Shown: positions 1 through 64,000 of the stretch, one piece after another | Layout of the letters: each line of letters begins with the position of its first letter | Position numbering within the stretch: position 1 is the stretch's first letter | Assembly: GCA_009377575.1 (NCBI GenBank) | Contig: WHTU01000013.1 | Coordinates: 1 to 64,000, forward strand | Direction of reading: 5' to 3' | Source: Nitrososphaeraceae archaeon | Lineage (GTDB): Archaea > Thermoproteota > Nitrososphaeria > Nitrososphaerales > Nitrososphaeraceae | DNA length: 64,000 bases | Translations under genes and position numbers: made by a program | Notes under the pieces: model-generated | Database searches by the model: none | Told to the model about the DNA's origin: nothing | The model's input: only the letters and a program-made list of their open reading frames with translations

Positions 1-552
1 CAGGCATTCAGTGAACTTGATCGCCTTAAAGATAAGCTGGCAGTAGGAGATGCTGTTATAGAAAAGGCCGCCTACGTATATCGAAAGGCTCTGGAACGGG
101 GTCTAGTGAGAGGAAGATCCATATCCGCGCTGGTTGCAGCTGCCCTTTACGCTGCATGCAGAGATACTGAAACCCCTCGGACATTGAAGGACATTGCTAA
201 TGCAAGTAATATCAAGAAGAAGGATGTCGCAAGGTGTTATCGGCTTTTGATAAGGGAGCTTGACTTAAAGATGCCGGTAGTCGACCCCGTTAAATGTGTG
301 GCCAGAATCGCAAGTAAGGCAGGGCTTTCAGAAAAGACAAAGAGAAAGGCACTTGAGATCCTCAAGAGAGCCGAGGAAGGGAAAATATCTGCGGGAAAAG
401 ATCCTATGGGATTGGCGGCGGCTGCGTTGTATGTGGCGTGCGTAATGAACGGTGAGAATAAAACACAAAAAGATGTCGCAGAAGCAGCCGGAGTAACGGA
501 AGTTACAATTAGAAATAGGTACAAAGGATTGAAACTGCATTTAAAGCTATAA
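1..552 (+). CDS. tfb: Transcription initiation factor B (TFB), 3' part
   Basis: The reading frame is open from the first base of the window, so the N-terminal zinc ribbon and B-finger lie outside and only the last 183 residues are seen. These form the two cyclin-like folds of archaeal TFB: the end of repeat 1 contains RSISALVAAALYAACR and repeat 2 contains DPMGLAAAALYVACV, followed by the helix-turn-helix TQKDVAEAAGVTEVTIRNRY that contacts the BRE element. The protein recruits RNA polymerase to the TBP-TATA complex. Archaea of this group often carry several TFB paralogs; which paralog this is cannot be told. Identification is firm from family sequence; the 5' end is missing. Confidence 0.95.
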   Translation, partial: QAFSELDRLKDKLAVGDAVIEKAAYVYRKALERGLVRGRSISALVAAALYAACRDTETPRTLKDIANASNIKKKDVARCYRLLIRELDLKMPVVDPVKCVARIASKAGLSEKTKRKALEILKRAEEGKISAGKDPMGLAAAALYVACVMNGENKTQKDVAEAAGVTEVTIRNRYKGLKLHLKL

Positions 553-864
553 CTCGTTTGATTTCTGCAGGAAGGTAAAAAAACTGGCAGAGCGTCAACT
601 TCACGCGGAAGGGCGCAATAGGAGTCTGTTTAGCATAGGTTGTGAAAGAGGCTGAAAAATATGCTTAAATATACTCCTAAATCCACCTTTATGTAATACT
701 CATCCGCCTGTTGAGTTAAAATACCAAGCTATCTTCCTACCATACTGGTATCGAGAAGGAAATAACCAATATATACCACATTATGGGACAGAAACGAGTC
801 TGCCTGGACTCTCACATGGGATAACCCGCACCTTTCAAAAAGAATTCAATGAGTGTATGCTAGT
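553..864. other. Non-coding gap between convergent genes, possible structured transcript
   Basis: About 310 bases between the tfb stop and the end of the convergent aIF1 gene hold no convincing protein gene. A TATA-like TTAAATATA lies at 665-673 on the + strand. Downstream are two short perfect hairpins: 738-750 (five-base stem, three-base loop) and 796-811 (GAGTC/GACTC stem with a six-base loop). The layout would fit a small untranslated RNA starting near 695, but no known family (SRP RNA, C/D box RNA, tRNA) was recognised. Confidence 0.3.
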
Positions 865-1173
865 TCATTGAACTTCAATAGCCGCCTCATTGAAACCCAT
901 TCTAAGCAGATAGCCTTTAACATCATCTCTATGGTCACCCTGCAACATTATGAACCCATCTTTCGCGGTGCCACCACACGCAAATCTGCTCTTCAATTCC
1001 TTAATTATACTCTGAACATCACTTTGTTTTGGATCTATACCTTCAATCATAGTTGTTGTCTTGGAGAAACGCCTTTTTTCTAGTCGAACGATGATCCTTG
1101 TATCCTCTTTCTCCAGTTCGCCACAGGCACAAAGATCATCGGGAAGGCCACATTTCTTGCATATAACCGCCAT
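865..1173 (-). CDS. Translation initiation factor aIF1 (SUI1 family)
   Basis: A 102-residue SUI1/eIF1 protein, which binds the small ribosomal subunit near the P site and monitors start-codon selection. An N-terminal CKKCGLPDDLCAC stretch (residues 6-18) gives a short Cys-rich zinc-knuckle-like segment, typical of many archaeal aIF1 proteins. The core motif follows: basic RRFSKTTTMIEGID, then LKSRFACGGTAKDG and IMLQGDHRDDVKGYL, the conserved SUI1 signature. The length agrees with the archaeal family (about 100 residues). The gene is convergent to tfb and is not obviously in an operon. The ATG start is the only one that keeps the Cys-rich segment. Confidence 0.95.
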   Translation of the reverse strand: MAVICKKCGLPDDLCACGELEKEDTRIIVRLEKRRFSKTTTMIEGIDPKQSDVQSIIKELKSRFACGGTAKDGFIMLQGDHRDDVKGYLLRMGFNEAAIEVQ

Positions 1174-1356
1174 CTATTGATAGTTATTTCCCCAATTCTT
1201 ACTTTTAAGCCTTGCCTGATGACAGAGGCTCGTCAGGCTCATTTCTTATATTCTCATATTTCATGTCATCTGCTGAGATCTGATTACATCTACCGTACCG
1301 ATTCTCATCCTTAATCGTAATCTATTTAACCGAGTTACCGTCCTTCAAATGTAGCA

Positions 1357-1527
1357 ATGAGCAGCAGCAAGAAAAAGAATGCGCCACTACCAGCTTCAAG
1401 TGCAGGGTTACTTCGATTCTTTGAAGATGAGACAAAAGGGGTCAAGGTAAGGCCTGAATTGATACTCGGGATAGCAGGTGGGATAATTGGTGTGTCTATC
1501 CTCATTCGCGTAATATTTCCTGTGTGA
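1357..1527 (+). CDS. Preprotein translocase Sec61-beta subunit
   Basis: This 56-residue gene encodes the small beta subunit of the archaeal SecYEbeta translocon. It begins MSSSKKKNAPLPASSAGLL, a basic cytoplasmic N-terminus, and then has FFEDETKGVKVRPE, the usual Sec61-beta juxtamembrane motif. A single transmembrane helix (about residues 35-54, LILGIAGGIIGVSILIRVIF) ends the protein. Length and layout are exactly those of archaeal Sec61-beta. Its TGA stop overlaps the GTG start of the downstream DUF2070 gene (GTGA), so the two are translationally coupled. Confidence 0.93.
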   Translation: MSSSKKKNAPLPASSAGLLRFFEDETKGVKVRPELILGIAGGIIGVSILIRVIFPV

Positions 1528-3335
1528 AGACACTTTTTATGTTTAGTCAGGCAGAAGATAGCGTTTCAAATATACACAAAAGATGGGCTCTAACAAAGCT
1601 AAATCCATCAACTACTAAAGTCTCTTTTGTAATCACATGTTGCGCCTTTACTGCTCTAGTTATCCTCATCAATGCATATGTATCTGGGGTTGGATTCGAT
1701 AACCTTCCGTATCTCCTTTACTATGTCGTCGTAGGCAACATCGCCTTATTCGCACTGACATATTTGGACTACATGCTATTGAAAGGTACCTCCTTAAGCA
1801 AGCTCTCAAAGGTTTTTCACGTATCTGCATTCTCGTATCTTATCTGGTTGCTTACCTTGGGCATCGGCATGCTCGCTCCTAATTTAATAAACAATGATGG
1901 TCCTGCTGCTGCTGCTGCCACTAACTCAAGTTACCTATTGGAAGGGTTGCTATTCGTGGCCGGTTTTAGGGTCTGTATGTTCAAGTCTGTTTTTGGGGCT
2001 AGATTTATTCGGGCGATCCTTGTAGGACTGGTCGCCCCATTCACCATTGTCTTTTTCTTTATGCCCCTTCAATTTCTCCCGGAATTGTTTACAAATCCGG
2101 TCGCTCTTGGATACGGACTAGTTCTTCTCGGCATGGGGATTTTGTGGGTAATTATGGCAGATCGTGCGGGAAGACCGGAGATTAGGAGCACATTTGAAGT
2201 CTTGCAGGCATTTCTGGCTGCTTGGACTGAGAAAGATGGAACAAGGTTTGAGCGAATAGCCGAAGAAAAAGCAGATGAAAAGCCCGTCTCTACATTCATG
2301 ATGAAGTTTTCCCTTGACAAAAACAATGGATACTCCCTTGTTGTACCTGAAGTCCATCCTGGTCCCTTCCTGTCTGTAGGGGGCAGTAATCTCCCCTACG
2401 TTCTATACAACGCTTTTTCTGGAAGGGCAATGGTCTTGCACGGAGTTTCTGACCACGCATTGAATATTCCTTCTAAGGAAGAGCTAGACAAATACATAAG
2501 AGGACTCAAATCCGCTAAAAAGATCTCATCTCATAGCCGCTGTTCGAGGCCAGTCAGAATTGAGGATGGTCACTGCAGCGTGACGGGTATAAGATTCGAT
2601 AATGTCTGTATGCTAATTTTGTCCATGTCTCCAAAAGGTATGGAGGATGTACCTTATTCAGTGCTCTCTCAACTTACCCATTACTCAAAAAAGATCGGGT
2701 TTGATTCCTTGCTTTTAATAGATAGTCATAACGCAATGGGAGTTTCATTGGATGGTCAGCAGACAGAGCAGCTGCTCAGGACTGCTGAGCGTTGCTTGGA
2801 TAAGCTAGTCACAGCAGCCGAATATCCGTTTCGCGCAGGCTATGCCAATATTAGAGACATACCTCTTGGAGCGAGTTTCCAAGACGATTTGGGCGAGTCT
2901 GGGTTGGCTATGCTTGCATTGTGTATCGACAACAAGTGGAACTTGTTGGGCTGGGCTGATTCTAATAACATGAAGAATGGTCTGCGTGAGGAACTTTTGA
3001 AAAGACTGACGAGTCAAGACCATCACATGGTAGAGATCTGCACCTCAGATACACATGGTACTTCAGGGAAAAGAACCAGGAATGGATACTTCGCACTTGG
3101 AGAGCTTAGCAAGGAAGATGAGATCATAGATGCATTTCAAGCATTGTCACTTCGCGCCAAGGAATCGGCCGAGTCTTCATCTCTGGAGCTGTACTCTGCT
3201 ATATCAAGTGTAAAGGTTATGGGGTCAAAACAACTAGACGAATATTCATCTGCATTAGATAGATCGATGAGGGTCACGAAAGTATTCTTGTGTGCCCTCG
3301 CGGTAACGTTTGTTAGTATGATACTGATGACCTAA
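1524..3335 (+). CDS. DUF2070 family multi-pass membrane protein
   Basis: A 603-residue protein of the archaeal DUF2070 family, function unknown. The first 210 residues contain six or more hydrophobic segments (for example around residues 35-52, 63-82, 98-117, 136-150, 160-180 and 192-208). A soluble domain follows, with VPEVHPGPFLSVGGSNLPY (about residues 273-291), a His/Gly-rich signature of the family, and later LLIDSHNAMG and ICTSDTHGTSGKRTRNGY, which look like conserved acid/histidine sites. A last helix lies at 584-602. The GTG start overlaps the Sec61-beta stop by four bases. Coupling to the translocon suggests a membrane or secretion role, but that is inference only. Confidence 0.85.
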   Translation: MKTLFMFSQAEDSVSNIHKRWALTKLNPSTTKVSFVITCCAFTALVILINAYVSGVGFDNLPYLLYYVVVGNIALFALTYLDYMLLKGTSLSKLSKVFHVSAFSYLIWLLTLGIGMLAPNLINNDGPAAAAATNSSYLLEGLLFVAGFRVCMFKSVFGARFIRAILVGLVAPFTIVFFFMPLQFLPELFTNPVALGYGLVLLGMGILWVIMADRAGRPEIRSTFEVLQAFLAAWTEKDGTRFERIAEEKADEKPVSTFMMKFSLDKNNGYSLVVPEVHPGPFLSVGGSNLPYVLYNAFSGRAMVLHGVSDHALNIPSKEELDKYIRGLKSAKKISSHSRCSRPVRIEDGHCSVTGIRFDNVCMLILSMSPKGMEDVPYSVLSQLTHYSKKIGFDSLLLIDSHNAMGVSLDGQQTEQLLRTAERCLDKLVTAAEYPFRAGYANIRDIPLGASFQDDLGESGLAMLALCIDNKWNLLGWADSNNMKNGLREELLKRLTSQDHHMVEICTSDTHGTSGKRTRNGYFALGELSKEDEIIDAFQALSLRAKESAESSSLELYSAISSVKVMGSKQLDEYSSALDRSMRVTKVFLCALAVTFVSMILMT

Positions 3336-3467
3336 ATTGTGATAAGGTATAGCTGGATAATTACGAGTTTCATCGGTAAGATTTGATATGAAACTAATTT
3401 ACGTCGCATTTATTGTATGGTTTGCGTGATACAAAAAAAGGGTACGACTATGTCTTTTCAAGTTAGG

Positions 3468-3542
3468 TGGATGGGGAGAGATTCGAACTCTCGACCACCT
3501 GTGTGTGAGACAGGTATCATAACCAGGCTAGACCACCCATCC
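3468..3542 (-). tRNA. tRNA-Val (CAC anticodon)
   Basis: On the minus strand the sequence folds as a full cloverleaf. The acceptor stem is GGATGGG/CCCATCC, the anticodon stem CCTGT/ACAGG, and the loop CTCACAC has anticodon CAC. The T arm is GAGAG-TTCGAAT-CTCTC with the invariant TTCGAAT, and the D arm contains TAGCCTGGTTAT. The discriminator base is A, and CCA is not encoded (ACC is followed by T). No intron is present. CAC reads valine GTG codons. Confidence 0.97.
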
Positions 3543-3694
3543 AAATTTCTCGAAAGAGCCAGCCCGTCACTATTCTCTTGAAATACTGTGCACTGTGTAT
3601 TTCAATATATCAATATATTTCACTCGTCTTCGTCTCCTCCGCTTCTTTTCTACTAATTCATTCGCTGAAGGCGAGACGGGAGAGGGGGCTGAGA

Positions 3695-4948
3695 CTACGT
3701 GCCCTGATCAAAGCCTTTTAGGTATTTTTGTTGATGTTGCGTGAGCTGGTCGATGTATATTCCCATGGAATGGAGCTTTGCTTCGGCTATGACCATGTCC
3801 TGGTGCCGTTCAATTTCATAGACCCTAGGTTCAAGGGAATTATGAGTCTGAGCGATGCGGATTACGGAGAGAAGTTGATTTGCAAAGCTCATGTCCATAA
3901 CCTCGGAGGGATGTCCCTCGGCAGCGGCTAGATTCACCAGTCTGCCCTCTGCTATGAGGTAAACGGCTTTATTATTTGACAATTGATACTGGTAAACATG
4001 ATCATTTATCTTATTTTTCGCTACTGCATTTTTCTCCAATGCGTCGACTGAGATTTCAACATTAAAATGCCCTGCATTGGCCAATAAAGCTCCGTTCTTC
4101 AACCTGAGAATTATGTCATAATCAATCACATCTTTACAGCCTGTTGTCGTTATGAATAGATCTCCTGCGGGGGCAACCTCAGAAACCTTTCCAACTGAAA
4201 AGCCGTCTAACTTTCCTTTCAGAGCTGCTATAGGATCCACTTCAGTAATGGTCACATTTGCGCCCAAACCTGCCGCCTTGCGAGCAATCCCTTTGCCTAC
4301 ATGCCCGTATCCACAGATGACGACGTTTTTTCCTGATATCAGGATATTAGTGGCGCGAATTATTCCATCTAACGCAGATTGACCAGTTCCATAATAATTA
4401 TCAAAGTCATGTTTTGTCTCTGCATCGTTTACTGCAATGATAGGGTATTTGAGAATCCCACCTTTCTCCATAGATCTTAGCCTTACAACCCCTGTTGTTG
4501 TTTCCTCTGTTCCTCCGTACACAGACTTGAACTTTTGAATCTCTCTGTGCATTTCTAGGGTAAGGTCAGCTCCATCATCGATGGTTATGTTTGGATCAAT
4601 CTTCATCGCCATGTGGATGTCGTCATAGTATTCTTGCGTCGATACCCCCCTGCTGGCATAAATTGATATCTTGTCATCTTCGGCTAGGGATGCGGCCACG
4701 TCATCCTGAGTACTGAGAGGATTACATCCGCACCAGGAAAGCTCTGCCCCCAATGCCTTAAGAGATTCAACCAATACTGCTGTCTCCTTAGTGACATGAA
4801 GACAACCAGCAACGCGTACACCTTCTAACGGCTTGCTTTTTTCATATTGCCTAGTCAAAGATTGCAAGACAGGCATATGGGACAATGCCCATTGAATTTT
4901 TCTCCTTCCTTCATCTGCTAGGGAGACATCATGAACACGATAACTCAT
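3695..4948 (-). CDS. ahcY: S-adenosylhomocysteine hydrolase (adenosylhomocysteinase)
   Basis: Cleaves S-adenosylhomocysteine to adenosine and homocysteine in the SAM cycle. All family landmarks are present: LHVTKETAVL with the catalytic His, CNPLSTQDD, DDGADLT, GGTEETTTG, the Lys/Asp pair in NDAETKHDFDNYYGTGQS, the NAD-binding GYGHVGKG, NAGHFNVE, and LIAEGRLVNLAAAEGHPSEVM. The C-terminal tail LTQHQQKYL supplies the Lys/Tyr pair that reaches NAD of the neighbouring subunit. An ATG eight codons upstream (4972) is also open, but a TATA-like stretch (about 4973-4984) overlaps it, so the ATG at 4948 (MSYRVHDV) is preferred. A divergent paralog lies at 36130-37353. Confidence 0.96.
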   Translation of the reverse strand: MSYRVHDVSLADEGRRKIQWALSHMPVLQSLTRQYEKSKPLEGVRVAGCLHVTKETAVLVESLKALGAELSWCGCNPLSTQDDVAASLAEDDKISIYASRGVSTQEYYDDIHMAMKIDPNITIDDGADLTLEMHREIQKFKSVYGGTEETTTGVVRLRSMEKGGILKYPIIAVNDAETKHDFDNYYGTGQSALDGIIRATNILISGKNVVICGYGHVGKGIARKAAGLGANVTITEVDPIAALKGKLDGFSVGKVSEVAPAGDLFITTTGCKDVIDYDIILRLKNGALLANAGHFNVEISVDALEKNAVAKNKINDHVYQYQLSNNKAVYLIAEGRLVNLAAAEGHPSEVMDMSFANQLLSVIRIAQTHNSLEPRVYEIERHQDMVIAEAKLHSMGIYIDQLTQHQQKYLKGFDQGT

Positions 4949-4972
4949 ATTGCATGCCGATACACGGGCCAT

Positions 4973-4984
4973 ATATTATTTTAA
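4973..4984 (-). promoter_or_regulatory. TATA-like box of the ahcY gene
   Basis: The minus-strand sequence TTAAAATAATAT lies about 30 bases before the ATG at 4948. This is the spacing expected for a leaderless archaeal transcript and supports the downstream of the two possible ATG starts. Confidence 0.5.
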
Positions 4985-5310
4985 CTTGAAGAGGCAGCCG
5001 GTGGCATGTGCATCGTACGGTTCTAAAATTGGATTATCTAATTCTATTTTCCTGCTAACAATGAATACAGTGAGCGGAAATAAAAAGGGAGACAGGAAGG
5101 AATTGAGAAACTGAAAAGGAGTGAAAAAAAGGAAAGTGTAATGAGCAGCGAAAAGAGAAATTAGCAGTGATGGTTCAAAGAAATCTTAGAAATGGGGCAA
5201 GTTGGCGCTAGCGTGGTTCAAAAGCTATTAGTTAAAAAACCACTCAATTCTCCCTTGCCTCCAGTTTGAAGCAAAAGGTATATGATGATCGGATCGATTT
5301 TAGGTAAAGT
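4985..5310. other. Intergenic region with purine-rich stretch
   Basis: Between ahcY and the LOG-like gene, about 330 bases carry no recognisable gene. Positions about 5070-5170 are strongly purine-biased on the + strand (repeated GGA, GAAA and AAGG runs). Only very short frames occur there. I see no RNA fold or repeat of known type. Confidence 0.5.
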
Positions 5311-5832
5311 GTGCGGAAGTTTCAGATAGGCGTAATTGGCTATAACGACGATCGCTGCACACAGGTAGCCAAAAAAATGGCATATGAGGTTGGTAAAGAA
5401 ATCGCGCTCTCCGGCTCAGTCCTAGTATGTGGAGGTCTTGGAGGAGTAATGGAGGCCGCATGCCAAGGTGCAAAGGAACTGAACGGTGTTACGGTGGGTA
5501 TTATTCCGCAAGACAACTTTAGTTTTGCGAATGAATTTTGTGATATTGTAATTTGCAGTGGTATCGGATTTGCGCGAGATTTTATAGTGGCCACGTCATG
5601 TGACGGAATAATTGCCGTCGGTGGTGGAATCGGGACACTAATCGAGATGTCTGTGGGCTACATGATCAAGAAGAAAATAGTTGTCATCTCAGCTAGTGGT
5701 GGAGTCTCTGATGTTTATGCGGGCAGGTATCTGGACGAAAGGAGGAGAGTGTTAATCGATTCGGCACCAGACGCTAAAACAGCAGTACAAGCCATACTAA
5801 ATGAAAGGAAAAGCACCCCGAAAGAAATCTGA
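5311..5832 (+). CDS. TIGR00725/LOG-like nucleotide-binding protein
   Basis: A 173-residue Rossmann-like protein of the SLOG superfamily (TIGR00725-type, related to lysine decarboxylase-like LOG proteins and molybdenum-cofactor carrier proteins). Visible features are an N-terminal IGVIGYNDD strand-loop, VCGGLGGVMEAACQGAKE (about residues 40-57), the GIIPQ strand, and the glycine-rich IIAVGGGIGTLIEMSVGY (about 99-116), which is the PGGxGTxxE-like phosphate-binding motif with the conserved Glu. The substrate is unknown; cytokinin phosphoribohydrolase, nucleotide binding and cofactor carriage are all possible. The start is GTG at 5311; no earlier start gives a family-like N-terminus. It stands alone on this strand. 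Confidence 0.8.
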   Translation: MRKFQIGVIGYNDDRCTQVAKKMAYEVGKEIALSGSVLVCGGLGGVMEAACQGAKELNGVTVGIIPQDNFSFANEFCDIVICSGIGFARDFIVATSCDGIIAVGGGIGTLIEMSVGYMIKKKIVVISASGGVSDVYAGRYLDERRRVLIDSAPDAKTAVQAILNERKSTPKEI

Positions 5833-5924
5833 ATACTGTCTGTCTCCTCTCAGAGCAGACGCCAGTTGTTGAAGCTGCAGTTGTTGTATTTATTCTAGCT
5901 ACTGCTGTCGATTATGAGATTTCG

Positions 5925-7070
5925 TTAACCTGCAAATTTGAGGAGATACGGGCCAGGAGCATAAAACTTGCCATATTTTTCGGACATTTCATTTAACTTT
6001 TCAACAATGCTTTTCATGCCAACCTCCGCAGCAGTCGCCAGCAGATCTTTTTTAAGCCCCATCCCAAGACGAAGAGCCTTTTCTAAGTCGGATTGAGCGC
6101 AGACCTCATTGGAAAGGAGCCATCCTGCATTGTTCGAAGCCACCGCTAGCATCACGGTAGGGTCAAAAGCTTCGGCGTCCGCTTGAACAAGATCTTTTCG
6201 CTCATATTTATTTGACGAATATGAATAGAAACCTTCCCCAGTTTTTTGTCCAAGTTTCTTTTCTTGGAACAACTTTTCGATTAATGGATGAGGATTGATG
6301 ACCTTGTCATCTCTGAGATGCATCTCATGACTTGCCTTATTAACAACATCCAAACCGGTATAATCGGCGAGTTCAAATATGCCCATCGGAAAGCCTAATT
6401 TGGATTTCAGCGCGGCGTCTATCTCCTCATAAGTGACACCATCCCTTTCTTTACAAAAAACCGCTTCATGAACTAGTGGTATGAAAATCCTGTTTACGAT
6501 GAACCCAGCAACATCCTTCTGTACAAGTACGGGAGTCTTTCCCAAAGCTTCTACAAAGGTCATTAAGCTCTCTACAGTACTTTGATCAGTTTTGTGGCCT
6601 CGAATCACTTCTACTAGCTTCATTAACTGAGGAGGATTGAAGAAGTGTAATCCTATGAATGAGCCCGGACGATCTGTTAGGTCAGCCATCTCGCTTATTG
6701 GCAGAGTGCTTGTGTTTGATGCGAAGATAGTTTTAGGATCAGCGTAAGAGCTTACTTCCTTGTAGACTATCCTTTTTAGCGAGAGGTCTTCAGGTACCGC
6801 TTCAATAACAAGGTCTGCACCCTTCAAACCCTCCTTCATATCAACTACCGGTTCTAACCTAGAAAGAGTCTGCTCAAAAGATTCTTTGGTCAACTTGTTT
6901 TTTTCAACCATCTTATTGAGTGACCATTTGATCTTATCCATGGCACTATCTAGAAACCTCTGCTCAACATCCCTCAAGAGGACCTTAAATCCGGCCATAG
7001 CGGCAATCTGTGCTATTCCGTGCCCCATAGTCCCGGATCCTAGTACCGTAACATTTGCCATCTTGTCCAT
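5925..7070 (-). CDS. 3-hydroxyacyl-CoA (3-hydroxybutyryl-CoA) dehydrogenase
   Basis: Oxidises (S)-3-hydroxyacyl-CoA to 3-ketoacyl-CoA with NAD(P)+. In ammonia-oxidizing archaea a homologous enzyme runs the 3-hydroxybutyryl-CoA step of the HP/HB cycle. The N-terminus has the Rossmann motif VLGSGTMGHGIAQIAA, then IEAVPEDLSLK, the catalytic SNTSTLPI region and FIGLHFFNPPQLMKLVEVI (active-site His). Two C-terminal 3HCDH domains follow; the first contains VNRIFIPLVHEA and KLGFPMGIFELADYTGLDV. A longer frame reaches an ATG at 7157, but the family-like N-terminus begins at ATG 7070 or 7061; 7070 is used here (381 residues). The carbon-fixation role is inferred from organism type and the mutase genes at 30-33 kb. 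Confidence 0.92.
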   Translation of the reverse strand: MDKMANVTVLGSGTMGHGIAQIAAMAGFKVLLRDVEQRFLDSAMDKIKWSLNKMVEKNKLTKESFEQTLSRLEPVVDMKEGLKGADLVIEAVPEDLSLKRIVYKEVSSYADPKTIFASNTSTLPISEMADLTDRPGSFIGLHFFNPPQLMKLVEVIRGHKTDQSTVESLMTFVEALGKTPVLVQKDVAGFIVNRIFIPLVHEAVFCKERDGVTYEEIDAALKSKLGFPMGIFELADYTGLDVVNKASHEMHLRDDKVINPHPLIEKLFQEKKLGQKTGEGFYSYSSNKYERKDLVQADAEAFDPTVMLAVASNNAGWLLSNEVCAQSDLEKALRLGMGLKKDLLATAAEVGMKSIVEKLNEMSEKYGKFYAPGPYLLKFAG

Positions 7071-7169
7071 TTTACGATCACAATCTATCATTCGAAGGGG
7101 GCTTTTAGTCTTGCCTTGGATTGAAAGCAATTTAAGAGAATGATTCCTTAATTCCATCTGTATCAGTAT

Positions 7170-7838
7170 TTGGATCTGTTCAGATTTACTGCCGATGTGT
7201 CTTCCCTTTCAGAGCGTATGACAAAGAATTCATCAGAAGAGGTAGTCGATAGACTTGATTTTGTCAGAAACCGCTTGGTTGATCTCTACAAACGTAATTT
7301 GGTGAAAATAAATCACTCTGTTATGGAGCTAATTTGTGCGAAACACCTGATAGAGTTTGGTTATAGTGTCGATGTTGAGAGGAGGCTAACCGATATTCTG
7401 ATCTGCGATGTCTTTGCGAGTAAAGGTGATGGAGAAGCAATTGTTGAAATAGAGACTGGCTTCATACCTCCCGAGCATGCTTTAGATCCTACGGCGTACT
7501 ATGTTGCAAGAATTGCCAGCAAGATTTCTCGATATAGCAAGTACGCAAATAAGTTTGTTCTTGCCACGACCCCAGTAAGCATATTGCCAATACCCGACCT
7601 TTTTCGTTTTCCGGTACTTGCAAGGAGAGCCGATGAGCTTCAGAAATTAAAGCTCGTCTGCGACAAATATTACAAGGATCCCCCTATAGAAGTCGATGAC
7701 ATTCTCAATGGTAGGTTGCACATGATCTATATCATTGACATCGATGAGGGAAAAATCCAAGAAATGGATGTAGAAACCTATTTCGATCAGCTACAGATTG
7801 CTTCTGAAGTTTCGACTAGAATTATGGAGAAATTCTGA
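7170..7838 (+). CDS. Unknown protein with PD-(D/E)XK-nuclease-like core
   Basis: A 222-residue protein I do not recognise as a named family. Residues about 50-105 resemble a PD-(D/E)XK fold: a helix with MELICAKHLIEFGYSVDVE, a strand ILICDVFASK with a candidate acidic residue, then EAIVEIETGF, where the usual ExK position reads ExE. A Lys/Arg/Tyr-rich helix follows (ARIASKISRYSKYANKF) and then FVLATTP. The TTG start at 7170 is uncertain; ATG at 7218 also fits. The gene is divergent from the hydroxyacyl-CoA dehydrogenase. It may be a DNA-repair or restriction-like nuclease, or a degenerate one; function is not established. Confidence 0.7.
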   Translation: MDLFRFTADVSSLSERMTKNSSEEVVDRLDFVRNRLVDLYKRNLVKINHSVMELICAKHLIEFGYSVDVERRLTDILICDVFASKGDGEAIVEIETGFIPPEHALDPTAYYVARIASKISRYSKYANKFVLATTPVSILPIPDLFRFPVLARRADELQKLKLVCDKYYKDPPIEVDDILNGRLHMIYIIDIDEGKIQEMDVETYFDQLQIASEVSTRIMEKF

Positions 7839-8054
7839 ATCATGATACTTTTTCTAATATAAGACTAGTAGTCGTCGTTGTCGAAGTGTGTCCTACTGGG
7901 GAACAGTCATAATATATCTTTAATTATTCATCTCAAGGCATCTAAATTCTTCTTTACATTAAAGCAATAAGATTCTGAACAAGCAATTTCTGAATGTATA
8001 GTTATACTAGTCTTCGTCCTACCGCTTAATAGATATGTAAAGGGAAATCTTGCG

Positions 8055-8918
8055 ATGTCTGACAAGAAAGAATTGCTAACGATAGCAGTCATAGCTGCAG
8101 CATTGATGATGGTATTAGGTACTTCAGTACCATCAAACGTCTTAGCAAGCACTAGTATTGAAGCCGCAGAACCAAGTGACGATAGTGGAAATGATGACAC
8201 TAGTAATAGTGGCGGTGGCGGTAGTGACGAGAACGCAGATGATAATAGTGGTGATAAGAGCAGCAATGACAATAGTGATAGTGGTAGTAAGGATGACGGA
8301 GGAAATGATGAAAATAGTGATGATAGTAGTGGCGATAGTTCCGACTCCAACAGCGGCGGCGTCCCTGAAGACTATCTGGGCGAATATTCAACCTGCGTTA
8401 CGGATCTATCCTCAGATGACAGCATACTGAGCCAAGATGATGTAGTTGATTGTTATGGGCAAGTTTTTGGTCCTAATCCGACTCATGAGCTAGGTCCATT
8501 GATGCAGACTAGTCCAAACACGCCTGCTACAAACATGCCAGGATTTGAAAATATGCCTTCTGCACTTCAACAACCAGGAGATCAACAACAGATGCAGCCA
8601 CTAGGTCAAACTCAGCCACAAGACGGACAACAACAACCAATTCAGCAACAACAATCATATCCTGCAGTAGGAGATCAACAACAGGTACAACCACTAGGTC
8701 AAACTCAGCCACAAGATGAACAACAGGTACAACCACTAGGTCAAACTCAGCCACAAGAAGGACAACAACAACCAATTCAGCAACAACAGCAACAACCACA
8801 ACCATATCCAGGTATGGGAGGCCAGCAACAAATGTCACCAACGGAGCTTCCTATTGACGCAGGAATCTTGGATGTAGAAACGATTAAAGAGATAGTAAAG
8901 AACAGATTAGCACAATAG
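8055..8918 (+). CDS. Secreted low-complexity protein with Asp/Ser-rich and Gln/Pro-repeat regions
   Basis: A 287-residue exported protein. The N-terminus MSDKKELLTIAVIAAALMMV and the following GTSVPSNVLAS form a clear Sec signal peptide. Residues about 38-100 are almost only Ser, Asp, Asn, Gly and Glu. A short ordered part with two Cys (TCVTDLSSDD and DVVDCYGQVFGPNP) follows. Residues about 170-262 are Gln/Pro-rich with repeated QPLGQTQPQ units, and a non-repetitive C-terminus (LPIDAGILDVETIKEIVKN) ends the protein. The acid segment suggests cation binding or an extended surface linker, but no function is known. Codon runs are repeat-driven, so length may vary between strains. Confidence 0.8.
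   Translation: MSDKKELLTIAVIAAALMMVLGTSVPSNVLASTSIEAAEPSDDSGNDDTSNSGGGGSDENADDNSGDKSSNDNSDSGSKDDGGNDENSDDSSGDSSDSNSGGVPEDYLGEYSTCVTDLSSDDSILSQDDVVDCYGQVFGPNPTHELGPLMQTSPNTPATNMPGFENMPSALQQPGDQQQMQPLGQTQPQDGQQQPIQQQQSYPAVGDQQQVQPLGQTQPQDEQQVQPLGQTQPQEGQQQPIQQQQQQPQPYPGMGGQQQMSPTELPIDAGILDVETIKEIVKNRLAQ
8570..8830 (+). repeat. Degenerate tandem repeats inside the Gln/Pro-rich gene
   Basis: A 26-base unit beginning CCACTAGGTCAAACTCAGCC recurs at 8598, 8691 and 8733, separated by CAA-rich spacers; a larger unit of about 93 bases also containing CAACAACAACCAATTCAGC is partly duplicated. Copies are near identical, pointing to recent duplication or gene conversion. They encode QPLGQTQPQ-type peptides. 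Confidence 0.85.
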
Positions 8919-9041
8919 AAAAATAGCTACCTGCAAACACACGATTTAGCGGTCAGCTAAATTCTTCCCCCTTTTTTGGTTACTAGATAATCCGTAAGAA
9001 TTAAAGAACCAAAATTTACATTCAAATATGAAAACTGCTTA

Positions 9042-9548
9042 ATGAACCTTTTTGCCATCCTATTGAAGCAAGATGACCCTTCAAAATGCACAGCTACTAA
9101 ACTGGCTAAATTTCGGCTACTGAAGACGATCGTTCGACCAAGGCATGACACTTTAGTCTTGAACCCATTTTCTAGGGTTTGTTTAACAAGAAATGATCGG
9201 GGTCTCTCCCCAGACCTATGCGTTATTGATTGTTCGTGGGAACGATCTGATACTGTCCTTCAAAGTAGAAAATGGCACTCCTATCCATTTTTACGCAAAT
9301 TACCTGCGTTACTGGCCGGAAATCCAGTCAACTACTCCAAATTAGGGAAACTTTCAAGTGTCGAGGCATTGGCAGGAGCGCTCCTGATACTGGGATATCA
9401 CACCGAAGCATCTATGATCCTTGACAAATTCAAGTGGGGACATACCTTCTACGAACTCAATTCGTATGTCTTACAAGAGTATGCCAAAGCTGAAAACGAG
9501 GACGAAGTGTATGATATTCAACGTCAGTACTTTGAGCAACGAGCTTAA
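9042..9548 (+). CDS. tsr3: Tsr3-type 16S rRNA aminocarboxypropyltransferase
   Basis: A 168-residue member of the DUF367/Tsr3 family. In eukaryotes Tsr3 adds the 3-amino-3-carboxypropyl group from SAM to a hypermodified pseudouridine of small-subunit rRNA; archaeal homologs act similarly. Diagnostic motifs are VIDCSWER (about residues 62-69), RKLPALLAGNPVNY (86-99) and GKLSSVEALAGALLILGY (102-119), followed by FKWGHTFYELN. The usual N-terminal RLI-like metal-binding region is short here, consistent with archaeal Tsr3. The gene lies directly upstream of the RNase P RNA gene on the same strand, so the two could be co-transcribed. Confidence 0.93.
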   Translation: MNLFAILLKQDDPSKCTATKLAKFRLLKTIVRPRHDTLVLNPFSRVCLTRNDRGLSPDLCVIDCSWERSDTVLQSRKWHSYPFLRKLPALLAGNPVNYSKLGKLSSVEALAGALLILGYHTEASMILDKFKWGHTFYELNSYVLQEYAKAENEDEVYDIQRQYFEQRA

Positions 9549-9573
9549 ATTATGGCGTAAGGTAACGATGAGA

Positions 9574-9876
9574 TGAGAAGTGGTGAGCTGGTGTGTGGGC
9601 TACTCGAAAGAGAGGAAACTCCTCCCTCTATGCAGGCACTCGGATCAGAGATGATCGGTCGGAGACGGTCGGCTCCGGAACAGAAAAGATATCCAGCCTG
9701 GACTAATAAAGCTGTGATGGTGGATAGCCTGAGTGTCCTTAACTGGAATGAAACTGCCGTCCCGAGTGGAGCAAGGCCAAATTGAGCGTTTAAGTTCCTG
9801 CAGCAGCTAAGGTAGGCCGCTAAGCGGAATCCCACTTAAAACAGAAGGAGGGTTACTGCCAGGACACCATTTCTCG
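9574..9876 (+). ncRNA. rnpB: RNase P RNA
   Basis: The catalytic RNA of RNase P, which trims the 5' leader of tRNA precursors. Three family landmarks are visible. CR-I is GAGAGGAAACTCCTCCC near 9612. CR-IV is GGAGCAAGGCCAAAT at 9768-9782, close to the universal sequence. CR-V is ACAGAAGGAGGGTTACT at 9841-9857. The universal P4 helix forms between 9617-9625 and 9847-9854 with eight pairs and the invariant bulged U at 9620. The ends pair as helix P1: 9575-9585 with 9865-9875, eleven pairs including one G-U. Size is about 303 bases. Open reading frames crossing this stretch are not genes. Confidence 0.96.
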
Positions 9877-9965
9877 ATTTAATTAAGAGCTTGCCTATTT
9901 TTTTCCCGTCTACCTAGGTACTAATTAATACAGGATAATCCCCAAGTATCTATTAATCGGATTAG

Positions 9966-10928
9966 TTGAGAACAACAATTTTTCCACAGACAAGTGCTTC
10001 AAGAGAACTGGCAGACACTTATGGCTACAATGAATGGATGATTGGTCGATTCCTTGAATACATGCCTGATGTGGAGAAATGTATATCTTCAATGGAAGCC
10101 CCTACAAGTACATATATCCGTACTAATGCCATAAAGATCGACCCAAATTCCCTTATATGCATGCTTGAAGCCAGGGATATTGAAGTCGAATCCACAGAAT
10201 TGCCTGATGTTTTTAGAGTAGTTCGTTCTGCCTTACCAATTGGAGCTACTCCCGAATATCTGGCTGGACTATATTACATTCAAGACCTTAGCTCATGTAT
10301 TGCCGTTGAGGAATTAGGTGTTTCATCTAGGCAGCAAAATTTGGACATGGCTTGTGCCCCTGGAGGTAAGACAACTTTCATGGCCCAGAAAATGTATAAC
10401 TCCGGAGCAATATGTGCCATTGAATATAATCGAAGACGGATCCCTTCCGTGATTTTTAATTTGTCTAGATGCGGAGTGATGAATACTTCATTATACAATA
10501 TTGATGCCAGGTCCGCAAGCAACTTAAATAGGAGATTCGATCGGGTGCTCCTCGATGCCCCATGTACCTGCGAAGGTATTATCTCTAAAGACAAAACAAG
10601 AAAAACTAGCCATTTTCCATCTGATATTGAAGAGTCAAGCCAAAGACAGCTGGAAATGCTTTTGGAAGCCATTAGGGTTGTCAAACAAGATGGCCTTATA
10701 ATTTACTCTACCTGCTCCTTTGCACCGGAGGAGAATGAACTGGTGATAAACGAATTGTTAGAGATCTCAGACAAAGCAGTCGTCATTGAACCCGTTCATC
10801 GTGGTCTTCCTGGCCTAACTCGTTTCGGCGATCGAAGATTCCATCCAAGCCTTAGTCGTACTGCTAGATTGTATCCACATTTACATAATACAGTTGGGTT
10901 TTTCATTGCAAAGCTAAAGGTGTGCTGA
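9966..10928 (+). CDS. NOL1/NOP2/Sun-family RNA (cytosine-5) methyltransferase
   Basis: A 320-residue SAM-dependent m5C RNA methyltransferase. An N-terminal substrate-binding part (residues 1-105) leads to YYIQDLSSCIAVEEL. The SAM-binding motif is LDMACAPGGKTTFMAQ (about 119-134), followed by EYNRRR. The two catalytic-cysteine motifs are LLDAPCTCEG (about 195-204) and IYSTCSFAPEENE (about 245-257). The position of modification on tRNA or rRNA cannot be deduced. Translation starts at TTG 9966, shortly after a TA-rich stretch. It is followed by the nip7-like gene after about 50 bases, suggesting an RNA-modification and ribosome-assembly transcription unit together with rnpB and tsr3. Confidence 0.93.
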   Translation: MRTTIFPQTSASRELADTYGYNEWMIGRFLEYMPDVEKCISSMEAPTSTYIRTNAIKIDPNSLICMLEARDIEVESTELPDVFRVVRSALPIGATPEYLAGLYYIQDLSSCIAVEELGVSSRQQNLDMACAPGGKTTFMAQKMYNSGAICAIEYNRRRIPSVIFNLSRCGVMNTSLYNIDARSASNLNRRFDRVLLDAPCTCEGIISKDKTRKTSHFPSDIEESSQRQLEMLLEAIRVVKQDGLIIYSTCSFAPEENELVINELLEISDKAVVIEPVHRGLPGLTRFGDRRFHPSLSRTARLYPHLHNTVGFFIAKLKVC

Positions 10929-10977
10929 TGAGCTATCTTTGACTCCTATTAATTATATTGCTTTTTAATGAGCAAGC

Positions 10978-11559
10978 TTGATACCATATAGAGAACCGAC
11001 GCGCGAGGAACTTACTCTGCTCCGTAGGAGCTTTGACCATTGGGGAATATTTGATTTCGTTCTCGACAAAGAGATACTGGTAAGAGAAAAAAGATACAAT
11101 GGCACTAAAATAAAGGAGGTATATTTAACCACAAAAGATAACTCGAAATTGTTATCGGAGAATACATCTCTCTCCTATATCGGGATGTTGATTGGGCACC
11201 TGAAGAGAAAGAGTTTTGTTCCTTCCATGGCAGGAGCGGATCTTATATCGAGAGTTGGCTTTAACTTTCCATATGTTACCGTTAACCAAACTGCTGAGGC
11301 TTTGGTATTGTACGGTCGGGACATAATGTATGCTTCCGTTGTAGATTATAGAGACCTGCGTAAAAATAATACTATTGTTATCATACTTAATGAAAATCGT
11401 GTGGCTATCGGCTTAGGAATAACTACGGTGCCTATTGACAAAAATAGCCACATAGTAGATAATAGGATCGTTATAAAGACGATAGTAGATTCTGGACACT
11501 ACCTGAGGAATGAGCGATGGATAGACAGGGGGATGGAGAGAGATAACCAAAAGATCTAG
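10978..11559 (+). CDS. Nip7-like ribosome biogenesis protein with PUA domain
   Basis: A 193-residue homolog of Nip7, an RNA-binding ribosome-assembly factor. The N-terminal alpha/beta domain starts IPYREPTREELTLLRRSF; the C-terminal PUA domain contains FPYVTVNQTAEALVLYGRDI, IVIILNENRVAIGLGIT and the terminal SGHYLRNE, which matches the family ending DIGEYVRHE. The start is TTG at 10978, because the frame is closed just upstream (stop at 10969) and no ATG is available in frame. It lies in the same direction as the m5C methyltransferase. The last 15 residues are polar and probably disordered. Confidence 0.85.
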   Translation: MIPYREPTREELTLLRRSFDHWGIFDFVLDKEILVREKRYNGTKIKEVYLTTKDNSKLLSENTSLSYIGMLIGHLKRKSFVPSMAGADLISRVGFNFPYVTVNQTAEALVLYGRDIMYASVVDYRDLRKNNTIVIILNENRVAIGLGITTVPIDKNSHIVDNRIVIKTIVDSGHYLRNERWIDRGMERDNQKI

Positions 11560-11644
11560 ACAAAAGCGGGAAGAGGCTCTATCACAGTACGAATTTCTAC
11601 TAGAATATATGCAAGTTAGTATGAATTCCTTAGAATAGAGCCAT

Positions 11645-12700
11645 CTATTTTCGCGTTTTTACAAGGACGAAAACAGCAACTGCGCCCATCATACCGCCAA
11701 GAACCAAGAGAACTTGTACCGGAAATCCTCCTGTAGCTGTAGCAGTCCCTGCTGGGGCCTCTTGAGTTACGACAGCAAACTCGGTATCACCGGTCTTTTG
11801 TATTTTGGAGAAGCCTGCTATGATCATTTGTGCAGACGGTGGAGGCGAAGTAGATTCGACTGTAATCGGTGTGCCATCCATCGTAGCGCTGGCTTGCTTT
11901 TCTGTTTCTTGGAACGTCCCTTCTCTAAAGCTGCTTTCTCCAAGAGAATATATTGATACTACTCTGGCACCTCCTATCTCCTCAAATCCAGAGCCTGCTG
12001 CTCCTGCTTGGCTGCCGGTCGGATCAAAGAGAAAATGCCATGTGTCCATTGGTCTTCCAATATCCTGAAAATTAAACAAGGGATCAGCCATAATTGATGA
12101 TGCTTCAGTATTCATTAATTGATCTGCAACACTTGAATGATTGGCCTGCAGAAGGCCAATTGGATGGTTGACATCAATATCTCCATAGGGGGTAGAAAGG
12201 GTTATGGAATCTGCAACGTTGATGGATCTCCAATCCAAGTCAACCACATCCGCAGTTTGATTCTCGCTGGACAGCGTAACTCCGGAGATAAATGAAGGCT
12301 TTAACTGCACATTGTATGAAAGTGATAATTCGTCTTCCGTTCCTCTTAGCTGACCGGTGTAGGTCAAACTTGCATTTGTGATTCTCACAGGACTACTTTT
12401 TTGGGATGCCATCGCATCATTAAATGCCTGTATAAGCTGAGGCATGCCATCTTCGTTGGCCTGCATAGTGAATCTGACAGTTTCAGATTTACCATTAAAC
12501 TCTTGCGCCAAAGGACTATTTGGAGGATATTTTAGAGTTAAAAATCTAATTGCACTCCAATCGACTTCCCCGTGTCCTGTAGTAGGTACCAAAGACGAAG
12601 TCATTTGAACTGCGTGCACATTCAAAATCTGACTAACGAGCAGGACAGACATCAAACCAAAGGAAAGAGTAAGAATTAAAACCTGCACATCAGAAATCAT
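11645..12700 (-). CDS. Membrane-anchored extracellular protein, unknown function
   Basis: A 351-residue surface protein. It begins with a hydrophobic signal or anchor segment (about residues 7-26, VLILTLSFGLMSVLLVSQIL) and ends with a transmembrane helix plus basic stop (VQVLLVLGGMMGAVAVFVLV then KTRK). The roughly 290 residues between are beta-rich with many Ser/Thr and no Cys, so an outward-facing domain is likely. Motifs such as TGHGEVDWSAIRFLTLKYPP and DIGRPMDTWHFLFDPTGSQ are not known to me from a named family. It probably belongs to a Thaumarchaeota-specific group of envelope proteins. The gene is convergent with the nip7-like gene. Confidence 0.75.
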   Translation of the reverse strand: MISDVQVLILTLSFGLMSVLLVSQILNVHAVQMTSSLVPTTGHGEVDWSAIRFLTLKYPPNSPLAQEFNGKSETVRFTMQANEDGMPQLIQAFNDAMASQKSSPVRITNASLTYTGQLRGTEDELSLSYNVQLKPSFISGVTLSSENQTADVVDLDWRSINVADSITLSTPYGDIDVNHPIGLLQANHSSVADQLMNTEASSIMADPLFNFQDIGRPMDTWHFLFDPTGSQAGAAGSGFEEIGGARVVSIYSLGESSFREGTFQETEKQASATMDGTPITVESTSPPPSAQMIIAGFSKIQKTGDTEFAVVTQEAPAGTATATGGFPVQVLLVLGGMMGAVAVFVLVKTRK

Positions 12701-12851
12701 CGTTTTCTTGCTTATATTCTTTTTTGAAGTTAGGAATTGTTGGCTTGATTAGGGCAAAACGTGAAGGTGAGTTGATCTGGAAGAAGAATCGCACCACAAG
12801 TAAACACGGCACAAAAACGACAACATCGAAAATTTTACATTCCTAAATGTT

Positions 12852-13793
12852 ATGTTAAAGTCAAGTCAGTTGATAACTATTCTTTCTGGTGGCACAGGTT
12901 CCATGAAACTAGTACGAGGGTTCAGTCAGATCGAAAGGTCGGTAGCAGTTATCCTGAACGTTGGCGATAATGTCTGGAAATATGGACTATACATTTGTCC
13001 TGACATTGACACCATATTATATGGGTTGTCAGGGCTCCTCGACACTCGTAGAGGGTGGGGAATGGAGGGTGACACATTCAATTTCATGGACCAGACAGGT
13101 AAACTAGGACAAGAGAACTGGTTTCGAATTGGTGATCGAGACCTGGCTACACATGTGCTCCGAACAGAGCTTATCCGAAACGGTATGACATTAACCAATG
13201 TAACTGAATACCTTCGATCAACTTACAAATTGAATGCTGAGCTGATCCCCATCTCTGATGATAGTATCGAGACCCGTATTATCACAAACCGTGGTGAACT
13301 AAATATCCAGGAATTCTGGGTCAAGTACAAAGCTGCGCCTAAGGTAGTCGGAGTAAAATATAAGGGAGCAAAGAATTCAAAGTTGGCGGCTAGAGTCTTG
13401 AAACTTATACGGAGCTCAGAAAGAATAGTTATCGCCCCCGCCAATCCTATAAGTAGCATTGGGCCATCACTTGCCGTCCCGGGCCTTAAGAATGAATTAT
13501 CAAAAATTAAAGAGAAGGTGATTGCCATTTCTCCTATTGTGGGCAAACATGCATTCAGCGGCCCAGCAGCCAAATATATGAAAGCCCTAAAACTGGAGAT
13601 ATCTCCTGTGGGGGTAGCCAAGTATTACTCAGATATAATAGGTACGTTTGTTATCTCAAAAAATGACCTTTTATTTGAAAGTGCAATTAAGAAACTAGGG
13701 TTGAATGTATATCTTACCGATATTGCAATGAATACATTACATGAGGAACGTAGGCTAGCTTCGTTCGTAGCCGGCGTTTCAGTGAGAATCTAG
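12852..13793 (+). CDS. cofD: 2-phospho-L-lactate transferase (F420 biosynthesis)
   Basis: Transfers the phospholactyl (or phosphoenolpyruvyl) group from its GDP-activated form to the deazaflavin Fo, giving F420-0. The N-terminal LSGGTGSMKLVRGF (about residues 11-24) is the family's nucleotide-binding motif, then VILNVGDN and GLYICPDIDTILYGLSGL (metal-binding Asp). Later motifs IAPANPISSIGPSLAVPG and AISPIVGKHAFSGPAAKYM are typical of CofD. Length (313) is normal. cofC follows after nine bases, so the two are one operon; cofE is found separately at 58768-59535. Confidence 0.95.
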   Translation: MLKSSQLITILSGGTGSMKLVRGFSQIERSVAVILNVGDNVWKYGLYICPDIDTILYGLSGLLDTRRGWGMEGDTFNFMDQTGKLGQENWFRIGDRDLATHVLRTELIRNGMTLTNVTEYLRSTYKLNAELIPISDDSIETRIITNRGELNIQEFWVKYKAAPKVVGVKYKGAKNSKLAARVLKLIRSSERIVIAPANPISSIGPSLAVPGLKNELSKIKEKVIAISPIVGKHAFSGPAAKYMKALKLEISPVGVAKYYSDIIGTFVISKNDLLFESAIKKLGLNVYLTDIAMNTLHEERRLASFVAGVSVRI

Positions 13794-13802
13794 GATACCG
13801 AC

Positions 13803-14558
13803 ATGGACATATGTGCAATTGTTCCTGTAAAGAATTTTCATCAAGCCAAATCAAGGCTTTCGGTTCTATTGCGCAAGGAGCAACGCGCAGAATTATCTCA
13901 ATTTTTACTACAAGACACTTTGAATACTCTGCTACTCTGCCGTGAACTGGCGAAGATTATTGTCGTGTCCAGTGATCCCTTGGTAAAGGAAATAACCCAG
14001 AACCTAGGATTGGAATGCCTATTTCAGTCTCAAGACAAGGGCGTCAACAGTGCAGTCAGATGCGCTGACAGATTTCTGAGTGCCAAGGGAAGTTGGGTCA
14101 GCATTACCCTACCGTGCGATTTACCGCTGCTTCTTGCCAAGGATATAGACGACCTGTGCCAAGTTATACCTAAAGAAGGAAACTCAGTTATCATATGTCC
14201 TTCATACAAATTTGATGGAACCAACCTTCTTGCACGGAGCCCATCGGACGTTATTACTGACACCAGATACGACAATGACAGCTTTCGGGGGCATCTTGAG
14301 GCTTCGATAGAAGCAGGTGCAATTACCCAGGTATTGCTATCCAATAGGCTAATGATCGATCTCGACACTCCTGAGGATCTGGAGCTTGTCTTGCTCGAGA
14401 ACGCATCATCAAAGAAGTCAATCTCATATCTCTGGCAGATGAAGAAAAATCATTTGCACCCGTCTTTCTCGCCGGCTTCAATAAAACCAAAGACAAAGGC
14501 AAGGACGAACCTAGATACAAGGGACGGCAGCGCCTCCACATCAGCTAGAGACGTCTAG
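13803..14558 (+). CDS. cofC: 2-phospho-L-lactate guanylyltransferase (F420 biosynthesis)
   Basis: Activates 2-phospholactate (or PEP) with GTP for F420 synthesis. The N-terminus IVPVKNFHQAKSRLSVLL is the nucleotidyltransferase signature of CofC; SSDPLVK and VSITLPCDLPLL (about residues 99-110) give the metal-binding acids, and LLARSPSDVI plus MIDLDTPEDLELV complete the fold. The family ends near residue 205; the additional 45 residues here are basic, Ser/Lys-rich and probably unstructured, an unusual extension. The gene lies nine bases after cofD and ten before a PD-(D/E)XK gene, so all three are likely co-transcribed. Confidence 0.92.
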   Translation: MDICAIVPVKNFHQAKSRLSVLLRKEQRAELSQFLLQDTLNTLLLCRELAKIIVVSSDPLVKEITQNLGLECLFQSQDKGVNSAVRCADRFLSAKGSWVSITLPCDLPLLLAKDIDDLCQVIPKEGNSVIICPSYKFDGTNLLARSPSDVITDTRYDNDSFRGHLEASIEAGAITQVLLSNRLMIDLDTPEDLELVLLENASSKKSISYLWQMKKNHLHPSFSPASIKPKTKARTNLDTRDGSASTSARDV

Positions 14559-14567
14559 AGAGTCAAA

Positions 14568-15236
14568 GTGAGCCAACATTCCATGCATCCAAATGTAAAC
14601 CTCATAGAAAAGAGTCTGCATGGCATTACTGATGGGACCATGACTTTCGATTGCTTTAGGGCGATAACAGGCATTAGAAGTGCGACTGTCGCAAATGAGA
14701 TCCTGAAGTTCTTGTTAGAAAGAGGAATAGGCAAGCGCCCTGGTGAGGCACTTCTTTCATTCTCGTCGACTGATAAATTGAGGACATCAATATTAGCTGT
14801 CAGTTTGGGCGCAGATGTCTTGAGAATCTCTCAATCCCTGTCGTGGAAAGACTTCGAAAGATTTGCATCAGAGATTCTGGTCAACTGTGGGTTCCAAACT
14901 ACGAACAACGTTCGGTTCACCAAGCCTCGAGCAGAAATTGATATTGTGGCAACCAAATCTCAGTTTGGCCTCTCCGTTGATTGCAAGCATTGGGCTAACA
15001 ATGGACGTCTCGCACTAGTAGAGCACACCCGGAAACAGATTCAAAGAACAGAGCGGCTGCTTAGCACCTCCTCCTTTGAGTTTACAAAAGTAGTTCCCGT
15101 GTTGCTTACCATTTATCCAAACGCTCTGTCATGTGACTCCAATCTTGTGCCCATTGTGGACATAAACAAGTTCCAGAGCTTTGTAGACGAAATCGAATCA
15201 AATATGGATAACGTATTCTGCATTAGCAGATACTAA
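14568..15236 (+). CDS. Mrr-like PD-(D/E)XK restriction endonuclease-fold protein
   Basis: A 222-residue protein with an N-terminal helical, probably DNA-binding, part (residues 1-90) and a C-terminal nuclease fold. The catalytic pattern is visible: helix DFERFASEILVNCGF (Glu), strand AEIDIVATK (Asp), then FGLSVDCKHWAN with the D-x-K triad residues. A later helix ARKQ-type segment (VEHTRKQIQRTERLLS) fits the Mrr_cat family. It may cut modified or branched DNA; no methyltransferase is adjacent, so a classical restriction system is not shown. The GTG start at 14568 lies ten bases after cofC. Its placement in an F420 operon is unexplained. Confidence 0.8.
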   Translation: MSQHSMHPNVNLIEKSLHGITDGTMTFDCFRAITGIRSATVANEILKFLLERGIGKRPGEALLSFSSTDKLRTSILAVSLGADVLRISQSLSWKDFERFASEILVNCGFQTTNNVRFTKPRAEIDIVATKSQFGLSVDCKHWANNGRLALVEHTRKQIQRTERLLSTSSFEFTKVVPVLLTIYPNALSCDSNLVPIVDINKFQSFVDEIESNMDNVFCISRY

Positions 15237-15292
15237 ATCTAACCTGCTATTTTCTTGCCTCAGAAGTATCAGCATGAATAACGATTGTATGC

Positions 15293-15778
15293 CTATACAT
15301 TTATCGATTTGTGTGCTTCCCAAACTTTGTCGCTTATATAATGCAGTGTTTGGATAACATGGCCTTTTTGTTCTTCCGCAGCTTTATCGCTATCAATTAA
15401 TGCTATGCCAACGGCTAAGGGTTTGTTATGGACTTCATCCTTGATCACGACTAAATCTCCCTTTTTAAAGGCATCAAATGCCGTAATTCCAGGCCTTGTT
15501 ACTTTTGCTCCATTACAGACAAAGCGAACTGCTCCCATATCTACTGTCACTGAAGGAAAGCGAGCTAGCAGTGCGACGTCTCCAAGAAAAGGAACAATAT
15601 TCTTCTCCTTGCCGACTTGAACCGCAGTAAATTCGTCTGACTTGTAGAATGATTCGTCTCCATCTACCTGATATTCCTTAATGGTCTTCAATTTAGGAAC
15701 AACATTCATTGGCCAGGAAGCCTCGATCCTTTTGACTAGCAATGCTGTGTCTCTCTTGGATAGAAAGGTTGACTTCAT
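15293..15778 (-). CDS. MCT-1-like RNA-binding protein with PUA domain
   Basis: A 161-residue protein with a pre-PUA domain (DUF1947-type, LSKRDTALLVKRIEASWP) and a C-terminal PUA domain (AVRFVCNGAKVTRPGITAFD, then KGDLVVIKDEVHNKPLAVGIA), as in eukaryotic MCTS1/Tma20. Relatives help tRNA release or reinitiation on the small subunit. A longer frame continues upstream, but it would run into the end of the citrate synthase gene in another frame; the ATG at 15778 gives the family's true N-terminus and leaves a 40-base spacer after citrate synthase. Both genes are probably in one transcript. Confidence 0.88.
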   Translation of the reverse strand: MKSTFLSKRDTALLVKRIEASWPMNVVPKLKTIKEYQVDGDESFYKSDEFTAVQVGKEKNIVPFLGDVALLARFPSVTVDMGAVRFVCNGAKVTRPGITAFDAFKKGDLVVIKDEVHNKPLAVGIALIDSDKAAEEQKGHVIQTLHYISDKVWEAHKSINV

Positions 15779-15818
15779 ATGATCATGACTTGTAGACTCA
15801 TTACAATTCCAGCAGTCT

Positions 15819-16997
15819 TTAATTTTTCTCTGATCTGTTATTGATAGGTATGTATTCGCAGCCCATGGGTCCGCAATATTTACCGACATACAGCGCTTTG
15901 GGTCTGTACAGTGCGGGTCTAGGCGCCGCTTCTGCAAATTTTTCTTCAATAACGTGAGTAGTCCACCCTGCTATTCTGGAAAGGGCGAAGATAGGCGTAT
16001 TGATGTCGGTAGGTATTCCCATACTGTAATATAATGAAGCACTATAGAGATCCACATTTGGATATATTTGCTGCTTCTTACGTTCTCTCATATACTTCCT
16101 AGTAGTATCTTCCACTCGAGCAGTTATATCGTACCATTGTGTGTTTCTCTTTCTTGAGATGATTTTCGAAAGTCTGGCTAGGATATCTGCTCTAGGATCA
16201 GTTGTCTTGTACACAGCATGACCCATTCCCATTATCCTCTCTCCGCGATCGAGTCTTGTCTTTACCCACTCATCGACTTTATCCAATTCTCCTATCTCAA
16301 GAAGCATTCTCATTACCTGTATATTCGCGCCACCATGCAATTCTCCAGAGAGCGCGCCAATTGCACCCCCAATGCAGGCGTACATATGTGCTCTAGTCGA
16401 GGCTATTTCTCGAGCTGCAAATGTAGAAGCGTTAAAACTATGTTCGGCATGAAGAATTAAAGAGATGTCAAATATTCTTGATTCTTCTCTAGATGGCATT
16501 TCGCCTGTCAACATGTAAAGGAAGTTGGCTGCATGATTTGCCTCGCCGCTAAGCGGTTCGACAGGATCGCTTCCTTTTCTGATTCTACCCCACGCTGCCA
16601 CAAGTGTTGCAATTTTCGCTATAAGAATTATTGACCTCTTGACGTTTGCTTCTTTAACATCGCTATTCATGTCAGGATCGTAGTCTGGCAACTCTGATAT
16701 GGTCGACTGAATCACATCCATAGGTCTGGCTGATTTTGGTCTATTCCTCATATTGTCGATCACAGATCGTGGAAGATCCCTTGCACTCGATAATTGCTCA
16801 GAAAACTCTCGAAGATTATCCTTGTCTGGCAAGTCACCGAAAAGCAAGAGGTAAGCTGTTTCTTCAAAAGTAGAATGGTTGACCAGATCAAAGATGTCAT
16901 AGCCACGGTAGATGAGTTTACCATTTTCACCATCAATAGAGCAGATTTTAGTATCTGCGACTTCAATATTCCTTAAACCTATATTCCTAGTATCCAT
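15819..16997 (-). CDS. gltA: Citrate synthase
   Basis: Condenses acetyl-CoA and oxaloacetate to citrate. The 392-residue protein has the archaeal/short-type layout: N-terminal GLRNIEVADTKICSIDGENG and LIYRGYDIFDL, then LHAEHSFNASTFA with the first catalytic His, GGAIGALSGELHGGAN with the second conserved His region, IMGMGHAVYKTTDPRA with the third, and VDLYSASLYYSMGIP containing the catalytic Asp. The C-terminal R-P-x-x-Y-x-G motif appears as RPKALYVGKY. A 2-methylcitrate synthase cannot be excluded by sequence, but no propionate-degradation genes are nearby. A TATA-like element precedes the start on the minus strand. Confidence 0.94.
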   Translation of the reverse strand: MDTRNIGLRNIEVADTKICSIDGENGKLIYRGYDIFDLVNHSTFEETAYLLLFGDLPDKDNLREFSEQLSSARDLPRSVIDNMRNRPKSARPMDVIQSTISELPDYDPDMNSDVKEANVKRSIILIAKIATLVAAWGRIRKGSDPVEPLSGEANHAANFLYMLTGEMPSREESRIFDISLILHAEHSFNASTFAAREIASTRAHMYACIGGAIGALSGELHGGANIQVMRMLLEIGELDKVDEWVKTRLDRGERIMGMGHAVYKTTDPRADILARLSKIISRKRNTQWYDITARVEDTTRKYMRERKKQQIYPNVDLYSASLYYSMGIPTDINTPIFALSRIAGWTTHVIEEKFAEAAPRPALYRPKALYVGKYCGPMGCEYIPINNRSEKN

Positions 16998-17311
16998 CTA
17001 ACAACTCTTGATTTTTATCACTTTGTATATTAAAGTAATCGACATATGAATTCTTCCAATATTCCTTTCATGCCAAGTAACTATTCATCTCTAATTCTCA
17101 TATTTTTTGAAGTATCTGGAAAAGCAAGAATCCTTAGTAGGACACGTCAGCACACAGAGTGGTACCCAACTCTAATATTTAGCCAGAGTTCATTACAAAA
17201 TCACCTGTGGGTGGTCCATTAATGCCTTAAATTTAGTCGACGTATTGAAATGTCTTGTGGGAATATGCTCATTTAGTAACGAACCGTCGTCTGAGGCGCA
17301 GAGAACATATC
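16998..17311. other. Divergent intergenic region between citrate synthase and the aromatic operon
   Basis: About 315 bases hold the promoters of two divergent operons. A minus-strand TATA-like TTTAATATAC lies about 30 bases before citrate synthase. A short inverted repeat AACTCT/AGAGTT (about 17169-17190) surrounds an AT-rich loop and could be an operator or terminator. No gene-like frame is seen. Confidence 0.5.
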
Positions 17312-17320
17312 ACTTTTAAG
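17312..17320 (+). promoter_or_regulatory. TATA-like box of the aromatic amino acid operon
   Basis: ACTTTTAAG is centred about 30 bases before the ATG at 17346, the spacing of a leaderless archaeal transcript. Confidence 0.5.
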
Positions 17321-17345
17321 TAGGTCATGGAAGTGAACTATTACA

Positions 17346-18134
17346 ATGGTCTTTGGTAGAGACATCAGACTCAACAGGATCTTGAAGGATGGGAAGATGG
17401 TGTGTATTCCTATGGATCATGGAATTACCAACGGCCCGATATCTGGCTTGGAGGACGTTCACGGAGTCATCTATGATTATCAAGACGCGGGTTTGACTTG
17501 TGTTTTAATTAATAAAGGCATCATAAAATCGATGCCTAGGCCTCCTAAAATAGGATTAATTGCTCACCTCTCAGCTAGCACGGTGTTAGGACCTTCTCCA
17601 AACCGAAAGATGCTCATAGGTAGTGTAGCCGAAGTCATCAGACTTGGCGCCGATGCTGTATCCATACATCTGAATATTGGTTCCAAAGAAGAACCTGAGA
17701 TGCTGCAGAAATTAGGAATCGTCTCTGATCAGTGCGATGAATGGAGTGTCCCATTGATCGCCATGATGTACCCTCGAGGAGAAAATATTAAGGATCCACA
17801 TGATCCAGGGATCGTTGCACATGCAGCCAGGATAGGCGCAGAAGCCGGTGCCGATATGGTAAAGACAGTATATACGGGAGATATTGACTCGTTTAGACAA
17901 GTAGTAAAATCCTGTCCGGTCCCGATAGTGATTGCTGGAGGTCCTAAGGCAACCAGTGACTCTGAGATTATGCAGCTGTGTTATGACGCAATGGAAGCTG
18001 GAGCCAAGGGAATTACATTTGGTCGAAACATTTTTCAGCATAAAGACCCTTTCATGATAATAAGATTACTAGCAGAGATTGTCATATCTGGAAAGACCCC
18101 TGAAGAGGCGAAAATGATCTCTGCATTCAAATAG
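17346..18134 (+). CDS. 2-amino-3,7-dideoxy-D-threo-hept-6-ulosonate (ADH) synthase
   Basis: First enzyme of the archaeal DAHP-independent route to dehydroquinate; it condenses a sugar-phosphate fragment with aspartate semialdehyde. The 262-residue class I aldolase (FbaB/MJ0400-like) fold shows [16 protein letters not shown] near the N-terminus, LIAMMYPRG and the Schiff-base lysine region [11 protein letters not shown] (Lys near residue 177), then [12 protein letters not shown] and [14 protein letters not shown], the phosphate-binding loop. The role follows from its place as first gene of the shikimate operon, ahead of DHQ synthase II; a plain fructose-bisphosphate aldolase is the alternative. 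The TAG stop is followed directly by the next coding region in the +1 frame. Confidence 0.9.
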
Positions 18135-18261
18135 AAATAAGGTCTTAATTATCAAGCCGGATTTCAACGAGATCGATCCAAGCCGATTTCTCAAATCTGT
18201 TCCTAGCCAATATATTGTTTACGCAAATCCGGATCAAATACAAGGGTCACATGCCAAGACG

Positions 18262-19182
18262 ATGTATGAATCAACCCAAGCCGATTACGTGGTTTTTAGG
18301 GAGCTTGAGCAACTCAAAAAGTTTCATGATCCTGAGAAAGTCAAAGGATTTTACAAAAAGATAGAAAGTAATACTGATTTAGATGAAATCCTCAAGGCAG
18401 CAGAAGCGGGTGCGAACTTTATAATTGTAGACACGCAGGATTGGAGAATAATACCTCTGGAGAATGTGATAGCAACCTTGCAAAAGACGAACACAAGGAT
18501 CTATGCTCCCGCCTCGAGTTCCAAAGAGATTCGGACCCTTTTCTCTGTATTGGAACTAGGAGTGGATGGCGTGATACTGACAACTCAGAATCCAAATGAC
18601 ATAGAGGATGCCACGAAGCTGCTGGTTTCTTCTAATTTGAATATTAGTATACTCAAGATACAAGAAATCAGAGAGGCAGGAATCGGAGAACGAGTATGTA
18701 TTGATACCGCCTCAATTCTAGGTATGGGAGAAGGTGTCTTGGTAGGCAGTAGATCCAATTTCCTTTTTCTAATACATAACGAATCACAAGGATCTTCCTT
18801 TACGTCCCCCCGACCATTTAGGGTTAATGCGGGTGCTGTTTACTGCTATACATTAGTCCCTGGCAAGAAGACAAAGTACCTGTCAGAGATAGAATCAGGA
18901 TCTGAGGTGCTAGTAATTGGCAAAGGTGGAAGAGTCAGAACTGTTACTGTGGGTCGTTCAAAGATCGAAACAAGACCTCTCACTATGATTGTGGGTGAAT
19001 CAAATGGACAGAGAGGCACAGTTATACTTCAAAATGCAGAAACAATTCAGCTGATAGGGAAGGATGGTTCATTGATTCCAGTTACCGAATTAAAGGTTGG
19101 AGACTCGGTGCTTGGTGTAGTTCAACCGAGTTCGGGGAGGCATTTTGGTATGGAAGTTTCTGAATATGTACTAGAGAAATAG
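18262..19182 (+). CDS. aroB': 3-dehydroquinate synthase II (first canonical start; N-terminus extends upstream)
   Basis: Oxidatively deaminates and cyclises the ADH synthase product to 3-dehydroquinate. Motifs of the MJ1249-type family are DYVVFRELEQL, ANFIIVDTQDWRIIPLENVIA, ELGVDGVILTTQNP, the conserved ERVCIDTASILGMGEGVLVGS, and RPFRVNAGAVYCYTLVPGKKTKYLSE. The first ATG (18262) gives 306 residues, shorter than the usual 340-plus. The same frame is open back to 18118 and encodes a clearly protein-like stretch (LIIKPDFNEIDPSRFLKSVP and QYIVYANPDQIQGSHAKT), but contains no ATG, GTG or TTG. The real start is therefore probably non-canonical, or translation arrives from the preceding gene. Confidence 0.9.
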   Translation: MYESTQADYVVFRELEQLKKFHDPEKVKGFYKKIESNTDLDEILKAAEAGANFIIVDTQDWRIIPLENVIATLQKTNTRIYAPASSSKEIRTLFSVLELGVDGVILTTQNPNDIEDATKLLVSSNLNISILKIQEIREAGIGERVCIDTASILGMGEGVLVGSRSNFLFLIHNESQGSSFTSPRPFRVNAGAVYCYTLVPGKKTKYLSEIESGSEVLVIGKGGRVRTVTVGRSKIETRPLTMIVGESNGQRGTVILQNAETIQLIGKDGSLIPVTELKVGDSVLGVVQPSSGRHFGMEVSEYVLEK

Positions 19183-19228
19183 ATTGTGTAAATAATAATA
19201 CCTTGGAGAGTCCATTATTTTAAAGCAT

Positions 19229-20137
19229 TTGGAATATCTCCACACGGTTAAAGTAGACTGCAGTATGCTAGTCCAGAAGAATCCATTGGATGATATCATC
19301 GTCGGCGATTGTAAAAATATCTTGTCATGCATCCCAGAAGGCTCAGTTCAAGTCACGGTTACTTCTCCACCATACAGAAATGCAATCGATTATGGTATGC
19401 ACGCCTCCGGAACAGGCGGGTACTACAGAGGCAAGCATCAGGTAGATACAGATCAGTACCTTCTTGAGATGCAAGAAATCTTTAATGATAAAGTCTACCG
19501 CGCAACCAAGGAGGGCGGATACTGCTGTATTGTAATTGGAAACGAAGTGGTAAACGGGACTATCTTGCCTCTACCACACATGTTGCTCTCAAAACTTGTT
19601 CAGCCATTTGGTAACTGGCATCTACATGAGGAGATAATTTGGCATAAGGTAACGGGCGGTACCAACAGGTACGGGTCATTTGTGATTAATCCTTATCCAA
19701 AGTATTTCAGGGCTAATATTATGCACGAGTTTATCCTTGTACTGAGAAAGGGTGACGTATCGGTGGGAAGAAGAAGGAAAGAGGCCTTACCGGCTACTCA
19801 TGAAGAGTGGACGAAGGAAATTGCTAATTCCATTTGGCATATAGCTCCAATTCCTCCTGGGTATATACGTCATCCCTGCCCATTTCCAGAAGAAATTCCA
19901 TACCGATTAATGAAACTATATTCATACAAGGGAGATACGGTTCTGGATCCGTTCAACGGTAGCGGACAAACAACAAAAGTTGCTTCTCATTTTGGGCGCC
20001 ACTACATTGGAATTGAGGTAATAGAGGATTATGTGAAACTTGCATTAGCAAGGCTCAATGAGGAGGAATTGCATATTCGCCCTGAGGCACTTATAGCTAA
20101 GTGGATGAAGATTCCATCTCACTGTATATCACGGTGA
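19229..20137 (+). CDS. Site-specific DNA methyltransferase, beta class, probably N4-cytosine
   Basis: A 302-residue DNA amino-methyltransferase. Motif order is beta class: the catalytic motif IV TSPPY (VTVTSPPYRNAIDYG, about residues 44-58) comes first and the SAM-binding motif I comes last (TVLDPFNGSGQTTKVASHF, about 246-264). SPPY points to N4-cytosine rather than N6-adenine modification, but the two overlap. HPCPFPEEIPYRLMKLYSY is a further family motif. The frame begins TTG at 19229; ATG at 19265 is an equally plausible start. No restriction enzyme is adjacent, so this is an orphan methyltransferase, and it sits between the second and third genes of the shikimate pathway. Confidence 0.9.
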   Translation: MEYLHTVKVDCSMLVQKNPLDDIIVGDCKNILSCIPEGSVQVTVTSPPYRNAIDYGMHASGTGGYYRGKHQVDTDQYLLEMQEIFNDKVYRATKEGGYCCIVIGNEVVNGTILPLPHMLLSKLVQPFGNWHLHEEIIWHKVTGGTNRYGSFVINPYPKYFRANIMHEFILVLRKGDVSVGRRRKEALPATHEEWTKEIANSIWHIAPIPPGYIRHPCPFPEEIPYRLMKLYSYKGDTVLDPFNGSGQTTKVASHFGRHYIGIEVIEDYVKLALARLNEEELHIRPEALIAKWMKIPSHCISR

Positions 20138-20274
20138 TCCAACCGGCCCTCGACACAATTCATTTTCTTCTCCACTTGTGTCAAGGACGCTCCTGACGAT
20201 CAGGATGTCTGACATTATTTCTAAGTCGTAGTACCTGGTTCATAAATATATGCTCAAGGGATACTAATTGTCAT

Positions 20275-20985
20275 ATGATGAAGATTTGTGCATCTATAAC
20301 AGAGATCGAATCCAAGGAATTCCATAAAACTGCTATTCGAGCCTTTGATCTAGGTGCCAGTTTTCTAGAGATCAGATTCGATTACATTGAGGCCAACAGG
20401 CTATCAGAAGCAATAGAAATAGTTCGACCATTCCGAGCAAAATGTATCTACACGCTCAGAAGGACCAGCCAAGGGGGGAAGTTTTTTGGATCCGAAATAG
20501 AGCGTCTTAATCACTTAAAAGATCTAGTAAGCCAAGCACCGATGATGATTGATGTGGAATTTGAGACCTTACAAGAAAATCCTGAAATTGTCTCCTTTAT
20601 CAATTCACTGAATGTACCAATGCTTGTGTCATGGCATGACTTTAGGTCGACTCCTTCGGCAGAAGAATTGTCAGAATGGTTGGTTCTGATGAGCTCCTAT
20701 AGCAAGAACAATAAATTGGTTACCATGGCAAATTCTTTAGATGACACGTTGAGAGTCTTGAATCTTTACGACACAGTTGACAAATCATTGAATCTTGTAG
20801 CCTTCAGTATGGGAGAGATTGGATTGGTTTCAAGATTACTCTGTGCTTTACAATCCAATTGTCCCTTCACATACGCCGCCCTTGACCAGCCTGTTGCTCC
20901 TGGTCAGTTTACAATCGAACAAATGAAAAAATTGCATAGTATTGTTGAAAAGCACAATCCACTCCATCGGGGTGTGACAAGATGA
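20275..20985 (+). CDS. aroD: 3-dehydroquinate dehydratase, type I
   Basis: Dehydrates 3-dehydroquinate to 3-dehydroshikimate by a Schiff-base mechanism. The 236-residue protein shows FLEIRFDYIEA near the N-terminus (EMR-type substrate site), CIYTLRRTSQGG, the catalytic His in VSWHDFRSTP (about residue 121) and the Schiff-base Lys in NNKLVTMAN (about 143), then LVAFSMGEIGLVSRL and the ending ALDQPVAPGQFTIEQM. These are the standard type I motifs. The stop codon overlaps the aroE start (ATGA). It starts ATGATGAAG; the second ATG is equally usable. Confidence 0.95.
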   Translation: MMKICASITEIESKEFHKTAIRAFDLGASFLEIRFDYIEANRLSEAIEIVRPFRAKCIYTLRRTSQGGKFFGSEIERLNHLKDLVSQAPMMIDVEFETLQENPEIVSFINSLNVPMLVSWHDFRSTPSAEELSEWLVLMSSYSKNNKLVTMANSLDDTLRVLNLYDTVDKSLNLVAFSMGEIGLVSRLLCALQSNCPFTYAALDQPVAPGQFTIEQMKKLHSIVEKHNPLHRGVTR

Positions 20986-21815
20986 GGACATACTGCATAA
21001 TAGGTGATCCTGTAAGTCATTCACTTTCCCCAGCAATGCATAATGCTGCTTTCAAATCACTAGGTCTGGACTATGTTTATATTGCATATAGAGTTGCAGG
21101 TAGTGAACTTGAAGCCTCTATCGAATCCTTGAGATCTGTCAAGATAGCTGGCTTTAATGTTACATTACCTCACAAGACAACAGTATTGCAATATCTGGAA
21201 GAGATTGATGTCCCCTCAGGCAAGGCAGGGGCGGTTAACACCGTAATGAGTATCAACGGAAAATTCAAAGGCTTTAATACTGATATTCAAGGCTTTGTTC
21301 AGCCCCTTCTTAACCGAGGGATAGATTTCAATGGTCTGTCTGTGCTCCTCTTCGGTGCGGGAGGCTCGGCTAGAGCTGTTGTTGTATCGTTGTCTAATGT
21401 CAACGGCATTTCTAAACTAGTTCTCGCCAATAGAACTTATCGCAAATCACTGGAACTGTCTAAGCTGGCTGAAACAAACGGATTGACCTCTTCAGTTACA
21501 AAGATTGAAGAGGCGAAAGCAATGGCAAAAAGTTTCGATCTCGTAATTAACGCGACCTCTGTGGGACTGCAATCGAACGATTCAATCTTGGAAAGAGACG
21601 ATATTGATGGAAGCAGCATTGTATATGATCTCGTTTACCGCCCAGTTATGACCAAGCTTCTTGAAAACGCTCGAGAAAAGGGAGCGACGGCCATATATGG
21701 ATACGAAATGTTACTTGAGCAAGGAGCTCAGGCATTTGAGATTTGGACTGGATTAAAAGCACCGATCCCCGCAATGAAAAAGGCTCTTTTTGGGGTCTTC
21801 CAAGAGCCAAAATGA
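20982..21815 (+). CDS. aroE: Shikimate dehydrogenase
   Basis: NADPH-dependent reduction of 3-dehydroshikimate to shikimate. The 277-residue protein has IGDPVSHSLSPAMHNAAF (substrate-binding Ser residues), GFNVTLPHKTTVLQYL with the catalytic Lys (about residue 65), GAVNTVM, GFNTDIQGF with the catalytic Asp, the Rossmann loop LFGAGGSARAVV (about 124-135), ANRT, and GYEMLLEQGAQAFEIWTG at the end. All key residues are present. ATGA overlaps join it to aroD upstream and aroK downstream, so the three are tightly coupled. Confidence 0.96.
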   Translation: MRTYCIIGDPVSHSLSPAMHNAAFKSLGLDYVYIAYRVAGSELEASIESLRSVKIAGFNVTLPHKTTVLQYLEEIDVPSGKAGAVNTVMSINGKFKGFNTDIQGFVQPLLNRGIDFNGLSVLLFGAGGSARAVVVSLSNVNGISKLVLANRTYRKSLELSKLAETNGLTSSVTKIEEAKAMAKSFDLVINATSVGLQSNDSILERDDIDGSSIVYDLVYRPVMTKLLENAREKGATAIYGYEMLLEQGAQAFEIWTGLKAPIPAMKKALFGVFQEPK

Positions 21816-22666
21816 ATAGATTAATTCGTGTAACGATGCACGGTGCTGTATCAGTAGTAAATGCAGTAGCAAATGGTCATGGTTCTGCATTGGGCATATC
21901 TCTTAAGGTAGTTGCAGATTTGTCGATCTCTGCAGGAAGAGGAATTCATTTGCAGTCAAAGCAAGGCGAAAAGTTACTCAATATTCTCATCAAAAGAGCG
22001 TTACCCAAGACAGTACTCCTAGACAATGCGATCCGCGTTGAGATCAAATCCGAGATTCCAGTTGGATTTGGATTGAAGAGCTCTAGCGCGGTGTCAAGCG
22101 CAGTTGCATTGGCAATTCAGAAATTCCTTGGTGAAGAGATCGATGACGTGAAAGTGCTAAACCAATCTGCTGATGCTTCAATTGACGCTGGCATTTCGTT
22201 GACAGGAGCTTTCGATGATTCAACTGCCTGTTATTTTGGGGGGTTTGTGGTTACAGACAATTTTTCAAGAAAGCTCATAAGAAGAGATCCTGCTTCAGAG
22301 AACCTTTCTGCAATCATATTGCTTCCTGCTCGTGTATCAAGAGGGAATTTGTTCAATCTTTACCTTGCCCCTGAAATATTTGATCTAGCATTCAAGATGG
22401 CATCTAACCGAGACTATTGGACCGCAATGAAGCTGAACGGAATGGCGGTAGGAGCCCTATTAGGTAGCGATTATACTCCTGTCATATCGGCGATCAAGGA
22501 GCATGCCCTCTCTGCGGGCATCTCAGGTAACGGACCATCAGTGGTGGCAATTGCTGACTCCAATCATCTTAAGAGTCTGGTCTCATCGCTGTCAAGTTTC
22601 GAGGGCCAGGTATTAATATCAAAGGTTAACAATCAAAAAGCAACAGTAGAAGACTTCGATGGTTAA
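21812..22666 (+). CDS. aroK: Archaeal shikimate kinase (GHMP family)
   Basis: Phosphorylates shikimate with ATP. This is the GHMP-superfamily enzyme of archaea, unrelated to bacterial AroK. It has 284 residues: MHGAVSVVNAVANGHGSALGI near the N-terminus, the ATP-binding motif IPVGFGLKSSSAVSSAVALA (P-x3-GL-x-SSA), ISLTGAFDDSTACYFGG and the C-terminal SAGISGNGPSVVAI (GHMP motif 3). The frame is open further upstream, but ATG 21812 overlaps the aroE stop as ATGA and gives the family N-terminus. The end overlaps the aroA start by eight bases. Confidence 0.95.
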   Translation: MNRLIRVTMHGAVSVVNAVANGHGSALGISLKVVADLSISAGRGIHLQSKQGEKLLNILIKRALPKTVLLDNAIRVEIKSEIPVGFGLKSSSAVSSAVALAIQKFLGEEIDDVKVLNQSADASIDAGISLTGAFDDSTACYFGGFVVTDNFSRKLIRRDPASENLSAIILLPARVSRGNLFNLYLAPEIFDLAFKMASNRDYWTAMKLNGMAVGALLGSDYTPVISAIKEHALSAGISGNGPSVVAIADSNHLKSLVSSLSSFEGQVLISKVNNQKATVEDFDG

Positions 22667-23948
22667 AATATCTATCCATAGATCACAACTGAGTGGAATA
22701 GTAAGATGCCCATCAAGTAAGAGCTATACACATAGGGCAGTATTTATCGCAGCACTTTCAGATGGAGAGTCTGAGATTCATCATCCCTTAATTTCAAGAG
22801 ACACTCTTTCGTCTATAAATGCCTGTAGAGCGTTGGGACCACAAATCATTCATGAGGGATCTTTGTTACGAATTATAGGAACACCTTTGATCGCTCCAGA
22901 TACCGTCATTGATGCAGGAAATTCAGGAACAACAATTAGAATAGCTACATCGGTCTGTTCTCTGATTGAATCAGGTTATAGTGTGTTGACCGGAGATAGT
23001 AGCCTAAGAACACGTCCTATGGGTCCCCTCCTTAGCTCGCTTGGGGGATTGGGTGTTTATTGCTTCTCTACAAAATCGGATGGTACTGCGCCTATCGTCG
23101 TAAAGGGAGGCGGGTTGAAAGGTGGGAATGTAACTATAAATGGTTCTATTTCGAGTCAATTTGTGTCATCTTTACTTATTACAGCAGTTCGAGCCAGCAC
23201 CGATGTGACAATAGAAGTTGTGGGAGATCAAGTTTCGCGGCCCTATATCTTGTCAACTATAGCCACAATGGAAAAATTTGGCATCAGTGTTGAACGGGAT
23301 AGTGATCTGAGACATTTTAGGGTAAAGAGTGGCTCTTACTCTCCTGATATATTCCAAGTGCCATCTGATCTTTCGTCAGCCTCAATGCTAGTGGCAGCTG
23401 GAGTCTTGGTTGGTAAAGATAAGATTCAACTGTCGGGGTTGAACTTTGACTTACCTCAAGGAGATTCTAGGATTTTTAGTATTGTAGAACAAATGAACGG
23501 TAAGGTCATTGTAGATCGCGTCAACGGCGAGTTGTTGGTTGAAGAATCGGAAAAGCTAGATGGAGGGGAGTTTGATTTGAAAGACAGTCCTGATCTTTTA
23601 CCCGTAGTCTCGATCCTCGCGCTAAAGGCAAGAAGTACTGTTATAATAAATGGAATCTCTCACGCCCGATTCAAGGAAACGGATAGAGTCAGGAATATCA
23701 CAACTGAACTACGAAAGCTGGGGGCGACAGTAACTGAGACTTATGATTCAATTGCAATTCAGCCTCCCGCGGTTCTAAAGAACGCTTCATTAGAATCATT
23801 CGATGACCACCGTTTATTCATGGCGTTAGCTATTGCATCACTTCTGACCAATAATTCTACGTTGAATGGCGCTCAGTCTGTAGATGTATCATATCCAAGT
23901 TTTATTGATGACTTGACCAATATGGGCGCAAATATTTCGATATGCTAA
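22659..23948 (+). CDS. aroA: 3-phosphoshikimate 1-carboxyvinyltransferase (EPSP synthase)
   Basis: Joins PEP to shikimate 3-phosphate. The 429-residue protein contains PSSKSYTHRAVFIAALSDGES (catalytic Lys and substrate-binding residues), DAGNSGTTIRIATSV, LTGDSSLRTRPMGPLL, INGSISSQFVSSLL, VPSDLSSASMLVAAGVL, KDSPDLLPVVSILAL (catalytic Asp), RFKETDRVRNITTELRKLG, and SFDDHRLFMALAIASLL. All substrate-contact motifs are intact. It overlaps aroK by eight bases and is followed by aroC after about 110 bases. Confidence 0.97.
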   Translation: MVKISIHRSQLSGIVRCPSSKSYTHRAVFIAALSDGESEIHHPLISRDTLSSINACRALGPQIIHEGSLLRIIGTPLIAPDTVIDAGNSGTTIRIATSVCSLIESGYSVLTGDSSLRTRPMGPLLSSLGGLGVYCFSTKSDGTAPIVVKGGGLKGGNVTINGSISSQFVSSLLITAVRASTDVTIEVVGDQVSRPYILSTIATMEKFGISVERDSDLRHFRVKSGSYSPDIFQVPSDLSSASMLVAAGVLVGKDKIQLSGLNFDLPQGDSRIFSIVEQMNGKVIVDRVNGELLVEESEKLDGGEFDLKDSPDLLPVVSILALKARSTVIINGISHARFKETDRVRNITTELRKLGATVTETYDSIAIQPPAVLKNASLESFDDHRLFMALAIASLLTNNSTLNGAQSVDVSYPSFIDDLTNMGANISIC

Positions 23949-24061
23949 TGCGAAGAGAATAGAGGATCTTTCATTTTAGTCTTGTTAGGTCTTTTTTCAA
24001 TAAGACAGCAGTCCCAACATACATTAAATACATGTGAGTATTGAATGGAGCTAATCTAGTC

Positions 24062-25177
24062 ATGCTTGGCAATATAATAGGAGAGCGATTCATGGCTTTG
24101 AACTTTGGAGAAAGTCATGGCCGTTGTGTTGGGACCGTAGTGGATGGCTGCCCTGCAGGGCTTCCGCTGGAAGAATCTTTCATTCAAAAAAAACTGGATT
24201 TGCGAAAACCTGGACAGTCAGTAGTAACTACACAACGAAAAGAAGATGACAAGGTGGAGATCCTATCCGGGGTTTTTAAAGGCCGTACTAATGGTGGACC
24301 AATCTGTATGCTAATATGGAACAAGGATCAAGACTCGAGGCCATATGAACAGATCAGGACAATTCCCAGGCCAGGCCACTCAGATTATCCTGCTTCAGTA
24401 AAATATGGCGGATATGCAGATTATCGTGGTGGAGGCCGCTTCTCCGGACGCCTTACCGCCACTTTCGTGATGGCTGGAGCAGTCGCGGAGAGATTATTAA
24501 AGGTTGCACTTGGAGTTGATATTGTTGCCTACGCTATTGCTATTGGCAAGGTAAGGTGTGGAAATATCGATTTCACTTCTGCAATCAAGAATCGGTATGA
24601 GAACGAAGTCAGATGTCCGGATTCCGGAGCAGCAGAAAAAATGAAGGAGGCCATATTGGCCGCTAAGAAAAGGGGTGATTCGATTGGTGGTGTCATCGAA
24701 TGTGTTACCAACAGACTTCCCGTTGGATTGGGAGAACCTCTCTTCAGTTCGCTGGAATCAGATATTAGTAGGGCTCTATTTGGGATCCCTTCTGTAAAAG
24801 CAGTTGAATTTGGCTCGGGGTTCTATGGGTGCTCAATTTCAGGGTCTGAGAACAACGATACATATGTTTTGGAGAAAGGAACAGTAGTGACTAGAACTAA
24901 TAATTCTGGGGGCATCCTAGGCGGACTCTCAACAGGAATGCCCTTGATTATAAGAATTGGATTTAAGCCCCCATCATCAATAGCACGAACACAGGAAACT
25001 TTAGATCTCTCTAGCGGGGCACAGTCTAAACTAAAAGTCCCAGGCAGACATGATCCATGCGTAGTGCCCAGAGCACCTCCAGTCGTGGAGGCTGTCGTTT
25101 CCTTAGTTCTTGCGGATCACGCAATACGACATGGGCTAATTTCATCTTCACATCTAGGGGTGAAACGCGATAACTGA
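24062..25177 (+). CDS. aroC: Chorismate synthase
   Basis: Anti-elimination of phosphate from EPSP to give chorismate, needing reduced flavin. The 371-residue protein begins MLGNIIGERFMALNFGESHG, the family N-terminus, which selects ATG 24062 over an upstream in-frame TTG (24041). Further motifs are DGCPAGLPL, RRKPGQS-type LRKPGQSVVTTQRKED, RPGHSDYPASVKYG, YRGGGRFSGRLTA, KAVEFGSGF, RTNNSGGILGG, and the C-terminal GRHDPCVVPRAPPVVEAV. The ending GATAACTGATAGTGA carries three successive in-frame stops, directly before the chorismate mutase frame. Confidence 0.97.
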   Translation: MLGNIIGERFMALNFGESHGRCVGTVVDGCPAGLPLEESFIQKKLDLRKPGQSVVTTQRKEDDKVEILSGVFKGRTNGGPICMLIWNKDQDSRPYEQIRTIPRPGHSDYPASVKYGGYADYRGGGRFSGRLTATFVMAGAVAERLLKVALGVDIVAYAIAIGKVRCGNIDFTSAIKNRYENEVRCPDSGAAEKMKEAILAAKKRGDSIGGVIECVTNRLPVGLGEPLFSSLESDISRALFGIPSVKAVEFGSGFYGCSISGSENNDTYVLEKGTVVTRTNNSGGILGGLSTGMPLIIRIGFKPPSSIARTQETLDLSSGAQSKLKVPGRHDPCVVPRAPPVVEAVVSLVLADHAIRHGLISSSHLGVKRDN

Positions 25178-25271
25178 TAGTGAAGGGGAAACGGAAAATG
25201 CAGAGCTAAAAATTCTCCGTTCTGAAATTCAAGCTGTAACTGGAGAGATATTTCAAAAGATAAAGTATCGT

Positions 25272-26567
25272 ATGGAACTGGCGCAAAAGATTGGGGAAAT
25301 CAAGACTAAGCTTGGAATGGATGTAACCGACGACCGGGTTGAAAGCGGAATCAGGAAATCGGTATTGGGTCTAGCTCATCAAATTGGTTTGGACCCTTCT
25401 TACTCTTCTAGGTTGCTCAATCTTTTGCTTATTGAGTCAGTTGGTCTTCAGAGAAAACAAAAAACAATTGAGCAGCCGAGTTCGCATTTAGATATTCTCA
25501 TGAGAGCCAGACAAATTGAAGCAACTGGAAGGCAGATGATACATTTAGAAATTGGCGAGCCAGATTTCGGACCTCCGCCCAGCATTAAAGACGCCTTTGT
25601 AAATGCGATAAACTCTGGCTGTTATCATTATACTGATGTTAGAGGAATTGAAAGGTTAAGGGAGAAGCTAGCCCTAATTCATGGCTTTACAAAGGAAACG
25701 GTAATAGTGACACCAGGTGGAAGGTTCGGCGTTTATGCATCGATTGCTTCATTGCTAAAACCAGGCGAGGAAATTTTGGTTATAGAACCATCTTGGCCAG
25801 CATATGCAGACTGTGCAGCTTTAAATTCAGTTAAGATCAAAACTATCAAAACATCCCTCGAAAATCAATGGTCTCCCGACATTGACGAAATAACTGATGC
25901 CACAAACGATTCTACAAAGATGATCGTTCTAAATTATCCGAACAATCCTACTGGGAAGATATTGAGTACTAGTACGATCGAGAAGATCCTCTCATTAGCA
26001 AAAGACTATGGCCTTTACATTTTGAGTGATGAGGTGTATTCTAAATATTGCAATAAAAAATTCCAAAGTATTTCTGAATACCATTATGACAGATCCATTG
26101 TTATCGAATCGTTCTCCAAAACCTATGCAATGACTGGATTTCGACTCGGCTACGTTCTATCTAGCGAGGTAATTGTCAAAAAGATTGCTAAATTGCAGGC
26201 ATTTGCTATGACGAGCGTAGCAGAACCTCTTCAGTATTGTGCACTAAACGCACTCGAAACCGATTACGCGACCAATATTGAAGAGACTAGAATCAGACTT
26301 CGTACCTTAGTTGAAAGGTTGAAACGAATGGATGTGAGTTTCGCCGTTCCTGATGGGGGTATGTACTTGTATCCGAGAATTAATACTATACCACTAGACG
26401 ATATTACCATAGTCAATCTATTGCTAGAAAGAGGGGTTGCTGTCGCACCAGGGAGTGCATTTGGCAGCTCTTATGGCAAGTTCATTAGAATTTCCGCAAC
26501 TCAACCTACAGAACAAATCGCAAAAGCAATGGATGTTTTGGACAATTGTCTATCAATGAACAGATAA
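25272..26567 (+). CDS. Chorismate mutase (AroQ) fused to aromatic aminotransferase (first canonical start; N-terminus extends upstream)
   Basis: A bifunctional protein. The C-terminal 350 residues are a class I aminotransferase: HLEIGEPDFGPPPSI, HYTDVRGIERLREKLA, VTPGGRFGVYASIASLL, VLNYPNNPTGKIL (about 216-228), LYILSDEVYSKY and IESFSKTYAMTGFRLGYV, with the PLP-binding Lys in SFSKTYAM. The first 60 residues after the ATG are the second half of an AroQ chorismate mutase helix bundle. Helix 1 continues upstream of ATG 25272 in the same frame (ENAELKILRSEIQAVTGEIF and QKIKYR); that frame is open to 25164 and has no ATG, GTG or TTG. ATA at 25170 would give a plausible N-terminus. It likely makes prephenate and transaminates prephenate or arylpyruvates. 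Confidence 0.9.
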   Translation: MELAQKIGEIKTKLGMDVTDDRVESGIRKSVLGLAHQIGLDPSYSSRLLNLLLIESVGLQRKQKTIEQPSSHLDILMRARQIEATGRQMIHLEIGEPDFGPPPSIKDAFVNAINSGCYHYTDVRGIERLREKLALIHGFTKETVIVTPGGRFGVYASIASLLKPGEEILVIEPSWPAYADCAALNSVKIKTIKTSLENQWSPDIDEITDATNDSTKMIVLNYPNNPTGKILSTSTIEKILSLAKDYGLYILSDEVYSKYCNKKFQSISEYHYDRSIVIESFSKTYAMTGFRLGYVLSSEVIVKKIAKLQAFAMTSVAEPLQYCALNALETDYATNIEETRIRLRTLVERLKRMDVSFAVPDGGMYLYPRINTIPLDDITIVNLLLERGVAVAPGSAFGSSYGKFIRISATQPTEQIAKAMDVLDNCLSMNR

Positions 26568-27460
26568 TTAGCTCCTTTCCGGTGAAGAAAGTCGCAGTCA
26601 TAGGTGCAGCCGGCAGGATGGGCAGGTGGTTTACACACTATTTTGCTCAATCAAAAGCTTTGAGAGTGTCTGTTTATGACAAGAGCAAGTTTAAATTCAG
26701 AATCCCAGAGTGTGTTGATCGTTGTAACACTATAAGAGATTGTGTGGAAGAGGCAGATTTTGTGATAATCTGTGTGCCTATTGAAAGCATCGTCTCAGTT
26801 GTTAAGGAATGCCTAATGTACATGAAAGAGGGTGCCGCATTATCAGAGATCTCATCCATTAAGAAACAAGTCTTCAATGTATTGCGATCTGCTAGAAAGG
26901 ATATTACATGCTTGTGCATCCATCCAATGTTTGGTCCAGCTACTAAAAGATCAAGGATTATCAAAAATTTGCTTATCCCAGTCAGAAATCGGGCCAAAGA
27001 AATGCGCTACCTCCGTTCCATTTTTCCACGATCGAAAATCGAAGTGATTAGTGACCCTGATCTCCATGATGAATATATGGCCGTGGTTATTGGCCTTACA
27101 TATTATCTTAACCTAGTTTTAGGTTCAGTGCTCTCCAAACTCGATTTAAGAACCATGAAGAAGGTAGCGGGGACGAGCTTTGGGATGCAAACAATGATCA
27201 CTGAAAGCATCCTAAACGATTCTCCGGAGCTTGTCACTTCGCTATTACGAGAAAACCCATTCAACAAGACGTATATCAGTAAGTTCCTTGCTGAAGCGGA
27301 GAACATACAGAAGCTAGTCTCAGGTACGGATGAAAATGCTACAAAGAGAATCGTCGAGAGTATCAAATCTCGCATGAACAAATTAACAGACACCAACAAA
27401 TCTTATTTGGATTTTTATAGGGCTATAGAATATCTTAAGACATTTGACAATAAAAAATAG
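26546..27460 (+). CDS. tyrA: Prephenate dehydrogenase (TyrA family)
   Basis: NAD(P)-dependent oxidative decarboxylation of prephenate or arogenate, on the route to tyrosine. The N-terminal Rossmann motif is VAVIGAAGRMGRWFTHYFA, followed by DFVIICVPIESIVSVVKE, ISSIKKQVFNVL, CIHPMFGPATKRSRI with the conserved HPMFGP, and a C-terminal helical domain. Two starts are possible: TTG 26546, overlapping the aminotransferase by 22 bases, or GTG 26582, which begins at the family N-terminus 14 bases after that gene. It is last in the aromatic operon. The 304 residues are normal for a stand-alone archaeal TyrA without ACT domain. Confidence 0.92.
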   Translation: MSINEQIISSFPVKKVAVIGAAGRMGRWFTHYFAQSKALRVSVYDKSKFKFRIPECVDRCNTIRDCVEEADFVIICVPIESIVSVVKECLMYMKEGAALSEISSIKKQVFNVLRSARKDITCLCIHPMFGPATKRSRIIKNLLIPVRNRAKEMRYLRSIFPRSKIEVISDPDLHDEYMAVVIGLTYYLNLVLGSVLSKLDLRTMKKVAGTSFGMQTMITESILNDSPELVTSLLRENPFNKTYISKFLAEAENIQKLVSGTDENATKRIVESIKSRMNKLTDTNKSYLDFYRAIEYLKTFDNKK

Positions 27461-27634
27461 ATTCGAAGACGAGATTGATATAGTCTCAATAGGCCTCTGT
27501 ATCGTTCAAACTCAGACAGCTCCCCTTGCGTATACACCGAAGTACATGACTGTTTCCAAAATAGTACCTGGCTGAAAATGCTATTATTGAGCGTGCGATC
27601 ATAAATCAGCTGACATTTTTGGGTAAATGAAACA

Positions 27635-28615
27635 ATGAGGATACAACTAACTCGACATTTGGCATGTGTAAAACACACTGAACGTAAAAGAAATTTATCT
27701 CTTGATATGCTCGAATCTAGCGACGGAAACGAATGTACTGAAGGTTTTCTCAAATGTGAAGAATGTAGACAATTATATCCTCTGATTGACGGCATTCCAT
27801 TGCTTCTGGAAGATGTTGCCGAGTATGTGTCCACCAGACCTTCTCTACTTGGAAAATGGATACTATCGAGTAAGACTTCGACAATGAAAGAATATCTTAA
27901 AGATATGAGTTCAGTCCTTACTAAACCAGACAAATCTCAAGGAAATAATCTTTATGAAGTCGACGGGTCGTTATATGGGTCTTATAATTGGGCCCAGTTT
28001 GACTATACAAACGATGACAGGTTCCTCTCATTGCTGAAATGGAAGATGAATCCTAACGATCTCTATAATAAGGTAGTTCATAGCACGATGACAAACCTAG
28101 ACGGCGCGGCGCTCGATCTAGGATGCTCATCAGGATATGCCACTTTTCAACTAGCCAAGAAATTCGCGTTTGTTATAGGAATAGATCTCTCATTTTCATT
28201 CATTAGTGAAGCAAGAAGGCGAATGGCTTCTTCGAGACAAGGTAATTTAGATTTCATTGTCGCAGATTGCTTACGGCCTCCATTTCTACCTAGCAAGTTT
28301 GATCTGGTGATGGCATTGAACATCATTGAACTAATGGATATTGAACAGTTGGTGGATAGAATTCACAGGTTGTTAAAGGAAGATGGAGAAGTTGCCTTCA
28401 CTTCACCTTATGATTACAATAGAACACAGATAGGAAGCAGAGTAAGTCCTCAAACATTCAGACAATTATTACAGAAATCAGGCTTTAGGATAGAAAGTAA
28501 GTATGTTACAGCTGAGGCATATATTCCTTGGACTCTGAAGATTAACGAACGGACTTATCTTTTCTATTATGTAGATTACCTTAGAGCACGTAAGGCTTCC
28601 AAAGCCAAGAGATAG
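27635..28615 (+). CDS. SAM-dependent methyltransferase with N-terminal Trm112-like zinc domain
   Basis: A 326-residue protein. Residues about 5-60 resemble a Trm112/YcaR zinc-binding domain (RHLACVKH, then GFLKCEECRQLYPLIDGIPLLL), a layout also seen at the N-terminus of several fused methyltransferases. The class I methyltransferase core begins about residue 140: ALDLGCSSGYATFQLA (motif I), VIGIDLSFSFISEARRRM (motif II), DFIVADCLRPPFLPSKFDLVMALNIIE (motifs III-IV). A C-terminal extension of about 60 residues is Tyr/Arg-rich. The substrate is unknown. It stands between tyrA and ilvC with its own upstream region. Confidence 0.85.
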   Translation: MRIQLTRHLACVKHTERKRNLSLDMLESSDGNECTEGFLKCEECRQLYPLIDGIPLLLEDVAEYVSTRPSLLGKWILSSKTSTMKEYLKDMSSVLTKPDKSQGNNLYEVDGSLYGSYNWAQFDYTNDDRFLSLLKWKMNPNDLYNKVVHSTMTNLDGAALDLGCSSGYATFQLAKKFAFVIGIDLSFSFISEARRRMASSRQGNLDFIVADCLRPPFLPSKFDLVMALNIIELMDIEQLVDRIHRLLKEDGEVAFTSPYDYNRTQIGSRVSPQTFRQLLQKSGFRIESKYVTAEAYIPWTLKINERTYLFYYVDYLRARKASKAKR

Positions 28616-28674
28616 CTTCACGCTCTAGTCTATCTTCACTAATGTAGTATTAGAGTATGCGGAATCACTTGAGG

Positions 28675-28684
28675 TATATATATT
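28675..28684 (+). promoter_or_regulatory. TATA box of ilvC
   Basis: TATATATATT lies about 28 bases before the ATG at 28707, typical leaderless spacing. Confidence 0.6.
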
Positions 28685-28706
28685 CCAGAAACCAGATAGG
28701 CATTAC

Positions 28707-29714
28707 ATGAAAGCTCAACGATGGAATGACGACGATATTAATTTGGATGAGGTCAAGAAGGACAGAATAGCAGTAATTGGTTACGGTATTCAGGGTCGTG
28801 CTCAAGCCAATAACATGAAGGATAGCGGATTGGACGTCCTTGTGGGGCTACGACGAGATGGAAAGAGTTGGGATATCGCAGCTAAAGAAGGCCATAAAGT
28901 GATGACCGCTGCCGAAGCCACTAAAGCAGCTAACATAGTTCATGTGTTGGTTCCGGATATGGAACAGAGCACCCTATACAAAACAGAGATTGGGCCAAAT
29001 CTTTCTGAAGGAGCTGCATTAAGTTTTTCACACGGAGCGGCGGTACATTGGAAGTGGGTTGAACCTCCTGGGAATATCGATGTGATAATGGTGGCTCCAA
29101 AAGGACCAGGCCAGATGGTAAGAGAATTATTTTTGCAAGGATTCGGAACCCCGTCGTTGGTCGCAGTCGAACGGGATTATTCTACCCGAGCTTGGGTTAG
29201 GGTTCTTGGTCTTGCGAAGGGAATCGGGAGTTCGAGGGCAGGCCTAATAAAAACAACATTTAAGGAAGAGGTCGAGACTGATTGGTTTGGCGAACAGGTG
29301 GACTTGTGCGGTGGCACTCATAGTCTCATTCTGAATGCGTTTGAAACCTTGGTGGAAGCAGGATATCAGCCAGAGGTGGCCTATTTTGAATGCTTGCACG
29401 AGCTTAAGTTGATAGTCGATCTAGTTCATAAATACGGTATAACAGGCATGTACAATAGAGTGAGCGAAACGGCTCGATATGGAGGTCTTACAAGAGGACC
29501 AATAGTTATCGACGAAGAAAGCAAGAAGAAGATGAAAAGGGTCCTCGATGAGATTCAATCAGGTACGTTTGCAAAGGAATGGGTGAGCGTTTATGAAAAG
29601 GATGGTAAGAACTCGTTTGAGACTTTTATGAAAAAAATTCAAGGTCACGATATAGAACGTGTCGGTGTCGAAATGAGAAAAATGATGTGGCCAGATGATG
29701 AAGAGAGGAATTGA
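28707..29714 (+). CDS. ilvC: Ketol-acid reductoisomerase
   Basis: Second step of valine and isoleucine synthesis: isomerises and reduces acetolactate or acetohydroxybutyrate with NAD(P)H and Mg2+. The 335-residue class I enzyme has IAVIGYGIQGRAQANNMKDSG (NAD(P) loop), VGLRRDGKSW (Arg/Lys/Ser that select NADPH), LSFSHGAAVHW, VMVAPKGPGQMVRELF, FKEEVETDWFGEQVDLCGG with metal-binding acids, and AYFECLHELKLIVDLV. All catalytic residues are seen. It is monocistronic; ilvD is at 43406-45094. Confidence 0.97.
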   Translation: MKAQRWNDDDINLDEVKKDRIAVIGYGIQGRAQANNMKDSGLDVLVGLRRDGKSWDIAAKEGHKVMTAAEATKAANIVHVLVPDMEQSTLYKTEIGPNLSEGAALSFSHGAAVHWKWVEPPGNIDVIMVAPKGPGQMVRELFLQGFGTPSLVAVERDYSTRAWVRVLGLAKGIGSSRAGLIKTTFKEEVETDWFGEQVDLCGGTHSLILNAFETLVEAGYQPEVAYFECLHELKLIVDLVHKYGITGMYNRVSETARYGGLTRGPIVIDEESKKKMKRVLDEIQSGTFAKEWVSVYEKDGKNSFETFMKKIQGHDIERVGVEMRKMMWPDDEERN

Positions 29715-29792
29715 ACATAAAAAAAGAGGCCATATAAAAACCAAATCAGAAAATATGAGGACCAGAATTCGGCATAGCTTTTGAACCCGAGA

Positions 29793-30215
29793 TCATTTTC
29801 GCGTTTTGGCATTGGTGGCTATATAATCAATAATGGTTGGCAATGGAGTTCCAGGTCCGAAGTTTCCCATTATGCCCTCAACTTCAAGGATCTTTTTGTC
29901 TGCCTCAGGTATTATGCCTCCTCCTATCAACAAGATATTATTTCCGCCTTTTTCTCTCACTAATCTCGCCACCTTAGGAAATAATACCGAGTGAGCACCA
30001 TTTAGCAAACTCATCGCGATCACATCGACGTCCTCTTCAATTGCTATCTTTGTGACTTGTTCGGGCGTACAGAATAGGCCAGAATAAATAACTTCCATTC
30101 CTGCGTCTCTTAGCGCCCTGCAGATTACAAGGGCGCCCCTATCGTGTCCATCTAGTCCCAACTTAGAAACAAGGATTCTTATCGGTCCCTTGTGTTGTTC
30201 AGTCTCCTCTAGCAT
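29793..30215 (-). CDS. mcmA2: Methylmalonyl-CoA mutase, small (cobalamin-binding) subunit
   Basis: The 140-residue B12-binding domain of an archaeal two-part methylmalonyl-CoA mutase, which rearranges methylmalonyl-CoA to succinyl-CoA. The cobalamin motif is VSKLGLDGHDRGALV, with Asp22-x-His24-x-x-Gly, followed by MSLLNGAH and LIGGGIIPEADKK (SxL and GG motifs). The catalytic domain is coded apart at 31336-32928. The gene is divergent from meaB and the large subunit, sharing a 180-base promoter region. In this organism type the mutase works in the HP/HB carbon-fixation cycle. Confidence 0.95.
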   Translation of the reverse strand: MLEETEQHKGPIRILVSKLGLDGHDRGALVICRALRDAGMEVIYSGLFCTPEQVTKIAIEEDVDVIAMSLLNGAHSVLFPKVARLVREKGGNNILLIGGGIIPEADKKILEVEGIMGNFGPGTPLPTIIDYIATNAKTRK

Positions 30216-30369
30216 ACCAATCTGCTTACCTCATAGAGCTGTCGAGCAGTATATCTAATTTGCGTCTGTTGTTCTTGTCCTTACCGGCGTATACCCCTAT
30301 TTCATTTAGGTCAAAGTTGCAAAGATTAGAATTGAAATCTTGATTTGAATGCAGTTCGTTACCAATGAA

Positions 30370-30375
30370 TTTATA
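30370..30375 (+). promoter_or_regulatory. TATA box of the meaB-mutase-large-subunit operon
   Basis: TTTATA is centred 25 bases before ATG 30398 and selects that start over an upstream ATG at 30365, which would overlap the box. Confidence 0.55.
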
Positions 30376-30397
30376 CCGAATTGGCAATACCAGATTC

Positions 30398-31330
30398 ATG
30401 CTACAGATAGTCAAAAGACTACTCGAAGGAGATCGTAGGTCTATGGCTCGGGCGATTTCTATGGTTGACAATAATGATCCTGATTCGCAAGGCATCATTC
30501 GTGAGATCTTTTCCTTGACGGGCAAATCCAGAACAATTGGTTTTACTGGGCCTGCAGGTGCGGGGAAGAGCTCTCTGATAGGGGCATTAGTTCGCAATTT
30601 TCAAACCATGGGTTATCGAATAGCTATCTTGGCCGTCGATCCTACTAGCCCTATAACGGGAGGGGCGATCCTCGGAGACCGCGTGAGGATGCAAGTAACT
30701 ATGGACGATCATGATGTATTTATGAGAAGTTTGGCTTCGAGAGGCGCAGTGGGGGGTGTCTCCAATTCACTTAGGAACGTAATGCGGATTTTAGATGTTG
30801 CGGGATTTGACTTAATCCTAGTTGAAAGCGTTGGAGCTGGCCAGTTAGAGGTTGAAATATCTAGAATAGTAGACATCACAATCGTCGTGCTGACCCCTCA
30901 GACTGGAGACAACATCCAATCCATTAAGGCTGGACTTAATGAGATAGGGGAAATCTATGCAATTAACAAGGGAGACCTAGAAGGCTCTGGGAATTTATTT
31001 AATTCAATTTTGGAATTTGTAGGTGGAACTGACAAAAAACCGTCGGTATTGAAGGTGTCTGCACGAACAGGAGAAGGGATCAAAGACCTAGCTTCTCAAA
31101 TTGATGAGAAATTAATAAGTAACAAAGCAAGCATAACAGAGAAGAGGATAAGTATGTTGAAAAACGAACTGCAAGAAATGATATTCCGAGCAGTAGAACA
31201 GAGGGCAAAATCGTTTCTCAAAAACAACCTGGAATATGAGAATTATGTGACCCTGGTGACCGAAAAGAAGATCGACCCATACCTGGCTGCTGAACGTATC
31301 TCGGCGGCAATCATCGGGCAGGGATTATAG
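30398..31330 (+). CDS. meaB: MeaB/ArgK-type GTPase chaperone of methylmalonyl-CoA mutase
   Basis: A G3E-family GTPase that loads and protects the B12 cofactor of the mutase. In the 310-residue form starting at ATG 30398 one sees MLQIVKRLLEGDRRSMARAI, the P-loop GPAGAGKSSLIGALV, the MeaB motif AVDPTSPITGGAILGDRVRM, FMRSLASRGAVGG, LVESVGAGQLEVE (Walker B), and AINKGDLEGSG (guanine specificity). Only five bases separate it from the large mutase subunit. Co-transcription with its client enzyme and the epimerase makes the role secure. Confidence 0.94.
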   Translation: MLQIVKRLLEGDRRSMARAISMVDNNDPDSQGIIREIFSLTGKSRTIGFTGPAGAGKSSLIGALVRNFQTMGYRIAILAVDPTSPITGGAILGDRVRMQVTMDDHDVFMRSLASRGAVGGVSNSLRNVMRILDVAGFDLILVESVGAGQLEVEISRIVDITIVVLTPQTGDNIQSIKAGLNEIGEIYAINKGDLEGSGNLFNSILEFVGGTDKKPSVLKVSARTGEGIKDLASQIDEKLISNKASITEKRISMLKNELQEMIFRAVEQRAKSFLKNNLEYENYVTLVTEKKIDPYLAAERISAAIIGQGL

Positions 31331-31335
31331 GAAGC

Positions 31336-32928
31336 ATGGCCGAATCCAAACCATTTAAGACAGATTCTGGCATAGAGGTAAGAAAAATTTACACCTCTTC
31401 TGATCTTCCAGCAAATACTGCAAGTAACCTTGGATCCCCTGGAGAGTTTCCATACACCCGTGGAATTTACCCTGAAATGTACCGTGGGAGGCATTGGACC
31501 ATGCGAATGTACAGTGGCTTTGGGAGCGCGAAGGAGACAAATAACAGATTCAAATTTTTGCTTGAGCATGGACAGACTGGTCTCTCCCTTGCCTTCGATT
31601 TACCCACCCAAACAGGCCGCGATTCTGATAATCCTCAGTCAGAGGGAGAAGTGGGAAGGACAGGTGTCGCAATCAGCTCCTTGAATGATATGATGACTTG
31701 TTTCGAATCCATACCCCTCGACAGAGTGAGCACATCAATGACCATAAATTCAACCGCCGCTACTCTACTATCCTTTTACATTGTAGTAGCAGAGCGACAG
31801 GGTGTTTCACCAGACAAACTCAGGGGTACTACTCAAAACGATATTCTGAAAGAATACATATCACGTAACACTTACATTTATCCACCTAGACCGTCGCTTA
31901 GGTTGATCGGTGATATGATTCAGTATACTTCAAAGAAAGTCCCGCAATGGTATCCAATCAGCATTTCTGGCTATCATATGAGAGAGGCTGGGTCGAACGC
32001 CATACAAGAACTTGCCTTTACATTTGCAAATGCCATAGAATACATAGATACCTGTCGGCAGCGGGGGTTGGACATTGACTCTTTCGCACCTAGGCTTTCA
32101 TTTTTCTTCTGCTGCACAATGGAATTTTTTGAAGAGATCGCAAAATTCAGGGCCGCTCGCAGAATTTATTCAAAACTTATGAAGGAAAAATTTGGGGCAA
32201 AGGACCCAAAGTCATGCCATCTGAGATTCCATGTACAAACAAGTGGTGAGTCGCTTACTGCTCAACAAGTAGATAATAACATAGTCAGGGTCTCTCTTCA
32301 GGCTCTGGCAGCTGTATTGGGAGGATGTCAATCACTGCATACCAATTCTCGTGACGAAGCACTGGCCCTGCCCACAGAGGAATCTGTGAAGATTGCATTA
32401 AGGACTCAACAAATAATTGCCAATGAAACTGGAATTACAAAAACTGTTGACCCTCTTGGTGGCTCGTACTACGTTGAGGAGCTTACCGCCACGATCGAGG
32501 ATGAAGTTCAAGAGTATTTGCGCAGGATAGAATCCATGGGAGGAGCCCTTGCTGCAGTAGAGAAAGGATACTTTCAAGATGAGATTAGAAAAAACTCTTA
32601 CAGATTGAAGAAAGAGATAGACCAAAATGAGAGAATCATTGTTGGTGTGAATAAGTTCCAGGATTCAAACGACAGAGAACCTCAACTCAACTTGATCAAT
32701 CCTGAAGCAGAGAAAAAACAGTTGTCAAGGTTAAAGGAATTTAAGATGTCGAGGGACCAATCAAAGGTAGACTCAACACTTTCAGAATTACTCAAGGCTG
32801 CAGAAAGTGACAATGAAAACTTGATGCCTTACATCATTGAATCGGTGAAATGCCATTCCACATTGGGCGAGATTAGCGCAGTCTTTAAGCAAGTATTTGG
32901 CGCCTATCTTCCGAAGATATCATTTTAA
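31336..32928 (+). CDS. mcmA1: Methylmalonyl-CoA mutase, large (catalytic) subunit
   Basis: Carries the TIM-barrel substrate domain. The 530 residues contain FPYTRGIYPEMYRGRHWTMR, MYSGFGSAKETNNRFKFLL, LSLAFDLPTQTGRDSD, STSMTINSTAATLLSFY, LRGTTQNDILKEYISRNTYI, SISGYHMREAGSNAIQELAF, FHVQTSGESLTAQQVDNNIVR and LGGCQSLHTNSRDEALALPT, all classic mutase motifs. The cobalamin domain is missing here and encoded at 29793-30215. The length is that of archaeal split mutases. The ATG start lies five bases after meaB. Confidence 0.97.
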   Translation: MAESKPFKTDSGIEVRKIYTSSDLPANTASNLGSPGEFPYTRGIYPEMYRGRHWTMRMYSGFGSAKETNNRFKFLLEHGQTGLSLAFDLPTQTGRDSDNPQSEGEVGRTGVAISSLNDMMTCFESIPLDRVSTSMTINSTAATLLSFYIVVAERQGVSPDKLRGTTQNDILKEYISRNTYIYPPRPSLRLIGDMIQYTSKKVPQWYPISISGYHMREAGSNAIQELAFTFANAIEYIDTCRQRGLDIDSFAPRLSFFFCCTMEFFEEIAKFRAARRIYSKLMKEKFGAKDPKSCHLRFHVQTSGESLTAQQVDNNIVRVSLQALAAVLGGCQSLHTNSRDEALALPTEESVKIALRTQQIIANETGITKTVDPLGGSYYVEELTATIEDEVQEYLRRIESMGGALAAVEKGYFQDEIRKNSYRLKKEIDQNERIIVGVNKFQDSNDREPQLNLINPEAEKKQLSRLKEFKMSRDQSKVDSTLSELLKAAESDNENLMPYIIESVKCHSTLGEISAVFKQVFGAYLPKISF

Positions 32929-33206
32929 AGATGGGGGTTCAGGTTAGTCAAATCAGCCTCGGCTTCTCTTTTTTACCATTAGGCTTAATGCGTTTCTGGA
33001 AGGGTCCACCTTAGTACTGGTTTGTCGGTGCTATTCTCGCTCCATTTGATCGTTGGATTTACGAGATGAACAATATTTTTCAACCAGTTCAAACACTGAT
33101 GGATAGGAATCCGTTTCCATACAGGTTTTGACCATGATCAACTAGAACCAATTTTTCTTGGATATACAAATTAATAAGAGACAAAATCATTTGAAGGTGG
33201 ATATCG

Positions 33207-33608
33207 TTGCGAATTGATCACATTGCTATTGCGGTAAAAGATCTTGAACGAGCTTTAAAGAATTTTAAGAATACGCTTAATATAGATCATGTAGATTTGG
33301 AAGATGTTCCGAGTGAAAAGGTTAAGGTTGCCATCTTAAAGCTCGAAGATACTAAGATCGAGCTGCTGCAGCCACTTGACGATAGCAGTCCCATTTCTAA
33401 ATTCCTGACAGAAAAAGGTGAAGGAATTCACCATCTTGCTATAACTGCAAATGATATTGAAAAGGATGTTGAACGTGCAACCGCTAATGGTGCGAAAATT
33501 TTAGGAGGGATTCGCAGCGGCTCTTACGGCAGAAAAATAACCTTCATTCACCCCAAGTCAGTCAATGGGGTACTTATGGAAATATGTCAGGCTCCTCCGG
33601 ATAGCTGA
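33207..33608 (+). CDS. mce: Methylmalonyl-CoA epimerase
   Basis: Interconverts (S)- and (R)-methylmalonyl-CoA, feeding the mutase. The 133-residue glyoxalase/VOC-fold protein has two beta-alpha-beta repeats: RIDHIAIAVKDLERALKNF at the start, VAILKLEDTKIELLQPLDDSS, then GEGIHHLAITANDIEKDV and VLMEICQAPPD. The metal ligands are His in RIDHIA, His in IHHLA and Glu in LMEICQ. The start is TTG at 33207, since no ATG precedes the conserved RIDHIA. It follows the mutase large subunit by about 280 bases, so it may have its own promoter. Confidence 0.95.
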   Translation: MRIDHIAIAVKDLERALKNFKNTLNIDHVDLEDVPSEKVKVAILKLEDTKIELLQPLDDSSPISKFLTEKGEGIHHLAITANDIEKDVERATANGAKILGGIRSGSYGRKITFIHPKSVNGVLMEICQAPPDS

Positions 33609-33661
33609 AAAAACATATGGTGAGATTGCCCTTACTCATACTTGAATAATAACGTGAAATT

Positions 33662-33790
33662 CTAACTCAGGATATTAATAGAAGCGCAAGATCTACATTC
33701 TAGAACAATTAACTCTTCCTGCCTGCGAAGAATTTTGAATTTCCTTGATCCGCATTTGTTACAGATCGGGCATTGTCGTGCACCATTCAT
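33662..33790 (-). CDS. Small zinc-ribbon protein
   Basis: A 42-residue protein too short for most gene finders. It reads MNGARQCPICNKCGSRKFKI at the start and continues with ILRRQEELIVLECRSCASIN; the pairs CPIC/C and CRSC form a treble-clef or zinc-ribbon. Its frame is exact from ATG to TAG, and the Cys spacing is not expected by chance. It lies just downstream of nadM on the same strand, after about 40 bases, and could be the last gene of the MetRS-NadM transcript. Function unknown; nucleic-acid binding or transcription-factor-like roles are typical. Confidence 0.65.
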   Translation of the reverse strand: MNGARQCPICNKCGSRKFKILRRQEELIVLECRSCASINILS

Positions 33791-33828
33791 ATGTTCATTG
33801 GTGTGTTGGATTGGCCATCAATGTTTAC

Positions 33829-34419
33829 CTAAGCATCTTTCTTTGAATCAGAGGTAGCTAGGACACGTTCCTGTTCTATTTGAGTCCTTTTCAGTTTTTT
33901 TAAGCGTGATATCCCATCAATTTCTTTTATAAAGAAAGCCACAGGCGATGGAACAAGGTCTTGCCAATTACCGTTTCGAACAATTAAATTTCTAATTCGA
34001 GTTCCATTGAAAATCTTGTTCTTTACGAAGGTAGGTGATCTGACTTTTACATTCTCTGGCAAAAGAAGTTGAACGAATTGATTGCCTGAATAAACTGCCG
34101 TGACTCTTGGAATCATAGATCTAATACCCTCAAACCAAGTGTAGTTGTTATTACTATTAGGTACCGGAAGTACATAGCAATCAGACATCTTCAACCCACG
34201 TTTTTTTAGGCTCTCATGCACCATTGTAATTCTCTCTCCGGTGGTAAAGGGGTCGTTAAAGGAAAAATTAGCTTCCGGGCTTCCAATTGCCACAACTAGC
34301 TCTTCACACTCAGAAAGTATTTCTTCAGCTAGATTGAGGTGACCCAAGTGGAAAGGCTGGTATCTTCCAATCATTAGCCCACGCTTAATCTCCCTGACGA
34401 ATTCTAATCCACCTTCCAT
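33829..34419 (-). CDS. nadM: Nicotinamide-nucleotide adenylyltransferase, archaeal type
   Basis: Makes NAD+ from NMN and ATP. The N-terminal RGLMIGRYQPFHLGHLNLA has the nucleotidyltransferase GRYQPFHxGH motif; IGSPEANFSFNDPFTTGERITM matches the archaeal enzyme (SAQxSHxxxNPFTAGER); VYSGNQFV and FNGTRIRNLIV provide the ISGT-like second motif. The archaeal family is about 170-190 residues; this one is 196 with a basic tail. The start (ATG 34419) overlaps the end of metG by 16 bases, so translation is coupled. Confidence 0.93.
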   Translation of the reverse strand: MEGGLEFVREIKRGLMIGRYQPFHLGHLNLAEEILSECEELVVAIGSPEANFSFNDPFTTGERITMVHESLKKRGLKMSDCYVLPVPNSNNNYTWFEGIRSMIPRVTAVYSGNQFVQLLLPENVKVRSPTFVKNKIFNGTRIRNLIVRNGNWQDLVPSPVAFFIKEIDGISRLKKLKRTQIEQERVLATSDSKKDA

Positions 34420-36050
34420 TTGTCTAGATTAAGTTTTCTCTTTTCAATTTTTTCAAACAATGGTTGAATTTCTCCAATCTTGTGATGCGCACTCATATCT
34501 AATCTTGATGCACGGCTCCATTCCTGGTTGTGTACATTGTCAGTCAGGTTGAGTTGATCCCAAATCCTTTCCGCAGAAATTGGGATAAACGGTTCCAGTA
34601 ATATACTCAGTGATTGCACGGCATTTGCAGAAATATAGAGAGTGTTTGGAGACGTTTGTCGATCCTGCCAAGGTTCCTTTTTCTGAAAATATCTGTTTAG
34701 GGCAGTACTGAACTCGAGTATCTCTCTCATAGCTTTTTCGATCTCGTTATTTGAGATTGCAGTGCCAACTATGTTAGAAATACCTGAAATTCTGTTCACT
34801 ATCGCAATATCAATATCATCGTACGCGGAAGCTTCTGGAACAATTCCCTCAAAGGCCGTCTTGATAAAGGACAGTGTTCGATGGATAAAATTCCCAATGT
34901 TTGCTATGAGTTCATTATTTATTCGTTCAATGAACACATCCCAATCGAAGTTTATATCTGTTTGAGAGTAAGGGGTTACCCGGGCAAGGTAAAATCTCAC
35001 ATAGTCAGAGGGAAACAACTGCAAGAAATCCCTTAACCCTATATACCAGCCTCTGCTTTTGGATATTTTTCGGTTGCTCAGCATTAAATGTCCTCTAGTA
35101 GGAATATAATCTGGAAGTTTGTATTCATATCCAATTCCCATTCGGATAGCTGGGAGGAACAGATAATGATGGTATACAATATCCTTTCCAATGAAGTGAA
35201 AAATCTCCGAGCTATTCCAGATTTCCTTCCCGTTGTTATTTCCTGATTCTTCTAAAAAGGAGAGGAAACTAGAGATATAGCAGATATGGTTATCAAACCA
35301 TCCATAGAAAACTTGCCCCGTGGCTTCCTTCCTTGGAATTGGCACCCCCCACGACAAGTCTCTGGTTATATCCCAGTCAACTAATCCATCATCGATCCAT
35401 TTCAACACATAGCTTCTGACGTCGGACTGGAGATTATGATTCGTAGTCAACCAATCCTTCAACTGTCTTGAAAAAGTTGAAAGTCTGAAAAAATAGTGCT
35501 TGCTTGTTTTTTTTACCGGGACCCTTCCACAAATTCTACATCTTGGCTCCAAAATCTTGTCTGGAACCCTCCCGCAATTTTCGCACAGATCGGAATACTG
35601 ATTCTCGGAGAAGCAGAAAGGGCATCTTCCCATTACATATCTGTCCGGCAGAAACTTGTTGTCAAACTCACAGAAAAACTGGATAACGTCTTTCTCATAA
35701 ATATGCCCATTACTGCAGAGTTTGTTGAAAATCTCTTGTGTTAATTGAATATTTTTCTCAGAACTGGTTTGGGAAAAATAGTCAAAGGAGATATCCAAAG
35801 ATCGAAAATCTTTCAGATCGCAATCTCTCCAGGTTTTTACGTATTGTTGTGGTGTAATCGACTCTTTCTCTGCATTTATCAGGATAGGGGTGCCAAAGTC
35901 ATCTGTCGCACAGAGATGATATACCTCTCTTCCAATATGTCTCCAATACCGAGTAAAAATATCCGCGGGTAAATAGGTCGACGCTATATGGCCCAGATGT
36001 ATTTCTCCATTTGCATACGGCAATGCACTTGTGATTATAAGACTTTTCAT
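34404..36050 (-). CDS. metG: Methionyl-tRNA synthetase
   Basis: Charges tRNA-Met. The 548-residue class I enzyme has the HIGH-like motif LPYANGEIHLGHIAS, the double zinc knuckle CPFCFSENQYSDLCENCG and CRICG, WFDNHICYISSF, and the KMSKS-like SNRKISKSRGWYIG. The anticodon-binding helical domain ends at about residue 545. There is no C-terminal EMAP-type tRNA-binding domain, which is a separate protein or absent in many archaea. ATG 36050 begins at the family N-terminus (MKSLIITSALPYANG). Confidence 0.96.
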   Translation of the reverse strand: MKSLIITSALPYANGEIHLGHIASTYLPADIFTRYWRHIGREVYHLCATDDFGTPILINAEKESITPQQYVKTWRDCDLKDFRSLDISFDYFSQTSSEKNIQLTQEIFNKLCSNGHIYEKDVIQFFCEFDNKFLPDRYVMGRCPFCFSENQYSDLCENCGRVPDKILEPRCRICGRVPVKKTSKHYFFRLSTFSRQLKDWLTTNHNLQSDVRSYVLKWIDDGLVDWDITRDLSWGVPIPRKEATGQVFYGWFDNHICYISSFLSFLEESGNNNGKEIWNSSEIFHFIGKDIVYHHYLFLPAIRMGIGYEYKLPDYIPTRGHLMLSNRKISKSRGWYIGLRDFLQLFPSDYVRFYLARVTPYSQTDINFDWDVFIERINNELIANIGNFIHRTLSFIKTAFEGIVPEASAYDDIDIAIVNRISGISNIVGTAISNNEIEKAMREILEFSTALNRYFQKKEPWQDRQTSPNTLYISANAVQSLSILLEPFIPISAERIWDQLNLTDNVHNQEWSRASRLDMSAHHKIGEIQPLFEKIEKRKLNLDKWKVD

Positions 36051-36129
36051 GAGTTATCCTGCAACCAGTACTCAAGACGTGATTTGGGTCTTGATTTTAA
36101 ACTTATCTTTGTCATAAGCATACCTACTT

Positions 36130-37353
36130 CTATATTGAAAACGACCTATCAGTGCTGTATTCTAAGTTGATACCAAAAGCGTTCAGCGCGTACTCTGATA
36201 CCCTACGATCAATATGCGCTGGAACGTCATACACCCGAGACTCTAGTGAGTCTAGTTTCTTTGCCAAATAGATGATAGACATTAGCTGGTTTGCAAACGA
36301 CAATGCCATGACTTCAGGGGGGTGTCCTTCAGCACCTACTAGATTGATCACGCGACCGGAGGCGAGCAAATAAACGCGTTTGCCGTTTATCGAGAACAGC
36401 TGTATGTTAGGTCTAATCTCCTTCGGCGCTTGATCTTGTGATTTCAAATAGTCCAGATCAATTTCAAAATCGAAGTGTCCGGCGTTACACAGGATTACTC
36501 CATCCTTCATTATATCTATGTGTTCCTTTCCAATGATTTTGTTAGCCCCGGTGCACGTAATGAAGATGTCTGCGTAAGAGCATGCAGATATCATCGTACA
36601 TACTTCGTAGCCTTCCATATGCGCTTCCAGTGCTCTGATAGGATCGATTTCTGTCACCGTAATAATTGCTCCCATCCCTCGGAGCCTTGAAGCAACTCCT
36701 TTTCCTACCCAGCCATAGCCGCATACAACTATGTGTTTGCCAGGAAGGAAGACTGACGTAGTTCGCATTAGTCCATCGACCGTGCTCTGTCCTGTACCAT
36801 GGCGGTTATCGAACAAGTATTTGGTTTGTGCATTGTTTACTGCTATAACAGGATATTTAAGATGACCCTTAGATTCCAATTCCTTGAGTCTTGTCACACC
36901 ACTTGTGGTTTCTTCTGTCCCTGCTCCAATCTTGTTATCCCAGAACCGGTGTACCATAAAGTGAAGTTCTGCTCCATCATCAGTAACAATGTCAGGCCTA
37001 AACCTAATCACTTTCAACATGCACTCGTTGTACTGTTTATAGGATTCACCTCTAGTTGCAAAAAGTTGAACCTCTTGGTTTTTCAGAAAACAAACGATGT
37101 CGTTCTGAATTGACAACGGGTTAGCAGAACATAGTGCCAGTTCTGCGCCAAGTGCTTTCAGGGCCATGACCAGCACAGAGGTCTCTTTTGTTATATGGAG
37201 GCAGATACCAAGTCTTATTCCCTCCAGCGGTAATGCTTTAGGTCTAGAAAAGTCCTTAACAATACGATCGATAATCTTCATCCTCGACTTTGCCCATTCA
37301 TAAGATTTTTCACCCTGCAATGCCAATCTAGGTCTAGAAGAGCTACCTGTCAA
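36130..37353 (-). CDS. Divergent S-adenosylhomocysteine hydrolase-like protein
   Basis: A second SAHH-family protein, 407 residues, clearly different from the one at 3695-4948. It keeps the NAD fold (GYGWVGKG), the His of LHITKETSVL, DDGAEL, GTEETTSG, the Lys/Asp of NAQTKYLFDNRHGTGQS and NAGHFDFE. It differs at several substrate positions: CNPLSTQD becomes ANPLSIQN, AEGR becomes ASGR, and DDGADL becomes DDGAEL. It also lacks the C-terminal LTxxQxxYL tail that supplies NAD contacts to the partner subunit. It may act on another S-ribosyl/inosyl/adenosyl-homocysteine-like compound or be regulatory. It lies 80 bases upstream of metG in the same direction. Confidence 0.88.
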   Translation of the reverse strand: MTGSSSRPRLALQGEKSYEWAKSRMKIIDRIVKDFSRPKALPLEGIRLGICLHITKETSVLVMALKALGAELALCSANPLSIQNDIVCFLKNQEVQLFATRGESYKQYNECMLKVIRFRPDIVTDDGAELHFMVHRFWDNKIGAGTEETTSGVTRLKELESKGHLKYPVIAVNNAQTKYLFDNRHGTGQSTVDGLMRTTSVFLPGKHIVVCGYGWVGKGVASRLRGMGAIITVTEIDPIRALEAHMEGYEVCTMISACSYADIFITCTGANKIIGKEHIDIMKDGVILCNAGHFDFEIDLDYLKSQDQAPKEIRPNIQLFSINGKRVYLLASGRVINLVGAEGHPPEVMALSFANQLMSIIYLAKKLDSLESRVYDVPAHIDRRVSEYALNAFGINLEYSTDRSFSI

Positions 37354-37389
37354 CTTATGGTAACTTTGGGAGATAAATTGATTAATAAA

Positions 37390-37869
37390 TCATCTCAACG
37401 CATTTATTAAATTAAAGGATTCAAGTTCGTATTTGGTAGAGTTTGACAGTAAATCTATCGAGATCTCGTTGAGCTTTGGATCACCTGTTTCTAGAAAGTC
37501 ACGAAACATAGCATAGCTCTCACGTTCAGATCTCAAACTTCTTATGTAAAGATCGAGTGCCTCATGATATTTCTGGGGCGGTTTAAAGCCAGAGGCTCTG
37601 TCCACCAAAAGATCATACTGAGGTAAAAAAGAATCGGTAATCGTGACGAGCTCCCGATCATCGTATTGATCTCTTTCCCACTTCTCGATTTCTTTGTGAT
37701 AGGTTTCAGTAACACCATTTGTAGCGTTAACCAATGAATAGTAGTTTTCCAGGAACTGCTTCTCCTCCTGAATTTGCGAACTGGAGATCGAAGCTAGGTA
37801 TATTCCAGCAGATGCCAGGGCCACTATTATCCCAATTACAGTAAAGGTCTTAGCTCTCTTCTTCGACAC
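37390..37869 (-). CDS. Membrane-anchored helical protein, unknown function
   Basis: A 159-residue protein with a basic N-terminus MSKKRAKTF and a single transmembrane helix (about residues 10-28, TVIGIIVALASAGIYLASI). The rest is an extracytoplasmic, predominantly helical domain with heptad-like regions (EEKQFLENYYSLVNATNGV and YHKEIEKWERDQYDD) and no Cys. Such anchored coiled proteins are common in Thaumarchaeota surfaces; I do not recognise the family. It lies in the same orientation upstream of the SAHH-like gene (36 bases), so an operon is possible. Confidence 0.7.
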   Translation of the reverse strand: MSKKRAKTFTVIGIIVALASAGIYLASISSSQIQEEKQFLENYYSLVNATNGVTETYHKEIEKWERDQYDDRELVTITDSFLPQYDLLVDRASGFKPPQKYHEALDLYIRSLRSERESYAMFRDFLETGDPKLNEISIDLLSNSTKYELESFNLINALR

Positions 37870-38015
37870 ATCTTTTCATAAAATAGGATACCTATCATAT
37901 CAAAAATAAATGTTCCATTTTTGTGGGCTTCTTGAGGCCATCCTCTGGGATCTCTACCCATATCCAAAAAAATAGGAATTGCATTTAGCTGCCACTTTTA
38001 TATATCGTGCCATAT

Positions 38016-39416
38016 TCAAAAACTACACTTTTCGATTTTCTTCCAGAATGATCCTCCTGCGCGGTCCATCAATTCAATAGAATACTCTTCGAAAAGTGTA
38101 GTCCTTATTTCATCGGACTCTCTGTACTTTCGCTCCGCTCTGAGTTGATCTCTTTTAGAAATCATATCAGTCACTTCTTGAACTTCTTCATCAGAAATTT
38201 CAATTAATTTCAAACCAAGCAAGTCCATTATTTTATGGTACGTACTGCCTGCTACTGTCGCAACTTCTTTGCTTATTCCATTGGAGAGTGCCATTTTATT
38301 GATACGTGTTACAAACTCCAAGAAAGCCTTTAATGCCAAAGAGGAGTTTAAATCGTTATCCAGCGCCATTTCAAATTCCTCTAGTGATTTTCTTGATAGC
38401 TCCCTTATTGTGTCAAGTTCTTCAGCGGTATGAGTTCCTCTTGCTGATCTCAACTCCCAGCCGCAATTCTCAATAGTATTCCAAGTATGCTTCAGTTCAT
38501 CTAATACATCTACCCTATAATCGAGAGGCTTTGAATAGTGGACCGAATAGCAAAAAAGCCTAATTATGTTTCCTCCCCAGTTGGCAAGTGCGTTCTCAAC
38601 GGTGATAATATTACCTATAGACTTGGACATTTTTTCATTGTTAAATGTTACCATCCCACAATGAAGCCAGAGCTTTGCAAAAGGCTGATTTGAATAGGAC
38701 TCAGATTGCGCGATCTCATTTTCGTGATGCGGAAATATAAGATCGTTTCCACCTGAATGGATCTCGATAGTGCTTCCAAGATATTTCTCTACCATAGCAG
38801 AGCATTCTATGTGCCATCCGGGCCTACCTGTTCCCCATGGACTAGCATAAAATGGTCTGGAGGAAGTGAATTTCCATAGAGCAAAGTCCAAAGGATGCTC
38901 TTTGGAATAATCTACTTCGATCCGTGCGCCTGCTACTAAATCTTTGAGTGTTTTTCTTGAAAGTTTTCCGTATTCTGGAAACGAGCTTACCCTGAAATAA
39001 ATGCCATTCGTTGTCAGGTACGCATGACCGTTCTCCAGTAATTTGTCTATTATATTTGTCATTTCAGCGATGTTATCAGTCGCTTTCGGGTATTTAGCAG
39101 CCTGAAGTACATTCAACCTATCGAAGTCCTGTTGATACTGAAGTATGAATTTGTGAGCAATTTCTTCCGGACTCGATGCTTCCTCCTCTGCCTTTTTAAT
39201 TATCTTATCATCAACATCCGTAAAATTCTGCACAAAAGTCACTTTGAAGCCCATACTTCTTAGAAGTCTGTTAAGTAAATCAATTATGACTATGGTCCTA
39301 GCGTGCCCGATGTGGGACTTGTCATAAACCGTAACGCCGCACAGGTACATTCTAATTGCATCATTCTGATGAGGTATTTTTTCAATATTTCTTGTAAGTG
39401 TATTGTAGAGTCTCAT
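38016..39416 (-). CDS. cysS: Cysteinyl-tRNA synthetase
   Basis: Charges tRNA-Cys. The 466-residue class I enzyme has [18 protein letters not shown] (HIGH motif and first Zn ligand Cys), [34 protein letters not shown] (Zn-site Cys/His), [21 protein letters not shown] and MSKSIGN of the KMSKS loop, followed by a helical anticodon domain. Everything is intact. Presence of CysRS means the organism does not depend only on the SepRS/SepCysS route. The start ATG 39416 lies 21 bases after the Rieske gene, likely the same transcript. Confidence 0.97.
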
Positions 39417-39437
39417 AACCGTGATGTTTGCTAACGT

Positions 39438-39758
39438 CTAGCCATTCTCTACTTCAAGGTATATTTGACCCCCAATGACTCTAACTTCGTAAGTACTCAA
39501 TCGAACACCATCCAAATAATCTAATAGTTGCCCCGTTTTGATATTATAATGCCAAAAATGCAACGGACATTCAACTACTTCACCTTCCAATTTTCCGGGA
39601 GCAAGTGAACCATCCTGGTGACGACATATAGCTTCAATCGCATAGTACTTTCCATTTGCATAAAATAGGGCTATGCGAGTTTCTCCAACCTTCACTTCTT
39701 TACCCGTGTTCTCCTTGATATCCCCTGCTTCTCCAACTTTTACGAGAGTCATTACCAA
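39438..39758 (-). CDS. Small Rieske-type [2Fe-2S] ferredoxin
   Basis: A 106-residue single-domain Rieske protein. The cluster ligands are Cys45 and His47 in CRHQDGSLAPG and Cys64 and His67 in CPLHFWHYN. There is no transmembrane helix, so it is a soluble electron carrier, similar to the ferredoxin component of dioxygenases or the NirD-like family, not the membrane cytochrome bc Rieske. The first Met codons (1 and 3) are both plausible starts. It is upstream of cysS; the partner oxidoreductase is not in the immediate neighbourhood. Confidence 0.9.
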   Translation of the reverse strand: MVMTLVKVGEAGDIKENTGKEVKVGETRIALFYANGKYYAIEAICRHQDGSLAPGKLEGEVVECPLHFWHYNIKTGQLLDYLDGVRLSTYEVRVIGGQIYLEVENG

Positions 39759-39875
39759 AATTTTTCCTAGATGTGTCTTACGATGTATAAAAACATATGA
39801 ATCTAACTAGTGGGAGATAACACGCTAAAGATTTCCTTAACGAACATTTTGCCATCTTACTAGGGGTTGTGAATC

Positions 39876-39882
39876 TATATAA
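39876..39882 (+). promoter_or_regulatory. TATA box of the 53-residue zinc-protein gene
   Basis: TATATAA is centred 28 bases upstream of TTG 39907, giving a leaderless transcript and supporting that start. Confidence 0.6.
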
Positions 39883-39906
39883 GGATGAAGGCGCTTTTAG
39901 TCGTTA

Positions 39907-40068
39907 TTGGACTCTCAAGGCCAGGACGGAAAAAACACTCAAAGTTCAAAGTCATGCGCTTTGTGCTCCAAAAACTTGGACCTTGCGAAGGTGGTCGCAT
40001 TGTGCGACGATTGCTTGAAACTTGCGGACTGCTGCATCGGCCTGGAAAGGGTTTCTGAATCGGAATAA
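39907..40068 (+). CDS. Small Cys-rich (zinc-finger-like) protein with TTG start
   Basis: A 53-residue protein on the plus strand, absent from minimum-length gene lists. After a polar N-terminus it reads CALCSKNLDLAKVVALCDDC, then LKLADCCIGLERV: two CxxC pairs suited to one zinc ion, plus a third Cys pair. The frame is closed just upstream (stop at 39898), leaving TTG 39907 as start, positioned exactly for a leaderless mRNA behind a TATA box. It ends four bases before the convergent HTH-CBS gene. Function unknown. Confidence 0.6.
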   Translation: MDSQGQDGKNTQSSKSCALCSKNLDLAKVVALCDDCLKLADCCIGLERVSESE

Positions 40069-40072
40069 ATGG

Positions 40073-40627
40073 CTATTCCACTGTTTTAAGGGTATCAGTC
40101 ACTGTTATGACGCCAATCACTTCTCCTTTTTCACTGACCAAAACGCATTTTGAAAACCTTACAAGAGGAATAAGTGCCTTTGCAGGTATTGAAATATCAA
40201 CTATTGGAGGCGGCGGGTCCATTATCGCCGATACCGTCATGCGTCTTATGTCTCGTTGATCCTTTTCGATCATGATTCGTGCCAATAGATCTTCACTTAC
40301 GACTCCTACCAATCTAGAGTCATGAAAAACTGGGAGTTGGCTAATCGAATGTCTTCTCATCAATTCAATGGCATCATGGAGTGTATCATTTTTCTGAACA
40401 AACATCAATGACCGGCTGCAAATGTCCCCAGCTTTTATCGACGACTGTCCTTCAAGTGAATTTAGCACTTCAAATATCTTTCTGGCTGTCTCATAGCTGG
40501 GTCTACATCTTCCAGATTCGATCTGGTTAATCATTGAAGTGCTGATTCCTGTGTGTGCAGCCAGGTTCCTTTGAGTAAGTCCCAGTCTTATCCGCAATTG
40601 TTTTATATACTGTAGGCTTGGAAGCAT
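40073..40627 (-). CDS. HTH-CBS transcription regulator
   Basis: A 184-residue protein with an N-terminal XRE-type helix-turn-helix (LRIRLGLTQRNLAAHTGIST and SMINQIESGRCRPSYETARK, residues 11-50) followed by two CBS domains (about 66-121 and 124-184: DTLHDAIELMRRHSISQLPV, GVVSEDLLARIM, PAKALIPLVRFSKCVLVSE, GVITVTDTL). CBS pairs usually bind AMP, ATP or SAM, so this is probably a ligand-controlled repressor or activator. Homologs of this architecture are widespread in archaea. It is divergent from the aRF1 gene with 120 bases between them. Confidence 0.92.
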   Translation of the reverse strand: MLPSLQYIKQLRIRLGLTQRNLAAHTGISTSMINQIESGRCRPSYETARKIFEVLNSLEGQSSIKAGDICSRSLMFVQKNDTLHDAIELMRRHSISQLPVFHDSRLVGVVSEDLLARIMIEKDQRDIRRMTVSAIMDPPPPIVDISIPAKALIPLVRFSKCVLVSEKGEVIGVITVTDTLKTVE

Positions 40628-40747
40628 AGGTTATTTGCAATTATTTTGTAGCGTTCTCTTATAATCTATGTCTATTAATTAATCCCGTCTGCTTCAAGTT
40701 TGATAACCTTATATTCCATTCATGTTGATGTGATATGTTTTGATTAA

Positions 40748-42052
40748 ATGTCCAAGAGCCTTACGTCAGAAAATAAATGGGATTCGGTAAGAAGATATAA
40801 ACTCACAAGAATGATAAATGAGCTTTCAGGTGTTTCTGGACACGGTACTGAACTTGTTACTGTTTATATCCCTCCTAGAAGACCTATTTATGATGTAATT
40901 GCCCAACTCAGAACCGAAGCGGGAACGGCCACTAACATAAAGTCGGATTTGACTAGAACTCATGTTCAAGACGCGTTGAGCAGAACAGTGGAATATCTTA
41001 AACTATTTAAAGAGACACCAGAAAAGGGGCTGATAATATTTTGCGGCGCGTTACCAACAGGAAAAGGCATAGGAACTGAGAAAATTGAAATATTTCCGGT
41101 TATGCCGCCTAAGCCTGTTCAAATCCAGCTTTACAGGTGTGACGACCATTTTTGGACTGATCACTTGAAGGACATGATGAAGGACGACAAAGCCATGGGG
41201 CTTCTAACAATTGACACTCAAGAGGCAGGGTTAGGAGTATTGTCCGGTGATAGGTGGCAAGTAGAGGATACCTTAACTTCAGGTGTATCTGGCAAACATA
41301 GACAAGGTGGTCAATCAGCGCGAAGATTCGAACGCTTAAGAGACAACGAGCTAAATGAGTACTACAAAAGAATAGCGGAAAGGGCTCATCGGATTTTAAT
41401 CGATCAACATAAGGTCAAAGGCTTGATTGTAGGAGGACCAGGGCCTACCAAAGACACCTTTCTTAGGGAAGAGTATTTGGACTACCGACTCCAAGGCAAC
41501 GTTGTAGCTGTCCTTGATACTTCGTATTCTGGTGAAGAAGGTGTGAGGGAGCTGGTAGACAAGGTCAACGAAGAAGGAGTCATGGATGGATATCGGTTGA
41601 TGGATGAGAAGAAGATCGTAAAAAGATTTATGAAGGAAGTTTATTCCGACAATGGATTGGGGATATATGGCATCAATGACGTCATCAATTCCCTACGAAA
41701 TGGAATCGTAGAACTTGTTATAGTCACGGATGATATTTCAGTTGTAATGGTAGAGAAGAAATGCAGGAAATGCTCGAATCGTGACATTGATTTTGTAGAA
41801 AGGCCGCATTTAATGGCGGCTAGACAAGAGTTGGTCTCTAGTTCATGTAGGAATTGCGGAAACGTTGATCAAGAAATCAAAGAGAGCGACATTGTAGAAT
41901 ACTTGGAAGATCTTGCGAGTTCAACAGGAGCTGAGTTGGAAATAATATCAGGAAAATCTGAAGAAGGGGCCCAAATCTCTAGCCTTGGAAAGGTGGGTGC
42001 AATCCTCAGATTTAGACCGTCTGGCGATCAATCAAGTGGTTCAAATTATTGA
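40748..42052 (+). CDS. prf1: Peptide chain release factor aRF1
   Basis: Recognises all three stop codons and triggers peptide release. The 434-residue protein has the NIKS stop-codon motif (residues 63-66, ATNIKSDLTRTHV) with the preceding GTAT region, and GGQ at 187-189 (GKHRQGGQSARRF). The C-terminal domain holds the mini-domain zinc site CRKCSNRD and CRNCGN. All key residues are seen, so stop-codon reading should be standard. That is relevant to the frame-junction oddities in the aromatic operon. Confidence 0.97.
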   Translation: MSKSLTSENKWDSVRRYKLTRMINELSGVSGHGTELVTVYIPPRRPIYDVIAQLRTEAGTATNIKSDLTRTHVQDALSRTVEYLKLFKETPEKGLIIFCGALPTGKGIGTEKIEIFPVMPPKPVQIQLYRCDDHFWTDHLKDMMKDDKAMGLLTIDTQEAGLGVLSGDRWQVEDTLTSGVSGKHRQGGQSARRFERLRDNELNEYYKRIAERAHRILIDQHKVKGLIVGGPGPTKDTFLREEYLDYRLQGNVVAVLDTSYSGEEGVRELVDKVNEEGVMDGYRLMDEKKIVKRFMKEVYSDNGLGIYGINDVINSLRNGIVELVIVTDDISVVMVEKKCRKCSNRDIDFVERPHLMAARQELVSSSCRNCGNVDQEIKESDIVEYLEDLASSTGAELEIISGKSEEGAQISSLGKVGAILRFRPSGDQSSGSNY

Positions 42053-42175
42053 ACCAACATTCATCAAGCGCCATTTGATCCACTACGTAGAGATGTGTAT
42101 ATGTATACTGTTTTGCAAAGTCCAATTAGCTCGATAACCTTTTAGATTATAGATGTGGTATATTCTCCGAGGATT

Positions 42176-42355
42176 ATGAATCTCTGTTACATTTGCAACT
42201 CGAAGGCTGGAAGTAAATTTTGCCCAGTATGCAATCGCCCGGTTTGTAAGAACTGCATGAAGAATTTCCCATTCTCAGAAAGTTTATGCTTAGAATGTTC
42301 AAAAGAAATAAGAACAGGGCTAGGGGGTGTTCGGAAAGATGAAGAGATCTTTTAG
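42176..42355 (+). CDS. Small double zinc-finger (B-box/LIM-like) protein
   Basis: A 59-residue protein with repeated Cys pairs: LCYICNSKAGSKFCPVCNRP followed by VCKNCMKNFPFSESLCLECS. Eight cysteines in four CxxC units can bind two zinc ions in a cross-brace, as in B-box or RING-like modules. The same frame can start earlier at GTG 42155, but ATG 42176 begins directly before the finger. It stands alone after prf1 on the same strand (about 120 bases). Function unknown. Confidence 0.8.
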   Translation: MNLCYICNSKAGSKFCPVCNRPVCKNCMKNFPFSESLCLECSKEIRTGLGGVRKDEEIF

Positions 42356-42581
42356 ATTGTGATCTAGTTCTGGAGAATTAATTGTAAAAAATTCTAATCT
42401 GAAGTATTGCAAATCCTCTTCGTGCAATTTTGCCTACTGGATATCGTTTAGGAATTGTGTTTGGTAATGCAACACTTTTTTGAGAAGGTTAGCAAAATGG
42501 GAATGATCACTAGCGTTAAGCGGCATTTAATTCAATGAGCTGATTTGTTACATCGACTGAAAAATCCAACTGGACTATCTA

Positions 42582-43013
42582 CTAGTTACATAAATTTTTC
42601 TTTATTCTGTTTGCTATCTCCTCAAGTTCTCCGTAGTCGGATACCTTCCTAGAAGGCCACTTACCATCTCGACTATCCTTATCATACCTCGGAATTATGT
42701 GCACATGAACGTGAGGTACGATCTGATTTGCGGCTTTGCCGTTGTTTTGTCCGGTATTGAGTCCCTGCGCACCAGTAGCGCTATAAACAGCTGATGCTAT
42801 ATTATGGACCACTCTGTACAAATTTCCAACTTCCGCCTCGGTCATCTGAAAGAGGTCCGCGTAGTGGTACTTGGGGAGTACAAGCGTATGCCCGGAGGTA
42901 ATGGGATACTTGTCCATAAAAGCCAAAAAAGTGCCGTCCTCGTATACTTTCGCTACAGGCGATTGGCCTCTGATTATCGCACAGAAGACGCAAAATGTGT
43001 TAGTACCAGACAT
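42582..43013 (-). CDS. HIT-family nucleotide hydrolase
   Basis: A 143-residue histidine-triad protein that hydrolyses nucleoside phosphoramidates or dinucleotides. The triad is VPHVHVHIIPRY (His101, 103, 105). CVFCAIIRG at the N-terminus is the usual Hint/HIT start with a zinc-binding CxxC, and AFMDKYPITSGHTLVLPKYH is the conserved substrate loop. Length is typical. The C-terminus SDYGELEEIANRIKKNL is also family-like. No operon partner is evident. Confidence 0.95.
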   Translation of the reverse strand: MSGTNTFCVFCAIIRGQSPVAKVYEDGTFLAFMDKYPITSGHTLVLPKYHYADLFQMTEAEVGNLYRVVHNIASAVYSATGAQGLNTGQNNGKAANQIVPHVHVHIIPRYDKDSRDGKWPSRKVSDYGELEEIANRIKKNLCN

Positions 43014-43159
43014 CTATTTGACTTCTTAAAGGTCGACAGATACGTTTATTTATTGTTTAGGGTTTGAATTATCCCTTTTTAGTAAGGGGGATATCGCCAT
43101 TTAGCGTTATGGACTTGCAGCATATCTCATAAATATCATGAGATTGTCTTCATAAGATC

Positions 43160-43348
43160 ATGGTAGAAACAGTAGAGCTTGAAACTTTTAATTTGACTTT
43201 CTCATATCATTGTCCGAAATGTGATTACTTAAATGAGGAGATTTCAGCACACGATCTCCTTAATGGAAATGCAGAGTGTGGTATGTGCGAAACTGTATTC
43301 AAAGTGGAGGGCATCGATGGAATTAAGATAACTGCGAGAATTGAGTAG
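43160..43348 (+). CDS. Small zinc-ribbon protein
   Basis: A 62-residue protein with one four-Cys zinc ribbon: SYHCPKCDYLNEEISAHDLL then NAECGMCETVFKVEG, CxxC-x18-CxxC. The rest is beta-rich and acidic. It precedes ilvD by 57 bases on the same strand and may be expressed with it. Similar MJ-type or Thaumarchaeota mini-ribbons often resemble transcription elongation factor zinc ribbons; no function is assigned. ATG 43160 is the sole start. Confidence 0.8.
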   Translation: MVETVELETFNLTFSYHCPKCDYLNEEISAHDLLNGNAECGMCETVFKVEGIDGIKITARIE

Positions 43349-43405
43349 TATATCAGAGCTCCCGGATCACTAAAATTAAAATAACTATCACAAATCCTTA
43401 CCTTT

Positions 43406-45094
43406 GTGAACTTACCAAGTCGCAAAGTTATCGAAGGTGGTGCAAGAGCGCCTCAAAGGTCATATTATAAGTCTATGGGCTTGACAGATGACGATCTTTC
43501 AAGACCAATGGTAGGGGTATCTTCTACGTGCAACGAAGCTACTCCATGCAATATCCATCTTGGAAGGTTGGCGCAGTATGCAAAGAAAGGAGTAAAAGAC
43601 GTTGGTTGCACGCCTAGGGAGTTTACAGCTATTTCCGTTTCTGATGGAATCGCGATGGGTCACGAAGGAATGAAGGCGTCATTGGTTAGCAGGGAAATCA
43701 TTGCGGATTCCATTGAAGTGATGATGATCGCTCACCAATACGATGCGATTGTTGGGATATCGGGTTGTGATAAGAGTCTACCCGGAACAATGATGGGCAT
43801 GGCCCGTGTGAACCTTCCCGCTATATTTGTATATGGAGGGTCGATATTACCTGGGATCTGGAACGGTAAGCAGGTCACCATCCAAGATGTTTTTGAAGCA
43901 GTCGGTACTTATGAGGCAGGCAAGATGAGTATGACAGAGCTTGTAAGTTTAGAAAACGTTGCATGCCCTTCTGCAGGCTCATGTGCCGGTATGTATACTG
44001 CAAATACTATGGCGTCAGTGGGGGAGGCAGTGGGCATGTCGTTACCGGGCAGTTCTACAGCCCCAGCAGAAAGCGAGAAAAGGGACACCACCTGCTATGC
44101 AACAGGAAAAGCAATTAGTTTGCTTATCGAAAATAATATTCGACCAAGGGATATATTGACATTTGAAGCCTTTGAAAACGGAATTGCCATGGCCAATGCG
44201 ATCGGTGGATCTTCTAACGCCGTGTTGCATCTGTTAGCCTTAGCAAGAGAGGTCGGTATTAACTTGACATTATCAGATTTTGAGAGAATCAGGAAGCGAA
44301 CCCCACATATTGCAAATATGAGACCAGGAGGGGCTTATGTAATGATTGACCTCGAAATGATAGGAGGCATCCCCGTGATTATGAAGATGCTCTACGAACG
44401 CGGTCTTTTCAATGGTGACGTAATCACAGTAACAGGGAAGACTATGAAAGAAAACCTGGATCACATTGAGGTTGATTTATCTAAACATACCCAGCTGGTT
44501 ACCCCTGTAAGTACACCTCTCCATGTACAAGGAACGCTTATGGTTTTGAGCGGCACTTTGGCACCTGAGGGGGCGGTAGTGAAAATCGCCGGGCTCAACA
44601 CAGCTCGTTTTCGTGGAAAGGCAAAGGTGTTCAATGCAGAAGAAGAAGCATTTGAGGCAATTTCCAAAGGAAAAGTGACTGAGGGAGATGTAGTGGTCAT
44701 CAGATACGAAGGCCCTAAAGGAGGCCCAGGCATGAGAGAAATGTTAGCAGTGACAGCTGCACTTGTTGGGCGGGGACTCGGCCAAAAGGTTGCCATGGTA
44801 ACAGATGGGAGATTCTCAGGAGCTACTAGAGGCCTTATGATCGGCCATGTTTCTCCAGAAGCTATGAAGGGTGGGCCTATTGCGATCGTAAAAAATGACG
44901 ATCAAATCGAGATAGATATTGAAAGGAGAACAGTTGACCTAATGTTAGACAGTACCACAATTGAAGAGAGACTTAAGAATTGGAAACCAATCGCTAATCG
45001 ATATTTTTCCGGAGTTTTGGCAAAATATGCGTCACTGGTACAGTCTGCTTCTGACGGAGCGATTACTCTTCCTGCAAGAGAGAACCCACGATGA
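43406..45094 (+). CDS. ilvD: Dihydroxy-acid dehydratase
   Basis: Dehydrates dihydroxyisovalerate and dihydroxymethylvalerate in branched-chain amino acid synthesis using an Fe-S cluster. The 562-residue protein shows the three cluster cysteines: CNEATPCNIHLGRLA, GISGCDKSLPGTMMGMAR and CPSAGSCAGMYTANTM, with GSSTAPA, KGGPGMREML and DGRFSGATRGLMIGHVSPEA further on. The Lys and Ser base residues are in place. The start is GTG at 43406, before the family-like LPSRKVIEGGARAPQRSYY. It completes, with ilvC at 28707, two of the three shared enzymes of the pathway. Confidence 0.97.
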   Translation: MNLPSRKVIEGGARAPQRSYYKSMGLTDDDLSRPMVGVSSTCNEATPCNIHLGRLAQYAKKGVKDVGCTPREFTAISVSDGIAMGHEGMKASLVSREIIADSIEVMMIAHQYDAIVGISGCDKSLPGTMMGMARVNLPAIFVYGGSILPGIWNGKQVTIQDVFEAVGTYEAGKMSMTELVSLENVACPSAGSCAGMYTANTMASVGEAVGMSLPGSSTAPAESEKRDTTCYATGKAISLLIENNIRPRDILTFEAFENGIAMANAIGGSSNAVLHLLALAREVGINLTLSDFERIRKRTPHIANMRPGGAYVMIDLEMIGGIPVIMKMLYERGLFNGDVITVTGKTMKENLDHIEVDLSKHTQLVTPVSTPLHVQGTLMVLSGTLAPEGAVVKIAGLNTARFRGKAKVFNAEEEAFEAISKGKVTEGDVVVIRYEGPKGGPGMREMLAVTAALVGRGLGQKVAMVTDGRFSGATRGLMIGHVSPEAMKGGPIAIVKNDDQIEIDIERRTVDLMLDSTTIEERLKNWKPIANRYFSGVLAKYASLVQSASDGAITLPARENPR

Positions 45095-45157
45095 ATCTTC
45101 TTCGATCTTTATGATTCAAAGAAGATGTATAAATATGAATGATGAGGTCGGTTATGT

Positions 45158-46372
45158 ATGATAAAAATTGGGCTAATAGGCAAGACCAATACTGGTAAGA
45201 CTACCTTCTTTAACTCGGCTTCTCTTTCATCGGCAGATATCTCAAACTATCCATTTACTACAAAGGTCCCTTCGGTCGCGAATGCAAACGCAATTACATT
45301 ATGCGTACACAAGGAGCTCGGCGTTAATGACAATCCACGTAATTCACGCTGTGTAGACGGATGGAGATTCATTCCGATAGAGATAGTCGATCTCCCAGGA
45401 TTGATAAAGGGTGCTTGGGAAGGAAAAGGATTGGGCAATCAGTTTCTCTCGGTTGCAGCCCAGTCTGATGCCCTACTTCATATAGTTGACGTCTCCGGGA
45501 GCATCGACGCATCAGGTAAAGTAGCCGAACCAGGTACTGGCGACCCTGTCGCGGATATAGCGGACATAGAGGAGGAAATGGTTATGTGGTATCTAAAGTT
45601 GTTTGAAGGAAATCGGGACAAAATTGCCCGCTCGATCCACTCCGGAGTGGATACGATAAATTCCATTACAGAAATATTTAGGGGAATTGGAGTAAAGGAA
45701 CATCACGTAAAGGCTGCAATCATATCGAACAATTTAGGCGATACAAAGATTGATGATTATAATTCTGAAATTACAAAGGATTTTGTTTGGTCTCTACGAG
45801 AGCTCTCAAAACCGACCTTGATAGTAGCAAATAAAGTTGATTTACCGTCCTCTTCAGATAACTTCAGAAGATTGAGAGAGGAGTACAAGGATCTTATCAT
45901 TGTGCCTGCGAGTGCGGATGCTGAATTGACACTGAGGAGGGCTGAACACAGAGGGTTGATTAAGTACCTTCCGGGTGACGAACGGTTTGAAATCTTAGAG
46001 CAGAAAGGATTGAATGAAAAACAAAAGTGGGCCCTTAACTTCATCAGGAGAGATATTCTCGGGGAATATATGAGAACGGGTGTACAATTCGCGATAAATG
46101 TTGCTGTCATGAAACTACTACGGATGAACACTGTTTATCCTGTGGCAAATCCTTCAAAGTTTTCAGATAGGAACGGACAAGTCTTACCAGACGTTTATCT
46201 CATGGAGACTGGATCAACTGTGGAAGATCTCGCACATACAGTTCATAGCGACCTGTCTCGGGGTCTCCTCTATGCCGTAGACGCAAGGGATGGATTAAGA
46301 CTCCCAGTCAATTATCATTTGAAGGATCGTGATGTACTATCAATCGTGTCTTCAGGCAGGAAGAAAAGATGA
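45158..46372 (+). CDS. YchF/Obg-related GTPase with C-terminal TGS domain
   Basis: A 404-residue TRAFAC GTPase. P-loop IGLIGKTNTGKTTFFNSAS, switch-II-like VDLPGLIKGAWEGKGLGNQFL, ANKVDLPSS (N/TKxD) and SASADAELTLRR give the G domain, with a helical insertion as in archaeal YchF-like proteins. The C-terminal TGS domain contains DVYLMETGSTVEDLAHTVHS and AVDARDGLRLPVNYHL. YchF proteins bind ribosomes and often prefer ATP; the archaeal branch keeps NKxD. ATG 45158 lies after a TATA-like TATAAATAT at about 45127. It is probably a translation-associated factor. Confidence 0.9.
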   Translation: MIKIGLIGKTNTGKTTFFNSASLSSADISNYPFTTKVPSVANANAITLCVHKELGVNDNPRNSRCVDGWRFIPIEIVDLPGLIKGAWEGKGLGNQFLSVAAQSDALLHIVDVSGSIDASGKVAEPGTGDPVADIADIEEEMVMWYLKLFEGNRDKIARSIHSGVDTINSITEIFRGIGVKEHHVKAAIISNNLGDTKIDDYNSEITKDFVWSLRELSKPTLIVANKVDLPSSSDNFRRLREEYKDLIIVPASADAELTLRRAEHRGLIKYLPGDERFEILEQKGLNEKQKWALNFIRRDILGEYMRTGVQFAINVAVMKLLRMNTVYPVANPSKFSDRNGQVLPDVYLMETGSTVEDLAHTVHSDLSRGLLYAVDARDGLRLPVNYHLKDRDVLSIVSSGRKKR

Positions 46373-46454
46373 CCTATTCTTGTATTATTATGATAATACC
46401 TTGAATTTATGAAGATAAGCTTTTATTTGAATAGTTCTGCTAGCAAGATTAGGA

Positions 46455-46622
46455 TTGTCTGATTCAGGAACTCTTGGAGGCGTAGTCTATGAATGTATGC
46501 GTTGCGGCACACAGGTAACGGTTGAAGAGCTATCTAGGTTACCTGAGATTAAATGTATTTGTGGATTCAGGGTCTTTAGAAAGGCTAGACAGCCTATTGT
46601 TAAGCAATTAAAAGCAGTTTAG
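46455..46622 (+). CDS. rpoP: RNA polymerase subunit P (Rpb12 homolog)
   Basis: A 55-residue subunit of RNA polymerase. It reads SGTLGGVVYECMRCGTQVTV, then CICGFRVFRKARQPIVKQLK. The zinc site is CxxC plus CxC (the usual CxxC replaced here by CIC), and FRKARQPIVKQLKAV is the conserved basic tail. Length agrees with archaeal RpoP. The start is TTG 46455, about 30 bases after a CTTTTATTT TATA-like stretch. It is immediately followed by another zinc-ribbon gene. Confidence 0.88.
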   Translation: MSDSGTLGGVVYECMRCGTQVTVEELSRLPEIKCICGFRVFRKARQPIVKQLKAV

Positions 46623-46695
46623 CTAACTTACCCCGTTATTTCTCATGTTTGAGGTTATCCATACATTTTTAGTGAGGCTTAAGCACTATGTAAGT

Positions 46696-46866
46696 ATGAA
46701 AGTGAAGTGCCCTGACTGTGATGGGAAAGCAGAGCTGTCTGATAATTTCAGTTTTGTACGATGTGATCAATGTCATTTGGACCTGACCTATGGTGAGTAT
46801 GTCAGATACATCGGGAAGAAAAATCCCGTTTATAAGAACATTCTCAGCGATTACAAGCAGCGGTAG
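46696..46866 (+). CDS. Small zinc-ribbon protein downstream of rpoP
   Basis: A 56-residue protein starting MKVKCPDCDGKAELSDNFSF and continuing with VRCDQCHLDLTYGEYVRYIG; CPDC and CDQC form a four-Cys zinc ribbon. The frame extends upstream to ATG 46645, but those residues are hydrophobic and unlike the ribbon family. It lies about 70 bases after rpoP in the same direction, so co-transcription with the RNA polymerase subunit is likely. Function unknown. Confidence 0.75.
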   Translation: MKVKCPDCDGKAELSDNFSFVRCDQCHLDLTYGEYVRYIGKKNPVYKNILSDYKQR

Positions 46867-47115
46867 AGACAGGTTTACGTTATCTGATATGTCCTAAAGT
46901 CCATACGGTCATATTCCCAACACTTTTTGCCCTCTTAGTTTGAGCTCTTTAATCTAGTCTGAATTACTTGTTATGTGACTGATTAATGGGGGTTTTCTTC
47001 TTCTTTGTAGTAGTCGACTTTTTGAATAATGCGTAATGTAACAGGAGGACGTAGAATATTTCTTGGATAGACCAACAAGTTCTAGAAAAATTCGCGCACT
47101 AGGTATTATACCGAC

Positions 47116-47718
47116 CTACTTATCGAAACTAAGGGACTCTTGTGCTTGAGCACCCTTGGTTATTACCAAGAGATCTATCCCGTCGCCACTTGCAGAATCT
47201 CTCTGAATTGAAGACCTGATGGCCTTTAACGCAAGCTCCTTTGATTGTTCAGCCGTAAGGCTTGATTTATAGTCCGAGTCAAGAACTCCTAATGCCATTT
47301 CTGCTCCAGTCCCCACAGCAGCGTAATCATCTGGAAGAACAGAACCTATAGGATCTAATGTATAGATTTGTGATTTTGTGTTTACTCCCCCAACAATAAC
47401 TTGTGTAAGAAGCGGGAAAAATCTGCGTTCAAACATTATGACGGACATCAGCTTGGCTATCGAATTAGGTGCAACATTTCGTCTTGTTTCAAGCTTTCGA
47501 ATTTTTGCCAATGCCTCAACTTGCCTGACCAATACTTGCATATCCGCTATCATACCCGCGCATGCAGCGCCAACACTCTCAGTGACAGAAAATATTTTTC
47601 TTGTATGCTTATTAATAACGAAATTCCCATACGAGACACGTTTTTCAGCAGCTAGAATGACACCGTCAGAGAACGTTATCCCAACTGCCGTCGCCCCTGG
47701 CATAAATTGAAAAGCCAT
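47116..47718 (-). CDS. psmB: Proteasome beta subunit, catalytically inactive (Thr1 replaced by Ala)
   Basis: A 20S proteasome beta subunit of 200 residues. The mature N-terminus should read G-TTTVGI, with Thr1 as nucleophile. Here it is PGATAVGITFSDGVILAAEK, so the Thr1 position is Ala9 and the nucleophile is missing, while Asp17-like (SDG) and Lys33-like (AAEKR) positions remain. This matches the inactive beta1-type subunit known from Sulfolobales. Other motifs are normal: IFSVTESVGAACAGMIADMQ and AVGTGAEMALGVL. An active beta partner must be elsewhere in the genome. It lies 75 bases downstream of the GHKL ATPase gene. Confidence 0.93.
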   Translation of the reverse strand: MAFQFMPGATAVGITFSDGVILAAEKRVSYGNFVINKHTRKIFSVTESVGAACAGMIADMQVLVRQVEALAKIRKLETRRNVAPNSIAKLMSVIMFERRFFPLLTQVIVGGVNTKSQIYTLDPIGSVLPDDYAAVGTGAEMALGVLDSDYKSSLTAEQSKELALKAIRSSIQRDSASGDGIDLLVITKGAQAQESLSFDK

Positions 47719-47793
47719 TTATTTCGTCATTATATCCGAGTGTAGTTAGATTTAGTCCTTTCTATCGGGGGGTCTTTTCCCGGTATCTAAGTT

Positions 47794-49527
47794 TCATAAC
47801 TTCTTAGGAACCGAGTGGTCGTGTATTCTGATCGCTTCGGCAATTAGCCTGTTTTGTAATTCTAATGCCTCTTTTGCTTCTGGATGCTTGGCTTCAGCGA
47901 GTGCCTCAGCGACAATCCTTATTATATGTCGTAATAGAAATTCATCTCCTCTTCTGGCTTCTGACCGGTACGCTGAGTTAGCCTTGTTCACAAAGACGAC
48001 GTTCTCGCTTCTAAAGCTGTATCTCGAATCAGTTTCATCCTCGTATGGAATGACCTTATATCCAACCTTCTTTAGAGCGAAAGTTTTCCTGATAATCGGT
48101 TTTCTGATCCTCTTCATCATTGATATTCCAGGTGGATGTTGAAATTTATCCTCAATTTCAGCCGATGCCTCGAGTAACGAATCATAGTTTACGCCAAACT
48201 TAGAAGGCATATCTGTCTCTGTTTTTACATCATTTATTCCCTTGCTACCAACTTCAACAGACATAGTCTTCTCGTTTCGATCTGATACCAATTCAGAGCC
48301 GTCGTCCTGGCCCTCCAATTCCATGTCTTGTCGATTTTCATTAGGATACTGACGCTGAACAGTCGAATACAAATTTTGGCTTGATGACGGAAATTCACTA
48401 CCTGCAGAAATTCTCCCGCCAGCTTCAACTTCCAAATTATCGGCAGCTCTGACCTCCTCTTTGACATCGACTAACTGAAATCCTTCAATTTCCTCTTCAC
48501 CTTCTAGATTCTCAAATAGCGCCTGACCTAATGCTTTATCAATCTCCTTGTATATTTTCGATTCTTCTCTAGTAATTAAGACATCCTCGTATTCGGACAA
48601 GCTAGGAATTACTGTGTCCTTGATAAACTGCTTCATAGTACTGTGGAAAGCATGATATTCATCATCTTCGATCAACGCAGACTTGTCTGCAAAACGGGAT
48701 GTGAGGGTATCACACCTAACAAGTCCAGTTATTCTGCTCAATCTTGAATCAAGCTCAAACGAAGTACGCGTAACTATGTGGTTTCGTATCATGATCCCAA
48801 TACCCCTTTCCTCCTCTGATAGAGGCCTTTTAGCAATGACAATTTCACCTACAATACGGGGAGAATCAACGTTGACCGGAATTCTGTGCCCTTGAATATC
48901 TGGGGGGGTGATGACTTGTGATCCATCTAGATCCCATTCTTTAAAACTACTGGAGCTCTTCCAATATACCTCAAACAGGGGGTAGCGAAGAATAGCCAAC
49001 TTTCTAATTTCCTTGATGAGTTTGATTGGATCAATTTTCACCTTGGAATTGCCTAAAGTTAATTCTGTGCCGTTGCGCACTAACAGAGGTTCGTCAAGCT
49101 CTTTCAATCTCGAGTTTCCCTTGTACAGATCGTCAAGAGATGAAGAATCAATCAGAATTGATTTTCTAAATCCATCCCGCTTTGTTCGCATTTTCATGCT
49201 ATCAAACGACGTCAAAAAAGATAAACGACCAGTGCCATACCTGCCCGTCCTCGTTCTCTTCAATCTGGGAGAGATAAAATCATTTTTTTTGTGAGGTGAA
49301 CCTAGAACAAGAAATTTTTCCATCCCATCTTCATCCATGCCGGCATCATCCTCGATCACGATGGCACCGTCATTGACCATAGTTATCAGTACTTTGGTTG
49401 CATCCTCGTCAAATGCGTTTTCGATCATTTCTTTGACAATATCATTTGGAGAGACCCAAGTCTTAGTTGCAAATTCTTTGAAGAAAGATGGATGCACCTT
49501 AAGTTCCACTGTCATTTCTTGTATCAT
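47794..49527 (-). CDS. GHKL-fold ATPase with long disordered linker, unknown function
   Basis: A 577-residue protein with a Hsp90/MutL/MORC-type ATPase domain. The N box is IVKEMIENAFDEDATKV (catalytic Glu33, Mg-binding Asn37), the G1 motif IEDDAGMDEDGM (Asp61, Gly63) and the G2 loop TGRYGTGRLSFL (residues 94-105). A transducer-like beta domain follows to about residue 330. Residues 340-460 are acidic and low-complexity. The C-terminal part has a basic KRIRKPIIRKTFALKK and the helical ending HIIRIVAEALAEAKHPEAKE. It lies upstream of psmB in the same direction. A chaperone- or MORC-like DNA/protein-remodelling role is only a guess. Confidence 0.85.
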   Translation of the reverse strand: MIQEMTVELKVHPSFFKEFATKTWVSPNDIVKEMIENAFDEDATKVLITMVNDGAIVIEDDAGMDEDGMEKFLVLGSPHKKNDFISPRLKRTRTGRYGTGRLSFLTSFDSMKMRTKRDGFRKSILIDSSSLDDLYKGNSRLKELDEPLLVRNGTELTLGNSKVKIDPIKLIKEIRKLAILRYPLFEVYWKSSSSFKEWDLDGSQVITPPDIQGHRIPVNVDSPRIVGEIVIAKRPLSEEERGIGIMIRNHIVTRTSFELDSRLSRITGLVRCDTLTSRFADKSALIEDDEYHAFHSTMKQFIKDTVIPSLSEYEDVLITREESKIYKEIDKALGQALFENLEGEEEIEGFQLVDVKEEVRAADNLEVEAGGRISAGSEFPSSSQNLYSTVQRQYPNENRQDMELEGQDDGSELVSDRNEKTMSVEVGSKGINDVKTETDMPSKFGVNYDSLLEASAEIEDKFQHPPGISMMKRIRKPIIRKTFALKKVGYKVIPYEDETDSRYSFRSENVVFVNKANSAYRSEARRGDEFLLRHIIRIVAEALAEAKHPEAKEALELQNRLIAEAIRIHDHSVPKKL

Positions 49528-49655
49528 GTAGTGGTTCTCCCCTTTATCTATTGCGTAGAATCGTCGATACGCTAACCACGGTAACAGACTTCACTACAGA
49601 ATTGAAGACCCAGCGTTAATGATTGCAATGTCAATCGAGCTATTAATAATTCAGG

Positions 49656-50225
49656 TCATAACGTTGGCGAAATAATTGTACCGGTATCTATAATTTTTCT
49701 TACACTTTCCTTTAGTAAATCGATTTTAATTCTGTAATACTCGCCTGTGCAGGACTCGAACTTGCCATGAGCCCTTCTCAAGATACTTAGACACGTTTGG
49801 TTTTCGCCTTTCTGAAAATGGACGAAGGCTGCCGCAACCAAAATGATTCCATTCAGTAACCTTTTCTCCTCACCTTCTGATTGCTTCCATATGTTCTCAA
49901 GCACCTCATGGCACCTCCAATATCTCTCATTGTTAAAGAGCTCTCGTGATCTATCCAATGCCTCTTTTTTGGACAAATGCTCCTCCGTTATCATTTCATA
50001 TCTATCGAAGTCAGCAATTGTCGAAAGTGCCTTAATGACGATCCGATCTAATACTCCTTGTTCAAGGACACTCAGGTCAAATTCAATGAAGTGCCTTGCT
50101 ATTCTAACATCCCTTATGACAATATTACCACCATTTGGGATACTTCTCCTTGCCTCTATCAATAGGGACGGTGCATTAGAGGGCCGGAATGATTTGTTTT
50201 TGAGATATAGGAGATATCTTTCCAA
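49656..50225 (-). CDS. DUF309 family protein
   Basis: A 189-residue protein. Residues 96-180 match DUF309, a small helical bundle: ERYWRCHEVLENIWKQSEGE (HEVLE motif), then LLNGIILVAAAFVHFQKGEN and SILRRAHGKFE. The first 90 residues are an extra alpha/beta segment (SIPNGGNIVIRDVRIARHFI and VLDRIVIKALSTIADFDRYE) not usual for the family. DUF309 proteins are of unknown function. It has its own promoter-like region; the gene stands between GHKL ATPase and the methyltransferase on the same strand. Confidence 0.8.
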   Translation of the reverse strand: MERYLLYLKNKSFRPSNAPSLLIEARRSIPNGGNIVIRDVRIARHFIEFDLSVLEQGVLDRIVIKALSTIADFDRYEMITEEHLSKKEALDRSRELFNNERYWRCHEVLENIWKQSEGEEKRLLNGIILVAAAFVHFQKGENQTCLSILRRAHGKFESCTGEYYRIKIDLLKESVRKIIDTGTIISPTL

Positions 50226-50367
50226 GATACACTTAAAAATTGTAGATCTACTATAAAATCATGAAGAATGCTTAACATGTGAATTCAGTATCTTTGTTTC
50301 AAGAATCCTAATGTTTTAGCTCGAGCAGCGAAAAGATAAACGGTGTATCGATGGATTGCTCGTTGGT

Positions 50368-51144
50368 CTACATCGTCGGTAAGGTAAGGCAATCCAAAAC
50401 ATGTAGATTGTACTGGGCAATGAAGCGACCCCACCTAAATAGGGAACTATCCCTTGCATACTTTTTCATGGCGTGACTGCCCATAAGAGCAAAACCTATG
50501 TGGGACGACAAAAATTCCTGCTGAATCAGATTTGATATTACTGCATCGGCAAGAACCTCTCCGTGTTCTGGGAGACCTGAAATTAGAAACATCGGGCTCG
50601 ATAAATTCATCTTTTCGAAATTAGTCTTGCAGGCATCGCCGTCTAGTATCTCGAATTCGACGCCAGTCGACCTAATTATTTCCCGCTGCAAATCTATTAG
50701 ATTATCATCCAATTCAACGCTTATCCCACGCATTCCAGCGATCGCTCCACAATAAGGAATGCGTGCGTCTCCTGATCCTATGTCTACTATTTCGCTAAAA
50801 CCCATTAGTTTGGCACTGTGGCAAATGACGAATGAGGAAATCAACCAGGTGGGATAAAAGGGTTGATAGCAAGCATCATGCTTCTTACTACTTAACCAAT
50901 ATTCTATTATTTCGCAAGAAAAGACCTTGCATTGGCAATTTCCAATGTTAACTTCTGTCTGACTTCTGAAAATTGGGTTATGGCAGGCAAATTCGTTGAG
51001 CTTCGAAATGGGGATCTTGTCGCTTTCCTCTACCATCGAACAATCCAAGGGCAAAATCTCATAAGTAGGACCATTGAAATCACAGCTCCCAGTATACTCC
51101 CTTTTAAGTCCCACAATGAAATTGGCTAGATCCTGTGGATGCAA
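50368..51144 (-). CDS. SAM-dependent methyltransferase-like protein
   Basis: A class I methyltransferase fold. The SAM motif is FSEIVDIGSGDARIPYCGAI, followed by GISVELDDNLIDLQREII and FEILDGDACKTNFEKMN; MFLISGLPEHGEVLADAVI stands in the catalytic motif position. The N-terminal part is Cys-rich (IGNCQCKVFSC). The frame is open to ATG 51249, but the first 35 residues would overlap the zinc-ribbon gene at 51152-51325 in another frame, so TTG 51144 is preferred (258 residues). The substrate is unknown; lipid, RNA and protein are all possible. Confidence 0.72.
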   Translation of the reverse strand: MHPQDLANFIVGLKREYTGSCDFNGPTYEILPLDCSMVEESDKIPISKLNEFACHNPIFRSQTEVNIGNCQCKVFSCEIIEYWLSSKKHDACYQPFYPTWLISSFVICHSAKLMGFSEIVDIGSGDARIPYCGAIAGMRGISVELDDNLIDLQREIIRSTGVEFEILDGDACKTNFEKMNLSSPMFLISGLPEHGEVLADAVISNLIQQEFLSSHIGFALMGSHAMKKYARDSSLFRWGRFIAQYNLHVLDCLTLPTM

Positions 51145-51151
51145 AAGATAG

Positions 51152-51325
51152 TCAATACACCGACTCAGCGCTTGGACGAAAAGATCTACGATATGACTTG
51201 TGTCCACAATTGGTGCATATATAAATCCTTTTCTTTCTATAGGTAACAATTATTTCTTCATCTTCGATCAAAACATGTTCAGACTTGGTCATGCAGCGAT
51301 CACAGAATCTCTTTTCTGTTTCCAT
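51152..51325 (-). CDS. Small zinc-ribbon protein upstream of the methyltransferase
   Basis: A 57-residue protein reading METEKRFCDRCMTKSEHVLI and EDEEIIVTYRKKRIYICTNC, with zinc pairs CDRC and CTNC separated by a beta hairpin, and a basic C-terminus GHKSYRRSFRPS. The layout is the classic zinc ribbon of TFIIS/RPB9-like or ribosomal proteins. It is missed if the overlapping methyltransferase frame is taken at full length. It ends eight bases before the proposed methyltransferase start, suggesting a two-gene operon. Function unknown. Confidence 0.7.
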   Translation of the reverse strand: METEKRFCDRCMTKSEHVLIEDEEIIVTYRKKRIYICTNCGHKSYRRSFRPSAESVY

Positions 51326-51421
51326 TATCAGACAGAATAATTTGTGGATCTCATAACAAAAATATGAATGTATATTTAGTCAGACGGATTCAAGCCGAGT
51401 CCTGTGAAAAAGAATTCAAAC

Positions 51422-52351
51422 CTATCGCTGATTTGTCTTAACTCTGAGAAGTAGGGGAAGTTCAGCCGGGGTTTTTGCCACAGGAATGCCTAAACGAGCA
51501 AAGCTCTCGAACTTGGATTCTGCTGAACCGTACTTCCCATATACTATTGCCCCTGCGTGACCCATCTTCTTCTCTTTTGGCGCTGATCTACCAGCGATAT
51601 ACGCTACCATTCGATTTGAAATACCATTGGCTTCCAAATAGCTTACAAACTTTTCTTCCGCATCACCACCAATTTCTCCTACAATCACTATCGGATCATT
51701 GTTCTCAGAAGTCCTCACCATTTCGATTGCTTCAGTTAAGTTAGTGCCGTTGATAGGATCGCCACCTATTCCAAGGCAGATCTTCTGTCCGTAACCATTC
51801 CTGGACAAATTGAACGCAACTTCATACATAAGGGTACCACTTCTTGAGAAAACAATTGTTTTACCAGGAGTAAAGGGAACTGCGGGCATTATCCCTAACT
51901 TAATAGTGCCCGGGACGATAATCCCGGGGGTATTTGGACCGATGATTCTTGCCCCTCTTTCTTTAGCACATTCAATCACTTTCATAGAATCTCTAATGGG
52001 CACATGCTCAGGAATTGCCACAATTAGCTTTATTCCATTTTCCAAAGATTCCATCGCAGCATCCAAGAAGTGGGCGGCTGGAACAAAAACTATGGATATT
52101 TTTGCATTAGTATTTGAGATAGCATCACTTACATTGTTGAATATAGGAATCTCTTCGAAGAATTGGCCCCCTTTCCCAGGGGTTACTCCCGCAACAATAT
52201 TGGTACCATATTCTCTCATTAGCTTAGTATGAACAGACCCAAAACTGCCTGTCATGCCTTGCACTATCACAGGTTGCCTTGTATAATCTGGGTCTCCGAT
52301 ATTTCCAACAAGGATCTTCATCAAGTCATAATCATATATTTGGTTGGTCAT
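51422..52351 (-). CDS. sucD: Succinyl-CoA synthetase alpha subunit
   Basis: Converts succinyl-CoA to succinate with nucleoside triphosphate formation, together with SucC. The 309-residue protein contains IVQGMTGSFGSVHTKLM (CoA-binding Rossmann), GVTPGKGGQFFEEIPIFN, GPNTPGIIVPG, GIGGDPINGTNLTEAIEM, GEIGGDAEEKFVSYL and the phosphohistidine site GHAGAIVYGKYGSAESK. All motifs are intact. The start overlaps the sucC end by four bases. The N-terminus is about ten residues longer than usual. Confidence 0.96.
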   Translation of the reverse strand: MTNQIYDYDLMKILVGNIGDPDYTRQPVIVQGMTGSFGSVHTKLMREYGTNIVAGVTPGKGGQFFEEIPIFNNVSDAISNTNAKISIVFVPAAHFLDAAMESLENGIKLIVAIPEHVPIRDSMKVIECAKERGARIIGPNTPGIIVPGTIKLGIMPAVPFTPGKTIVFSRSGTLMYEVAFNLSRNGYGQKICLGIGGDPINGTNLTEAIEMVRTSENNDPIVIVGEIGGDAEEKFVSYLEANGISNRMVAYIAGRSAPKEKKMGHAGAIVYGKYGSAESKFESFARLGIPVAKTPAELPLLLRVKTNQR

Positions 52352-53478
52352 AGTATGGCCTTTCCTTCTTGGGACTTTATTCCTTGCACCGCTGACTGGA
52401 TTGCATCTTCGATCCTATCAAACAAATGAGCTTTAGAATCCTTGAGTATTTCCTTTGCCTTAAGTGATTCGGCTCCTGAAATTCTAGCGAACAAAGGTAC
52501 TGTTATTAGGTTGTTTACATATGCCCTTAGAATACCTTGGGCAACCAGATCGGTTCTTACAATTCCTCCAAATAAATTCACAACAATTGTTTGAATTGTC
52601 TTCACTCTACTAATAACCGTAAGTGCTTGATAAATCGTTTCAGATGTCGCGCTCCCACCAAAATCAAGGAAAGCACCAGCATCTCCTCCCGCGTCAGATA
52701 CCATGTCGAGTGTCGACATAACCAAGCCCGCGCCGTTACCAATAATTGCAATATTTCCCTGGAGCTGTACAAATGAGAACCCATTCTTCTTTGCAAGAGA
52801 TTCTAGCTCAGTGGCTTCCTCATACTTGATCAACTCGGGATGCCGAAACAATGAATTGTCATCCAAGATAACCTTAGAGTCCAATGCTACAATTGAACCA
52901 TTAACTAAAAGAGCAGCTGGATTTACTTCTACTAGTTCAGCCTCCTTTTCACAAAGCAATCTATAAAGGTTCTGCACGAATTCTACAAATTTTTTTCGAT
53001 CTTCACCATCTAGTCCCGCCATTCCAGCAATTCTAGCGGCAATATCTCCAATTTCATCTGTGGAAGTAACGTCCAAAATAAATCTATTCTTGGCCGATTC
53101 AATGTCCATCCCTCCAGCAGCTGAGACGATCAAAGAAAAGCATCTCGCACTGCGATTCAGAAATAGAGACACATACAATTCTTTTGAAATATCTATGACT
53201 TCTTCAAGTAAAAGGCCTCTAGGAGATTCGCCCTCAATTTTCTTGTTCATGAGCTCAATAAAATTACTTTCAACATCAGTTATGCTTCGACACTTTTTAA
53301 TGGCCCCCGCCTTTCCTCGACCTCCAACGGGGACTTGCGATTTTAATATTATTGGAAACGTTAGTTCATTTTTAAGAAGCGAACGGGCTTCCTCGACTGA
53401 GAATGCCATGCGGGACTTGGGCGTTGGAATCCCAAATTCTTTAAAAAGCTCTTTCCCTTGATATTCTAGTAGCCTCAT
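52348..53478 (-). CDS. sucC: Succinyl-CoA synthetase beta subunit
   Basis: ATP-grasp partner of SucD. Of its 376 residues one sees MRLLEYQGKELFKEFGIP, KSQVPVGGRGKAGAIKK (nucleotide Lys and Gly loop), EVNPAALLVNGSIVALDSKV (metal-binding acids), and the C-terminal GNGAGLVMSTLDMVSDAGGD, AFLDFGGSATSET and VNLFGGIVRTDLVAQGIL. Grasp and power-helix motifs are present. Leaderless expression from the box at 53502-53512 is likely. With citrate synthase at 15819 this gives two TCA-cycle steps in the window. Confidence 0.96.
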   Translation of the reverse strand: MRLLEYQGKELFKEFGIPTPKSRMAFSVEEARSLLKNELTFPIILKSQVPVGGRGKAGAIKKCRSITDVESNFIELMNKKIEGESPRGLLLEEVIDISKELYVSLFLNRSARCFSLIVSAAGGMDIESAKNRFILDVTSTDEIGDIAARIAGMAGLDGEDRKKFVEFVQNLYRLLCEKEAELVEVNPAALLVNGSIVALDSKVILDDNSLFRHPELIKYEEATELESLAKKNGFSFVQLQGNIAIIGNGAGLVMSTLDMVSDAGGDAGAFLDFGGSATSETIYQALTVISRVKTIQTIVVNLFGGIVRTDLVAQGILRAYVNNLITVPLFARISGAESLKAKEILKDSKAHLFDRIEDAIQSAVQGIKSQEGKAIL

Positions 53479-53501
53479 CTCTTGGAGAAAAATTAGTTAG
53501 C

Positions 53502-53512
53502 TTATTTATAAT
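53502..53512 (-). promoter_or_regulatory. TATA box of the sucCD operon
   Basis: On the minus strand ATTATAAATAA is centred about 29 bases before the sucC ATG (53478), as expected for a leaderless archaeal promoter. Confidence 0.6.
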
Positions 53513-53615
53513 TCTATTCAATTTTGTTATTAAAGACACTAAATAATGTAAAAGAACTACAAACTCCCCAGATTTCTATCATAACTATCTTGATCGGCCT
53601 TCGTCGGTTTTAAAA

Positions 53616-53624
53616 TTTATATAT
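53616..53624 (+). promoter_or_regulatory. TATA box of the 56-residue membrane-protein gene
   Basis: TTTATATAT lies 27 bases before the ATG at 53647, a strong match to the archaeal TATA consensus. Confidence 0.6.
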
Positions 53625-53646
53625 GTAATCAACAAAACTTGAAAAT

Positions 53647-53817
53647 ATGGTAGAAAAAATGACTGCCGTTTGGCTAATCATATTGACGATCATTGTATGC
53701 GGTGCAGTTCCTACTCTCATGATATATCTCACAGCCATCCCCAGCTCTGAAATGTCACTTTATATTTATTCCTATTTGGGTAGTGTCCCCATGTCGAGCC
53801 CGCCAATAGGGTATTGA
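53647..53817 (+). CDS. Small single-span membrane protein
   Basis: A 56-residue protein: a short polar start, one hydrophobic helix (WLIILTIIVCGAVPTLMIYL, about residues 9-28) and a Ser/Pro/Tyr-rich tail (SMSLYIYSYLGSVPMSSPP region). It is divergent from sucC, and a TATA box stands at exactly the leaderless distance from ATG 53647. No family is recognised. Small accessory subunits of respiratory complexes look like this, but nothing nearby supports that. Confidence 0.5.
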   Translation: MVEKMTAVWLIILTIIVCGAVPTLMIYLTAIPSSEMSLYIYSYLGSVPMSSPPIGY

Positions 53818-53922
53818 ACGATAAAACGTTTCCTATCTTAGCAACAAAAACCACCAGACTTGAATTTTCTGTGGTAAAGCAGTTCCAAATGTATTTAACT
53901 ACGATCGGAGTAGTTTAATTAA

Positions 53923-55071
53923 ATGGGCAATTTCCTTTGGAGGAGGACGCCTAATAAGGATCGGAATGATGATATTTCTGTTCGATCCAGAGAAGAGGAA
54001 CAACTGGATATTAAAGATATCCAAAAGACTGACCAATACAAGAAAGGAATTTCTCATATGTCTGACGACAAAATGGAAGATGCGATTCGAGATTTTGATT
54101 TGGCTCTACGCCTAGACCCCAGTTATGTTGATGCGTGGATCAAAAAAGGTTACGCCCATTTTCATTTGGACGAGTTTACAGTAGCCCTTTCATGCTACGA
54201 TAAGGCTCTTGAAATCGATATTAATAACGCAGAAGCTTGGAACCTAAAGGGATTAGCCTTTTATAAATTGAAAAATTATGAAAAAGCAATACAAGCCTGT
54301 GAAAATGCGATAGATTTTGATCCAAATGACGGGATGGCCTGGTATAATTTGGCTTGCTATTTGGTTCTGAGCAAAAATGTAGGAGATGGATTGGAGGCGC
54401 TCAAGCGTTCTATCGAAATTGATATAGCTTTCGCTAGAAAAGCGGTTCGAGATAGAGATTTTGAATACGCAAGAGCCGAAGAAGGATTCAGGCGCATTGT
54501 TGAAGTCGTAGTTCTTGAAGCTATCAGACAAGGTTACAACTATCCTGGAAAAATAGTCTGGATCACTTCTATGGACAAAGAGGAAGTTGAGTACGCACTC
54601 ACTAGGTTGGCTATGAAGGGCTTAGTTGTACGGAAGGAACAAAGATATGGTTACTATCCGTTTGGCAGAAAGGAAGAATACTACGAATTAGCGAAAGTTA
54701 TTGCAGAAAGAGTAGGAAGTACTAAACGGACAGGGCTTTTGCATAGAACCAAAACCATTTCAGCGCCTGTCCAGCAGCTTCGAGATATAAGTGAAATACT
54801 TGGTGAGGCCAGGTTAGCAATAGAAAAAGGAGACTTGGATGCCACGACTAATAACCTTGAATTATTAATAAATCCGACCAAACACGGGGCAGCTATGATT
54901 GAACAATTTTTCGACGAACATCGTGATCTCAGGTTATATAATATACGGTTGAGGGATAGGGGCCTTGAATATCTCAACTCACATAAAGTGGAGTTGCTGA
55001 ATCTGGTTGAAAATATAGATGCCAAGATTCGCGCCGGTCCAGTTTCGAGTTCGCAACCTAAAGGTCAGTAG
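53923..55071 (+). CDS. TPR-repeat protein with winged-helix segment
   Basis: A 382-residue soluble protein. Residues about 38-160 hold three to four tetratricopeptide repeats: MEDAIRDFDLALRLDPSYVD, AWIKKGYAHFHLDEFTVALS, AWNLKGLAFYKLKNYEKAIQ and AWYNLACYLVLSKNVGDGLE. A winged-helix-like part follows (about 190-255): IVWITSMDKEEVEYALTRLA, MKGLVVRKEQRYGYYP. The C-terminus is helical. The combination suggests a scaffold or transcription-linked regulator. It stands alone before thi4. ATG 53923 is supported by a TA-rich box about 30 bases upstream. Confidence 0.85.
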   Translation: MGNFLWRRTPNKDRNDDISVRSREEEQLDIKDIQKTDQYKKGISHMSDDKMEDAIRDFDLALRLDPSYVDAWIKKGYAHFHLDEFTVALSCYDKALEIDINNAEAWNLKGLAFYKLKNYEKAIQACENAIDFDPNDGMAWYNLACYLVLSKNVGDGLEALKRSIEIDIAFARKAVRDRDFEYARAEEGFRRIVEVVVLEAIRQGYNYPGKIVWITSMDKEEVEYALTRLAMKGLVVRKEQRYGYYPFGRKEEYYELAKVIAERVGSTKRTGLLHRTKTISAPVQQLRDISEILGEARLAIEKGDLDATTNNLELLINPTKHGAAMIEQFFDEHRDLRLYNIRLRDRGLEYLNSHKVELLNLVENIDAKIRAGPVSSSQPKGQ

Positions 55072-55151
55072 ATACCTCCATTATTTCGTGATTTTGGCCT
55101 GAGTACGAGAGCACGGAAGATTTGTCTGCAGATTTATGAGAGTAAATAATA

Positions 55152-55160
55152 TATTTATAT
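55152..55160 (+). promoter_or_regulatory. TATA box of thi4
   Basis: TATTTATAT lies about 25 bases upstream of ATG 55182. No TPP riboswitch motif is visible in the 110 bases before the gene. Confidence 0.55.
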
Positions 55161-55181
55161 GTACAAAGTACGTTTACCACA

Positions 55182-56006
55182 ATGGCAAGGATATTTTCAG
55201 AAGTAAGCGAAAGTGAAATCACAAGAACAATCACTTCGATGTTTAATGATACATTGCAGGAATATTCTCAGTCCGATGTAATCGTGATAGGCGGAGGCCC
55301 CGCTGGCTTGACTGCGGCCAGGGGGTTAGCGAATAATGGGTTAAGGACTCTAGTGGTTGAACAAAATAATTACCTTGGCGGTGGTTACTGGGTAGGAGGC
55401 TACATGATGAATCCTGTAACGGTAAGAGCACCCGCTCAGATGGTATGGGAAGAATTGGGAGTTAGGTACAAGAAGATAAGCGATAGTTTGTATGCAACTT
55501 GGGGTCCCGAGGCATGTTCTAAGCTCATTGCCGCTACATGTGATGCAGGAGTTCGTTTCTTACAACTTACGAAGTTTGATGATTTGGTCCTCAAGAACAA
55601 GCGGGTAGGTGGTGTTGTTGTAAATTGGATGCCGGTTTCAGCACTTCCAAGAAATATCACATGCGTGGACCCAATTGCACTGGAAAGCCGCATTGTAGTT
55701 GATGCCTCCGGTCATGATTCCGTTGCAGTCAAGAGATTAATGCAAAGAGGCCTCGTAGATTGGAAGGGGATGGATCCTATGTGGGTAGACGAGGGAGAAG
55801 ACGCTGTAGTAGAAAAGACTGGAGAGATATTTCCAGGATTAGTGGCGACTGGCATGTCTGTTACTGAAACATTTGGTCTTCCAAGAATGGGCCCAACGTT
55901 TGGTTCTATGCTTCTATCAGGAAAGAAAGTTGCAGACATAGTAACCGATAAGCTAAAGGGATTATCTGAATTTCCGAAGGTTAAGGTAAAGAATGCAAAA
56001 AAATGA
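55182..56006 (+). CDS. thi4: Thiazole synthase Thi4, Cys-type (suicidal sulfur donor)
   Basis: Makes the adenylated thiazole precursor of thiamine from NAD and glycine. The 274-residue protein has the flavoprotein-like IVIGGGPAGLTAARGLA, VVEQNNYLGGGYWVGGYMMN, RAPAQMVWEELGV and DASGHDS, ending with VATGMSVTETFGLPRMGPTF and GSMLLSGKKVADI. At the sulfur-donor site it reads ITCVDPIAL with Cys161. Methanogen enzymes have His here and use sulfide; yeast, plants and haloarchaea have Cys and give up their own sulfur. So this enzyme is probably single-turnover. Confidence 0.94.
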   Translation: MARIFSEVSESEITRTITSMFNDTLQEYSQSDVIVIGGGPAGLTAARGLANNGLRTLVVEQNNYLGGGYWVGGYMMNPVTVRAPAQMVWEELGVRYKKISDSLYATWGPEACSKLIAATCDAGVRFLQLTKFDDLVLKNKRVGGVVVNWMPVSALPRNITCVDPIALESRIVVDASGHDSVAVKRLMQRGLVDWKGMDPMWVDEGEDAVVEKTGEIFPGLVATGMSVTETFGLPRMGPTFGSMLLSGKKVADIVTDKLKGLSEFPKVKVKNAKK

Positions 56007-56427
56007 GTGCAGAACATTAGTTGAAATCTAGGAGAGCGCTGATTGATTCGACAAATGGCTTCATGTGCTAGCATAACTGATGGCATGGCCCTTTTGTTTC
56101 CCAATGAGTTACCTTCGAACTTCACAACTCGATGATTTTTGTTTTTTCGGGATAATACTAAATGATATAGCTGGCTCAAATATTGGCAATATTGTTTGAG
56201 AAAACTCGGTACAGTTACTAGAGTTAACCGGTATCTCGCATCATTGGTGCCCAATTCACGCCTTTTAATGAGATGTAGCGCAAATCGTTTCAATGTGATC
56301 TAGTAGGTGATCTGTTATCGTCACTGCTCTGTGAGTAGACCATCCATTGTGGGCTGCAAACAATGAATCCAATAGCATTTCCGAACGAATTATTAACAGG
56401 TCGTTACTCCTTAGATCCTAAAAATCC
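56007..56427. other. Intergenic region between thi4 and trxB
   Basis: About 420 bases without a supported gene. An open frame crossing the thi4 end on the opposite strand is judged a shadow. I see no tRNA, repeat or recognised RNA motif. Confidence 0.5.
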
Positions 56428-57405
56428 ATGTCCAACGATCCTCGGAGAAGCGAAAGCAATTCTTCCCAAAGACCCGACACATATGAAGTGGTAATTATAG
56501 GGTCTGGACCGGCAGGTTATACCGCTGGGATATATACATCTAGAGCTAAATTGAATACGCTTCTAATCTCGGGATCTCTGCCCGGAGGCCAGCTGATGAC
56601 GACAAGTGAGGTGGAGAATTATCCAGGATTTCCAAACGGAATTTTTGGCCCTGAATTGATGATGAATATGCGTCAACAGGCAGAGAGGTTTGGGGCGAAG
56701 CTATTAGATGATGAGGTAGTGGAAGTCGATTTCAAGAGGAGGCCTTTCGGAATTAAATCACATGGTCAGGAGTTCCGCTCTGAGTCAGTTATCATTTGTA
56801 CTGGGGCATCTCCACGAAAGCTAGGCCTGAGAGCTGAGCAAGAGTTCGCAGGTAAGGGCATCTCATACTGTGCAACATGTGATGGCCCGTTTTTCAAAGG
56901 GGAGGATATTGCGGTCGTAGGCGGAGGTGATACCGCAATTGAGGAAGCAACATTTTTAACAAAATTTGGAAAATCTGTGAAGATAATCCATAGAAAGGAC
57001 TTCTTGAGAGCCAGCAAGATCCTCCAAGAAAAAGCCTTTGAAAATCCGAAGATTGATTTCGTCTGGGATCATGTAGTATCCGATATTAGCGGCAATAGGA
57101 AGATCAGCAGTATTTCAGTTAGGAATCTTAGGACAGGTGAGGAAAGGAAAATATCCGTCGGCGGCCTCTTTGTCGCGATAGGACATGAACCCAACACGTC
57201 TATCTTTAAGGACCAACTGGAGCTCGATGATAGAGGTTACATAGTTCTGACAAAGAACACTAGAACAAGCGTTGAGGGAGTATTCGCAGCTGGCGATGTA
57301 CACGATTATAGATATCGTCAGGCGATCACAGCTGGAGGATTTGGATGTATGGCAGCGTTAGACGTCGAAAAGTGGCTAGTGGAGATTCGAGGAGCTGGTC
57401 TATAA
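56428..57405 (+). CDS. trxB: Thioredoxin reductase
   Basis: Flavoenzyme that passes electrons from NAD(P)H to thioredoxin. Of 325 residues: FAD loop VIIGSGPAGYTAGIYTSRA (about 22-40), GGQLMTTSEVENYPGFP, redox-active CATC (Cys148, Cys151, SYCATCDGPFF), NAD(P) loop VAVVGGGDTAIEEA, and the C-terminal FAD motif GVFAAGDVHDYRYRQAITAGGFG. The second-loop HRKDFLRA supports NADPH-type residues. An 18-residue polar N-terminal extension precedes the FAD fold. Convergent with the cysteine synthase gene. Confidence 0.96.
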   Translation: MSNDPRRSESNSSQRPDTYEVVIIGSGPAGYTAGIYTSRAKLNTLLISGSLPGGQLMTTSEVENYPGFPNGIFGPELMMNMRQQAERFGAKLLDDEVVEVDFKRRPFGIKSHGQEFRSESVIICTGASPRKLGLRAEQEFAGKGISYCATCDGPFFKGEDIAVVGGGDTAIEEATFLTKFGKSVKIIHRKDFLRASKILQEKAFENPKIDFVWDHVVSDISGNRKISSISVRNLRTGEERKISVGGLFVAIGHEPNTSIFKDQLELDDRGYIVLTKNTRTSVEGVFAAGDVHDYRYRQAITAGGFGCMAALDVEKWLVEIRGAGL

Positions 57406-57439
57406 CATTTAATGACTTCCAATGGCATATGCTTTGATG

Positions 57440-58447
57440 CTAATTGGCATCAAAGGCTAGAGATGGGAGATGCTTTGACTCGGCTATTATGCTGGCAATC
57501 TGGCTCTCGTCGAACAAATTCAATTGTTTATAGAGTGTCTTAAACTTCCTACCGTCGTCTGCAAAAATGCCTACAATAGAGCCTCTGCTTTTCATTTCTT
57601 GTGAGATCTTCATCATAGCTGACATCACGGCGCCAGTCGAGGGACCGACAAATAGCCTCTCTTTTTCGGCCAATTCTTTTACCATCAAGAATGATTCATC
57701 GTTGGTAGCCGTGATCCATCCATCAGCGATATGTTTTCTTCTCGAGAAGAGGTCCGGCATAGCGGATTCTTCAAAATTCCTCAAGCCTTGCAATAAATGG
57801 TTTCGTTGTGCCTGTACTGCTATGACTTTGATCTTTGGATTTTTTTCCTTTAAGAACGTCCCCGTACCGGTGATTGTTCCCCCAGTTCCGCATCCTGTGA
57901 CAAAGTGCGTTACGCTACCTTCAGTTTGTTCCCATATTTCAGGTCCCGTTGCTTCATAATGAGACAAGAAGTTTGCATCATTTTCATATTGATTTGGCAT
58001 GTAGTATATATCAGGCCTGGGTTTCGATATGGCCTTTGCAAGAGCTATACTCTGATCGGTACCGGCTCCCACTCTTGGACAAAGATCGTCTGTTGTTTCA
58101 TGTAAACTAGCTCCCAATTTTCTCAACAGTGACTTGGTCTCTTGACTTACTTTCTCAGGAATGACTATTTCAACTTTATAGCCTAAAGCCGTGGCAATGC
58201 CAGCCAGGGCGATTCCAGTATTACCTGAACTAGGTTCGATAATGATGCTGGAACCCTTTCTAAGTGATCCTTTCCTTTCGCCATCCTTGATCATCCAATA
58301 CGCGGGTCTATCTTTCACCGACCCAAATGGATTATACCATTCGAGTTTAGCATAAAACTTAATGTATTTGGTTGAAAACGTAGAGAGTTCTACTAGTGGG
58401 GTATTCCCAATACTTTCAGCAGCTTTCGCCTGAGCTAAAGTAGCCAT
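57440..58447 (-). CDS. cysM: Cysteine synthase (CysK/CysM family)
   Basis: PLP enzyme that forms cysteine from an activated serine and sulfide or a protein-bound sulfur. The 335-residue protein has AESIGNTPLVEL, the PLP lysine Lys45 in NPFGSVKDRPAYWMI, IIEPSSGNTGIALAGIA (substrate loop), THFVTGCGTGGTITGTG (phosphate loop) and the C-terminal GPSTGAVMSAMM. The amino acceptor (O-acetylserine or O-phosphoserine) cannot be decided. Only four bases separate it from the TusA-like sulfur carrier upstream, suggesting that carrier may deliver its sulfur. Confidence 0.93.
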   Translation of the reverse strand: MATLAQAKAAESIGNTPLVELSTFSTKYIKFYAKLEWYNPFGSVKDRPAYWMIKDGERKGSLRKGSSIIIEPSSGNTGIALAGIATALGYKVEIVIPEKVSQETKSLLRKLGASLHETTDDLCPRVGAGTDQSIALAKAISKPRPDIYYMPNQYENDANFLSHYEATGPEIWEQTEGSVTHFVTGCGTGGTITGTGTFLKEKNPKIKVIAVQAQRNHLLQGLRNFEESAMPDLFSRRKHIADGWITATNDESFLMVKELAEKERLFVGPSTGAVMSAMMKISQEMKSRGSIVGIFADDGRKFKTLYKQLNLFDESQIASIIAESKHLPSLAFDAN

Positions 58448-58451
58448 ATCT

Positions 58452-58700
58452 TTACTTCCCCTTTTTTATTGTAAATTCTAGATCTGGTTTAATCATGTTA
58501 ACTGAAAGCAGCTCATGCCCATTTCTACTGACCCAACTTGAAATATCTTCTTCAGAAGCAGGATCATCAGCAATTACCTTGATTATCTCCCCTATGGCAA
58601 GTCGTTCCATTTCTATTTTGGTTCGGAATACCGGTTCAGGGCAATACAATCCCCTCACATCAATTGTCTTTGTAGGAACAATGTCACTTTTGGCGTTCAA
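58452..58700 (-). CDS. tusA: TusA/SirA-family sulfur carrier protein
   Basis: An 82-residue sulfur-relay protein. The signature is TIDVRGLYCPEPVFRTKIEM with the persulfide Cys20, and VIADDPASEEDISSWVSRNG ends the fold. Relatives carry persulfide sulfur to tRNA thiolation, molybdenum cofactor or other enzymes. It is the first gene of a two-gene unit with cysteine synthase (four-base gap). The length is normal. Confidence 0.94.
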   Translation of the reverse strand: MNAKSDIVPTKTIDVRGLYCPEPVFRTKIEMERLAIGEIIKVIADDPASEEDISSWVSRNGHELLSVNMIKPDLEFTIKKGK

Positions 58701-58767
58701 GGAACAGATTAAATGGAGTTCTCAAGATATTAAATGTTTAGAAAGATTCTGACAGCCTACAAAGGTT

Positions 58768-59535
58768 CTATCTGAAAAGGTCCTGAACGCTGTCTCTCAC
58801 TAGTGTTTTCGCGGTATTGCTCACCGTGGAAGAAAATTCGTAGCCTCTAATAATGGCTATGGGCACCCTCTCAGTTTTGCCCATCACGAGCTCAGCTGCT
58901 GAAGCAAGTTCATCCACAACTGCAATTTCGGTTATCCTCAGAATATTACCGTACATATCGGCCTTTCCTATATAGCTCTTTATCGAGTTAATACCGGATA
59001 CCCCTATTGCAACATTTGTCTGTCCTAGTCTAAATGGCCTTCCAAATGTATCTGATATCACAACAGCAATGTTCATACCAATCGTCTCTGCAATCGCCTG
59101 TTTTATCCGTCTGGCGGAGAGGTCTGGATCAACGGGCAACAGTAATACAAAGTCGTTTCCAGGGCCACTTACATTACTTTGATCTATACCTGCGTTAGCA
59201 CAAACAAATCCATGGTTTGTTTCGGTGATTATGACATTTTCCGAATACCTTACTATACTCTTTGACTCTATGAGAACTAATTCAATGAATCTGGGGTCCT
59301 TCTTTGTTTTGCTAGCCAATTCGAATGCGTGGTTTGAAGGTTTTACCGTCGATAAATTTATCATGCGACCCTCAGATTTTGAAATAATTTTTTGTGTAAT
59401 CACCACCACGTCATGATTCTGCATAGATACTCCGTTAGCGCTGGCTGCCTGCATTATTAATTTACCAATATCATCACCTGTTGTTACATCTTCGTTTACC
59501 GGTAGCGGTATGATATGCAAGGGCTGGCTCGACAA
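58768..59535 (-). CDS. cofE: F420-0:gamma-glutamyl ligase
   Basis: Adds glutamate residues to F420-0 with GTP, last step of coenzyme F420 synthesis. In the 255-residue protein: IIPLPVNEDVTTGDDIGKLI (N-terminal), VVITQKIISKSEGRMINLS, ETNHGFVCANAGIDQSNVSG (metal-binding), VVISDTFGRPFRLGQTNVAIG, and ELASAAELVMGKTERVPIAI. All CofE motifs are present, with no FbiB-type nitroreductase fusion. It is far from cofCD (12.8-14.6 kb). Its neighbour upstream on the same strand is the SerB-like gene, after 20 bases. Confidence 0.94.
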   Translation of the reverse strand: MSSQPLHIIPLPVNEDVTTGDDIGKLIMQAASANGVSMQNHDVVVITQKIISKSEGRMINLSTVKPSNHAFELASKTKKDPRFIELVLIESKSIVRYSENVIITETNHGFVCANAGIDQSNVSGPGNDFVLLLPVDPDLSARRIKQAIAETIGMNIAVVISDTFGRPFRLGQTNVAIGVSGINSIKSYIGKADMYGNILRITEIAVVDELASAAELVMGKTERVPIAIIRGYEFSSTVSNTAKTLVRDSVQDLFR

Positions 59536-59555
59536 TTGTGTTGAATCTATATAAT

Positions 59556-60206
59556 CTAAATATTAGCTAGTACTGCTTTACCGAATCTTTTTTCAAGCAA
59601 ATTCAATAGAAGTGATAAATCATGAATTTCAATCACTGCGTGCGCTCTTTCTCTTATTTTATCCACTGGGCAAAATCCAACCGTAAATCCGGCGAGGTCA
59701 AAAAGTTTCAGATCGTTTGCACCGTCAACCACCACGACTGTATCTTCTTTTTTGACTCTCCATTCCAGTAGCACATCCTTTACAGCAGCTGCCTTATCAG
59801 AGGTAACTTTCACCATAACATCTTCCAGAATTCCATTGGAGAAAATCAACTCATTAGAGAATATTCTATCCAGACCAAGCATGTCTTTTAGTCTATCGGT
59901 TATTATTGTGAAGCCACCAGATACAGCGATTAATTTCCAACCTGACCGCTTTAAGGCTTGACATAATTCTAAGGCACCTGGCATAATCTGCAGATTTTCG
60001 CCAATCTTCTTGGCTTCACCATATCGTATACCCTTCAAGGCATGAACTCGTTTTACGAGACCTTCTTCCCAGTTGATTTCACCGCGGATTCCTTGCTTGG
60101 TAATGTCCCATATCTCTTTCTCCTTCTCTGGGCCCATAACCTGAGCTAGAACAGGGAGATACTCAGCATTCAAAAGAACTCCTTCAACGTCAAAGACGAC
60201 AAGCAT
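59556..60206 (-). CDS. HAD-family phosphatase, SerB/phosphoserine-phosphatase-like
   Basis: A 216-residue haloacid-dehalogenase phosphatase. Motif I is VFDVEGVLL, where the usual DxD is DxE, as in ThrH-type enzymes. Motif II/III are KLIAVSGGFTIITDRL and KAAAVKDVL (Lys), and motif IV is VVVDGANDLKLFDLAG (GDGxNDxxML variant with Asp for Gly). It probably dephosphorylates phosphoserine, making serine, but a different small phosphate ester is possible. It shares a transcript with cofE. Confidence 0.85.
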   Translation of the reverse strand: MLVVFDVEGVLLNAEYLPVLAQVMGPEKEKEIWDITKQGIRGEINWEEGLVKRVHALKGIRYGEAKKIGENLQIMPGALELCQALKRSGWKLIAVSGGFTIITDRLKDMLGLDRIFSNELIFSNGILEDVMVKVTSDKAAAVKDVLLEWRVKKEDTVVVVDGANDLKLFDLAGFTVGFCPVDKIRERAHAVIEIHDLSLLLNLLEKRFGKAVLANI

Positions 60207-60385
60207 CTTAGGGATATTATTCAGACCTCTGATTTTACTATATATTAACTTTGTTTAGAAAAAAACAAGCAGAATGTTACCCTGGTTGGAGATTTGATAA
60301 AAATGAAATAAACATTCGAACAAATCACTGTTATCTGCCATTAAAGGAAAAGCATTATATCATGAAATTGCCGATGCTTGTATGA

Positions 60386-60679
60386 ATGAATGGAGATGCA
60401 ACGACTGAGACTAAATTCCTGGTACCCGTGAAACAAGTTGAAAATTCGGTCAAGCTATCAAATGAGGCAAAGGATGAACTCAAGAGCATTGGAATGATGG
60501 ATGATAAGGGAAAGTTGAAATTGAAAGGTGTTAGTCCACGTATGTTGAGGCGTATGAAGCTTGAAGCAGTAGACTGTCCTGTCCTTCAATCTGAGATTGG
60601 ATTTATCCAATGTTATGTGTGCAGGAACTTTCACAGCAGAGTATCCGGACAAGTATATTGTAGAGGAGACCCATTATAG
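60386..60679 (+). CDS. Small Cys-containing protein, unknown function
   Basis: A 97-residue protein with a helical basic part (LSNEAKDELKSIGMMDDKGK and SPRMLRRMKLEAVDCP) and a Cys-rich C-terminus FIQCYVCRNFHSRVSGQVYC. The four Cys plus His suggest a metal site. It is probably a conserved Thaumarchaeota protein; no annotated family is known to me. ATG 60386 follows a TATA-like ATTATATC by about 30 bases. It is upstream of proS by 43 bases and may be co-transcribed. Confidence 0.65.
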   Translation: MNGDATTETKFLVPVKQVENSVKLSNEAKDELKSIGMMDDKGKLKLKGVSPRMLRRMKLEAVDCPVLQSEIGFIQCYVCRNFHSRVSGQVYCRGDPL

Positions 60680-60722
60680 GTCACCAAAACTTCATAAATC
60701 GATTCTGATCTGCCTTTCATAG

Positions 60723-62183
60723 TTGAAAATCCAAAAAGAATACGGAATTACGGCAAAGAAAGACGAAAATCTAAGTGATTGGTATAGCCAGGTTTTATTA
60801 AAAACAGATCTTATCGACTACGGTCCTTCAAAGGGATTTATAGTGTTAAAGCCCTATGGATATTCAATTTGGGAAGCGATCAAACAAATTATTGACACTC
60901 GTCTTAAGGATTCTGGACATCAAAATGCATATCTTCCAACTGTTATCCCAGAAGCATTATTAAGAAAAGAAGAAGAACATTTCTCCGGGTTCAATTCAGA
61001 GGTATTTTGGATAACCAAAGCCGGAGACAACTCACTACAAGAAAAACTTGCCTTGCGTCCAACTTCTGAAGCCATCGCTTATTCTTTATTTTCTAACTGG
61101 GTTGGCAGCTATAAGGACCTCCCTCTGAAGCTTAATTTTTGGAACTCGGCAATGAGGGCTGAAATAAAGTCCACAAAGCCGTTTATTCGGAATTCTGAAT
61201 TTCTTTGGCAGGAGGGTCATACGGTACATACGAACAACGAGGAGGCTGAAGCGGAGGTGAGGTTCATCCTCGATCTATATGAGATGATTTTGGCAGATTA
61301 TTTGGGTATCCCCGTTTTAAAGGGATTCAAGTCGAGGAAGGAAAAATTTGTTGGGGCGGTCGCGACTACCACGCTTGAAGGCATCATGCCAGATGGAAAG
61401 GCAATACAATTGGCTACTTCTCATAATCTTGGACAGAATTTTTCGGTTCCGTTCGAAATAAAGTTTCTTGGCAGTGACAATCGCGAACATTTCGCCTGGC
61501 AAACGTCATGGGGAGTATCTTGGCGATTGATTGGGGCTTCAATTATGATACATGGGGATGACCGCGGGCTGGTCTTGCCTCCAAAGATCGCTCCGATCCA
61601 AGTAGTCTTGGTTCCCATCTATAAGAGGGGCCAGACAGACCAGAATGTCATACCTAGTTCGGTGGAATTCGCGTCGGAACTGCGGAGGGCAGGGATAAGA
61701 GTGCATTTAGATATTAGGGATGAGTTCACAGCTGGATGGAAATATAACGATTGGGAGAAAAAAGGTGTTCCTTTGAGAATTAATATTGGTCCCAAGGAGA
61801 TATTAAAGGGAGAGCTCGAGGTCGTTAGACGGGATACATTGCAGAAGGAAACAATTCTGCAAAACAGTTTGGTGGAAAGAGTGACAGAATTATTGGATCT
61901 TGTTCATAATAATCTTCTCAACAAGGCTGATCAGGCCCTTCGAAGGAGGATCACACATGCAAGTAATTATGATCAACTTAAGGAAATGATTCAAGATCAA
62001 GTGGGTTTTGTTTCTGCAGGATGGTGTGGTGACGAAGACTGCGAGATTTCAATTAAGGAAGAAACGGGAGCAGACATAAGGCTAATACCTTTTGAAAGAA
62101 ATAATAAATCGGATTCGACAACTAGATGTGTTTATTGCGGTAAAAACACAGAAAGCATTCCAGTGTTCGCTAGGGCTTACTAA
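60723..62183 (+). CDS. proS: Prolyl-tRNA synthetase (archaeal/eukaryotic type)
   Basis: Charges tRNA-Pro. The 486-residue class II enzyme has GFIVLKPYGYSIWEAIKQII, AYLPTVIPEALLRKEEEHFS, LALRPTSEAIAYSLFSNWV (motif 2), IRNSEFLWQEGHTVHTN, TTTLEGIMPDGKAIQLATSH, WQTSWGVSWRLIGASIMIHG (motif 3), VPLRINIGPKE in the anticodon domain, and a C-terminal zinc-binding domain WCGDEDCEISI and CVYCGK, as in archaeal ProRS. No bacterial editing insert is present. Start TTG 60723 matches the family beginning (EYGITAKKDENLSDWY). Confidence 0.96.
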   Translation: MKIQKEYGITAKKDENLSDWYSQVLLKTDLIDYGPSKGFIVLKPYGYSIWEAIKQIIDTRLKDSGHQNAYLPTVIPEALLRKEEEHFSGFNSEVFWITKAGDNSLQEKLALRPTSEAIAYSLFSNWVGSYKDLPLKLNFWNSAMRAEIKSTKPFIRNSEFLWQEGHTVHTNNEEAEAEVRFILDLYEMILADYLGIPVLKGFKSRKEKFVGAVATTTLEGIMPDGKAIQLATSHNLGQNFSVPFEIKFLGSDNREHFAWQTSWGVSWRLIGASIMIHGDDRGLVLPPKIAPIQVVLVPIYKRGQTDQNVIPSSVEFASELRRAGIRVHLDIRDEFTAGWKYNDWEKKGVPLRINIGPKEILKGELEVVRRDTLQKETILQNSLVERVTELLDLVHNNLLNKADQALRRRITHASNYDQLKEMIQDQVGFVSAGWCGDEDCEISIKEETGADIRLIPFERNNKSDSTTRCVYCGKNTESIPVFARAY

Positions 62184-62262
62184 ATGCGATACTTATCCAT
62201 GTAAGCCCTTTCTGTATGCCTTTAAAATATGGTATTGCAACCTATTTCAGAGGCCAACTACT

Positions 62263-62271
62263 AGATATATA
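62263..62271 (+). promoter_or_regulatory. TATA box of the VTT-domain gene
   Basis: AGATATATA lies about 22-25 bases before TTG 62289, consistent with a leaderless mRNA beginning at this TTG. Confidence 0.5.
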
Positions 62272-62288
62272 GGTCGTTAGCAGCTTTA

Positions 62289-62957
62289 TTGCGATTGACA
62301 ACACTAGATTGGCTATTTACCCTCTTTGATAGCTTTGGATATCTAGGTGTTTTTACGGCGAGCTTTGTAGGAAGTATAATAGTATTCGTGCCTGTTCCCT
62401 ATTTTCCTGTTTTGGTAGCTGCCGCGCTGAGTGAGCAATTAGACCCAAATCTGATTTCTCTAGTTAGCGCGCTTGGGGTTTTGTTGGCAAAAATGATCAT
62501 ATTTTACGCAAGCTATTATGGCAGGAGTGTTCTGAGTGACAAGACCAAACAAAGAATGTTCCCTCTTCAAAAAGTGCTCCGCAGATATGGAGGTTTGGGG
62601 GCATTTATTGTCGCATTAACACCAATACCAGATGATCTAGTATACATTCCTCTTGGACTAGCAAGGTACAGCCCATGGAAATTTGCCATAGCTACTTTCT
62701 CTGGTAAGTTCATACTCAACGAAATAATAGTATGGAGCTCCGTAATTCTAGGAAGGCCATTTTTTGAATCATTTATCTCCACAGATATAGATCCTTTGTT
62801 CGTGACGCTAGGGATTATTGCGAGTATAGCTATATTGGTTATCATTGTATACCTTTCGATTCGAGTCGATTGGGCGAGAGTAATCGGAAAGTGGTTCCCA
62901 TGGGCCTTAGACAATCCAGATAACGAAGATACCCATAGTCAGTCAAAATTGCCATAG
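62289..62957 (+). CDS. VTT/DedA-family membrane protein
   Basis: A 222-residue integral membrane protein with five or so hydrophobic segments. It has the DedA/VTT pattern: an N-terminal re-entrant helix, SFVGSIIVFVPVPYFPVLVA, then LRRYGGLGAFIVALTPIPDD and LVYIPLGLARYSPWKFAIAT, where the conserved Arg/Pro and Gly motifs appear. A last pair of helices and a short acidic tail follow. VTT proteins act as lipid scramblases or in proton-linked membrane homeostasis. The start is TTG 62289. Confidence 0.85.
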   Translation: MRLTTLDWLFTLFDSFGYLGVFTASFVGSIIVFVPVPYFPVLVAAALSEQLDPNLISLVSALGVLLAKMIIFYASYYGRSVLSDKTKQRMFPLQKVLRRYGGLGAFIVALTPIPDDLVYIPLGLARYSPWKFAIATFSGKFILNEIIVWSSVILGRPFFESFISTDIDPLFVTLGIIASIAILVIIVYLSIRVDWARVIGKWFPWALDNPDNEDTHSQSKLP

Positions 62958-63401
62958 AATATTGGTCGGGGGCACGGAGCGAACACCGCCACAGTAGAGT
63001 TTGATCTGCATTGGCGAATTTCTAAAACGAATAAAACGAACCTAAACTGACGAGTCTCTAACCCTAATTTTCATTTTAAGCGAAAATCCTATCATACCAT
63101 TAATGGCTTTAGTGCATAGATGGTTACTGCGGAGAGAATCTCAGATTTTCAATAATCTCCTGAATTCGAACTATCACAATTCAGATAGATGCTCAGCTCA
63201 ATAACTTTATAACTGATGCCAGGGATTTAAGATATATGCAATCAAAATCTCATCTCTATAGCCTATACCTAGCCGCTAAAGTTTACATTTACAAACTAAT
63301 TAGAAGTAGAAAAAATAAACGAGAAAACGAAATCTCCGCCTAAATCAAATAACATACGAACTGAACCGTAGTATGTAGGGGTAGCTTTTAGTCTTAACAA
63401 A
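62958..63401. other. Intergenic region with an inverted repeat
   Basis: About 440 bases with no recognised gene. A perfect seven-base inverted repeat CTGAATT/AATTCAG lies at 63160-63184 with an 11-base loop, as possible transcript end or operator. The remainder is AT-rich with many stops in all frames. No tRNA or known RNA motif was found. Confidence 0.5.
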
Positions 63402-64000
63402 TTGCAAATAATAGATATACTGAAGGCTGCTACTTCTGAGGTTTTCAAAGAAACAAGAAATCTCATTGGTAGGCCAGAAAGTGCTGTTACATTTGGAAGG
63501 GGTGCCGGAGGTGACCTGTCCTCTAAAATAGATTTGGTAGCTGAAAATGCTGTACTCAATACAATCGAAAAGTTTGGGTTCAGGCCGACTGTAATTGGGG
63601 AAGAGTGTGGCACAATCAAAGGCGGCGATGGTTACCTAGTTATGGACGCCGTAGACGGAACGACAAATGCCACGCGAGGGATTCCCTTTTCGTGCTGCTC
63701 ACTTGCATATGCAACTCATTGTAGGTTAAGCTCTGTGAGCGATGCCGTCATAGTTGATTTGAACAGCGGAGATGTATACGAATCTTCTGTAAACATGGGA
63801 GCTTCGATGAACGGCTTAAGATTGAAGATTGATGATAATAATATTCGTAGAGGAGTCAAAGATCAGAGCGAACTTGTTGTCGGAGTTAACATTTCAGGAA
63901 TAAGTAGTGATGATATTGAAAGACTGTCCAGGATCATATCGAAATGTTTGCATATTAGACACTTGGGTGCAAATGCACTTGAGTTGTGTTTTTTTGCCCG
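63402..64000 (+). CDS. Inositol monophosphatase/fructose-bisphosphatase-family protein, 5' part
   Basis: The gene runs off the window after about 199 residues. The visible part is the archaeal IMPase/FBPase fold: GGDLSSKIDLVAE, GEECG (metal-binding Glu), the DxVDGT motif in VMDAVDGTTNATRGIPFSCC, SLAYA, and SDAVIVDLNSGDVYESSV. Such archaeal enzymes hydrolyse inositol phosphate and fructose 1,6-bisphosphate with Mg2+. The frame is closed at 63369 and has no ATG, so TTG 63402 is the start. Substrate choice cannot be fixed from the part shown. Confidence 0.9.
   Translation, partial: MQIIDILKAATSEVFKETRNLIGRPESAVTFGRGAGGDLSSKIDLVAENAVLNTIEKFGFRPTVIGEECGTIKGGDGYLVMDAVDGTTNATRGIPFSCCSLAYATHCRLSSVSDAVIVDLNSGDVYESSVNMGASMNGLRLKIDDNNIRRGVKDQSELVVGVNISGISSDDIERLSRIISKCLHIRHLGANALELCFFA

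Follow-up and report, generated by a model that had tools for sequence, protein, structure and literature searches.

An apparently lineage-restricted GHKL ATPase encoded beside a predicted inactive proteasome beta subunit in Nitrososphaeraceae

The helpers known for archaeal proteasomes are AAA+ rings and small chaperones, and one group of proteasome activators carries the C-terminal motif HbYX. MutL proteins consist of a GHKL ATPase and an S5 domain followed by a long disordered linker and a small C-terminal domain, whose endonuclease motif, DQHA, is absent from some members. MORC proteins share the GHKL and S5 layout, and a passage of Iyer 2008 (PMC2292703) gives their S5 motif as GhXhhpXXRhl; in its parts on related families the same source ascribes nuclease, TIR or HxH extensions to paraMORC3-5 and argues that GHKL-S5 proteins, MutL and MORC among them, act as clamps. 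Hsp90 is described in one section of PMC3708813 as missing from nearly all archaea.

The gene studied here lies next to psmB in the window, by which we mean the whole 64,000-nucleotide stretch of DNA that was analysed, and its product shares traits with several of these systems. An earlier note on this DNA had called it an unfamiliar ATPase, and indeed no named family except the general HATPase_c_3 reaches its cut-off in Pfam or NCBIfam. The same note had set it apart from Hsp90, MutL and TopoVI-B, and the protein falls short of the models for all three. The NCBIfam scan of the window protein returned only matches below cut-off (to restriction-enzyme, sacsin-type and MutL models) and none to the HtpG/Hsp90 or Top6B models. 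The genome's Top6B is a separate gene (L083, 406 bits). Apart from the ATPase, HATPase_c_3 matches nothing else in this genome, so that no MutL was found there.

Among proteins of solved structure, MutL comes nearest in sequence (profile E 1.2e-6), and the order of a GHKL and S5 N-terminal module, a long disordered linker and a small C-terminal domain is that of MutL/Mlh. The ATPase differs from them in its contracted G1 box, in the absence of DQHA (0/49 distinct sequences) and in a C-terminal domain that matches no solved MutL sequence; on the MutL model TIGR00585 it scores 19.2 bits against a cut-off of 180. The GHKL and S5 layout is likewise that of MORC and paraMORC1-5, and the stretch GIGIMIRNHIV resembles the MORC S5 motif, but the arginine of that motif is replaced by an invariant histidine (H250, in 33/33 aligned members; placed by eye), and by the tests possible the protein would not be a strict MORC. 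With paraMORC1-5 the comparison is by description only, and the Pfam-scanned window neighbours are not restriction-modification genes; kinship with paraMORC1, whose extension is described less closely, is possible. One distant archaeal relative gives a weak match to Morc6_S5 (0.0014, below cut-off).

Over the ATPase part, the best similarity to a curated family is to the BbrUII/HgiDII restriction enzymes (NF050001; 4.2e-15), but the match covers residues 30-169 only and scores 55 bits against a cut-off of 550. In PADLOC the matches are to a diadenylate cyclase (0.0071) and to a pair of models for type II restriction enzymes, the better at 5.2e-10. With Hsp90/HtpG and sacsin-type proteins the ATPase shares the Bergerat fold and a weak sacsin-type match (1.1e-5, under cut-off), but the family has no profile match to the middle and C-terminal parts of HtpG (E 0.11, in an unrelated register, for the profile of the whole family against six HtpG sequences, which lacked their first ~80-130 residues). 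In the structural alignment by VIA-align, the Hsp90 N-domain stands first among the matches listed (Z 13.6, rmsd 3.5, 173 aligned), followed by PMS2 (Z 12.9, rmsd 3.7, 148) and MORC4 (Z 12.7, rmsd 6.8, 235), and this ranking cannot choose the nearest kin because the three tie within 1 Z; nor does it speak against families that it does not list. Among PHROGs, residues 3-160 match phrog_6203, a viral family of unnamed function (4.2e-17), but only the ATPase part aligns with its 644-position profile and no phage record matched the protein; a second viral family matched weakly. AAA+ and PbaB-type proteasome activators resemble the ATPase only in the proposed partner; the fold differs, and the C-terminal HbYX is absent (0/49 distinct sequences).

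GHKL clamps as such are known. What appears new is that a type confined to one lineage combines a shortened G1 box with a C-terminal domain outside known families; this type is absent from the Pfam, NCBIfam, PADLOC and PHROGs libraries. Among the matches listed, the literature held nothing on this ATPase family or on a GHKL gene adjoining psmB.

Domain organisation and conservation of the ATPase

The gene is intact, its frame being open throughout in the ORF listing of the window, and it is more than a chance frame: 32 aligned relatives share 52-93% identity with the window protein. Translation probably starts at codon 5 (Table 1) rather than at the upstream ATG at 49527, because the majority of relatives start at the matching codon and because the TATA-like box would presumably leave too little room before the upstream ATG. 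Of 59 ATPase upstream regions, 40 have a similar box no more than 70 nt from the start, and such a box was found in 0/66 psmB upstream regions.

Table 1. Features of the ATPase-psmB locus, in window coordinates
Feature	Position	Strand	Remark
GHKL ATPase gene	47794..49527	-	open frame, 577 codons
Probable start ATG (codon 5), 573 aa	49515	-	start shared by most relatives
TATA-like box of ATPase gene, CAATAGATAAAGGG	49540..49553	-	putative function
N box E33..EN37AFDEDAT44	49396..49431	-	kept in 49/49 distinct full-length sequences
Contracted G1 box E59-D60-D61-A62-G63-M64	49336..49353	-	gap in MutL alignment
G2 box RTGRYGTGR	49225..49251	-	kept in 49/49 distinct full-length sequences
K282, conserved Lys late in S5-like domain	48682..48684	-	ADK in 49/49
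Acidic disordered linker, aa 346-469	48121..48492	-	pLDDT <50 over most
Basic C-terminal domain, aa 470-577	47797..48120	-	no known family matched
psmB promoter-like element, GAAAGGACTAAATCTAAC	47745..47762	-	conserved before psmB
psmB, predicted inactive proteasome beta subunit	47116..47718	-	Pfam Proteasome 5.2e-50
Ala codon at presumed mature residue 1 of psmB, replacing catalytic Thr	47692..47694	-	

As judged from its sequence, the protein is a GHKL (Bergerat-fold) ATPase with an S5-like domain, of the MutL/MORC sort. Pfam HATPase_c_3 (PF13589) covers residues 26-125 (3.4e-12; 47 bits against a cut-off of 25), with no other Pfam family at E ≤1 in the window protein, and Foldseek matches the ATPase to HtpG, GyrB, MLH1 and MutL at E 5e-9 to 6e-8. 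In an alignment of 33 members, two conserved blocks flank a variable linker, and the N-terminal one (1-345) comprises the ATPase and the S5-like part. The full-length AlphaFold model is poor (mean pLDDT 53.5 from 33 input sequences), we think because these sequences are too alike, and its usable region runs from about residue 20 to 210, minus the lid around 80-100. Despite the poor model there, the S5-like part is backed by homology, since a profile comparison aligns residues 4-339 with distant archaeal GHKL proteins (E 5.9e-15).

The earlier note had described an intact ATPase with N, G1 and G2 boxes. The N and G2 boxes are as claimed, but an intact G1 was wrong: the canonical DxGxG is absent, the box being one residue short in the alignment to MutL, and it reads ED[DN]AGM in 48 of the 49 distinct full-length sequences and EDDSGM in the remaining one. 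The contracted G1 is a variant within the GHKL superfamily, an assignment that draws on profile and fold. From the roles of their counterparts in MutL and Hsp90, we take E33 of the N box to be the general base and N37 the Mg-binding asparagine; K282 may contact the gamma-phosphate.

The linker is both acidic and disordered, as had been proposed, with a net charge of -16 in the window protein (-18 to -1 in 47 distinct sequences). The segment beyond it had been read as a basic helical tail. Basic it is (pI 9.9 in the window protein, family median 9.4), but the helical part of the description gives way to a small domain of ~100 residues, predicted as four strands and three helices (mean pLDDT 72, pTM 0.49). 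Against Pfam, none of 39 members does better than E 0.004 over this part, and the matches disagree; among solved sequences no match was obtained (best E 0.11), Foldseek gave none at E 0.001 (best 1.2), and structural alignment of the model reached Z ≤4.7 (selecase, PIH1 domains) with no confident fold. A metallopeptidase fold, suggested by some weak structural rows, was rejected on the absence of HExxH (0/49), and an Hsp90 C-terminal domain on the profile comparison to the six HtpG sequences, which gave E 0.3 in an unrelated register. The C-terminal ends of two distant relatives (L078 and L080) recall by eye the 'INPxHP' region of HtpG. Profile comparison did not join the C-terminal domain of the window family to its counterparts in such distant relatives (E 0.2-0.8), a weak test with profiles of one to three sequences, though one that found the domain of the full-length member G039 (3.9e-29); a layout common to the window family and its distant relatives at the C-terminus is therefore an impression. 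Having no relatives in the libraries searched, the C-terminal domain is a clear target for structure determination.

Selection on the three parts was compared in six close pairs, four of them computable for both the N-terminal block and the C-terminal domain. In these four pairs dN/dS is 0.171, 0.051, 0.055 and 0.093 for the N-terminal block, 0.064, 0.012, 0.026 and 0.060 for the C-terminal domain, and 0.072, 0.066, 0.062 and 0.084 for psmB, so that the C-terminal domain lies below psmB in 4/4, values that come from only ~100 codons and with dS up to 1.24 in one pair. The linker gives 0.341, 0.350, 0.361 and 0.585 in four pairs and 0.27-0.59 over all six. Over all members, conservation does not peak in the C-terminal segment: the mean frequency of the commonest residue is 0.81 over residues 1-120, 0.74 over 121-340 and 0.74 over 456-577, the last span including some linker.

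Distribution of the family and linkage to psmB

A family-profile search over 250 genomes of the order matched the ATPase in 66 of the 70 sampled Nitrososphaeraceae genomes, nearly always once; the four without a match among the genomes listed, apparently in order of kinship, are only 65-87% complete, and three of the 66 matched by contig-edge fragments (G017, G176 and G224). The genome G182 has two copies on different contigs, which may reflect contamination. Outside the family Nitrososphaeraceae the same search found one full-length member (G039, 43% identity) and, in nine genomes, weak matches to the ATPase part only. A single-sequence search gave weak matches in G043 and G057, as well as to second GHKL genes in G007 and G015. 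Among 398 genomes sampled from the phylum, one further weak match appeared (G445), and the C-terminal domain was found only in the sample's 7 family members. A contig scan of genomes gave 39 ATPase loci, while searches of phages, plasmids and viral contigs confirmed no relative. The ATPase family is apparently a lineage-restricted, undescribed clamp-type protein of soil ammonia-oxidising archaea.

The linkage set comprises 67 family loci (66 genomes, G182 counted twice); at one of them, in G179, the contig stops 306 bases downstream. In all 66 loci with psmB on the contig, psmB follows the ATPase gene, and this holds in 12/12 genera; in 65 of the 66 it lies on the same strand within 449 bases. 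The remaining one is G204, where psmB stands 773 bases away on the same strand of the same contig (L064) because an in-frame TGA cuts the ATPase frame. With L064 left out for its TGA, the gaps from ATPase stop to psmB start in the relatives' loci are 40-445 bases. Around the pair, gene order is shuffled: with neighbours in relatives clustered from frames of at least 70 aa, the commonest upstream neighbour occurs in 3/11 genera and the commonest downstream in 5/12.

For a baseline we followed hand-picked pairs of the window through 11 other genera, each represented by a single genome, the genes being named by eye except OLA1. Adjacency was kept in 11/11 for sucC-sucD, in 5/11 for sucD and a methyltransferase-like gene (G007 being cut by a contig end), in 1/5 testable cases for OLA1-DHAD and in 2/7 loci for OLA1 and a small zinc-ribbon gene, a close OLA1 being present in only 7/11 of the baseline genomes. 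On this small, hand-picked baseline, the ATPase-psmB pair is kept as completely as sucC-sucD.

The earlier note had named two outcomes as telling against it, a clear assignment to a known repair or Hsp90 family and a want of conserved linkage to psmB; neither came about. Within Nitrososphaeraceae the linkage is conserved at every testable locus. Across Thaumarchaeota at large, where the note had proposed to check it, conservation of the linkage is not supported: in the order's other families the ATPase is absent or only distantly represented, and the single full-length relative outside the family, in G039, is away from psmB, which is on another contig. The neighbours of the ATPase gene in G039 are genes for a class I tRNA synthetase on one side and for 259 aa on the other, with a phosphoesterase gene beyond.

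By its model psmB is a beta subunit (TIGR03634, 219.5 bits, slightly below the cut-off of 224), predicted to be catalytically dead for want of Thr1. Residue 1 is Ala in all 49 distinct long sequences and the GAT motif is present in all 66 loci; in the same 49 sequences K33 is kept, and residue 17 is acidic throughout, with E in 46 and D in the other 3. A T1A beta was also found in 20/20 tested genomes from the order's other families (L102-L121), and since all of these have it, the dead beta is older than the ATPase's place beside it. Directly upstream of the T1A psmB in 9 of these 20 genomes, from 8 other families, lies rtcA, the RNA 3'-phosphate cyclase gene (called by motif, with two of the nine confirmed by Pfam); in Nitrososphaeraceae the ATPase gene occupies its place. 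We know of no direct interaction between rtcA and psmB products, and because the case of rtcA makes clear that a gene may long remain beside psmB with no known contact, the adjacency of ATPase and psmB is not proof of contact either.

The earlier note had the ATPase reading into psmB after 75 bases. The gap is right, psmB starting 75 bases past the ATPase stop; read-through is not needed, and the two genes can do without a common transcript, because psmB has a promoter-like element of its own. Its consensus, GAAA(C/G)GACTAAATCT(A/G)AC, lies within 70 nt of the psmB start, exactly in 48 of the 66 loci and with at most 2 mismatches in 63, the other three (G035, G013 and G020) being at 3-5. In the 59 upstream regions of the ATPase gene, no match has fewer than 6 mismatches, the best ones ranging over 6-9. 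In the window the element is the sole match at ≤3 mismatches (shuffled sequences gave a mean of 0.08, with at least one match in 7/100), and in the source genome it occurs once at ≤1 mismatch, before psmB. Among 15 genomes, 14 have a match at ≤2 mismatches, the exception being G013, and in each of the 14 no match elsewhere surpasses the one before psmB. The six extra matches in these 15 genomes are all at 2 mismatches; a proteasome regulon marked by the element was rejected, since they are no commoner than the 8 of a reversed control. The element thus looks like a promoter of psmB and not like a signal common to proteasome genes. By eye, a similar element precedes psmB in L102, L103 and L105, from two families without the ATPase, and it is probably older than the ATPase gene.

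Elsewhere (L074/L076; G000, contig 358, 23071-24260) there is a gene for another beta subunit (KRMTTIVGI), and directly after it one for a divergent alpha-like subunit. The pair is possibly a second 20S proteasome, and a similar pair occurs in 12/15 other family genomes tested. A link between the ATPase and this pair was rejected, because three genomes with the ATPase (G009, G010 and G014) yielded no such pair.

Proposed function and alternatives

The domain order, the conserved ATPase residues, the constrained C-terminal domain and the conserved adjacency are observed, as described above; ATP hydrolysis, a dimeric clamp, its partner and its role are what we infer. Our leading reading, to which we give a probability of about 0.4, is an ATP-gated dimeric clamp tied to the heteromeric 20S proteasome with the T1A beta subunit. 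ATP would close the two N-terminal domains into a dimer, as in the GHKL-S5 clamps of MutL, MORC and Hsp90, with the acidic flexible linkers as the arms of the clamp. The small basic C-terminal domain would hold the partner and perhaps provide a second dimer contact. This partner would be the 20S proteasome with its dead beta, the best single guess because of gene order, and the clamp would either assist ring assembly, by positioning the dead subunit or keeping it in place, or remodel a protein at the barrel. If this is true, a new kind of player would join the proteasome, and its tie to the dead beta would hint at the purpose of that subunit.

Gene order is all the evidence for the proteasome link and favours proteostasis, whereas kinship favours DNA handling. 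Several observations weigh against the proteasome: psmB has its own promoter-like element, and a similar one stands before psmB in families without the ATPase; psmB adjoins rtcA in other families; the full-length relative in G039 does not adjoin psmB; HbYX is missing; the closest solved sequences belong to the DNA-repair protein MutL; the C-terminal segment is not the best conserved part family-wide; a dead beta does not in general need such an ATPase, because other families keep one without it; and the contracted G1 leaves ATP binding as a prediction. The main rival, close behind in probability, is a housekeeping chromosome factor, a MORC/MutL-like clamp whose work on DNA would be looping, compaction or surveillance, its adjacency to psmB reflecting a common expression level and not contact. 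Beside the kinship with MutL, such a clamp would agree with the similarity to BbrUII/HgiDII and to the type II restriction models, with the weak Morc6_S5 match in a distant relative, with the basic C-terminal domain and with a genome in which no MutL was found; it fits poorly with the absence of DQHA, with Pfam-scanned window neighbours that include no restriction-modification or helicase gene, with the lack of matches in phages or plasmids and with an adjacency as complete as that of sucC-sucD.

Were the ATPase instead a general chaperone that substitutes for Hsp90 in archaea, the first place of the Hsp90 N-domain in VIA-align would fit, but PMS2 and MORC4 tie with it, neither the HtpG profiles (middle and C-terminal parts only) nor the HtpG/Hsp90 model in NCBIfam matched, and the family is lineage-restricted; we consider this improbable. 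There is a similarly slim chance that the contracted G1 ended ATP turnover and left a degenerate, non-hydrolysing scaffold in which mainly the C-terminal domain matters. A G1 one residue short throughout the family and a C-terminal domain with the lowest dN/dS in the four computable pairs would suit a scaffold, but the N box, the G2 box and K282 are kept in 49/49 sequences, which is unexpected under relaxed selection. Returning to the clamp on the dead-beta proteasome, its boldest form would make the ATPase the first non-AAA+ ATPase dedicated to the proteasome, a MutL/Hsp90-type clamp from an ancestor of soil ammonia-oxidisers that assembles or gates the dead-beta 20S through a new C-terminal domain; in this full form we hold it to be unlikely.

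Bergerat-fold genes and novobiocin

The ATPase adds one more Bergerat-fold protein to archaea that have no DNA gyrase and yet are inhibited by novobiocin. In a passage of PMC11897584 the target of the drug is called unknown, with topoisomerase VI regarded as plausible and histidine kinases as possible. The ATPase would be a further candidate target in N. viennensis and Nitrosocosmicus. It would not explain the sensitivity of Nitrosopumilus maritimus if f9 is, as we presume, the family of that species, the profile search of 250 genomes of the order having found no full-length relative in f9.

Other GHKL genes were also seen. In G246, from another family of the order, three GHKL ATPase matches (frames of 746-808 aa) lie within ~10 kb of contig 1 (2673983-2684392). 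Another GHKL ATPase, of 503-513 aa, adjoins the same long thioredoxin-like gene, named by eye, in both L078 and L081 of family f8. In G049 a GHKL ATPase gene of the L080 type is split into frames of 325 and 134 aa (L079, 5161-6590).
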